Shown one piece after another: positions 1 to 35,162 of a DNA stretch of 35,162 nt. Under the pieces are notes generated by a model that was not told where the DNA came from, ran no database searches, and was given only the letters and a program-made list of their open reading frames with translations. How positions within the stretch are numbered: the first letter of the stretch is position 1; each line of letters opens with the position of its first letter. The stretch lies in the NCBI GenBank assembly GCA_013151835.1, contig JAADHK010000049.1, forward strand, positions 1-35,162, in the 5' to 3' direction. The stretch comes from Deltaproteobacteria bacterium (GTDB taxonomy: Bacteria > Desulfobacterota > Desulfobacteria > Desulfobacterales > Desulfosalsimonadaceae). The translations under genes and the position numbers were made by a program.

Positions 1-493
1 ACCCGGCCGTATCCATGTCTGTTTTTGCCGGAAGCTCGCCGTTTTTTCGGGCCTCATCTACCAGTGAAACAAGAAATTCCTGGCTGTGGCGGCGGATAAG
101 TGTTGAAAGGTCACCTGAAAACCGTGTTTTTCCGTATGAAAGTTCCCGTACATAGAGTCGATAAAGGAGGGGATGTGTCCTTACAAAATCGACGCCTGCC
201 AGGAGGACTCCGGTCAGGCGTTTTGAAAGCGGCTCCCCCTTTGTGGCGTCCCTGACTTGTTTAAGGTATTGTCTGACCTGATCCATGCAACGGTCAAACA
301 CAAAATAAAAAAGTCCTTTCTTATCCCCGAAATATTGGAAGATAGATCCCTTTGCGATTTTCAGGTGTTTTACGATTTCATTGATACTGGCTCCGTGAAA
401 TCCTTTTTCGGCAAATTCCTCGATGGCAGCCTCAGTAATGCGCTCTTGTTTGTCCGAAGGAAGGTTGAAAAATGTCGGCCTGGGACGATTCAT
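1..493 (-). CDS. TetR/AcrR-family transcriptional regulator (C-terminus beyond window)
   Basis: The first 164 residues of a TetR-type DNA-binding repressor are visible and the gene runs off the left edge. The N-terminal helix-turn-helix is clear: an amphipathic helix around ITEAAIEEFAEKGFHGASI, then the recognition region INEIVKHLKIAKGSIFQYFGDKKGL at about residues 38-62, the family signature. The following helices would form the ligand-binding and dimer domain. Two ATG codons overlap at 497 and 493; only the one at 493 is in frame with the domain, and it has a GGAG about six bases upstream. It is divergent from gmd, with a 260-bp spacer. The effector and targets cannot be told; autoregulation is usual for the family. 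Confidence 0.88.
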   Translation of the reverse strand, partial: MNRPRPTFFNLPSDKQERITEAAIEEFAEKGFHGASINEIVKHLKIAKGSIFQYFGDKKGLFYFVFDRCMDQVRQYLKQVRDATKGEPLSKRLTGVLLAGVDFVRTHPLLYRLYVRELSYGKTRFSGDLSTLIRRHSQEFLVSLVDEARKNGELPAKTDMDTAG

Positions 494-626
494 TCATGGC
501 TCCGGGGAATTCGTTTCACCTAAACGCGAAGGTCTGTTCCCTTTGTGTAGCCCAACTTCCCCGTTACTTCAACATGAATTCGCAGACCAGATGCACCGGA
601 TTTATATTGAAAAATTTTAATTAGGC

Positions 627-655
627 TTGAACAATAAGGGTTGTACTGGTAAAAA
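627..655 (+). promoter_or_regulatory. Candidate sigma-70 promoter for gmd-fcl
   Basis: TTGAAC (627-632) and TAAAAA (650-655) are separated by 17 bp, about 100 bp upstream of gmd. Both boxes are imperfect and the call rests on pattern only. Transcripts would carry the 14-bp hairpin at 682-715 in their leader. The rest of the 494-754 spacer shows no gene. Confidence 0.35.
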
Positions 656-681
656 CCATTATATTTGAGACAGGGTTATCC

Positions 682-715
682 GCCGTTGAGACGCATTGCA
701 GTGCGTCTCAACGGC
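682..715 (+). other. Perfect 14-bp hairpin in the gmd leader
   Basis: The arms at 682-695 and 702-715 are perfectly complementary (GCCGTTGAGACGCA and its complement) around the loop TTGCAG. It lies 39 bp upstream of the gmd start. It is not followed by a clean T-run, so it is a poor intrinsic terminator. It could be an operator, an attenuator or an mRNA-stabilising leader. Confidence 0.6.
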
Positions 716-754
716 TTGTTAACAAACATCGTAAATATATAAGGACAAAACAAC

Positions 755-1918
755 ATGGGTAAAATCGCGCTTATCACGGGCATTACAGGCCAGGACGGGG
801 CATATCTCGCCGAATTTCTGCTTGAAAAAGGATATGACCAGGTACATGGCATCAAGCGGAGGGCATCATTATTCAACACCCAGCGGGTGGACCATCTTTA
901 CCAGGATCCGCACGAAAAGAATCTCAGGTTCTTTCTTCATTACGGAGACCTGACAGATGCATCCAACCTCATCCGTATCATAGGGGAGGTGAAACCCGAC
1001 GAGATTTACAACCTCGCGGCCCAGAGCCACGTTCAGGTTTCTTTTGAAGCCCCTGAATATACAGCAGATGCCGACGCACTCGGGACGTTACGGATTCTGG
1101 AAGCCGTGAGGATGCTGAATATGGAAAAAAAGGTGAAGTTTTATCAGGCCTCAACCTCCGAGCTGTATGGAAATGTGCAGGAGATTCCCCAGACTGAAAA
1201 GACCCCGTTTTATCCCCGTTCGCCATATGCGTGCGCCAAGATCTACGCTTACTGGATCACGGTCAACTACCGGGAAGCCTATGGCATGTTCGCCACAAAC
1301 GGCATCCTCTTCAACCATGAATCCCCCTTGCGGGGGGAGACTTTTGTGACGCGCAAGATTACCCGTGCGGCCGCCAGGGTCGCCACCGGACTGTCTTCAT
1401 CCCTTTTTCTCGGGAACCTGAATGCCTTTAGGGACTGGGGCCATGCAAAAGACTTTGTCCGTGCCCAGTGGCTCATCCTCCAGCAGAATCAGCCCGATGA
1501 TTATGTTATCGCAACAGGGCAGCAGCACTCGGTACGGGAGTTTTGCGAAAAGGCTTTTTCCTGCGTTGGAATCAGGCTTAAATGGGAGGGGGAAGGCGTT
1601 GACAAAAAAGGGATCATAGATAAAATCGATCCCTCTGTGTCTCTTCTGGAAAATATTCCGTTTTCAAAGGGGTTGAAACATCTTTCCGAAGGCCAGGTCA
1701 TTGTTTCAGTTGACTCCCGATACTTTCGTCCAACCGAGGTGGAAACCCTTTTGGGCGACGCAACAAAGGCGAAAGAAAAGCTGGGATGGCAGCCTGAAAT
1801 CACATTTGCCGAAATGATTTCCGAGATGGTGACCCATGACCTGAATGAAGCCGCTAGGGAGGCCATATGCCAAAGAAACGGTTTTCCCGTTCCAGCGAGC
1901 TGCGAGGCAATGATGTAA
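755..1918 (+). CDS. gmd: GDP-mannose 4,6-dehydratase
   Basis: This enzyme converts GDP-D-mannose to GDP-4-keto-6-deoxymannose in the cytoplasm, the first step to GDP-L-fucose and related deoxyhexoses of surface polysaccharides. At 387 residues it is a normal to slightly long family member. It is an extended short-chain dehydrogenase/reductase. The NADP-binding glycine motif GITGQDG is at residues 9-15. STSE is at 133-136, and the catalytic Tyr158-x3-Lys162 lies in SPYACAK. The HGIKRRAS and [16 protein letters not shown] stretches are typical of Gmd substrate and NADP binding. The gene is followed after one base by fcl, so the two steps are translationally linked. No glycosyltransferase genes are adjacent. 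Confidence 0.96.
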
Positions 1919-1919
1919 T

Positions 1920-2894
1920 ATGGTAAATACTTCCGATAAAATCTATGTGGCCGGTCACAGGGGGCTTGCGGGTTCCGCACTGGTTCGCAGGCTGAACAAT
2001 CAGGGTTTTCACAACATCGTCACCAGAACCCATCCAGAACTGGATCTGACCCGGCAGGATGAAGTGGAAGCCTTTTTTGCCGCCGAGCGGCCTGATCACG
2101 TTATTCTTGCCGCAGCAAAGGTGGGAGGTATCATTGCAAACAGTACGCTTTCAGCCGATTTTATTTTCGAAAACCTGGCCATTGAAACCAACGTGATTCA
2201 CTCGGCCTGGGAAAACGACGTGGATCGACTTATATTTTTAGGTTCTTCGTGCATTTTTCCCCGCCAGTCCCCACAGCCCATGAAGGAAGAATACCTTTTG
2301 TCCGGCCCGCTGGAACCGACCAACGAAGCGTATGCCGTTGCCAAGATCGCCGGCATAAGTATGTGCAAGTTTTTTAACCGTCAGTATAACACCCGCTTCT
2401 TTTCGCTCATGCCCACAAACCTTTACGGGCCCAACGACAATTTCGATCTTACGAACAGCCATGTGCTGCCGGCCCTGATCAGAAAAGTCCACGAGGCTAA
2501 ATTGCAAGGCGACGATCATGTCACCATCTGGGGCACTGGAAAACCGAAAAGGGAGTTTCTCCACGTCGATGATTTCGCATCAGCATGCGTACATATACTC
2601 ACTCTAGAAGAAAACAAATATGATGAACTCTTACGCTCCTGTGACCCTCCGCTGATAAATGTCGGGTGCGGAAAAGAGATCACCATAGCCGAGCTTGCGC
2701 ACCTGGTCTGTTTCATTATCGGGTTTGACGGAAACCTGTCATTTGATGTCGATAAACCCGACGGCATGGAACTCAAGCGACTGGATATTTCAAGGTTAGA
2801 CCGCCTGGGATGGCACTATGGTATTTCACTCAGGGACGGGATTGCCGATACATATCAATGGTGCCTTGAAAGCGGAATCCTGACAGCGTCATAA
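1920..2894 (+). CDS. fcl: GDP-L-fucose synthase (epimerase/reductase)
   Basis: This 324-residue bifunctional enzyme epimerises at C3 and C5 and reduces GDP-4-keto-6-deoxymannose to GDP-L-fucose with NADPH. Evidence: the nucleotide-binding motif GHRGLAGS at residues 12-19, the GSSCIFPRQSPQPMKE signature at about 108-123 with its conserved Ser-Cys, and Tyr138-x3-Lys142 (YAVAK) of the SDR active site. NLYGPNDNFD and the LHVDDFA stretch are also family hallmarks. It starts one base after the gmd stop, so the pair is a two-gene operon. The product probably feeds O-antigen or exopolysaccharide synthesis encoded elsewhere. The alternative name is wcaG. Confidence 0.96.
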   Translation: MVNTSDKIYVAGHRGLAGSALVRRLNNQGFHNIVTRTHPELDLTRQDEVEAFFAAERPDHVILAAAKVGGIIANSTLSADFIFENLAIETNVIHSAWENDVDRLIFLGSSCIFPRQSPQPMKEEYLLSGPLEPTNEAYAVAKIAGISMCKFFNRQYNTRFFSLMPTNLYGPNDNFDLTNSHVLPALIRKVHEAKLQGDDHVTIWGTGKPKREFLHVDDFASACVHILTLEENKYDELLRSCDPPLINVGCGKEITIAELAHLVCFIIGFDGNLSFDVDKPDGMELKRLDISRLDRLGWHYGISLRDGIADTYQWCLESGILTAS

Positions 2895-2900
2895 ACGAAT

Positions 2901-2918
2901 GGAAGGCTGAAGCCTTAC
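2901..2918 (+). repeat. Short palindromic repeat, GGAAGGC-tetraloop type (copy 1)
   Basis: GGAAGGC-TGAA-GCCTTAC lies six bases after the fcl stop, with a T-run (TCTTTTT) about 8 bases further on, so it may act as a weak terminator. The same hairpin occurs at 11506, 11645 and 13037 with tetraloops TAAA or TTCA. Confidence 0.6.
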
Positions 2919-2949
2919 GCTAATCTTTTTGTCGTAGCATACGGGACAC

Positions 2950-4020
2950 ATGGAAAATTTTCCGCAAAAACCTCCAATTGCCGCCATTGAATCAATACCG
3001 TTGATTTATGACCCGGCCCACCAGTTTGGCATTCGAGTTGTATTGGGTATTTTTACCGGATCTTATTTCTATTTTATTCCAATATCGGGCCTGGCCATGG
3101 AAAGGGGGTGGATCTTTTTCATGGTATTTGCCTACCTCCTTTATCACGTCACTGCCTGGCGGTTTTACAAAAAAAAAGGGGCTTCGCCTCTGGGCGTACG
3201 GACCGGCAACTGGGTCGATCTCCTCGGCTCCGGCATGGTGGTCATCGTTGATCCATATTCCATGCCTCCGACCCTTATGCTGCTTTTGATCGTTATCCTG
3301 GGAAACGGGATTCAACACGGACTTGATAATTTTACCATCGGTGTCCGAAAGGGGATACTGATAGGATTTTTATGTGTTGTCCTACATTTCTTACTGCAAA
3401 CAAGGCTTCCACCGTACCCGTTTTATGCCTATGCGGTATTCGTATTGGCTTGCATCTTCTATTCATACGTTCTTGTGCGGCGGGTTGAGACACTTAAGGA
3501 AAAGGCCGAGTCCCTGGCCCAGACCGATGAACTGACCGGCTTGATGAATCGCCGTGCCTTTCTTCAGGCGGCAGATTATCTTCTTTCCCTGCATGAGCGG
3601 ATGCCTTTGATATTGGTCGTTGTCTTCGTGGACCTTGACGGGTTTAAAAAGATAAACGATACCCTGGGCCACGACATGGGGGACCGGGTATTGTGTAAAT
3701 TCGCCGAGCTGGTAAAAACGAGTTTCCGTAAAACAGATATTATCAGCCGGTACGGCGGCGACGAATTCGCCTTTATCCTCATGGACAACAACATCGAAAA
3801 CGCGGGCATGGTAATGCGTCGCCTCGAGGGACGTTTTTCGGACTGGGGGAAGGAGAATAAAATCAACCTGGGTATCAGCTGGGGCATGAAGGCTTTGGAA
3901 AAGGGCCGCAACGACATCGACGAAATTCTGCGCCATGCCGATGCGGCCCTGTATAAGGAAAAAACCAGGAAAAAAGCCGGCTCCGCAAAAAGTCCGTCTG
4001 CGGCGTTGCACTCGTCGTGA
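2950..4020 (+). CDS. Membrane-bound diguanylate cyclase (GGDEF)
   Basis: This 356-residue protein would make cyclic di-GMP from two GTP at the inner membrane. Residues about 28-175 contain several hydrophobic segments, probably six membrane passes with no recognised sensor domain. A short linker (about 178-190) leads to the GGDEF domain. DxLTGLMNRRAF is at 193-204, DLDGFKKINDTLGHDMGD at 228-245, and the active-site motif GGDEF at 269-273. Arg260-x-x-Asp263, five residues before the motif, is an intact inhibitory I-site, so product inhibition is expected. The last 14 residues (about 343-356) and the stop are encoded by a dispersed palindrome, so the C-terminus looks altered. It follows fcl by 55 bp, which hints at a link between c-di-GMP and polysaccharide, but co-transcription is unproven. 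Confidence 0.93.
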   Translation: MENFPQKPPIAAIESIPLIYDPAHQFGIRVVLGIFTGSYFYFIPISGLAMERGWIFFMVFAYLLYHVTAWRFYKKKGASPLGVRTGNWVDLLGSGMVVIVDPYSMPPTLMLLLIVILGNGIQHGLDNFTIGVRKGILIGFLCVVLHFLLQTRLPPYPFYAYAVFVLACIFYSYVLVRRVETLKEKAESLAQTDELTGLMNRRAFLQAADYLLSLHERMPLILVVVFVDLDGFKKINDTLGHDMGDRVLCKFAELVKTSFRKTDIISRYGGDEFAFILMDNNIENAGMVMRRLEGRFSDWGKENKINLGISWGMKALEKGRNDIDEILRHADAALYKEKTRKKAGSAKSPSAALHSS

Positions 4021-4101
4021 AAGAGCTCAACGTACAAAAAAGTACGCCTTCGCTCTTTCCCAACTCGTGCGCCTTGCATACGAAGCTTTTTACGAAGCCG
4101 A
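3976..4101. repeat. Long dispersed palindrome, family A (copy A1)
   Basis: Imperfect inverted arms begin with GGCTCCGCAAAAAG on the left and end with CTTTTTACGAAGCC on the right. The inner arms are GAAAGAGC and GCTCTTTC, around a small central palindrome GTAC-AAAAAA-GTAC. It has the same architecture as the copies near 15845, 24663 and 35076, but is the most diverged. It overlaps the 3' end of the GGDEF gene and stops just short of the convergent EF-G-like gene. Confidence 0.65.
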
Positions 4102-4107
4102 CGGTCG

Positions 4108-6171
4108 TCACTCTTTTTCGCTCTTTATCTCATCTATGAGCTTCTGCGCAATCTGGGCCGGAACCTCGTCATAGCGTGCAAATTCCAGGGTGAATATGCC
4201 GCGGCCCCCGGTCATGGACCTCAGATCAGGCGCATAGGTCAGGACCTCGGACATGGGAATATGGGCCTTAATCACCTGATTTTTACCACGGTTATCCATT
4301 CCAAGAACCCTTCCGCGCCGACTGTTCAGGTCTCCCATGATATCGCCCATGAAGTCCTCGGGCGTGACAACCTCGATCTCCATGATGGGTTCGAGCAAAA
4401 CAGGAACTGCCTGCTCCATGGCCTTTCTAAATGCAAGGGAACCCGCGATCTTAAAGGCCATTTCGGATGAGTCCACGGAATGGTAGGAGCCATAATCAAC
4501 GGTGGCCCTGAAATCGATGCAGGGAAACCCTGCCAGGTAACCACGGGCCGAAGCTTCAATGATCCCCTTTTCAACCGCCGGTATATAGGTCTTGGGAATC
4601 GCGCCGCCAACGATTTTGTCGACGAATTCAAACCCCGAGCCCCTGGGCATGGGTTCGAAAATGACCCAGCAATCGCCGAACTGTCCGTGACCGCCGGTCT
4701 GTTTCTTGTGTCTGCCCTGGACCCGGATTTTTTTCTTGATGGTTTCCTTGTATGGAATTTTGGGTATGTCAAGATTAACATCAACGTTATATTTTCGTTT
4801 AAGTTTTTCAACCGTCGTCTCGATATGAACCTGCCCCATGCCGGTCAAAAGCATCTGCCGGGTCTCCTTCTTAAGTTCTACGCATAGACCGGGATCTTCT
4901 TCAATCAGTTTGGAAAGCGAGGAAAATATTTTATCCTCATCGCCCTTTGATTTCGGGGAGATTGCAAAGGAGACAAGTCCGGGCAGGGGCTGTGCCGCCT
5001 TGAACTCAACCAGGTTGTCGGGATCACAGAGCGTATCTCCGGTCACGGTCTCCTTGAGCTTGGCCACGGCCACGATATCCCCGGGCCCGGCGCCCGTAGC
5101 GGGTTTCTGCTCTTTGCCGGAAATTTGCAGCAACTGGTTATATCTCTCCTTGGCGCTCTTGTTTGAATTGTAGAAATTCCCGTCTCCGCCGATGGTGCCG
5201 GAATAAACTCTCAATATGGTCAGCCGGCCGGCATAGGGGTCGGCAACGGTCTTAACCACGAGTGCGGAAAAGGGATCATCGGAAGAGGGCGCCCTTTTGA
5301 TTTCATTTTCGGTTCCCGGTTCAAAGCCCGTTTTCCCGCCCATGTCTAGCGGAGAGGGCAGGGCGTCAACGATAAGGGCCGAAAGAAGGTCGACGCCTAT
5401 ATTTTTTATCGCAGAGCCGCAGATCACCGGAACAAAAATACGTTCAAGAACGCCCTTTTTCAAGGCCGTGAGAATTTCGGCGTCAGTGAGCGTTTCTCCT
5501 TCAAGATATTTTTCGACCAGGGCATCGTCTGCCTCGGCTATATTTTCGATAAGGGCCTCACGTTCGGTTTCAACCGAATCTTTCATATCTTCCGGGATAT
5601 CAATTACGGTTTTCTTTCCAGACTCGTCATAGGCGTAAGCCTTCATGGTGATGAGATCGACAACGCCTTTAAAATCATTCTCTTTTCCTATAGGGAGCTG
5701 AAGGATAATCGGTTTTGTGGCAAAAATGTCCTTTGTATCCTCGACTACCTTGAAAAAATCCGCCCGTTCCCGGTCAACCTTGTTTATAAATATTATTCTG
5801 GGCAAACCGAATTCATCGGCGAAATCCCAGGTTTGTTCGGTCTGCACCTTTACGCCGTCAATAGCATCAATTACCACCACGGCCGCGTCTGCGGCCTGCA
5901 TGGAAAGGCGGGTTTCCGAAACAAAGTTCTGGTCACCCGGCGTATCAATAAGATTCACCTTGCATTGATTAAATGTAAACTGGTGAAAAGCACTGGAAAT
6001 GCTACTCCCCCGCTTGAGTTCCTCGGGTTCGAAGTCCATGACCGTATTGCCTTCTTCCACCCTGCCTATCCGATTGGTCTTTCCGGCATTGAAGAGCAGA
6101 ATTTCGGCCAGCGAGGTCTTTCCGGCGCCGCCATGTCCGATCAACGCAATATTTCTAAGTTGTTCTGTCAT
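4108..6171 (-). CDS. fusA2: EF-G-like translational GTPase (FusA2 type)
   Basis: A 687-residue paralogue of elongation factor G. The domain order matches EF-G: G domain to about residue 270, domain II, domain III, domain IV with GGHGQFGDCWVIFEP, and a C-terminal domain V. The G motifs are G1 GHGGAGKT at 12-19, G3 DTPGDQ at 76-81, and G4 NKVD at 130-133. The usual EF-G reads DTPGH at G3; here the catalytic His position is Asp, as I recall for this EF-G-like subgroup. It is not beside rpsL/rpsG/tuf, which supports a paralogue rather than the housekeeping EF-G. Its role could be ribosome recycling, stress translation or GTP-dependent regulation. An AGGAG lies a rather long 13 bases before the ATG. 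Confidence 0.9.
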   Translation of the reverse strand: MTEQLRNIALIGHGGAGKTSLAEILLFNAGKTNRIGRVEEGNTVMDFEPEELKRGSSISSAFHQFTFNQCKVNLIDTPGDQNFVSETRLSMQAADAAVVVIDAIDGVKVQTEQTWDFADEFGLPRIIFINKVDRERADFFKVVEDTKDIFATKPIILQLPIGKENDFKGVVDLITMKAYAYDESGKKTVIDIPEDMKDSVETEREALIENIAEADDALVEKYLEGETLTDAEILTALKKGVLERIFVPVICGSAIKNIGVDLLSALIVDALPSPLDMGGKTGFEPGTENEIKRAPSSDDPFSALVVKTVADPYAGRLTILRVYSGTIGGDGNFYNSNKSAKERYNQLLQISGKEQKPATGAGPGDIVAVAKLKETVTGDTLCDPDNLVEFKAAQPLPGLVSFAISPKSKGDEDKIFSSLSKLIEEDPGLCVELKKETRQMLLTGMGQVHIETTVEKLKRKYNVDVNLDIPKIPYKETIKKKIRVQGRHKKQTGGHGQFGDCWVIFEPMPRGSGFEFVDKIVGGAIPKTYIPAVEKGIIEASARGYLAGFPCIDFRATVDYGSYHSVDSSEMAFKIAGSLAFRKAMEQAVPVLLEPIMEIEVVTPEDFMGDIMGDLNSRRGRVLGMDNRGKNQVIKAHIPMSEVLTYAPDLRSMTGGRGIFTLEFARYDEVPAQIAQKLIDEIKSEKE

Positions 6172-6277
6172 GTCGTAAGTTTAACTCCTCTCTTGTTTGC
6201 TGAAATTAAAATGGATTACGATTCTTCCCTATTTGATGGCATTAGTTCAATTTCCCTATAGGGTTGCAGGGAAAAAA

Positions 6278-7015
6278 TCAACTATGATTTTGAATCAGCA
6301 CAAGAAATTCACGGTTTCCCTTGGGGCCAAGCAAAGGGGAGGGCGTGACCGGGCCGCAAACAAAACCAATGTTCGTGAAAAAATCACATAGTTCATCAAT
6401 CACCCGGATATGAAGGGCCGGGTCTTTTACCACCCCTCCTTTTCCGACCTGATTACGTCCGACTTCGAACTGGGGTTTGATCAAGGCGATGATCAGGCCG
6501 CCGGGACGTACGAGTTTGCCGGTCACAGGCACGATTAATTTTAAGGAAATAAATGAGGCGTCAATAACCGCAAGGTCAAAAAAAAATGGAAAATCTTCTT
6601 TTTTCGCATATCTGATATTGGTCCGTTCAATGACCGTAACCCGGGGATCCTTGCGCAGTTTCCAGGCAAGCTGACCATATCCCACATCAACGGCATGAAC
6701 ACTTACGGCACCGTTTTGCAGAAGGCAATCCGTAAAACCGCCTGTAGATGCCCCGACATCGAGGCAGGCAAGGCCGGAAACGCTGATCGCAAAAGTCGAA
6801 AGCGCATGTGCAAGCTTAGACCCTCCCCGGCTGACATATGGCAGGTCAGTGCCTCGCAGGGCAACGTCGGCGTTTGCATCCACCTGCATGCCCGGCTTTT
6901 CGGCCGGCATCCCGTTTACGCGTATGCTTCCGGCCAGGATCATGGCGGACGCCCGGGAACGCGAAACGGCCATGCCCTTTTCCACAACTACGAGGTCCAG
7001 CCTTTTCCGCTTCAT
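6278..7015 (-). CDS. tlyA: TlyA-family rRNA 2'-O-methyltransferase
   Basis: This 245-residue protein has an N-terminal S4 RNA-binding domain (KRLDLVVVEKGMAVSRSRA... to about residue 60) and an FtsJ-like methyltransferase domain. The SAM-binding motif is DVGASTGGF at 86-94. DLAVIDASFISL and LIKPQFEV further along are typical of the TlyA/RrmJ fold. Members methylate cytidine 2'-OH in 16S and/or 23S rRNA; the old name is hemolysin A. An upstream in-frame ATG at 7114 would overlap dxs by nearly 100 bp and add a non-homologous tail. The start at 7015, one base after the dxs stop, matches the family and implies coupled translation. It is the last gene of the xseA-xseB-ispA-dxs-tlyA run. Confidence 0.92.
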   Translation of the reverse strand: MKRKRLDLVVVEKGMAVSRSRASAMILAGSIRVNGMPAEKPGMQVDANADVALRGTDLPYVSRGGSKLAHALSTFAISVSGLACLDVGASTGGFTDCLLQNGAVSVHAVDVGYGQLAWKLRKDPRVTVIERTNIRYAKKEDFPFFFDLAVIDASFISLKLIVPVTGKLVRPGGLIIALIKPQFEVGRNQVGKGGVVKDPALHIRVIDELCDFFTNIGFVCGPVTPSPLLGPKGNREFLVLIQNHS

Positions 7016-7016
7016 G

Positions 7017-8882
7017 CTATTTAAACCGTGTCGCGGCTTTAACAATTGCATCCGCATCAATGCCATAGCGTGCACGGAGCGCCTCTTTCGGCCCGTGCTC
7101 AACATATGTGTCATTAATACCTAGCCGGACCACCTGGCAACCCGAAACACCATTGTCGGCAAGGAGTTCCAGCACTGCGCTTCCAAATCCACCGTGCAAA
7201 ACGTTATCTTCCACGGTAATAATGTTCGGGATCTTTCGGGCAAGTCGGTCAATCAGGTCCGCGTCCATGGGTTTCACAAACCGGGCGTTGACAACGCTTG
7301 CCTGAATGGAAAATTCCTGAGCAAGCCTTTTTTCAGCCGCGAGCCCTTCGGACACCGTAGCGCCTATGCAGAGAATCAGGACATCCAACCCGTGTTTTAG
7401 TTGCTCGGCAACCCCTATGGGCAATGGCTTGACAGGGTGCGCTACCGGCGTGCCGGGCCCTTTCCCCCTGGGATAGCGGATCGCGCAGGGGCAATCCTGG
7501 GCCACAGCCGTTGCCAGCATGCGTGCAAGCTCGTTTTCATCCTTTGGAACCATGACCACCATGTTGGGAATGGATCGCATATAGGTGAGGTCGAATATGC
7601 CGTGATGAGTCGGCCCGTCTTCACCCACGATTCCGCCCCTGTCGATGGCAAATACCACGGGAAGATTCTCCAGACACACATCATGGATGATCTGGTCATA
7701 CGCCCTCTGAAGAAAAGTGGAATATATGGCGACAACCGGCTTCAGTCCCTGTGTGGCCATGCCTGCGGCAAAAGTTACCCCATGGGGCTCGGCGATGCCC
7801 ACATCGAAAAAGCGATCAGGAAATAGTCCGGAAAAACGGACAAGACCGGTGCCTTCGGGCATGGCCGCCGTAACGGCAACGATTTTTTCGTTTTTTTGCG
7901 CCATGTCGATCATGGTATCGCCAAAGACTTCCGTGTAGGTCGGGGTTGAGGCCTTAGGGGCAATCGACTTGCCCGTGTTGACATCAAAAGAACCGATTCC
8001 ATGGAAATATACGGGATTTTTTTCCGCAGGCGCATAGCCTTTGCCCTTTGTGGTGGTGACATGGAGCAGGACGGGCTCATCAAGCATTTTGATATTATTG
8101 AGTATGTCGATTAATCGATCTATCCTGTGCCCCTTGATCGGGCCGAAATAATCGAAATTAAATGCTTCAAACAATATGCCGGGTGTAACAAATGCCTTGA
8201 AGGACTCCTCGGCACGCTTGGCGAACTGGTAAGCGTCGTTTCCAATGCCCGGCAGAGACCGGAGCAGTTCGCCGATCTCCTTTCTTATGTCCTGGAGGTA
8301 TTTTGCTGAAAATGTACGGCTGAGCAGGGATGAAAGCGCCCCGACATTGGGAGAGATGGACATGTCGTTGTCGTTTAATATAACGATTAAATCCTTCTTA
8401 AGTGCCCCGGCCTGGTTTAATGCCTCGTAGGCAAGCCCGGCGGTCATGGAACCGTCTCCGATCACCGAAACGACCTTGCCTGCCTGTTGATTGATTTCAT
8501 TTGCGCAAGCGATTCCCAGGCCGGCCGAAATCGAGGTGCTGCTGTGTCCTGTTGAAAAAGCGTCATAGGGGCTTTCACTGATGCGGGGAAACCCGGACAT
8601 GCCGCCAAGCTGCCTGAGCGTGTGAAAACGATCGTAACGGCCCGTAAGCAGCATATGGGTATAGGACTGGTGCCCCACATCCCAGATAATCTTGTCCTTC
8701 GGGCAGTCAAATACATAATGCAGGGCTATGGTCAATTCCACGACGCCAAGGTTTGAGGAGAGATGCCCTCCGTTTTTCGAAACGGTATCCACGATAACCC
8801 TGCGAACTTCCCTTGCAAGCTTTGGCAGCTCGGAGCGGGGCAGGGTTTTGATATCGGATGGTGACATTATATGTTTAAGCAT
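7017..8882 (-). CDS. dxs: 1-deoxy-D-xylulose-5-phosphate synthase
   Basis: A TPP-dependent enzyme that condenses pyruvate and glyceraldehyde 3-phosphate, the entry step of the MEP isoprenoid pathway. It has 621 residues, normal length. Visible landmarks are GGHLSSNLGVVEL at 38-50 with the active-site His40, WDVGHQ at 67-72, the TPP/Mg motif GDGSMTAG at 142-149 with a downstream Asn, and DRGGIVGEDGPTHHG in the pyrimidine-binding domain. An in-frame ATG at 8936 would overlap ispA by 40 bp. I prefer 8882, whose product begins MLKHIMSPSDIKTL like known Dxs; an AAGG lies about 12 bases upstream. It sits directly after ispA, so precursor supply and prenyl chain elongation are co-expressed. Confidence 0.95.
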   Translation of the reverse strand: MLKHIMSPSDIKTLPRSELPKLAREVRRVIVDTVSKNGGHLSSNLGVVELTIALHYVFDCPKDKIIWDVGHQSYTHMLLTGRYDRFHTLRQLGGMSGFPRISESPYDAFSTGHSSTSISAGLGIACANEINQQAGKVVSVIGDGSMTAGLAYEALNQAGALKKDLIVILNDNDMSISPNVGALSSLLSRTFSAKYLQDIRKEIGELLRSLPGIGNDAYQFAKRAEESFKAFVTPGILFEAFNFDYFGPIKGHRIDRLIDILNNIKMLDEPVLLHVTTTKGKGYAPAEKNPVYFHGIGSFDVNTGKSIAPKASTPTYTEVFGDTMIDMAQKNEKIVAVTAAMPEGTGLVRFSGLFPDRFFDVGIAEPHGVTFAAGMATQGLKPVVAIYSTFLQRAYDQIIHDVCLENLPVVFAIDRGGIVGEDGPTHHGIFDLTYMRSIPNMVVMVPKDENELARMLATAVAQDCPCAIRYPRGKGPGTPVAHPVKPLPIGVAEQLKHGLDVLILCIGATVSEGLAAEKRLAQEFSIQASVVNARFVKPMDADLIDRLARKIPNIITVEDNVLHGGFGSAVLELLADNGVSGCQVVRLGINDTYVEHGPKEALRARYGIDADAIVKAATRFK

Positions 8883-8896
8883 GTTTTTATATTGCC

Positions 8897-9793
8897 TTAT
8901 CTTTTTCGTAAAAGCACGTATTTTGCTATGGCGCAAAGAGGTGCTGCCCTGTCACCAAAAACAGAAAGGGACTCTATGGCCTTATCGATGAGCTCTTGCG
9001 CATATTTTTTTGAGGCATCGATACCGATCATTGCCGGAAAGGCTGATTTATGGCGAAAGGCGTCCGTTCCAGCGGATTTTCCCATGATTGCGGGATCGCC
9101 TTCGACATTTAAAATATCGTCCGTTACCTGAAAGGCAAGTCCCAGTTTACGGGCATAACCCGTCAGGCATGAAATAGTCACCTCATCCGCGCCGGAAATA
9201 ATGGCTCCGGATACAACGGAGGCTTCGATCAGCAAGCCTGTTTTAAGACAATGCATCTCTTTTACAGCGGCAAAATTGATATTCTGTTTTTCATATGCAA
9301 TATCGCGCATCTGACCTTCGATCATTCCGTGATACCCCGCAGCCCGTGCGATCATTTTAATAACGGAGAGTATGCGGGAAGGCATGGCCGGATCAGCGGA
9401 AGAAGAGGGGATAAGTTCAAATGCAAGGGTTAACAGGGCATCGCCGGCGAGTATTGCGGTCGCCTCATCGAACCGGACATGGCAGGTCGGCCGTCCCCTG
9501 CGGAGCCTGTCATCATCCATTGCCGGCAGGTCGTCATGGATCAGGGAATAGGTGTGAATCATCTCAAGAGCACAGGAAATGTCTTCGAGTATTGGGCTTT
9601 TTGTGTCACCGCCCACCGCCTCGGCTGCGGCAATACATAGAATTGGCCTGAGCCTTTTTCCGTTTCCCATCAGACAATAGCGCATGGCCTCGCATAAACG
9701 GCTTCCATCTCCTTTAGATGAGATCCGCGTTAAAAGCGCCGCATTTATTACGGTGCGCTTTTGTTCCAGGTAACCGGTCAGGTCGAAATTCAT
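8897..9793 (-). CDS. ispA: Polyprenyl (farnesyl/geranyl) diphosphate synthase
   Basis: A 298-residue trans-isoprenyl diphosphate synthase that joins IPP to DMAPP/GPP to make C15 (perhaps C20) chains. The first Asp-rich motif DDLPAMDDD is at 87-95, followed by RRGRPTCH. The second, DDILNVEGD, is at 225-233, preceded by FQVT. GNGKRLRP (43-50) binds IPP. The chain-length region upstream of the first motif (MIHTYSLIHDD) is typical of FPP synthases; exact product length cannot be assigned from sequence. The start overlaps the xseB stop by four bases (ATGA), the usual arrangement in proteobacterial xseB-ispA-dxs operons. Confidence 0.94.
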   Translation of the reverse strand: MNFDLTGYLEQKRTVINAALLTRISSKGDGSRLCEAMRYCLMGNGKRLRPILCIAAAEAVGGDTKSPILEDISCALEMIHTYSLIHDDLPAMDDDRLRRGRPTCHVRFDEATAILAGDALLTLAFELIPSSSADPAMPSRILSVIKMIARAAGYHGMIEGQMRDIAYEKQNINFAAVKEMHCLKTGLLIEASVVSGAIISGADEVTISCLTGYARKLGLAFQVTDDILNVEGDPAIMGKSAGTDAFRHKSAFPAMIGIDASKKYAQELIDKAIESLSVFGDRAAPLCAIAKYVLLRKR

Positions 9794-10062
9794 GCAGAGC
9801 CATTCTCCGGCCCGATTTCACCCTTGGGCATACCGGCCGGTATTGAAGCAAACGGGGCCGATTTTATGGATCCATCAGGGGACTTGGTGAGGACCTCGAT
9901 TTTTTTTTCGGTATCATCAAGCAATCGGGAACAAAAATTTGTCAGTTCTATGCCTTCTTCAAATTTTTTCAATGCCTTGTCAAGTGAAAGATCGCCGCCT
10001 TCGAGTTCGGATACGATTTTTTCAAGTTTTGCCATTGCGTCTTCAAAATTTTTTTTGGCCAT
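9790..10062 (-). CDS. xseB: Exodeoxyribonuclease VII small subunit
   Basis: A 90-residue small subunit that coats the XseA helices of exonuclease VII, which degrades single-stranded DNA. The conserved core FEDAMAKLEKIVSELEGGDL, then SLDKALKKFEEGIEL at residues about 6-40, is the family signature and predicts paired helices. The tail after about residue 65 (SPDGSIKSAPFAS...) is an extra, probably disordered extension. It overlaps xseA by 20 bp and ispA by 4 bp, so all three are tightly coupled. Confidence 0.93.
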   Translation of the reverse strand: MAKKNFEDAMAKLEKIVSELEGGDLSLDKALKKFEEGIELTNFCSRLLDDTEKKIEVLTKSPDGSIKSAPFASIPAGMPKGEIGPENGSA

Positions 10063-11437
10063 AATTATTTTTCCTTATTACATCGGCAGGTCCGGGTTTC
10101 AAATCCGCTTTTACATTAATACGTCCGCGTGCAAGCACTATTTCAAGCCTCTGGCCGACGGAAACCGTGTCGGCATCGATAACAAGCGAACGGCCGGGCA
10201 GGGTGCGGGTGATACTGTACCCCCGGGCCAGTATTGCCCCGGGGTCCAGCGCGCCAAGATGCTCTGAAATCCGCATAAACGACTGGCGTTGCAGGCTTAT
10301 GTGGGTCAGCATGGATCGTTTAAGATTGTCTGCGGTGACGGCCAACAGCCTGTGCGCATCAAGAACACGTTTTGATGGTGATTGTACATAAAGGCGATTT
10401 GCATACATTTCCGTTCTTTCTCGTATGGATGCAACAAGGCGTAACATGGCGGCATTCATACGCAAAGAAAAATCGTCAGTCTTAAGCCGAAGGTCGCAGA
10501 GCCGTTTTGCCGGGTGTTCGAGCCTTTTTTCAAGGTTTTTAAGGGCTGTCCGCTGTTTTTTAAGCAATTTACTTATCCCGGCATACATGCGTCCGTCAAG
10601 TGATGAAAGGGTATAAACCAGATCGACTTTAACCGGGGTAACAAGTTCCGCAGCGGCTGAAGGGGTAGGGGCCCTGAGATCCGCGACGAAATCGGATATG
10701 GTAAAATCGGTCTCGTGGCCCACCGCCGAGACAACAGGCACGCGTGATTCAACAATTGCCCGCGCCACGGGTTCGGAATTAAATGGTGCAAGGTCTTCGA
10801 GTGAGCCTCCGCCGCGCGCAAGAATAGCCACATCTACGCCGGTTAATTCATTTAAGACGGCAAAGGCTTGCGTAATCTGAAAAACGGCGTCAGCCCCCTG
10901 GACCTTTACCGGCAGGATGCGTATGGAAATATTTTCAAACCTTCTGTGCATGACCCGGATAATATCATGGACAACCGCACCGGTGGGGGAACTTATGATC
11001 ACGACATTTGCGGCAATAAAAGGAATGGGCCTTTTTCGCTGTTCACTGAAAAGCCCTTCGGCGGCGAGTTTCTTCTTGAGCTGTTCAAAAGCAGCCTGGA
11101 GCGCTCCTGCGCCTGCGGGCTCAAGGTATTCGAAAATAATCTGATATGAACCCCTTGGGGCGTAAACGCCGACCCGTCCGAAGCCGGTGATTTTCATGCC
11201 GTCTTCCGGCAGGAATTTAAGCTTCCGGCTCTGGCCCTTGAACATGACGGACTGAATTTGTGCGGCGCTGTCTTTTAAAGTAAAATAAAAATGTCCGGAC
11301 GCCGGAATTTTAAAATTTGAAATTTCTCCGGAAATCCAGATAAATGCAAATTTTTCTTCAAGGATACCTTTGATTTCAGACGTAAGTTCTGAAACAGAGT
11401 AAAGCCTTCGTGAAGATGTCGTATTATCGTTTTCCAT
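10043..11437 (-). CDS. xseA: Exodeoxyribonuclease VII large subunit
   Basis: The 464-residue catalytic subunit of exonuclease VII. It begins with an OB-fold nucleic-acid-binding domain (about residues 10-110: YSVSELTSEIKGILEEKF, WISGEISNFK, GHFYFTLKD). The catalytic domain follows, with PTGAVVHDI, ARGGGSLEDLAPFN, and SAVGHETDFTISDFVADLRAPTPSAAAE; these carry the conserved acidic and His residues. A long helical region, about 290-400, carries XseB. The C-terminal stretch ILARGYSI is also typical. It is the first gene of the leftward xseA-xseB-ispA-dxs-tlyA run, with a repeat-rich spacer upstream at 11438-11842. Confidence 0.95.
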   Translation of the reverse strand: MENDNTTSSRRLYSVSELTSEIKGILEEKFAFIWISGEISNFKIPASGHFYFTLKDSAAQIQSVMFKGQSRKLKFLPEDGMKITGFGRVGVYAPRGSYQIIFEYLEPAGAGALQAAFEQLKKKLAAEGLFSEQRKRPIPFIAANVVIISSPTGAVVHDIIRVMHRRFENISIRILPVKVQGADAVFQITQAFAVLNELTGVDVAILARGGGSLEDLAPFNSEPVARAIVESRVPVVSAVGHETDFTISDFVADLRAPTPSAAAELVTPVKVDLVYTLSSLDGRMYAGISKLLKKQRTALKNLEKRLEHPAKRLCDLRLKTDDFSLRMNAAMLRLVASIRERTEMYANRLYVQSPSKRVLDAHRLLAVTADNLKRSMLTHISLQRQSFMRISEHLGALDPGAILARGYSITRTLPGRSLVIDADTVSVGQRLEIVLARGRINVKADLKPGPADVIRKNNYGQKKF

Positions 11438-11502
11438 GGCCTATGTTGTGTACCATTCTTTATTTCTTATCAATAAAAAAATTTGGTGCGGCGTTGCGGC
11501 CG

Positions 11503-11537
11503 AATGGAAGGCTAAAGCCTTCCGCTACGTAGACCGA
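11503..11537 (+). repeat. 35-nt palindromic repeat (copy B2)
   Basis: The element is AAT, then GGAAGGC-TAAA-GCCTTCC, then GCTACGTAGACCGA. It is identical over all 35 bases to 11642-11676. The hairpin has a 7-bp stem and a tetraloop, followed by the self-complementary TACGTA. The 405-bp spacer that contains it shows no gene. Confidence 0.85.
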
Positions 11538-11576
11538 GTTGTTACGCACGCATAAACCCGGCATATTGCACCACCA

Positions 11577-11602
11577 CACGTAGGGGCGCGTCTTTAGACC
11601 GC
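11577..11602 (+). repeat. 26-nt dispersed repeat (copy C1)
   Basis: CACGTAGGGGCGCG followed by TCTTTAGACCGC is repeated exactly, in inverse orientation, at 12960-12985. It contains a small GTCT/AGAC palindrome. It lies between B2 and B3. Confidence 0.85.
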
Positions 11603-11641
11603 TTTTTACAGGCGAGACAAATCCTTGCGGTGTCATGGCCT

Positions 11642-11676
11642 AATGGAAGGCTAAAGCCTTCCGCTACGTAGACCGA
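11642..11676 (+). repeat. 35-nt palindromic repeat (copy B3)
   Basis: This is a perfect direct copy of 11503-11537, 139 bp away. The remaining spacer to 11842 is AT-rich and holds no gene I can support. Confidence 0.85.
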
Positions 11677-11842
11677 AAGGACATCATGGGCAGTACGGGT
11701 ACCAGGAGCCATTTTTTGTTATTTTCATCGTGTCTGATAAGATATATTATGTAAACTTTTATCCGGGATAAGGTTTTACGCGGGTTTGGCAACATGAATA
11801 GCCCTGTTTTTTCGGCTGGCAGTTGACGGTTGGCGTTTAGGA

Positions 11843-12142
11843 TTACTCTACGGTTGTGACCGTATGGCTTGGGTTCGGCTTTTCAAATGAATTTAAAAAA
11901 TTCCGTACGGCCGGAACAATATAAATATCATCCAATGGGAATTGATTTAACGTATTTCCAATGAGCAGAATTTTTTCAGACAGTATCAGGCGCTTATCCA
12001 TGATAAAGACGGGTTCTCCTTTTATACGGCAAAGTCCGCTTTTGGCGTTTACGCCGGTCGTCTTAAGGTTCTGTTCCGATATACGGATGTTAATTTTACC
12101 GGCGATTTCCAATAAATGATTATATAGTTCCTGCTTTTTCAT
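11843..12142 (-). CDS. Conserved small protein of unknown function
   Basis: This 99-residue soluble protein carries no domain I can name. The stretch from about residue 30, TGVNAKSGLCRIKGEPVFIM, followed by a basic DKRL and a helix (SEKILLIGNTL), resembles short uncharacterised proteins seen in Desulfobacterota and other bacteria. I recall the pattern but cannot assign a function. There is one Cys and no signal peptide or membrane segment. No clear Shine-Dalgarno precedes the ATG. It is divergent from the Bax-inhibitor gene, with a 92-bp shared promoter region. Confidence 0.65.
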   Translation of the reverse strand: MKKQELYNHLLEIAGKINIRISEQNLKTTGVNAKSGLCRIKGEPVFIMDKRLILSEKILLIGNTLNQFPLDDIYIVPAVRNFLNSFEKPNPSHTVTTVE

Positions 12143-12152
12143 TTCTTATGGG

Positions 12153-12180
12153 TTGAACTTCGCGTTTGATGTGTTATTTT
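12153..12180 (+). promoter_or_regulatory. Candidate promoter for the Bax-inhibitor-1 gene
   Basis: TTGAAC (12153-12158) and TATTTT (12175-12180), 16 bp apart, lie about 55 bp upstream of the start codon. The call rests on pattern only. Confidence 0.35.
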
Positions 12181-12234
12181 ATAAAACATAATTAGACTTA
12201 TTAAACCGGAAACCAGAGAAACGGAGTAATAATA

Positions 12235-12945
12235 ATGATAAATGATCGTGCAGCCACAAGGCCGACAGAATTTACCCGGGTACATGTCAACAGCTTTATC
12301 CGCAGTGTTTACAACTGGATGGCGGCGGGCCTGGCCTTAACAGGTCTTGTTGCATTTTACACGGCCGGCAACCAAGCGCTGTTCCGGCTGATTGTTGGAA
12401 ACCAGCTTGTTTTTTTCGGCCTTATTGCAGGCGAACTCGGCATGGTCTTTTACCTGAGCGCAAGGATTCAGAAGATTCAGGCATCCACCGCCACAGGGCT
12501 CTTCATCGGCTATGCGGCGTTAAACGGGTTGACCCTGTCCACCATATTCATGGCTTTTACCATGACCTCTATTGCGTCGGTATTCTTTATATGTTCGGCG
12601 ACTTTTGTAGCGGTCAGCGTTTACGGCTATACCACGAAAAAAGACCTGACCGGCGTGGGTTCTTTTATGTTCATGGGCCTGATCGGGATTATCATAGCCT
12701 CTGTTGTAAATATGTTTATTCACAGTACGGCCATGCAAATGCTCATCAGTTATATCGGCGTAATAGTCTTTGTGGGGCTCACGGCCTATGATACGCAGAA
12801 GCTGAAAAACATGGCCTTGTCACAGCCGGCCGGCCTCGATGCCGGGGTCGTAAGAAAAGGCGCCATCATAGGCGCTCTTTCCCTGTATCTTGATTTTATA
12901 AACCTTTTTTTAATGCTCTTGCAGATTTTTGGGGACCGGAGATAG
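12235..12945 (+). CDS. Bax inhibitor-1/YccA family membrane protein
   Basis: A 236-residue polytopic inner-membrane protein of the BI-1 (UPF0005, YbhL/YccA) family. A short polar N-terminus (about residues 1-20) is followed by seven hydrophobic segments. Conserved features are VYNWMAAGLALTG early on, GYAALNGLTLSTIF in the middle, and FVGLTAYDTQKLKNM near residues 180-195, whose Asp/Lys region forms the pH-sensing site in the family. Bacterial members are linked to pH-sensitive calcium leak or quality control of membrane proteins through FtsH; the role here is inferred. GGAG lies about nine bases before the ATG. It appears to be monocistronic. Confidence 0.92.
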   Translation: MINDRAATRPTEFTRVHVNSFIRSVYNWMAAGLALTGLVAFYTAGNQALFRLIVGNQLVFFGLIAGELGMVFYLSARIQKIQASTATGLFIGYAALNGLTLSTIFMAFTMTSIASVFFICSATFVAVSVYGYTTKKDLTGVGSFMFMGLIGIIIASVVNMFIHSTAMQMLISYIGVIVFVGLTAYDTQKLKNMALSQPAGLDAGVVRKGAIIGALSLYLDFINLFLMLLQIFGDRR

Positions 12946-12959
12946 TGATCCGTCGCGTG

Positions 12960-12985
12960 GCGGTCTAAAGACGCGCCCCTACGTG
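12960..12985 (-). repeat. 26-nt dispersed repeat (copy C2)
   Basis: This is the exact reverse complement of 11577-11602. The two copies flank the small orphan and the Bax-inhibitor gene, 1.4 kb apart in opposite orientation. Confidence 0.85.
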
Positions 12986-13054
12986 GGCTTGCGCAAAAAA
13001 AAACGGAGTCCCGTTCCCCGGCACGGCCCACGTAGGGGAAGGCTTCAGCCTTCC
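12977..13054. repeat. Composite hairpin with palindromic repeat copy B4
   Basis: CCCCTACGTGGGC (12977-12989) pairs with GCCCACGTAGGGG (13026-13038). It is joined directly to the hairpin GGAAGGC-TTCA-GCCTTCC (13037-13054). It lies between convergent genes and may terminate both. The glmM stop codon lies within the last hairpin. Confidence 0.75.
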
Positions 13055-14430
13055 ATACCGAAGTGTTTTTTAATTACTGCAACGATCTCATCACACAATG
13101 CCTCTGTTTCAACCCGATCAGGGCCTTCCACCATGACCCTGCACAAAGGCCGGGTCCCGGAATATCTGACAAGGACCCGCCCTCTTCCGGATAATTTTTT
13201 TTCAGCCTTGCTTATTGTTTCGGCTATTTCAGGAATGGCGAAAAAATCCGATTTTTCACATACACGGATATTTTTGAGCACCTGGGGATAAACCGCCATG
13301 ATCCGTGATAATTCGGATACAGGGCGGCCGGTTTCAACCATTGATTGAAGCAGGCGCAGGCCGGTGAGGATTCCATCGCCGGTGGTATGACGGTCCAGAT
13401 AAATCGTGTGCCCGGAATCCTCTCCCCCGATTAGTGCATTGTTCTCCCGCATTGCCTTTAATACCTGCCGGTCTCCCACGTCGGTTATCAAATGGGATAT
13501 GCCCTTGTTGGCCAGGGCCAGCCCCAGGCCCACATTGCTCATCACCGTGCTGACGACCAGGTTGTTTTTAAGCAACCCACGGTCTTTCATGAATCCGGCG
13601 CAAACAAAGAGGACCTGGTCGCCGGTAATTCGCCTTCCGGACTCGTCCACGGCGATCATCCGGTCGGCATCGCCATCAAATGCAAGGCCGATGTCGGCCT
13701 TTTTTTCAACTACCATGTGCGCAAGTGTTTCAATGTGTTGTGATCCGCAGCCGTTATTTATGTTTTTACCGTCCGGATCATTAAAAAGCACAGTCACATC
13801 CGCGCCCAGGCCTGAAAAAAATTTCGGCGCAATGCTGCTTGCGGCTCCATTTGAGCAGTCTATGACAAGCCTTACTCCTTTGAGAAATCCGGGGGCAAAG
13901 CCTTTTGTTAAAAACCGTTCATACCTTGTTTCGGCATCTTTTAAATCAGATATTACGCCGATTTCTCCTTTTGACGGAAGGGATTCGGTAAATAATGGAT
14001 TGGCTATTCTTTTTTCGATCTCCTGCTCCGTATCATCGGACAATTTGAAGCCACGGCTGTCAAACACCTTAATCCCGTTGTCCTCATAGGGGTTGTGCGA
14101 TGCGGAAACCATGATCCCGGCATGGGCGCTTATCTCTTTTGCAAGAAAGGCGACCCCCGGGGTGGGAATAACACCGGCCATATATACATTCCCACCTTGG
14201 GAACAGATTCCGGATGCAAGGGCGGAAACAAGCATATCCCCTGATTTCCGGGTGTCCTTTCCGATTACGATTTTTACATCCGCCCTCCCCTTTCCCATTA
14301 CTGCGCATACCGCCCGTCCCACCTGTAAAACAAGCTCGGGAGTCATGGGATGCCGGTTGGCAACACCCCTGATGCCATCGGTGCCAAACAACGGCTTGTC
14401 ATGCAACGGCTTATCATGGTCCGGGGTCAT
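13045..14430 (-). CDS. glmM: Phosphoglucosamine mutase
   Basis: This 461-residue member of the alpha-D-phosphohexomutase family interconverts glucosamine 6-phosphate and glucosamine 1-phosphate for UDP-GlcNAc synthesis. FGTDGIRGVAN is near residues 15-25. The phosphoserine loop is VSASHNP at 108-114, with Ser111 as the likely phosphorylated residue. The metal loop DGDADR is at 252-257 and the sugar-binding GGEDSGH at 335-341. The phosphate-binding RYSGTRP is near the C-terminus. GlmM is preferred over PMM/PGM because of the length and the GEDSGH form. The start overlaps the upstream hexapeptide gene by 4 bp (ATGA). The last codons (MEG-stop) fall inside a palindromic repeat, so the natural C-terminus may have been replaced. 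Confidence 0.95.
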   Translation of the reverse strand: MTPDHDKPLHDKPLFGTDGIRGVANRHPMTPELVLQVGRAVCAVMGKGRADVKIVIGKDTRKSGDMLVSALASGICSQGGNVYMAGVIPTPGVAFLAKEISAHAGIMVSASHNPYEDNGIKVFDSRGFKLSDDTEQEIEKRIANPLFTESLPSKGEIGVISDLKDAETRYERFLTKGFAPGFLKGVRLVIDCSNGAASSIAPKFFSGLGADVTVLFNDPDGKNINNGCGSQHIETLAHMVVEKKADIGLAFDGDADRMIAVDESGRRITGDQVLFVCAGFMKDRGLLKNNLVVSTVMSNVGLGLALANKGISHLITDVGDRQVLKAMRENNALIGGEDSGHTIYLDRHTTGDGILTGLRLLQSMVETGRPVSELSRIMAVYPQVLKNIRVCEKSDFFAIPEIAETISKAEKKLSGRGRVLVRYSGTRPLCRVMVEGPDRVETEALCDEIVAVIKKHFGMEG

Positions 14431-15632
14431 CGTTTTTCCCCGCTATTTCCGATTTTAAGCATTTTAAACCCGGGTTTCCCGCTGTCTGCCACCACGGCAT
14501 CAAGCCATGCCGTTCCGGCCTTTGCATCATCACTGGAGAGCGATTTGATAATTGTCATATAATTACAACCTTTTAATTCTATTTCATTGCTGATTGCCTT
14601 AAGAAATTGATTGCGAAGAACAACGGTATTCCCGGAATAAACAGGGTTGCGGAACATTGCAACAGCCGGGTCCCATGATGCCAAAAGCTTATCATCAGGA
14701 TTAATCATCTTGATTTTACAAATATAATCTTCAAGACGTTTAACTCTTTCGTCTATTGCTGCCGTTATGGCATCAATAAGCCCTTCATAAAGAGGGAGCG
14801 GGAAATCTTCGCATATAAAAAGGCGACGCACAAAAACATACCATTGATGCAGGGCAGCCAGGTTCCCGATATAGACGACATTGTTGGTTATGATGCGCGT
14901 GTAATTTCCGGCAGGCAAGGCTGAACGCCTGATATTCCCTTCACTTGAAGGTCCGCCGAAGATAAGGCGCCCGGGTCTAAACTCGTCTTTTCTGCAGATT
15001 GTGCCTGCGGCAATTACCGTTCCAAAGGCAAGCCGGGCCGGGCCCACAAGCCCGCCCTGCCCTCCCAGGAAAATCGGCTCCTGGTTCAACATGACGCCCC
15101 TTGGGACATCTCCCATGATCGATGGCGTGGCCTTATCCTGGAGCGGCGTGAAATTAAAATGAATATATGAACTGCCCACCTCGGAGTGGTTTTTCGCATC
15201 CGTTCCGCCGGCCATGAGGCAGTCGCAGAAATTAACCAGGCTTCCTATGGTTACATAGGGAAAAAGGATGGTCTGTTTTAATCCGACCGTATGGGCGATG
15301 CTTGCCGATTCTTCGAAAATGGTCCCTTCCCGTACATGGGCGCACGGTCCGGCTTTTGCGCCTTTTAAAAAAACGGCATTTTTAAAAAATCCGCCGGCAA
15401 GCAAAACATCCGGTCCCAGATGGCAGTTTTCAATGGTGACGGGAGACTCGTATCCGATTTGCGCGCCCTTGCAGATAAGGGTTTTGCGGCCGTATATCTT
15501 TGAACCCCCGTGAATGGTCACCCCTGCCAAAATCCGTTCAGGATCGACTTCATCCCCTATTTCCACGCATTGAGGCAAAGGAAGGCATACGCCTTTATGC
15601 ATGAGGATATTTTTCTTGTCTTCCATTTGCAT
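14427..15632 (-). CDS. Left-handed beta-helix (hexapeptide-repeat) protein, GlmU-like
   Basis: The 401-residue protein has an N-terminal half that is a hexapeptide-repeat left-handed beta-helix: ILAGVTIHGGSKIYGRKTLICKGAQIG, ENCHLGPDVLLAGGFF, and so on, to about residue 230. This resembles acyltransferase or nucleotidyltransferase C-terminal domains such as GlmU. The C-terminal about 170 residues are helical and not recognised. The segment GGTDAKNHSEVGSSYIHFNF is reminiscent of the GlmU acetyl-CoA region. No pyrophosphorylase domain is present. Its tight overlap with glmM suggests a role with amino-sugar phosphates or UDP-GlcNAc, perhaps supplying an acetyltransferase-like activity, but this is inference. 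The ATG at 15632 has GGGGTG about ten bases upstream; an ATG six bases later is also possible. Confidence 0.8.
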   Translation of the reverse strand: MQMEDKKNILMHKGVCLPLPQCVEIGDEVDPERILAGVTIHGGSKIYGRKTLICKGAQIGYESPVTIENCHLGPDVLLAGGFFKNAVFLKGAKAGPCAHVREGTIFEESASIAHTVGLKQTILFPYVTIGSLVNFCDCLMAGGTDAKNHSEVGSSYIHFNFTPLQDKATPSIMGDVPRGVMLNQEPIFLGGQGGLVGPARLAFGTVIAAGTICRKDEFRPGRLIFGGPSSEGNIRRSALPAGNYTRIITNNVVYIGNLAALHQWYVFVRRLFICEDFPLPLYEGLIDAITAAIDERVKRLEDYICKIKMINPDDKLLASWDPAVAMFRNPVYSGNTVVLRNQFLKAISNEIELKGCNYMTIIKSLSSDDAKAGTAWLDAVVADSGKPGFKMLKIGNSGEKR

Positions 15633-15844
15633 GGCCGATTCACCCCATCTGGAGTAAAAACTTTGATTAAACGTCCGGAAACTGTTTTGTTATCATGTTA
15701 AAACAGCCATTGGCATGTGTTGTCAAGACAGATATTTTATGAACGGTTTTTCCTCTTTTCTTGCCATCCGTTAAGGCCTGTGGTATTTAAAGCTTAATTC
15801 TTTGAACCCTGATAGCTTTGTGAAAAATTAGATAACCCGGTAAA

Positions 15845-15971
15845 GATGGCTAAGTAGAAAGTCCCATATACAAGGCGTAGTGGTGTCGCGAAAGCGGAGG
15901 CATACATAGAGTATTCCGAGCATTTCACGACCCGCTACAACGAAGTAGATGGGACTTTTTACGACGCCATC
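15845..15971. repeat. Long dispersed palindrome, family A (copy A2)
   Basis: A 127-bp near-palindrome. The left arm begins GATGGC then AAAGTCCCAT; the right arm mirrors it, ending ATGGGACTTTTT then ACGACGCCATC. The arms are about 55 nt and the centre carries a small ATAC/GTAT palindrome. The right arm matches the edge copy at 35076 almost base for base, in opposite orientation. The 350-bp spacer 15633-15979 is otherwise empty. The repeat ends 38 bp before the DHH gene, so that gene's promoter must lie in or beyond the repeat. Confidence 0.9.
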
Positions 15972-16009
15972 AACCCTGATTGCAAACCATTTGTCCCGGA
16001 ATCATACCC

Positions 16010-16975
16010 ATGCCTGAAAATATCCGAAAATTCAAGCTCCTGACCAGGAGTGATTTAGACGGCCTGGTCTGCGCCGTTCTCATGAAGCACCTCGGGATTA
16101 TCGAGTCAATCGAGCTGATTGATCACCCCGGCTCAATTCAGGGCCGCAAAAAAAAATTGCCCGACAATGTCATCTCCACCAACCTTCCTTATGTGGATGG
16201 AGTTTATCTCGCCTTTGATCACCATTTTTCGGAGACCATCAGAAACCTGGAAAAACCGGGGCATATAATCGACCCGGATGCCCCGTCCGCAGCCCGTGTT
16301 GTTTATGAGTATTATGGCGGAAAAAAGTCATTTCCTCCCGGATTTGATGAGATGATGGAAGCGGTTGACAAGGCTGATTCCGGGAATTTCACAAGGGATG
16401 AAATCCTTTATCCGGACAAATGGCCTTTGCTTAACTTTTTAATCGACAAGCGGACAAACCTGGAAGACTGGTGCGAATTCGCTTTAAAAGGAAAGGAATT
16501 CGGGCTTTGTTTAATCGATTGGATGGCTTCAATACCCATAGAAGAAATACTTGCTCAACCCGATATAAAGCAACGCTCCGACATCTATTTTAAATATGAA
16601 ACAGAGTGCAGGGAACAACTTGGACTGCTTGCAGAATTACACGATAATGTCATCCTCCTTGATTTTCGAAAAACACAACAGGTCTATCCCGGAAACCGAT
16701 TTATCCCTTATGCCCTGTACCCGGAATGTAATGTTTCCGTGACTGTCCGGCGGGATAAAGATGATCCCCTGTGGATTCCGATTTCTGCGGGAAAATCTGT
16801 TATAAATGTAAGCTCGGATGCCAATATCGGGGAACTCATGCTTTCATATGGCGGTGGCGGTCACAGGGCCGCCGGCGCATGTTATATAGGCATCGCCGAT
16901 GCCGAGAGAGTGATTGCCGAAATCATATCAAAACTCAAATTTAATAAGGGAGCACACCATGAAACGCATCATTGA
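16010..16975 (+). CDS. DHH-family phosphoesterase
   Basis: This 321-residue protein is of the RecJ-like DHH superfamily (NrnA/exopolyphosphatase-related). The N-terminal catalytic domain shows RSDLDG at 13-18, the signature DHH at residues 70-72 (AFDHHFSE), and a further Asp pair near VDKAD at 119-123 for Mn/Mg. The C-terminal DHHA1 domain carries YGGGGHRAAGACY near residue 290-305. Likely substrates are short oligonucleotides, cyclic dinucleotide products or phosphoanhydrides; sequence cannot decide. A TTG at 15980 is in frame, but the ATG at 16010 gives the family-like start MPENIRKFKLL. It overlaps the next gene, pgi, by 17 bp. Confidence 0.85.
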   Translation: MPENIRKFKLLTRSDLDGLVCAVLMKHLGIIESIELIDHPGSIQGRKKKLPDNVISTNLPYVDGVYLAFDHHFSETIRNLEKPGHIIDPDAPSAARVVYEYYGGKKSFPPGFDEMMEAVDKADSGNFTRDEILYPDKWPLLNFLIDKRTNLEDWCEFALKGKEFGLCLIDWMASIPIEEILAQPDIKQRSDIYFKYETECREQLGLLAELHDNVILLDFRKTQQVYPGNRFIPYALYPECNVSVTVRRDKDDPLWIPISAGKSVINVSSDANIGELMLSYGGGGHRAAGACYIGIADAERVIAEIISKLKFNKGAHHETHH

Positions 16976-18578
16976 GACCAACGCATGGCCTGTCCTTATA
17001 GACCATGCCAAAAGGATGGGGCTTGCCGAAAACCACCTGCAAAACCTGATTGCCGCCCCGGGCCGTTTTGATGCGTTTTCCATGAAGGCCGGGCCTTTTT
17101 TGTATGATTTTTCAAGGCAGCGTGTGGACACGGCAGTTATGAATTCCCTGTATGACCTGGCCCGGGAACAGAAATTGCCATCCAGGTTTAAGGAGATGAT
17201 GTCGGGAAGCCGGGTCAATGTAACCGAAAAACGTTCCGCCCTTCATACAGCCTCACGAAATTTTTCAAACGAGCCCGTCCTGATTGACGGCCGGGATGTC
17301 ATGCCTGAAAACACTCACGTCCGTAAGCAAATAAAGGCGTTTTCACAAAAAATCCATTCCGGGGAATTACGCGGAAGCACCGGCAAAAGGTTTTCATCCG
17401 TGGTTGCCGTGGGCATCGGTGGCTCGTATCTCGGGCCCGAATTTGTCGCAACCGCCCTTAAGGGTGGCGCCGACAAGGGTATCCGGCTCCATTTTCTTTC
17501 CAACGTCGATATCGACTGCTTTGGCGCCATTGTCCCTTTGATTGATCTCGAAGCCACCCTGTGGATAATCATCTCCAAGAGCTACACTACGACCGAGACA
17601 ATGGCCAATGCCAATCAGGTTATAGCCTTTGTTTCAGGACTCGGGCTTTCACCTGAAAAACATATTGTTACGGTTACGAGCAAGGGAAGCCCGGGCGATG
17701 ATTCCGCTAACCCCGTTCTGGCAAGCTTTCACATGTTTGATTACATAGGCGGCCGTTACAGCGTTACATCGGCGGTTGGAGGTGTTCCTTTGAGCCTGTT
17801 TCTCGGCTATGACCGATTTGAGTCCTTTTTAAAAGGAGCCGCCGAGATGGATATTCACGCGGCAAGCGCGGCCCCGGAAAAGAATGCTCCTTTGACGGCG
17901 GCGCTCATTGGCATATGGAACAATAATTTTTTAGGCTACCCGGCCCAGGGCCTTATTCCTTATTCGTCCGCGCTCAGCAGGTTTCCGGCTCATGTGCAGC
18001 AGCTATACATGGAGAGCAACGGCAAGTCGGTTACGAGTGACGGCCAGCCGACCGGGGCGGATACAGGCATGATCATATTCGGCGAGCCGGGCACAAACGC
18101 ACAGCATTCATTCTTCCAGCTCGCCCACCAGGGCCGGCCCTTTCCAATTGATTTCATAGGGGTGATACACCCCCATTACCGGCAATATAAGAACAGGTCC
18201 AAGGGCGTTACCAACCACCAGGAACTATGGGCCAATTTTATAGCCCAGCCACAGGCCCTTGCCTGCGGCAGAGACAACGCCGATGAACCTGCGCGCAATT
18301 TTTCCGGTAACCGGCCCTCTTCAACAATAGTCATTGAAGACCTTTCCCCTGAAAATATCGGGCGGCTCCTCTCGTTTTACGAGGCAAGAACGGTGTTCGA
18401 AGCCTTTGTGTGGGATATCAACCCGTTTGATCAGTTCGGCGTCGAACTTGGAAAGACCATGGCAGGTGGAATACGCGCGGAGATTGCTGCGGCAAACGAA
18501 GATCCCGGCCATCTTTTCGATGACCGGGATCAGATTCAAAAAGCTTATCTCGAGATGCTGTTTTCAGGAAATTTGTAG
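16959..18578 (+). CDS. pgi: Glucose-6-phosphate isomerase
   Basis: The 539-residue cytoplasmic enzyme interconverts glucose 6-phosphate and fructose 6-phosphate. Key features are VAVGIGGSYLGPEFV near residue 150 (phosphosugar-binding), SKSYTTTETMAN near 205, GGRYSVTSAVGGVPLSL near 265, and the active-site region YMESNGKSV near 350. GEPGTNAQHSFFQLAHQG near 380 carries the catalytic His. VWDINPFDQFGVELGK near 490 carries the C-terminal signature. The start at 16959 has AAGGGAG about seven bases upstream; a 15-residue upstream extension was rejected. It overlaps the DHH gene by 17 bp (co-translated) and the convergent fabH by 34 bp at its 3' end. Confidence 0.96.
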   Translation: MKRIIETNAWPVLIDHAKRMGLAENHLQNLIAAPGRFDAFSMKAGPFLYDFSRQRVDTAVMNSLYDLAREQKLPSRFKEMMSGSRVNVTEKRSALHTASRNFSNEPVLIDGRDVMPENTHVRKQIKAFSQKIHSGELRGSTGKRFSSVVAVGIGGSYLGPEFVATALKGGADKGIRLHFLSNVDIDCFGAIVPLIDLEATLWIIISKSYTTTETMANANQVIAFVSGLGLSPEKHIVTVTSKGSPGDDSANPVLASFHMFDYIGGRYSVTSAVGGVPLSLFLGYDRFESFLKGAAEMDIHAASAAPEKNAPLTAALIGIWNNNFLGYPAQGLIPYSSALSRFPAHVQQLYMESNGKSVTSDGQPTGADTGMIIFGEPGTNAQHSFFQLAHQGRPFPIDFIGVIHPHYRQYKNRSKGVTNHQELWANFIAQPQALACGRDNADEPARNFSGNRPSSTIVIEDLSPENIGRLLSFYEARTVFEAFVWDINPFDQFGVELGKTMAGGIRAEIAAANEDPGHLFDDRDQIQKAYLEMLFSGNL

Positions 18579-19570
18579 ACAGTTGCAGCCCAGGTCAGGC
18601 CCGCGCCCAGGCCCGCGAAAAGGACTGTGCTGCCCGGCCCTATGATCTTTTTTTCAAGGGCCTCGTCCAGCGCGATGGGTATGGTTGCGGCGGTTGTGTT
18701 GCCGTACCACTGGATATTGTGGTACATCTTTTCTTCCGCAATTCCCAGGGTTTTTTGAAAAAACTGGTTTATGCGCATATTGGCCTGGTGGGGAATGACA
18801 AGGTCGATCTCCTCAAGGCTTACCCCTGCCTTGTCAAGGGCCTCATGGGAAACTTCCGGCAGGCGCTTTACCGCAAGCTTAAAGACATTCTTGCCGTCCA
18901 TTTTTGCAAAATGGCGCCCCTGTTCAAACATCTCCACAGTTAATCTGGGATTCACGCGGGAGGCCGGCGCCTCGGTCATCAATGCCTCGGCATATTTTCC
19001 AGCCGCATGCAGACATGATGAGAGTATACCTATGCTTTTTTCCGTGTCCACCCCTTCAAGACAGGCCGCACCCGCTCCGTCTCCGAATATAACAGTAACA
19101 TCCCTGCCACGGGTTGAAAGGTCTAGTCCGGTGCTGTGAACTTCGGCGCCTACAAGAAGAACACGATTGGCCATACCGCTTTTAATGTAGGCATCAGCCG
19201 TTGCCATGCCATAGAAAAAGCCGGTGCATTGCTGGCGGATATCAAGCGCAGGGGTTGTTTCAAGCCCAAGTTTATGCTGGAGCAGGCACCCAGAGCCGGG
19301 AAAAAAGATATCCGGGCTCAGGGTGGCAAAAATAATCAGGTCAATATCTTCTGGGGTCCATCCGGCCCTGTCCAACGCTATTTTAGATGCTTCCAGGGCG
19401 AGATCCGACGTTCCCACCCCGCCCTCTTCCGGCACCCAGTAGCGCTGTTTTATTCCGGTACGCTGCTCGATCCATTCATCAGAAGTATCCATCCACTGAG
19501 TCAGGTCTTCATTGGTTACCTTGCGGGGCGGAAGGTAACGTCCGGTACCTTTTATGATCGTCTTTTTCAT
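18545..19570 (-). CDS. fabH: 3-oxoacyl-ACP synthase III
   Basis: This 341-residue thiolase-fold enzyme condenses acetyl-CoA (or another acyl-CoA) with malonyl-ACP to start fatty-acid synthesis. The catalytic triad is intact: Cys115 in RQQCTGF, His261 in IPHQAN, and Asn291 in YGNTTAATI. TSDEWIEQRTGI (29-40), FGDGAGAA (162-169) and the C-terminal FAGLGAGLTWAA are typical. It is not in a fab/acp cluster; its 3' end overlaps convergent pgi by 34 bp. It could instead be a KAS III homologue specialised for branched or unusual primers, so the chain-length role is open. Confidence 0.93.
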   Translation of the reverse strand: MKKTIIKGTGRYLPPRKVTNEDLTQWMDTSDEWIEQRTGIKQRYWVPEEGGVGTSDLALEASKIALDRAGWTPEDIDLIIFATLSPDIFFPGSGCLLQHKLGLETTPALDIRQQCTGFFYGMATADAYIKSGMANRVLLVGAEVHSTGLDLSTRGRDVTVIFGDGAGAACLEGVDTEKSIGILSSCLHAAGKYAEALMTEAPASRVNPRLTVEMFEQGRHFAKMDGKNVFKLAVKRLPEVSHEALDKAGVSLEEIDLVIPHQANMRINQFFQKTLGIAEEKMYHNIQWYGNTTAATIPIALDEALEKKIIGPGSTVLFAGLGAGLTWAATVYKFPENSISR

Positions 19571-19677
19571 AAAATCTCCATGCCAGGCGGTTTTTGGATT
19601 AAGGGCGTTATGATAAACATGCCCCGTAGATACGGATAGACATTATCATAACCGATTCATTGAGGCAGGGTCAATAC

Positions 19678-20709
19678 CTATTGAGTTGCCTTTTTTTCAA
19701 CTGCCGGGGTTTTGGGGAGATTAATCTTAATGGTCGCATTTTTTTTGAGATTTTCAATATAGGGATCAATGGCCTTTTTTGCTTCATCCCTTTTGATTTG
19801 TTCTTCAAGAGCCGGCTTCGCCTCTTCAAAGGATGTTACAACCGCAGGTTTTTTTTCCTCAAGCTTTATAATGTGGTAGCCGAAACGTGTTGTAACAATA
19901 TCGCTGATTTCACCCGGCTTTAAGGCGAAAGCCGCCTTTTCAAAGGGTTCCACCATTTGGCCGTGGGAAAAAAAACCGAGATCGCCGCCGTTTTTAGCAC
20001 TAGGTCCCTCTGAATATGTTTTGGCAAGCTCGGCGAAATCCGCGCCTTTTTTAAGTTTTTTTACGATCTCATCAATCTTTTTTTTGGCTTCCGCTTTTTT
20101 CGCATCCCCCGCATCCGATGAGAGCTTGATCAGGATATGACGGGCATGAACTTGTTCGGGTTTGGTAAACTTATCCTTGTGGGATTCATAATATGCTTTT
20201 TCAATTTCAGGAGTAATTGAAATTTTTGACATTATATCCTTGTCTATCAATTCCTGAATCGCGAGATTTTCCCTTATCTGGTCTCTTAAGCTGTTTTCCG
20301 AATACCCAAGGATCTTCATTTTAGCGTGAAAATCGCTGTCCGAAGGAAATTTTTTCTTTATTTTATTTACCTCGGATTCAATCTGGTCCGGTTTGACCGA
20401 GATTCCCTGTTTCTGACTTTCCTGAAAAAGGACTTCCTGTTCAATCATGTTGGACAATAGCTTGGATTTGAGTGCGTCAATTTTTTCAGGAGGGACATTC
20501 ATGCCCATTTTCATGTACCGCTGGCGCATCATATTAACCTTCCGGTCCAGATTTTGTGCCGGAATTTTCGTTCCGTTGACCACTGCTACCGCTTCTTCGG
20601 CTGAACCGGTTTTCGCGGCATTATTGTCGACTTTATCGGCGGCAATGCCGACTTGCGCAAAGGTTGAAAGAAAAATTATGATAGCAATATAAACAATACT
20701 TTTCTTCAT
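19678..20709 (-). CDS. Exported SurA/PpiC-type peptidyl-prolyl isomerase
   Basis: A 343-residue periplasmic chaperone/parvulin. The N-terminus has a signal peptide (MKKSIVYIAIII..., probable cleavage after GIAA, about residue 24). A SurA_N-like helical chaperone region covers about 40-175. A single rotamase (PPIC) domain covers about 184-285, with VHARHILIK, FAELAKTYSEGPSAKNGGDLGFF and FGYHIIKL. It ends in a Lys-rich tail. It likely assists folding of outer-membrane or periplasmic proteins, which would include multihaem cytochromes. A longer reading frame extends back into tRNA-Pro; it is rejected because this ATG has AAGGA upstream and a signal sequence directly after it. Confidence 0.93.
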   Translation of the reverse strand: MKKSIVYIAIIIFLSTFAQVGIAADKVDNNAAKTGSAEEAVAVVNGTKIPAQNLDRKVNMMRQRYMKMGMNVPPEKIDALKSKLLSNMIEQEVLFQESQKQGISVKPDQIESEVNKIKKKFPSDSDFHAKMKILGYSENSLRDQIRENLAIQELIDKDIMSKISITPEIEKAYYESHKDKFTKPEQVHARHILIKLSSDAGDAKKAEAKKKIDEIVKKLKKGADFAELAKTYSEGPSAKNGGDLGFFSHGQMVEPFEKAAFALKPGEISDIVTTRFGYHIIKLEEKKPAVVTSFEEAKPALEEQIKRDEAKKAIDPYIENLKKNATIKINLPKTPAVEKKATQ

Positions 20710-20794
20710 GGGAAAATATCCTTTAGGGATTGATCGCAAAGCGAGGCACATCTTAACGCGATAGTACTGCTCGTTTGAATACCGAATTGATAAT

Positions 20795-20871
20795 TGGTCG
20801 GGACGGCTGGATTTGAACCAGCGACCCCAGCGTCCCGAACGCTGTGCTCTACCAGACTGAGCCACGTCCCG
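20795..20871 (-). tRNA. tRNA-Pro(CGG)
   Basis: 77 nt with encoded CCA. The acceptor CGGGACG pairs with CGTCCCG. The anticodon arm is CAGCG-TTCGGGA-CGCTG, giving anticodon CGG (proline, codon CCG). The T-arm is CTGGT-TCAAATC-CAGC-like. It lies between purA and the parvulin gene, same strand. Confidence 0.95.
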
Positions 20872-20885
20872 ACTGTTTGATCGAT

Positions 20886-20914
20886 TATTTAGGGCACCTT
20901 TTTCGGTTTGTCAA
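20886..20914 (-). promoter_or_regulatory. Promoter for tRNA-Pro
   Basis: On the minus strand a perfect TTGACA (20914-20909) is followed after 17 bp by TAAATA (20891-20886), with AATAAT two bases on. Transcription would start about 7-10 bases before the mature tRNA. It lies just inside the purA-tRNA gap. Confidence 0.6.
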
Positions 20915-20930
20915 TTAAAATTATAATGAC

Positions 20931-22689
<1,759 letters not shown>

Positions 22690-22739
22690 AATTACCCAGT
22701 TATATAAAGATTCTCTCTTTCACAATATGACGCATGGAT

Positions 22740-22781
22740 GTCAACTTAAAAGTTGACAACTATAAAGGGATGACATAAGAA
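22740..22781 (+). promoter_or_regulatory. Promoter and inverted repeat upstream of tRNA-Arg
   Basis: A perfect TTGACA (22753-22758), a 17-bp spacer and TAAGAA (22776-22781) would start about 10 bases before the tRNA. An inverted repeat GTCAACTT-AA-AAGTTGAC (22740-22757) overlaps the -35 box and could be an operator. Confidence 0.5.
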
Positions 22782-22799
22782 AATGCAAATTCATGTCAT

Positions 22800-22876
22800 G
22801 CGCCCGTAGCTCAGCTGGATAGAGTACCGGACTACGAATCCGTAGGTCGCCCGTTCGAATCGGGCCGGGCGCGCCA
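22800..22876 (+). tRNA. tRNA-Arg(ACG)
   Basis: 77 nt with encoded CCA. The acceptor GCGCCCG pairs with CGGGCGC. The anticodon loop CTACGAA gives ACG (A34 is the TadA target). The T-arm is GCCCG-TTCGAAT-CGGGC. The anticodon stem CCGGA/TCCGT has a C-T mismatch at its outermost pair. That mismatch falls at the exact edge of the downstream direct repeat. The discriminator is G73. Confidence 0.93.
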
Positions 22877-23030
22877 CCAACTCAAGGGATTATGACTTAG
22901 GCCATAATCCCTTTTTAGTTCACTGCCCCATTACGGCCCCCGGTTTTTTGAAGCGTAATTTTTCTATCACAAAAAGGTGCGGGACATACAGGCAAAAAAA
23001 CCAGGTAAACTATTTTGTGTCTGCCCGGCC
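22842..23030. repeat. 188-bp direct repeat flanking the tRNA-Arg insertion, left copy
   Basis: It runs from the 3' edge of the anticodon stem through the tRNA end, its terminator and about 110 bp beyond. It recurs imperfectly at 24397-24584. The first 35 bases have a single difference; identity falls beyond the terminator. It has the form of attachment-site duplication at a tRNA 3' end, but is longer than usual core sites. Confidence 0.85.
22884..22916 (+). terminator. Intrinsic terminator of tRNA-Arg
   Basis: The 13-bp stem (AAGGGATTATGAC with GCCATAATCCCTT) has one A-C mismatch, the loop TTAG and a following T-run. It lies eight bases after the tRNA. Confidence 0.9.
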
Positions 23031-23040
23031 TTTTTTTATT

Positions 23041-23455
23041 TTCAAAACAGATAAATTTGTTCCGTTTACTTAGATCGGACCGGGAAGATTTCATGGGTCG
23101 TCCGGACCGTCTGGTCCCCGAGACGGAAATCCAATGCTATGCTTGGGTGTGGCCGACGGACCATGCGCATTTTCTCTTATTCCAATTCACATTCAAGCGG
23201 CATCTTTGTTGGCCGCGTCTCTGTTCCTCAACTTACTGCCGGTAAGCCTGCGTCGCCTCCTCCTTGCCGTCTCGATGTCATCTTGAATGCAAAATGGAAT
23301 TACGTTCCGGCGTATGCGACATTTCCACCTTTATAAGACGATTGCTTACGGGTTGTGCGGTCGGCTTTAATCGTCGTCACAAATGTCATGGCCGGATATT
23401 TCAGAATCGGTATAAATCCGTTATCTGGCAGGAAGATGTTTATCTGGAGTTCTGT
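23041..23455 (+). pseudogene. Decayed REP-associated tyrosine transposase (RAYT, Y1 family)
   Basis: Two blocks in one frame are recognisable. The first is DREDFMGRPDRLVPETEIQC then YAWVWPTDHAHFLL (about 23077-23185), matching the RAYT core YAWVxMPNHxHxLL with the HxH of HUH nucleases kept. The second is IRRLLTGCAVGFNRRHKCHG then IFQNRYKSVIWQEDVYLE (about 23327-23450). Between them an unexpected stretch of about 140 bp with an in-frame TAA at 23243 splits the domain. The start is missing and the C-terminus (normally ...RYIHLNP) is cut where the PIN gene begins. Intact members process REP palindromes. This copy cannot make a working enzyme. Confidence 0.8.
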
Positions 23456-23968
23456 TTAAGGCTGTCCCATTTGCCGGGGAGGTCGTTCTCCGGCATCCTT
23501 GAGGACCGCGTCGATCAACTCCTTACGGATATAAATGCCGTTTTCGACAAGAGCATCAATATGCGGCCTGATTGCTTCAATCAATCCCCGCCGTTTGGCT
23601 CGCAGCAGCAATCCGATGGTGCCGATCTGTTTTATGTTCAGCCGTTGTGCAATCTTTCTGGCACGCGCATCATCCAGCAGGATCGTGCAAGCGTCCATGG
23701 TTTGTGATAGGGCGATGGCTTCGGCTTCTCCGGCGTCCACAAGAATGTTCAGGGGTTTGACCAATTGGGGATCCGGTGCCTGGAGGGTTAGCCACGTTAC
23801 CTGACTTACTTCATATGCGCCAGGATGGCCATGTCCTCTCACGGTGACTTCTTTCCACACTTCCGGCGGCACAAAAATCCTGGCAAACAAACGAGGCAAC
23901 AGCTCAAGCTGATTGATCCGTGCCAGGCAGATCAGCGGGCCGCTGTCGGCGATGGCGGCGTCACGCAT
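23456..23968 (-). CDS. PIN-like (DUF3368) putative toxin nuclease
   Basis: The 170-residue protein has PIN-fold acidic residues. Asp8 lies in IADSGPLICLARI, Glu81/Glu83 in DAGEAEAIAL, and Asp99/Asp100 in LLDDARARKIA. The pattern AGEAEAI...LLDDxxAR, followed by GTIGLLLRAKRRGLI, is the DUF3368 signature. Such proteins are predicted RNases paired with small DNA-binding antitoxins. An ATG ten codons upstream exists, but the start at 23968 matches the family and overlaps the antitoxin stop by 8 bp. The toxin-antitoxin role is inferred from the pair; it is not shown. It lies inside the tRNA-Arg insertion. Confidence 0.85.
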   Translation of the reverse strand: MRDAAIADSGPLICLARINQLELLPRLFARIFVPPEVWKEVTVRGHGHPGAYEVSQVTWLTLQAPDPQLVKPLNILVDAGEAEAIALSQTMDACTILLDDARARKIAQRLNIKQIGTIGLLLRAKRRGLIEAIRPHIDALVENGIYIRKELIDAVLKDAGERPPRQMGQP

Positions 23969-24212
23969 TTTGCAACTCGTCTGCGATCTGGTCGCCATCG
24001 AGGTTTATCACCGGTATGCCCATGCGACCCAACTCGTTCATGAAATTCAATTTGGGCATCCCGCACAATTGCGCGGCCTTGCCTATGGAAAGCCGGCGCA
24101 ACTCGAACAATTTGACGGCCAGCAAAAACCGCAGTTCCTGTTCAAGCGCCTCTTTTGATTTGCCGGTTGCGACCAAAAGATCGTCGCTGTAAGGTATGGA
24201 AAGTACCTGCAT
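23961..24212 (-). CDS. UPF0175-family small protein, likely antitoxin
   Basis: The 83-residue protein has the UPF0175 pattern. SKEALEQELRFLLAVKLFE comes first, then RRLSIGKAAQLCGMPKLNF, a helix-turn-helix-like segment, and the tail MGIPVINLDGDQIADEL. Members precede DUF3368 PIN proteins, as here, and probably repress the pair and neutralise the nuclease. A weak minus-strand promoter (TTGAAT-17-TATATC, 24390-24362) lies about 150 bp upstream. Confidence 0.88.
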   Translation of the reverse strand: MQVLSIPYSDDLLVATGKSKEALEQELRFLLAVKLFELRRLSIGKAAQLCGMPKLNFMNELGRMGIPVINLDGDQIADELQNA

Positions 24213-24360
24213 AATTCATCTTCCCTTTATCGACTCATTTATTACACTTTCGATCTGCCGCCTTTTGATGCATGCATCTATAAACGATGTGACCACATGT
24301 TTATCGTTTTCATCCATTTTTTCAATGGCTTCGCATTTACTCTATTTTTAGTGATTACTT

Positions 24361-24369
24361 TGATATAAT
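24361..24369 (+). promoter_or_regulatory. Perfect extended -10 facing the tRNA 3' fragment
   Basis: TGATATAAT matches the extended -10 consensus TGnTATAAT on the plus strand. There is no good -35 box, which extended -10 promoters do not need. A start near 24376 would transcribe the orphan tRNA-Arg 3' half and end at the terminator at 24471, about 96 nt. The same DNA on the other strand may serve the UPF0175 gene. Confidence 0.4.
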
Positions 24370-24438
24370 GCAAGAATTCTTTTTATTCAAGTAATTGTAG
24401 GACGCCCGTTCGAATCGGGCCGGGCGCGCCACCAAATC

Positions 24439-24471
24439 AAGGGATTATGGCTTAGGCCATAATCCCTTTTT
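24439..24471 (+). terminator. Intrinsic terminator, right copy
   Basis: AAGGGATTATGGC, TTAG, GCCATAATCCCTT form a perfect 13-bp stem followed by T. Unlike the left copy there is no mismatch, so the structure has been preserved or is the original. Confidence 0.85.
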
Positions 24472-24548
24472 AGTTTACGGCCCCATTACAGCTCCCGGTT
24501 TTTTGAGGCGTGATTTTTATATCATAAAAAAGTACAGGACATGTAAAT

Positions 24549-24583
24549 AAAAAAGCCGGGTCAACATTTTTTGTCAACCCGGC
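24549..24583 (-). terminator. Intrinsic terminator for the Hmc operon
   Basis: Read leftward, GCCGGGT and ACCCGGC form a 7-bp GC-rich stem followed by six T. It lies about 250 bp beyond the rrf1-like gene, with palindrome A3 between. The equivalent sequence in the left repeat copy is degraded. Confidence 0.6.
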
Positions 24584-24662
24584 CCGGGATGGAAACAATT
24601 TTTGCTTTTCAACTGCCTTTCTATCTGAAATACCCGTTTGAAAAAAGTCAGCTTTTAACCAA

Positions 24663-24820
24663 GGGCTCGTGCAGGAAAAAGTTCACAGATTTTTGGTGTT
24701 GAGGCGCCCGGCCGGCAAGGCGCGAAAGTGCAGGAATATCGGGAATATTCCGAGCTTTCGCAACACAGCCAAGCGGTATGCATCGGCACTTAAAATGTGA
24801 AGTTATTTTTGCGTGGGCCC
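24663..24820. repeat. Long dispersed palindrome, family A (copy A3)
   Basis: A 158-bp imperfect palindrome with outer arms GGGCTCGTGC / GCGTGGGCCC. GAAAAAGTTCACA pairs near TGTGAAGTTATTTTT; the inner arms are GCGAAAG / CTTTCGC. The centre reads GGAATATCGGGAATATTCCGAGC-like, sharing TATTCCGAGC with copies A2 and A4. It lies directly downstream of the rrf1-like gene. Confidence 0.8.
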
Positions 24821-24834
24821 TAACCACCCGGCCA

Positions 24835-25347
24835 TCATTTTTTATTCAACATGTCGCGAATCCTGGCCAGTGTATCCGCATCGCAATTGTTGATCATGGA
24901 TTTCAATTCATTTTTTTCAGGCGAAATTTCAGGCTCTTCCGGTTCCACTTCCAGTATCCCGCAGATGGCTTTAACGATACTGGCTGGTGTAATTGGTTTT
25001 TCCAAAATACATTTGGCCTGATGTCTGGCAGTAAACGCTTTAAATTCTTTAATATCGTCGGAACCAAACTCGTCACGCGCATGTGCGGTGATAACAATTA
25101 CGGGAATATCAGCCCATTCTTTGTTTTTTCGCAGTTTACGCATGAGTTTGATACCCGATTCCCTCGGCATTACCATATCCAGGGTCATTAAATCCGGCAT
25201 GTCTGATTTTACTTTTTCCAAAGCTTGAATGCCGTCGCTGGCAGTGTCAACCTGAAATCCTGCATCTTTTATACAGGTCGCAAGGAACTGTCGCACATCG
25301 GGTTCGTCGTCAATGACCAAAACTTTTTTTTCAGAAGCAGAAGCCAT
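24835..25347 (-). CDS. Orphan response regulator, rrf1-like
   Basis: The 170-residue protein has one receiver domain (about residues 7-130). The acidic pair is Asp13/Asp14, the phospho-acceptor Asp57 (TLDMVMP), and Thr87 and Lys117 complete the site. A 40-residue Glu-rich tail has no DNA-binding domain. It is the last gene of the Hmc operon, 23 bp after hmcF, with AAGGAG before the ATG. In Desulfovibrio vulgaris the hmc operon ends with rrf1 (a response regulator) and rrf2; position and type match rrf1, but no Rrf2 regulator is present here. No histidine kinase is nearby. It is similar in motif to the second regulator at 34619. Confidence 0.88.
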   Translation of the reverse strand: MASASEKKVLVIDDEPDVRQFLATCIKDAGFQVDTASDGIQALEKVKSDMPDLMTLDMVMPRESGIKLMRKLRKNKEWADIPVIVITAHARDEFGSDDIKEFKAFTARHQAKCILEKPITPASIVKAICGILEVEPEEPEISPEKNELKSMINNCDADTLARIRDMLNKK

Positions 25348-25370
25348 CTGTTTCTCCTTGTTTGTAGGGA

Positions 25371-26699
25371 TTAATCTCCCGGCTTTTCCATCACTTCATA
25401 AAGAATATCAATAATAAATTTGGTATGCATATTCACATTATAATAAGAAATGATATCTTCCATGCCGCTGTGGCAGTTGTGACAAGGGGTTATGAGAATT
25501 TCAGCTCCGGTGTCCCTGATCTGTTTTGCCTTGACACTGTTGCTTTTAACACGTTTATTTTTAAATGGCGGCCCACAATTAATCACGCCTCCGCCTGCGT
25601 TGCAGCAATAATTATGTTCTCTGTTGGGATGCATTTCTATAAAGTTTTCACAGATTTCATTGATCACATATCGTGCTTTTTCATGCAGCCCGGCGCCTCG
25701 TACCACATTGCATGGATCATGGAGGGTTACGGATTTCTTATATTTTTCACGAATTTTAATTTTTCCTGCTTTTAAAAGGTCATAATAAAACTCGATGGCA
25801 TGAACAATAGGAATCGGCGGCATTTTCCAGCCAAGCCATCTGTTGCCCACATCATAAACGCTGCGAAATGCATGTCCGCACTCTCCCATGACAATTTTTT
25901 TAACCTTGAGCCGGGCTGCTGCATCAAACTGGGCTCTTTTTATGCGCCCCATGATTTCATTATCTCCGGTAAACATGGCCATGTCGCTGTTATCCCAGCC
26001 AGGCGTTGCCGGCATGGTCCAGTTGATCCCGGCTGTATTCATCAGGATGGCAGTATAATAGATAAGGTTGGGCTGGAATTTGGGTTCCGGTGCAATGACC
26101 GAGTACATGACATCAGCGCCTTCTTTTTCAAGTGGAATACGCAAGTTGGGCATCTCCTCACGCGCATCTTCCTCCTGCCACTGAAGTGTATCAATCCATT
26201 CATCCTCTTTTATCCACATCTGATTCATGGTGACCGAATGACTGTGTGCCGTATCCTGGATATAAAGGGGGGTCACCCCCAGTTTGTGACAAATCCTTCG
26301 AACTATCAGCAGAATATAGGCCACATCAATTCCAAAAGGGCAGTATTGTACACAGCGCTTGCAGAGATTGCATTCCGTATAAGCGACTTCTGCGGCGTCT
26401 CTGATAAATTCCGGGCTGACCCTTCCTTTTTTCTTTAATATCTCTCCCATGGTTCTTTTAACTTTGCCGGCAGGTGAAAACTTTGGATTTCTATTTTGGG
26501 AAAGATAGATATGGCATGCATCTGAGCATAATCCGCAGTGAACGCATGTGTCCACATATACTTTTAAGCGTGCGCCGGTTTCATTTTCCAGAACCGCCTT
26601 GATGACCCGGGCAATCTGGTCTCCCGTTAGTTTGTCAGCACCTTTGTCAAGTCCTTCATCAACTATTCGCTGTTCTGTTTTCTCAATAACCTCAGCCAT
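25371..26699 (-). CDS. hmcF: HmcF/TmcB, HdrD-like iron-sulfur subunit
   Basis: The 442-residue cytoplasmic subunit resembles heterodisulfide reductase HdrD and DsrK. Two [4Fe-4S] motifs come first: Cys52/55/58/62 (CVHCGLCSDAC) and Cys110/113/116/120 (CNLCKRCVQYC). CCG-type Cys modules follow: GECGHAF, HDPCNVVRGAG, YCCNAGGGVINC and TPCHNCHSG. These probably bind an unusual Fe-S cluster as in HdrB/D. It would pass electrons between the membrane cytochrome HmcE and a cytoplasmic partner, possibly a thiol or disulfide carrier. An ATG at 26726 would overlap hmcE; 26699 has a strong AGGAGG and is preferred. TmcB of the Tmc complex is the close relative. Confidence 0.92.
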   Translation of the reverse strand: MAEVIEKTEQRIVDEGLDKGADKLTGDQIARVIKAVLENETGARLKVYVDTCVHCGLCSDACHIYLSQNRNPKFSPAGKVKRTMGEILKKKGRVSPEFIRDAAEVAYTECNLCKRCVQYCPFGIDVAYILLIVRRICHKLGVTPLYIQDTAHSHSVTMNQMWIKEDEWIDTLQWQEEDAREEMPNLRIPLEKEGADVMYSVIAPEPKFQPNLIYYTAILMNTAGINWTMPATPGWDNSDMAMFTGDNEIMGRIKRAQFDAAARLKVKKIVMGECGHAFRSVYDVGNRWLGWKMPPIPIVHAIEFYYDLLKAGKIKIREKYKKSVTLHDPCNVVRGAGLHEKARYVINEICENFIEMHPNREHNYCCNAGGGVINCGPPFKNKRVKSNSVKAKQIRDTGAEILITPCHNCHSGMEDIISYYNVNMHTKFIIDILYEVMEKPGD

Positions 26700-26719
26700 C
26701 AACTCCTCCTTTTGGCATA

Positions 26720-27397
26720 CTACCAATCTCTCGCATGTCTGACTTTACCAAATTCAGACCCGATATATGCGCGTGTTAATGCCGCAAACAGCATATGACT
26801 TAACCGGGTAAATGGTATTGCCATAAGCATGATTTCTCCTGCCAGAATATGTAAAATGAGGAGTAGATCGTAATTGCCAACCTGGTGGTAGCAAAGAAAG
26901 CCTGTCACAAACGGCGCTGCAACAATCGCAAGCAGAAAATAATCAGACATGGTGGTCACGTATTTTACCTCTCGAAAAACAAGCCTGCGAACCAGGAAAA
27001 ATATACAACCGATTATCACCATCAGGGTCATGAAATCAGCTATGGACTCCGGCAATGCCCACCATCTCACATTCCAGGCGTTTTTGATAAGGACCCCGTG
27101 CCCGAGAACAAAAACAGGCGTGATTAACAGGCAAAGATGAAAGACATAGGTGACAACGGTCAGCACTGGATGCTTTCTCATATTAACCGGAAAAAAAGGC
27201 GTTACCCAGGCAATAATGGAGCGGAGACTGTACTTCCAGCTCATGTAACTGTATATGAACTTTTCTTTGCGATTTACCAGTTTTATCAAATCATAAAATC
27301 TGTAAATGCTGCCCCCGACAAATACAATAAACGCAACCCATACCAAGGGTCCGCTGACAAAGTTATATATGGCCCCAAAGCTATCAGGACTGTTCAT
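26720..27397 (-). CDS. hmcE: HmcE/TmcC, NarI-like membrane cytochrome b subunit
   Basis: This 225-residue membrane protein has five or six hydrophobic segments, matching HmcE of Desulfovibrio (about 226 residues) and TmcC. His residues within the segments (VFHLCLLI, VLGHGVL, LLILHILAGEI, RLSHMLF) can ligate two b haems as in NarI. It would connect the quinone pool with the cytoplasmic HdrD-like HmcF. It has GGAGG before the start, 17 bp after the upstream TmcD-like gene, and lies 20 bp before hmcF. Confidence 0.92.
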   Translation of the reverse strand: MNSPDSFGAIYNFVSGPLVWVAFIVFVGGSIYRFYDLIKLVNRKEKFIYSYMSWKYSLRSIIAWVTPFFPVNMRKHPVLTVVTYVFHLCLLITPVFVLGHGVLIKNAWNVRWWALPESIADFMTLMVIIGCIFFLVRRLVFREVKYVTTMSDYFLLAIVAAPFVTGFLCYHQVGNYDLLLILHILAGEIMLMAIPFTRLSHMLFAALTRAYIGSEFGKVRHARDW

Positions 27398-27414
27398 AAC
27401 GCCTCCGTAATTAT

Positions 27415-28677
27415 TTATTTTATTTCACTAAGCGAAATTATTCGTCGGTAATATTTTCCGTCTTCAATCGTTTTTACTAAAATTTTTTGACTATCCGGAC
27501 TGAACACAGGCTCCCAGGCGTCATCGCAATTTTTATGTATTTGTTTGCCGTTTATTACGATAAAATACTTTCCGTCTTTTTCTACTTTTGCCGCGACGTT
27601 CCGGCTGTCCGGACTGAAGACCGGTTTCCACGCCATGTCAAATTTACTGTCCCAGGGGCTGTCATCCACAATAATGGTAAATTTTCCATCGGTTTTCCCA
27701 ACAGCGGCAAGTCTGCTGCTGTCCGGACTAAAGACCGCATCGGTTAGCATGTCCCCGAATTGTGTATTCCACCATGCTCCATCCACGGCAAGGGTCCATT
27801 TTCCGTATGTTGGCGAAACAATTGCAGCCAGTTTATTTCCGTCCGGACTAATTAATTGCTGCCAAACCTGTAAAAACCTGCTGTCCCAGATAATGTCGCC
27901 ATCTTCAGCAATGCTCCATTTGCCGGAAACTCTTACAGGCGCGATGACTTTGCCTGACATCGGATGAATGACCGGCTGCCAGACGCAGGCGAACGTATTG
28001 TTCCAGGGAACACCGTTAACGGCGATCGTATAGGTATAAAGGTCGAGCCTGACTTCCGCTGCAACAATGGCCCCATCCGAACTAAATGCACAATTCCATA
28101 CATTTACAAATCTGGTATCCCAGGGGATACCATTTAAAGCTATGGTATATGCGCCTTCCTGGAATTTAAAAATCTCGCCTTCACCAAAATCGGCTACCTG
28201 AACGGCTGCGGAACTGTACGGTCCATAGGGGCTTAAACACATACAATTCATATTCTTGAACAAATTTTCCCATGGCACATCATTGACCACAATTCCATAC
28301 TCACCATCCTGTTGAAAGGCGGCGGCAATATTTAAACCGCCATCACTAAACATCGTATTCCAGACGTAGCTGAATTTATTGTCCCATGCATTGCCGTCAA
28401 CCGCTATGGACCACTCTTCCATTTCAGATACGATTGCGGTTAAACGGCTATCAGGTGAATATCGAAGGTGCCATATTTTATCGAAGGTATTTTCCCATAG
28501 CCCGCCGTTAACACAGACACCAAACTTATCCACATCAAGATTTACAATGGATGCTATTTTTTCTCCGTCAGGACTGGCATAAGGTTCTTCAATCCAGTTA
28601 TATGACCCTTTGACGCCATTGATGTCGGTAACAAGTTTTTCCCCGGTTTCCCAGTCCCAGTTTTTACGACCTGGCAT
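27415..28677 (-). CDS. TmcD-like Trp-rich repeat protein
   Basis: The 420-residue soluble protein consists of about ten imperfect repeats of about 38 residues, each with a pattern like W..VFSPDS..AA.V..DGK..I.V....WD.KF. This predicts a beta-propeller of the WD40/PD40 type. There is no signal peptide, Cys cluster or haem motif. It matches TmcD, the Trp-rich subunit of the Tmc complex, but here sits between hmcD and hmcE. It probably is a cytoplasmic scaffold. The ATG at 28677 is chosen for its strong AGGAGG (in the end of hmcD); an ATG at 28701 would overlap hmcD by 14 bp. Confidence 0.88.
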   Translation of the reverse strand: MPGRKNWDWETGEKLVTDINGVKGSYNWIEEPYASPDGEKIASIVNLDVDKFGVCVNGGLWENTFDKIWHLRYSPDSRLTAIVSEMEEWSIAVDGNAWDNKFSYVWNTMFSDGGLNIAAAFQQDGEYGIVVNDVPWENLFKNMNCMCLSPYGPYSSAAVQVADFGEGEIFKFQEGAYTIALNGIPWDTRFVNVWNCAFSSDGAIVAAEVRLDLYTYTIAVNGVPWNNTFACVWQPVIHPMSGKVIAPVRVSGKWSIAEDGDIIWDSRFLQVWQQLISPDGNKLAAIVSPTYGKWTLAVDGAWWNTQFGDMLTDAVFSPDSSRLAAVGKTDGKFTIIVDDSPWDSKFDMAWKPVFSPDSRNVAAKVEKDGKYFIVINGKQIHKNCDDAWEPVFSPDSQKILVKTIEDGKYYRRIISLSEIK

Positions 28678-28687
28678 TTTACCCTCC

Positions 28688-28819
28688 TTATTCATCTTCA
28701 TCTCTCTGAGTTAAAAAAAACCAGAACCCGGTTATGCAAATAAGAGAAACAAGCATCAGGAGGTAGGTGATGCTTTCAGTGTGATGCATGAAATCCTGTA
28801 GTGTAAAAAATGTTTCCAT
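28688..28819 (-). CDS. hmcD: HmcD-like 43-residue membrane peptide
   Basis: A short gene between hmcC and the TmcD-like gene encodes METFFTLQDF, then HHTES and one hydrophobic segment (about residues 16-36, TYLLMLVSLICITGFWFFL), ending with a charged TQRDEDE. HmcD of Desulfovibrio is also a tiny single-span protein in the same position. It starts 24 bp after hmcC, and its stop is part of the Shine-Dalgarno for the next gene. Size, span and position together support the call; sequence identity is not checkable here. Confidence 0.78.
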   Translation of the reverse strand: METFFTLQDFMHHTESITYLLMLVSLICITGFWFFLTQRDEDE

Positions 28820-28843
28820 TTTGATTTGTCCATAATGAAAATG

Positions 28844-30016
28844 TTAATGTGAATTCTTAAAATCCGGATGTTCATAAAGCACCGGCATTCTAGTAACAAT
28901 AAATTTATAAAAAACGATGATCAGGGTGACCATAAATACTGAAACAGCAATTTCCATCCAGCTTGGGATGTAACGTTCACTCATGGGTAATTGCCAGTTG
29001 AACGCAATGACGGATACATTCAAGCGGTTTAAAATAATTCCGCATACAGTAAGAGCAGATGTTCCTCTTATAAGTTTAAGATTTTTATCCCGCACACCAA
29101 CAGCGTAAAGAAAGCAAGGCAAGGCAACAAACCCAAGCATCTCGACGAGAAACCACAAACCATATGGAGTTGAGAGCAGGTCCCAGTGATTCCCGGCGGC
29201 GATGCCGATAACCTTTATTGTAAAATATCCGGCAAGGACAAGAGAAGCTGCTTTTCCAAATCCCAATGTGAGAGGATCACATTCTGATAGATGGGTTTCA
29301 TCCATTTTATGATGAAATACCTTATGTGAAAGGGAGCCTTCTAATATGACCATGGATAACCCTGCAATAATACTGGATATGAAAAAGAATACCGGCAGAT
29401 AGGGCGAATACCAGAGGGGATGCAGCTTAGATGGCGCAATCAGGAACAACGCACCCAATGATGACTGGTGAAGTGTGGATAATACAACACCAAGTATTGT
29501 CAGGAGCAAGGTTAGCTTTACGACAATATTCCGGGTTTTTTTGAATCCCAGCCATTCCAGTGGCGCAGGTGAAAATTCAATGAACAGAACAGTCAGATAA
29601 AGCGCAACGCACAAGCCCACTTCAAAGAGCAGGGACGTGGTCCCCCAGCCTATAATAAATGGATATGGCAGGCGCCAGGGTCTGCCAAGATCGAGAATTA
29701 GTGCAATAACCACAAAAAAGTATCCTAAAAATCCGGTGAGCAAAGCAGGTCGAACCGCTGAATGATAACGTTTCATTCCAAACAGGTAAACCGATGCGGA
29801 ACAGGTGTAACCACCAGCGGCAAGGGCAACACCACAAAGCAGGTCAAATCCGATCCAGATGCCCCATGGGTTATCGTTAGACAGGTGGGTTACCGCGCCC
29901 AATCCTTTGGTAAACCTTATAACGGTGATAATCAATCCGACCAGAATAATAATTCCCGCAATCACATTAAAAGGGGTTATCCATGACTGGCTGTCCGTTG
30001 TAATTTCTTCAGACAT
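28844..30016 (-). CDS. hmcC: HmcC, NrfD/PsrC-family membrane quinone-interacting subunit
   Basis: This 390-residue integral membrane protein has about ten hydrophobic segments and belongs to the NrfD/PsrC family. GAVTHLSNDNPWGIWIGFD early on and GRPWRLPYPFIIG near 110 are typical. The TLHQSSLGALFLIAPSKLHPLWYSP region is also typical. It has no cofactor of its own and would bind menaquinol/menaquinone and the Fe-S protein HmcB. The start shares one base with the hmcB stop (TGATG), so translation is coupled. Confidence 0.93.
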   Translation of the reverse strand: MSEEITTDSQSWITPFNVIAGIIILVGLIITVIRFTKGLGAVTHLSNDNPWGIWIGFDLLCGVALAAGGYTCSASVYLFGMKRYHSAVRPALLTGFLGYFFVVIALILDLGRPWRLPYPFIIGWGTTSLLFEVGLCVALYLTVLFIEFSPAPLEWLGFKKTRNIVVKLTLLLTILGVVLSTLHQSSLGALFLIAPSKLHPLWYSPYLPVFFFISSIIAGLSMVILEGSLSHKVFHHKMDETHLSECDPLTLGFGKAASLVLAGYFTIKVIGIAAGNHWDLLSTPYGLWFLVEMLGFVALPCFLYAVGVRDKNLKLIRGTSALTVCGIILNRLNVSVIAFNWQLPMSERYIPSWMEIAVSVFMVTLIIVFYKFIVTRMPVLYEHPDFKNSH

Positions 30017-31071
30017 CAGGAATCCTCCTTGTCCGGCTCAGCCCCGGCAACATCCTCCAGAGCTTTTTTTATTGCTTTTTCAATAGCCGTTTCTTTATCT
30101 TTTTTTGCTTTTCCCATCGCTGCTTCCAATTTTAAGTGGGCTTCGTGGTCAGCCTTTTCGGTTGCTTCGGCAACGGCCGTCTGCTGTTCTTCCATGGCGA
30201 TTTTTTCTTTTCTTTTGGTAATACCATAAACGCCGGCGAGAAGGACCGGCCACAAACCAACAACCATTGGGACAATGCTTAACGCACCGGATGTCAATGA
30301 TGGTGCGGGTGTTTCACCCAGGTCTTCGCGCATTCCAACCTCTTTAAATGGAACCGGGGATAGATATAGCCAGCTTGTTCCTCCCATTTCATGTTCGCCA
30401 TAGATATGATCCTTATAGCGCTCAGGATATTTTCGGATTCGTTTTCTGGCGATTTTAATAAGATCATCACGGTGGCCAAAGGTGAGCGCTTCTTTGGGAC
30501 AGGCTTCCACACAGCCGGGAAGCTGGCCTTTTTCAATTCGGGGCGCGCACATGGTGCACTTTAACACCCTCGGCGTCAAAGGCTCATTGTATTCATATGC
30601 AGGGATATCAAAAGGGCAAGCAACCATACAGTATCGACATCCCACACATACCGATTCGTCATAGGTTACCGGCCCTGATTTTGTTTTTTTAAGCGCCCGC
30701 ACAAAACAGACGGAGGCACATGCCGGCTCCAGGCAATGATTGCATTGAATTTTTCTAAATACAGGGCCGTCATGCCGGGTGCCGGAGTATTTATTTACCA
30801 CTGTATATGCATCCGTGCCGGTTCTTCTTTTCGTGTTCAACACCGTTAAATCGTTAAATGGCTTGTCAGGTGCAGGCAGGCTATTTACCTTGTTACAGGC
30901 AGCTTCACATTCACGGCAGCCGACACATCTTGTCATGTCGTACAGGACACCGGAAGACTTTGGATATCCTCGGAAGTGTTTATTGGAAGAAGCTCCGGCA
31001 TCTCTGCTAACCATTGATCCAATACCGGCTGCACCCAGCCAGGCCAGAAATTTTCTGCGTGAAATGGACAT
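30016..31071 (-). CDS. hmcB: HmcB, Tat-exported ferredoxin-like subunit with membrane anchor
   Basis: A 351-residue protein. The N-terminal [16 protein letters not shown] is a twin-arginine signal. Four [4Fe-4S] sites follow: Cys49/52/55/59, Cys110/113/118/122, Cys142/145/148/152, and Cys172/175/187/191. A transmembrane segment (about 275-300, [19 protein letters not shown]) precedes a Lys/Glu/Ala-rich helical tail of about 55 residues. The periplasmic part would take electrons from HmcA and give them to HmcC. The upstream in-frame ATG (31179) lies inside hmcA and is rejected; 31071 has AAGGGA and the Tat motif right after it. Confidence 0.94.
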
Positions 31072-31087
31072 AGATAATTCCCTTTTT

Positions 31088-32671
31088 CTATTTCTTTTTT
31101 TTATGACATTCGGTGCAGCCCATGGGTTTTTTAATCCCCATATTGCTGTGGCATTCCATGCACTGAATATGGTATGCACCCATTAAACCGGGCCTGAACG
31201 GGTATTGGCTTTTAAACGGCTTGCCGTGACAACTCGCACATTCAGGCGGTTTTGTGGATATTGGGCTGTTGTGATGACAGCCTTTGCAAAGTGTCCCTTT
31301 TTCACTGTGGAAATATCGAGCTAACTGGTTATCCTTTATATTAGCCAGCAGTTTAAGTACTATTTTCCGATGTGGAAATTTAACAGGTTCGTATTTGTCC
31401 GACAGTTTATTAATAATTACTTCTTCAGGTATATCCTTTGCCGGGTAAGTACCTGTAATCGGTCTTCTTGATTTAAGCAAAAAACCTGCCTTTGTCTCTT
31501 CTTTCCCGGTGGCGCTTAAATGAACAAGTGAATCAGGAAGCGGTTTCAGATGGCATTTTTTGCATTGCTCATTTGACGTATTCTGCCTTTTTCCCATAAA
31601 AGTATGACAGCCGGCGCATTTCCGACTTTTCTTCTGGCTGTTATGACATCCAATACAGCTTTGCGGCTTGTTTGATTCATGAACGGCCTGCTCCAGGTTG
31701 ATAAAGCTTCCTTCTTTTGATCCGCCAAAGGTGTGGCAGGTGTTGCAGGCCTTTAAATTTTCATGGTGACAGATGCGGCATGTATCGTTGTATTGTTCAT
31801 GGGCTTTGTGATTAAACGGGACATAATTCATCCTGCCTTTTATTTTTTCACCTTTATGCTTGCCGATTTTTATCATCACAAAGTCCGGCTGCTTGCGATC
31901 CAGTCTCGGAACGACCTTGACTTTTTTAATGGCCTGCTGCTCCTTCAAATCATGACATCCGCTGCATTTTACCGGGCCTGCTTTCTTTTTTCGATCATAT
32001 CGTTTTATATGGCAGCCAATGCATGACAAGTGCGACGCCATCTTCATGGAAATCCGATTGTCTTCGGTAACCTTTTTATGACAGTACCTGCAGGAAGCCT
32101 CATCACCTTTTTTATAAAACAATTTCTTTGATTTTTTATTGTATTCATGATGGCAGGTCTTGCATTTATTTTCGTAGGCTTTTGAATGTCTATAGTGGAG
32201 GGATTTATCCATGCCCATGGGCTGCGCTGATGATTGAAACATTTGTTTTTTCGGGTGACAGCCTGCGCAGACCAAAGGGCCGGTATTCAAATTGGCTGCA
32301 GCTCTTTGCATATGGCAGTTAATGCAGTTTACATGATAGGTATCCATTACCGTCTGTTTGTCACTATCTTTCAACCGTTTAAATTTAAGCGACAGTTTTT
32401 TATTTTCTTTTATATGGCATGACTGGCAATCTTTTCCCTGATTTCCCAATGCCTCTGTATGCAAATCATGGGGAAAAAGAACGGGAGGTCTTTCCAACTT
32501 GCCAAAAGTTTTCATAAAATCGATTGAGATAATATCAGCTCTTTTTTCAATCAATAAAGAAACATCATTTTCACTGACAGCCCTGCCGGTTTTTGCATTG
32601 ATGCCAAGAACAAAAATGATAAAAACAAACGAGATGCCAATCGTAAGTTTACTTATTCCGGGTTTCACCAT
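31088..32671 (-). CDS. hmcA: HmcA, 16-haem high-molecular-weight cytochrome c
   Basis: The 527-residue exported cytochrome has sixteen CxxCH haem sites (from CQSCH near residue 82 to CTECH near the C-terminus) by direct count. This matches the 16 haems of Desulfovibrio HmcA and its length. The N-terminus has a signal peptide with hydrophobic core [12 protein letters not shown]. Many additional His (LFPHDLH, FNHKAH, FPHR) serve as distal ligands as in cytochrome c3. Lys-rich surfaces suit docking with small cytochromes. It collects electrons from periplasmic hydrogenase or formate dehydrogenase via type I c3. A Shine-Dalgarno-like AGGGA lies about 11 bases upstream. Confidence 0.96.
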
Positions 32672-32713
32672 GTTATTGTATTCCCTGGTAGATTATATTT
32701 TTCTGTTTAGCAT

Positions 32714-32971
32714 TTACTTGTTTTGCGCCTTATACTTTTTGATTTTTTTAATCTGAATTCTATGCACGTCATCCTGCTCTTCCATATCAAGAAGTTCATA
32801 AAAGATTGCCGGAAGCACTTTAAAGATGTCTGCAACTATCTGTCTCTCTTCCGCGACTATTTCAACAACATCTCCTACTCCCATTTCTCTGAAGAGTTCA
32901 GTAAGCTCCAGGAGCGACATAGAAGTAATCTGACCTCTGAAATCGAGATAGTAATCAGCTTTGTCTTTCAA
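32714..32971 (-). CDS. TusA-fold protein lacking the catalytic Cys
   Basis: The 85-residue protein matches the TusA/SirA/YedF fold: LDFRG at residues 9-13, then helix LLELTELFREMGVGDVVEIVA, and a final strand DDVHRIQIKKIKK. TusA proteins have CPxP right after LDxxG; here it reads QITSMSL, so the sulfur-carrying Cys16 equivalent is Thr and both Pro are Ser. It has no Cys at all. It starts with TTG, with GGAG about 10 bases before, and its 5' leader begins at the sigma-54 promoter, so it is the first gene of the Hmc operon. It may be regulatory or protein-binding instead of a sulfur transferase. Confidence 0.78.
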   Translation of the reverse strand: MKDKADYYLDFRGQITSMSLLELTELFREMGVGDVVEIVAEERQIVADIFKVLPAIFYELLDMEEQDDVHRIQIKKIKKYKAQNK

Positions 32972-33004
32972 AACGACTTATCTCCTCTAAATAGCAGACT
33001 GTAT

Positions 33005-33022
33005 TTGCAAACTCGGTGCCAA
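33005..33022 (-). promoter_or_regulatory. Sigma-54 (-24/-12) promoter of the Hmc operon
   Basis: The minus strand reads TTGGCAC-CGAGT-TTGCA, full agreement with consensus TTGGCAC-N5-TTGCA. The GG is at 33020-33019 and the GC at 33008-33007, so the start is near 32996. A 25-nt leader reaches the TTG start of the TusA-like gene. Confidence 0.9.
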
Positions 33023-33112
33023 TTGACTGAAGAAATTTATTTTTATATCTCAACGCTGGGGATATCGGTCATCGACACTTGATTGGAAAACAATTGCAGG
33101 TCCGCTATTGCC

Positions 33113-33168
33113 TTAAAAGTGTTAAAGTGTTAAAATTTGTTTAGCTTAATATGTGTTAAAACTTAACA
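33113..33168. promoter_or_regulatory. GTGTTAA cluster, putative enhancer and operator
   Basis: GTGTTAA occurs at 33119, 33127 and 33153. The last is part of the inverted repeat TGTTAA-AAC-TTAACA (33154-33168), which touches the AGGAGG of the activator gene. The cluster is about 95-150 bp upstream of the -24 element, the usual distance for activator sites. A related site lies at 35038-35071. Confidence 0.55.
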
Positions 33169-33178
33169 GGAGGCAAAG

Positions 33179-34570
33179 ATGTTTGCTAAAAATCTGGATA
33201 CGTACTGGAAAACGGTTTTTAATACCATTCAGGATGGTCTTATGATTATCGACAAGGCCGGCTCGATTGTGTCGGTAAACCGGGCGCTTGAATCAATTAC
33301 CGGCTATGGCCGGGATGAATTGATTGGAAAAACCTGTGCTATATTGAATTGTGATATTTGTGACAAAGCCCGGAGCAAGGATGTTCGTGGTGACCACTGG
33401 TGCATATTATTTCGAACCGGCAAAGTGCACAAAAAAAAATGCACATTTGAACGAAAAGACGGGACCTATGTTCATGCCTTGAAAAATGCAACGTTGCTGC
33501 ATGATAATACCGGAAAGATACTGGGCGCTGTGGAATCGGTCACAGATCTTACTGAAATAATAGAAAAAGATAATCAAATTGCTGCCTTCAGGCGTGAAAT
33601 GAAACTGGAAAATGGATTTCATGGATTGCTGGGCGCATCGGCAAATATGAAACAGACCTTTGATCTCATCGAAAATGCATCTCAATCTTCCGCGCCGATT
33701 ATTATTTACGGTGAAAGCGGGACCGGCAAGGAACTTGTTGCTGAATCGATCCACAGGATCGGCGAGCGCAGAGAAAAGCCCTTTGTAAAAATTAATTGTG
33801 CGGCGCTGACAGAATCCCTTTTGGAAAGCGAACTTTTCGGCCATGTAAAAGGCGCCTATACCGGTGCATATAAAGGGAGGTCCGGACGCTTTGAAATGGC
33901 CAGTGGTGGAGACATATTTCTTGATGAAATCGGGGATTTGCCGCTTTCCACCCAGGTAAAACTATTGCGTGTCCTGGAACAGAAAGTCATTGAGCGGGTG
34001 GGTGACAGCAGGCCGATCCCGGTGGATGTGCGCATTATATCGGCAACCAATCGCAATCTGCCGGACCTGGTGGAAAAAGGCAGATTCAGGGAGGATCTGT
34101 ATTTCAGAATCAATGTGATCCCTATTAATATCCCTCCGTTGCGAGAAAGAGCGGAAGATATCTCCATTTTGGCGGAATCCTTTTTTCAGCGAAATCGCCT
34201 GAAAACAGGAAAAAAAATTAAAGGAATCAACAAAGAAGTCATGGGTATTTTAATAAATTACAAATGGCCGGGAAATGTAAGGGAGCTGAAAAGTGTATTT
34301 GAATATGCATTTGTCACCTGCAATGAGTCTATGATTCAAGCGGAACATCTGCCGCCGAACATTATACAAGGCGTGAAACAATTCCATGTTACAGCCGCAA
34401 ACATTATGCCCCATAGGGATGAAATATTAAAAAGGAGTCTCATGGAAGCTTTGGAGCTGGCCAATGGCAATCAGTCAAAGGCGGCAAAGATTCTCAATGT
34501 ATCCAGGGTAACCATCTGGAATCGTATGAAAAAATTTAATATTAATTTTCATAAACAGATGGATGCCTAG
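33179..34570 (+). CDS. Sigma-54 enhancer-binding protein with Cys-rich PAS domain
   Basis: The 463-residue regulator has a PAS domain (about residues 5-130), an AAA+ domain (about 150-380) and a Fis-type HTH (about 427-452: NQSKAAKILNVSRVTIWNRM). The Walker A is GESGTGKE 178-185, the sigma-54 contact loop is GAYTGA 225-230 (Tyr for the usual Phe), the Walker B is GGDIFLDE 243-250, and RERAED carries an Arg finger region. The PAS has Cys53, 58, 61, 75 and 88, a pattern that could bind haem, Fe-S or a metal, or act as a thiol switch. It lies back-to-back with the sigma-54 promoter of the Hmc operon and is probably its activator. An AGGAGG precedes the ATG. Confidence 0.94.
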   Translation: MFAKNLDTYWKTVFNTIQDGLMIIDKAGSIVSVNRALESITGYGRDELIGKTCAILNCDICDKARSKDVRGDHWCILFRTGKVHKKKCTFERKDGTYVHALKNATLLHDNTGKILGAVESVTDLTEIIEKDNQIAAFRREMKLENGFHGLLGASANMKQTFDLIENASQSSAPIIIYGESGTGKELVAESIHRIGERREKPFVKINCAALTESLLESELFGHVKGAYTGAYKGRSGRFEMASGGDIFLDEIGDLPLSTQVKLLRVLEQKVIERVGDSRPIPVDVRIISATNRNLPDLVEKGRFREDLYFRINVIPINIPPLRERAEDISILAESFFQRNRLKTGKKIKGINKEVMGILINYKWPGNVRELKSVFEYAFVTCNESMIQAEHLPPNIIQGVKQFHVTAANIMPHRDEILKRSLMEALELANGNQSKAAKILNVSRVTIWNRMKKFNINFHKQMDA

Positions 34571-34618
34571 GCCATGAGTTCATCTGTTGCCGCCGCACAC
34601 ATTTGCTGCAGAGTGTAT

Positions 34619-35002
34619 TTATTGTCCTATAAGTTCCGCCACCATTTTAATCAGAGCCTCTTCATCAATTGGCTTATTTATAAAGCCTTCCGGTTCCGGA
34701 AACATATGAAGTTTTTTAAGAAATCTTCTCATCGGATCTCCTGCCGCAGTGACGACAATGACCGGAACATCCTTCAAATCCGCATCTTCTTTATACTGGC
34801 GGTAAGTTCGGACACCCGATTGATTGGGCATGGTAATATCTAAAGAAATCAAATCCGGCATTTCTTTTTTTGCCACATTAAAGCCTTCAACCCCGTCAAC
34901 GGCCGAGACGGTTTCGTATCCATTATCTTCAAAAAGAGTCGTCAGATATGTCAATACATCGGCCTCGTCATCAACAACCAGAATTTTCTTTTTATCCGCC
35001 AT
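34619..35002 (-). CDS. Orphan CheY-like response regulator
   Basis: The 127-residue single receiver domain has Asp11/Asp12, phospho-acceptor Asp55 (SLDITMP), Thr85 and Lys110. It has no output domain. It shares motifs with the rrf1-like regulator (MPDLIxLDxxMPxxSG, then DxPVIVxTA), so the two may be paralogues. Convergent to the enhancer-binding protein, with 48 bp between them. GGAGG lies upstream of the ATG. No histidine kinase is in the window. Confidence 0.9.
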   Translation of the reverse strand: MADKKKILVVDDEADVLTYLTTLFEDNGYETVSAVDGVEGFNVAKKEMPDLISLDITMPNQSGVRTYRQYKEDADLKDVPVIVVTAAGDPMRRFLKKLHMFPEPEGFINKPIDEEALIKMVAELIGQ

Positions 35003-35037
35003 GATTTTTCCTCCATTCGATATTATTAAGATGTTGA

Positions 35038-35071
35038 GTGTTAATCTTTATATAGCTTAACACATGTTAAG
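35038..35071. promoter_or_regulatory. Putative operator upstream of the second response regulator
   Basis: GTGTTAA (35038-35044) and the inverted repeat CTTAACA-CA-TGTTAAG (35056-35071) resemble the sites at 33113-33168: both contain AGCTTAAnAnnTGTTAA. They sit 36-69 bp upstream of the gene. No -24/-12 sequence is visible here. Confidence 0.5.
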
Positions 35072-35075
35072 TTTT

Positions 35076-35162
35076 GATGGCGTCGTAAAAAGTCCCATCT
35101 ACTGCGTTGTAGCGGGTCGCGAAATGCTCGGAATACTATATGTATGCCTCCGCTTTCGCGAC
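35076..35162. repeat. Long dispersed palindrome, family A (copy A4, cut by window edge)
   Basis: It begins GATGGCGTCGTAAAAAGTCC and follows the reverse complement of A2 to the last base (GCTTTCGCGAC) with only a few differences. The second arm is beyond the window. Confidence 0.85.

Follow-up and report, generated by a model that had tools for sequence, protein, structure and literature searches.

An hmcABCD-tmcDCB operon joins Hmc- and Tmc-type genes in a member of the Desulfosalsimonadaceae

Hmc (HmcABCDEF) and Tmc (TmcABCD) are the described systems closest to the locus reported here. It has yet to be settled what Hmc and Tmc do and with which cytoplasmic partners they interact, and the cytochrome of a third system, Nhc, carries nine haems (PMC4215793). 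In D. vulgaris, hmc is regulated by rrf1 and rrf2 (PMC10924467), and a Tmc without TmcA has been described in Seep-SRB1a/1g (PMC10553843); a word search of the main text of the latter paper returned no 'hmc'. No hybrid hmc-tmc operon was found in the covered part of the openly licensed PMC literature.

The window, which is the whole stretch of DNA analysed (35,162 nucleotides of contig JAADHK010000049.1), comes from a genome that carries sulfate-reduction genes. Its interval 25371-32971 is one tight gene run on the minus strand, an hmcABCD-tmcDCB operon without tmcA, hmcE and hmcF, and the run probably extends beyond the interval into a response-regulator gene (24835-25347). Subunits were called using NCBIfam models with NCBI's own (equivalog) cut-offs, indicated in brackets below.

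34619..35002, minus strand: response regulator adjoining the activator (Pfam; 62-71% identical homologue in L184, L188 and L278)
33179..34570, plus strand: divergent PAS/AAA+ sigma-54 activator of the NtrC type (Pfam; 68-71% identical homologue at the same place in L184, L188 and L278)
33006..33021, minus strand: sigma-54 (-24/-12) promoter, a perfect match to TGGCACN5TTGCA, 50 nt upstream of the leader start codon
32714..32971, minus strand: TusA-fold leader, TTG start (Pfam PF01206), Thr at the catalytic Cys position
31088..32671, minus strand: hmcA, 16-haem periplasmic cytochrome (NF045713, 634 bits, cut-off 400; 16 CXXCH-type motifs)
30016..31071, minus strand: hmcB, periplasmic 4Fe-4S protein with a Tat-type N-terminus (NF045715, 544 bits, cut-off 420; translation); start set at MSISRRKF, the open frame starting at 31179
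28844..30016, minus strand: hmcC, NrfD-type quinone-site membrane subunit (NF045714, 671 bits, cut-off 550)
28688..28819, minus strand: hmcD-like 43-aa membrane peptide with one hydrophobic stretch (homologous peptide at the same place in canonical hmc operons)
27415..28677, minus strand: tmcD, beta-propeller subunit (NF045725, 599 bits, cut-off 440; AlphaFold2 pLDDT 93.2; translation); start set after AAGGAGGG, the open frame starting at 28701
26720..27397, minus strand: tmcC (not hmcE), NarI-like membrane cytochrome b (NF045723, 342 bits, cut-off 240; HmcE model below cut-off; tree)
25371..26699, minus strand: tmcB (not hmcF), HdrD-like, with two 4Fe-4S sites and a CCG domain (NF045724, 823 bits, cut-off 735; alignment, trees and translation); open frame starting at 26726
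24835..25347, minus strand: response regulator, last gene of the run (Pfam; homologue at the same place in L184, L188, L191 and G436)

HmcA also matched PDB 1gws (E=1.6e-137), and TmcB retains the cysteines common to all 14 aligned TmcB/HmcF. TmcD gave WD40-type matches by sequence and by fold, the fold matches having low global TM-scores. The GC content is 43.6% for the operon, 49.2% for its left side and 46.5% for the 12 kb right of the window.

The sequence-only reading had described a tightly spaced hmcA-B-C-D followed by a TmcD-type subunit, which is what the interval contains, and had taken the last two genes for hmcE-F, which was not confirmed. The NarI-like gene scored only 200 bits with the HmcE model (cut-off 275) and the HdrD-like gene 388 bits with the HmcF model (cut-off 750), and both proteins branch inside Tmc. 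These model scores and the TmcB and TmcC trees led us to reject a full Hmc set with an inserted TmcD: the operon lacks both HmcE and HmcF, and its Tmc part amounts to three genes. The hybrid gene content thus reaches further than had been claimed, HmcABCD being joined to TmcDCB.

The operon shares with Hmc the HmcA, HmcB and HmcC subunits, an HmcD-like peptide, and a regulatory neighbour, as the run ends in a response regulator and the hmc operon of D. vulgaris is under rrf1/rrf2, rrf1 being a response regulator. It differs from Hmc in having TmcC, TmcB and TmcD in place of HmcE and HmcF, and in the addition of a Cys-less TusA-like leader and a sigma-54 site. Regarding Tmc, the three subunits TmcB, TmcC and TmcD and the D-C-B order of canonical loci are kept, whereas TmcA, the tetrahaem cytochrome, is missing from the operon and its place is taken by the 16-haem HmcA and the NrfD-type HmcC. 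No TmcA was detected above the cut-off in the host genome either, the best match being a TmcA-like protein on contig C5 (94 bits, cut-off 114). Nhc is likewise an Hmc-related operon (hmcABC-type) without hmcEF, but it has no Tmc genes attached and a shorter, nine-haem cytochrome; 9-haem HmcA-B-C loci were observed in L139 and L151.

A search for the same gene order in other genomes covered 80 named GTDB loci, of which 6 carry the hmcC-(hmcD)-tmcD-tmcC-tmcB junction, a recurrence beyond chance. Four of these six have hmcA through tmcB on a single contig (L184, L186, L188 and L215); the sequence of L191 and L213 breaks off inside hmcC or ahead of it. We infer that L278 and L277 are the front parts of the L191 and L213 operons, respectively, since they belong to the same genomes (G431 and G432) and end in an hmcB at the contig edge or cut; these two hybrids are thus pieced from two contigs each. 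HmcB and HmcC of L188 are of a distant type, and this locus is devoid of hmcD. Genome G436 shows the leader, divergent activator, hmcABCD and trailing regulator as in the hybrids, but with hmcEF in place. Another locus, L054, contains tmcDCBA and then a full hmc operon; it is not the reverse hybrid, and the counts allow for that.

The operon would fairly probably encode a mosaic transmembrane electron-transfer complex, in which an Hmc half and a Tmc arm would assemble into a single unit. The Hmc half, consisting of the 16-haem HmcA, HmcB, the NrfD-type HmcC and HmcD, would be periplasmic and quinone-facing, and the Tmc arm, with the TmcC cytochrome b, the TmcB CCG/Fe-S protein and the TmcD propeller, would be membrane-bound and cytoplasmic. 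The complex would transfer electrons between a cytoplasmic partner recognised by TmcB and, on the other side, menaquinone and/or the periplasmic pool of cytochrome c3, both the direction and the partner being presumed. DsrC and ferredoxin have been suggested as such partners. No DsrA was found above the cut-off in G432 and G433, which either counts against DsrC as a general partner or reflects missing sequence.

Alternatively, the locus could be a rearranged regulon with two ordinary complexes on one promoter, HmcABCD working with HmcEF from a second locus and TmcDCB with the TmcA-like cytochrome encoded there, a reading that we regard as unlikely. Every missing part is indeed held by the window's genome (G000), G428 and G433 in one cluster of converse composition, hmcE-hmcF-USP-RR-tmcA-like, which in the window's genome lies on another contig. 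However, the TmcA-like protein of G000 stays below the TmcA cut-off, and no HmcF above the cut-off was found in two other hybrid carriers, G429 and G430 (all candidates scored; completeness is not given for G428-G433, the genomes traced via named loci). In G430 the TmcA matches do not exceed 46 bits, although G429 encodes a complete, separate Tmc. A further argument comes from tmcDCB-hmcABC operons present in 14 genomes of families f38, f48 and f64, three of these genomes being single contigs. Neither HmcF (best four candidates scored per genome) nor TmcA was seen above the cut-off in the 14 genomes, in which HmcABC would then need to function in the absence of HmcEF. These operons resemble the window's in joining both kinds of module with neither TmcA nor HmcF seen, but the modules are in reverse order and their HmcA and HmcB fall in separate clades.

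Trees of HmcE/TmcC and HmcF/TmcB placed the window's proteins inside Tmc and outside the HmcE and HmcF clades, each a clade of its own (100). The hybrid TmcB proteins (7 rows) grouped together within canonical Tmc (SH-aLRT 98, and 99/94 in a second tree), as did the hybrid TmcC proteins (7 rows, support 99). Within canonical Hmc, the same was observed for hybrid HmcA (5 rows, 99/98) and for four of the five hybrid HmcB rows (99/95). TmcD was weakly resolved (support 82 in a 108-row tree), and a 52-row TmcD tree set the window apart from the other hybrids (44/11). HmcC of the window paired with that of the hmcEF-bearing G436 (96/95), and G436, once added to the trees, branched among the hybrids. 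Trees were midpoint-rooted, except for the TmcB/HmcF tree, which had one distant outgroup row. The TmcB/HmcF tree used 109 of 130 rows; the TmcC tree (129 rows), the TmcD tree (108 rows) and a second set (53 TmcB and 52 TmcD rows) were thinned by hand. Tree sets comprised frames above a length and score limit, hence the hmcC of L213, split into two frames, is outside the HmcC tree. The G436 trees were built without the f38/f48/f64 group and L140, and those of HmcB and HmcC also without L143-L145 and L188.

The sequence-only reading had proposed that the hybrid might be a common ancestor of Hmc and Tmc, which we now consider highly improbable. Since hybrid HmcA, HmcB (four of five rows), TmcC and TmcB group within canonical Hmc or Tmc, the window-type hybrid is, on these trees, derived and not ancestral, lying deep inside both families. 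The tmcDCB-hmcABC operons of f38, f48 and f64 do branch near the base of Tmc, and linkage of Tmc- and Hmc-type genes could be old in those lineages. Against a common ancestor, their HmcA (100/100) and HmcB (91/84) form clades of their own and their HmcC proteins are not one group, that of f48 being very distant; the separate clades and the distant f48 HmcC speak for an independent linkage of the modules.

The derived hybrid most likely originated by tmcDCB replacing hmcEF inside a TusA-like leader-hmcABCDEF-regulator operon. This was preferred to an origin by one inversion event in a canonical hmc/tmc region, because the inversion gives hmcD before tmcD but fails to give the one-directional hmcE-F-USP-RR-tmcA-like cluster. 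The pairing of the window's HmcC with G436 may reflect two swaps or a reversal. The operon has probably moved horizontally. The second locus of the window's genome encodes an HmcF that shares 93% and 88% identity with the HmcF of G428 and G433, respectively, although RpoB shares 73% and 69%. Loci L247 and L252, in which hmcBCD or hmcABCD lies about 2 kb before tmcDCB, were rejected as intermediates because TmcB of L252 and the HmcC proteins of both loci take other positions in the trees; here, two operons seem to have approached each other independently.

An assembly or binning chimera fusing two operons has a practically negligible probability: although the assembly is a draft in 147 contigs and the 36 genomes of its family included no second one of its genus, the junction recurs in six other named assemblies, the flanking regulators and promoter are common to some other assemblies, and hmcD and tmcD are spaced by 10 nt, tmcD having its own Shine-Dalgarno.

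The first gene of the run had been read as a TusA-fold protein, and this is supported by Pfam (PF01206, 33.6 bits, cut-off 28.6, E=3.5e-8) and by the predicted fold. Its AlphaFold2 model (pLDDT 86.8, built from 3 sequences) matched TusA structures 3lvj (E=5.6e-4) and 1dcj (E=3.5e-3), with TM-scores of 0.71/0.78 and 0.77/0.80, respectively. The catalytic cysteine of TusA sulfurtransferases sits in a CPxP motif. Aligned with 1pav, all four hybrid leaders have Thr or Ala where 1pav has its Cys (Thr in the window; Ala, Ala and Thr in three relatives), and a function as sulfur carrier or TusA sulfurtransferase was rejected on this ground. Having the fold without the catalytic Cys, the leader is not filed as a sulfurtransferase and would act as a Cys-less scaffold or sensor.

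A perfect sigma-54 site also precedes the leader of L184, L188 and L278, at a distance of 49-58 nt, so that site and divergent activator are present in all four hybrids with a detected leader; leader and site were not found in the other three of the seven hybrids. Both hallmarks of a sigma-54-dependent operon, a -24/-12 element and a nearby NtrC-type activator, are seen in the window, and sigma-54, acting through the divergent activator, probably turns the operon on.

More tentatively, Hmc and Tmc may have undergone a reciprocal exchange of halves, the carriers running HmcABCD-TmcDCB and HmcEF-TmcA-like instead of the textbook two. Both loci would then have spread horizontally between families, and the Cys-less TusA-like protein with the sigma-54 activator might serve CCG-type (Hdr-like) electron-transfer operons as a portable control cassette.

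Tables that rely on one marker gene for 'Hmc' or 'Tmc' can misread hybrid genomes. A natural half-and-half complex would separate two questions, namely which half determines the periplasmic and quinone side and which half chooses the cytoplasmic partner, and carriers without HmcEF or TmcA would offer a clean test. The recurring hybrid order points to exchangeable modules as the building blocks of these respiratory complexes.

The last two genes of the window operon, which the sequence-only reading had named hmcE and hmcF, were re-identified as tmcC and tmcB. NCBI curated models split the Tmc and Hmc families cleanly: the first product scored 342 bits with the TmcC model (cut-off 240) versus 200 with HmcE (cut-off 275), and the second 823 bits with TmcB (cut-off 735) versus 388 with HmcF (cut-off 750). 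In the trees, the window TmcB fell inside Tmc, while HmcF (27 rows) and HmcE (31 rows) each formed a separate clade with a support of 100. Taken together, scores and trees indicate that the operon is hmcABCD-tmcDCB. It lies on the minus strand, where a sigma-54-type site is followed by the TusA-fold leader, hmcA, hmcB, hmcC, an hmcD-like peptide, tmcD, tmcC, tmcB and a response regulator.

33006-33021, minus strand, sigma-54-type site, first element of the operon
85 aa, minus strand, leader, TusA fold, TTG start
43 aa, minus strand, hmcD-like peptide

Gene starts were chosen by us and checked as translations. The genes are closely spaced: hmcC begins on the final base of hmcB, and tmcD, about 10 nt past hmcD, is preceded by a Shine-Dalgarno of its own. 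HmcA carries 16 haem motifs, and its match among solved structures is the high-molecular-weight cytochrome 1gws. The structure prediction of TmcD is an all-beta repeat protein of high confidence (pLDDT 93.2); its sequence matches are WD40-type propellers, as are its fold matches, but the latter with low global TM-scores.

In the available text of earlier work, Hmc, Tmc and the view of Tmc as a simplified Hmc are already present (PMC5109826, PMC4215793, PMC4046663), and Seep-SRB1a/1g are described as having a Tmc that lacks TmcA (PMC10553843). The hmc/tmc neighbourhood described in Desulfococcus multivorans (PMC5109826, available text) is matched in layout and, roughly, in genome position by our genome G161, which we take to be that strain. 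Within the available text of the openly licensed literature, we found no description of an Hmc-Tmc hybrid operon.

The gene-order search suggested by the sequence-only reading recovered the junction elsewhere. A GTDB genome scan gave 211 TmcD relatives, the best 80 of which were kept and sorted by scripted rules. Among these 80 loci, hmcC stood <400 bp ahead of tmcD in six (L184, L186, L188, L191, L213, L215) and farther upstream in two (L247, L252), 51 were canonical tmcDCBA and 21 were cut off or of uncertain class. A single contig holds hmcA through tmcB in four of the six junction loci; L191 begins within or just ahead of hmcC. At the contig start of L213 (2-1109), hmcC is broken into two overlapping frames, which reflects either a sequencing error or decay of the gene. 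In L252 (1763-14028), hmcEF precedes hmcABCD, then USP-RR-tmcDCBA; in L252 and L247, the two operons appear to have come close independently.

A phylum sample of 395 genomes, some shared with the GTDB loci so that the two counts are not additive, provided 45 inspected TmcD loci (42 of them, from 41 genomes, over the cut-off and the other 3 at 367-370 bits). One was window-type (the window itself), 15, in 14 genomes of families f38, f48 and f64, had the reverse order tmcDCB-hmcABC, 18 were canonical and 11 cut or otherwise. In the window's family (36 genomes), the other 20 full TmcD loci showed no hmcC within the 0.5-1.5 kb or more inspected upstream. In three tmcDCB-hmcABC operons of f38 (L077, L078, L079), tmcB is broken into two frames, and in the same genomes the match spans one TGA, possibly a selenocysteine codon. 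Family f27 (L049, L050, L053, L055) shows the order tmcB-tmcD-tmcC-tmcB, with two TmcB genes and no adjoining TmcA found, and in f47 (L062, L064) tmcD lacks an adjoining tmcB or tmcC.

The hybrid had been proposed as the possible ancestor of Hmc and Tmc, and the trees, midpoint-rooted except for one TmcB tree, speak against this. All seven window-type TmcB fall into a single clade (support 98 in the exceptional tree, 99/94 in another) adjoining the canonical Tmc of L233, G429 (L275) and G436 (L313), and hybrid TmcC also forms one clade (7 rows, support 99). Inside canonical Hmc lie the hybrid clades of HmcA (5 rows, 99/98) and HmcB (four of five rows, 99/95), and five of six hybrid HmcC rows group together (90/90). 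TmcD is weaker, the hybrids having 82 in one tree and the other tree placing the window apart from them (44/11). As the hybrid clades nest within canonical Hmc and Tmc, these placements indicate a derived origin for the window-type hybrid. L188 supplies the outlying fifth HmcB and sixth HmcC, which belong to a distant type and mark a second replacement. At L188 7582-9790, these hmcB and hmcC group with L145, HmcA and TmcB are still of the hybrid type, and hmcD was not found in the operon.

A likely parent is an operon of the type found in G436, which shares this kind of TusA-like leader, the divergent activator, hmcABCD and the regulator at the end, but with hmcEF present; at another place the genome has a TusA-like leader some 1 kb ahead of tmcDCBA. 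In the HmcA, HmcB and HmcC trees, however, G436 is placed within or next to the hybrids, and in the last it pairs with the window (96/95). The trees would fit either one swap that was later reversed or two swaps.

The leader has a TusA fold, but Thr or Ala at the position of the cysteine of its TusA relatives. It was found in four of seven hybrids: the window, L184, L188 and L278, taken as the front of L191's operon in G431. An Rrf2-type regulator occupies its place in L186, and neither leader nor sigma-54 site was found in L215 or in L277, taken as the front of L213's operon in G432. In the window alone a sigma-54 site would not be telling, since chance alone predicts 1.34 matches with no more than one mismatch, and 74 of 100 shuffles contained at least one. 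As a predicted promoter upstream of the leader it is convincing because a perfect match stands at the same place in four loci, 49-58 nt ahead of the TTG start in 4/4 leader-bearing hybrids. The divergent activators of L184, L188 and L278 are 68-71% identical to the window's.

At E<=1e-5, the leader has relatives in 121 of the 321 genomes searched in the order. Among the 20 loci returned, the activator adjoins the relative in 19, and the relative precedes hmcA in five (window, G607, G465, G648, G436) and a 4Fe-4S protein gene, read as HdrC-like (Pfam checked on one locus, L314), in nine. In L314, the HdrC-like gene is followed by CCG, methylenetetrahydrofolate reductase (MTHFR) and HdrA-like genes, and a perfect sigma-54 element precedes the Cys-less TusA-like gene. 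Such a gene with a divergent sigma-54 activator also heads HdrC-like operons in L297, L299, L301, L304, L307-L311 and L314.

A second locus of the window's genome (G000, contig C5) reads hmcE-hmcF-USP-response regulator-TmcA-like tetrahaem cytochrome. Its HmcE (322 bits, cut-off 275) and HmcF (904, cut-off 750) both pass; the cytochrome, at 94 bits, is under the TmcA cut-off of 114. G428 and G433 carry the same cluster, and G432 has a TmcA-like gene at a contig edge. HmcF identity to G000 is 93% in G428 and 88% in G433, with RpoB at only 73% and 69%, while the same-family genomes G134 and G333 have RpoB at 80% and 78% but HmcF at 70%. HmcF identity so far over that of RpoB points to horizontal transfer of this locus. 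Likened to it are hmcE-hmcF pairs with a small cytochrome (3-4 haem motifs) and without adjoining hmcABC in L137 and L138 (f3) and L142, L147 and L152-L154 (f49).

For the hybrid operon, the case for horizontal transfer, from trees, GC and the left border, is weaker than for the second locus. GC is 43.6% in the operon, 49.2% on its left side and 46.5% over 12 kb beyond the right end of the window. At window 22800-24212, where GC drops from ~49% to ~43%, a tRNA-Arg is followed by a UPF0175/DUF3368 pair, which is toxin-antitoxin-like; the place resembles the boundary of an acquired segment. A related sigma-54 regulator (72% identity) is found both at the border of the second locus of the window's genome (L121 66-1445) and after the hybrid operon of L188 (14077-15453), and these loci were possibly adjacent in the past.

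Judged from the known families, HmcA, HmcB and HmcC would make up the periplasmic and quinone side, TmcC would lie in the membrane, and TmcB and TmcD on the cytoplasmic side. TmcB keeps the cysteines common to all 14 aligned TmcB/HmcF rows (two 4Fe-4S sites and a CCG domain). DsrC or ferredoxin is suggested as cytoplasmic partner of Hmc and Tmc in the available text of PMC4215793. DsrA was over the cut-off in G000 and five of seven other genomes searched and in neither G432 nor G433, so that DsrC need not be the partner in all carriers. Four of eight genomes had [NiFe] hydrogenase large-subunit matches that passed the Pfam cut-off, with only a 67-residue partial match in G000; hydrogen is thus not clearly the common electron source.

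The operon could instead supply two ordinary complexes, all parts for both of which exist in G000, G428 and G433. Scoring of all candidates in two other hybrid carriers, G429 and G430, gave no HmcF over the cut-off; a full Tmc is encoded separately in G429, while G430 has no TmcA match above 46 bits (G607, which has the same leader at the corresponding position and is taken as the same genome, is listed as 91% complete). The 14 tmcDCB-hmcABC genomes, three of them single contigs, gave no HmcF over the cut-off among four candidates scored per genome and no TmcA over the cut-off, those of f64 having an unlinked TmcA-like protein at 80-89 bits. Carriers of both orders without HmcF or TmcA over the cut-off argue for joint function: Hmc-type ABC seems to operate together with Tmc-type DCB in no fewer than two independent contexts, and we infer that the subunits would assemble physically.
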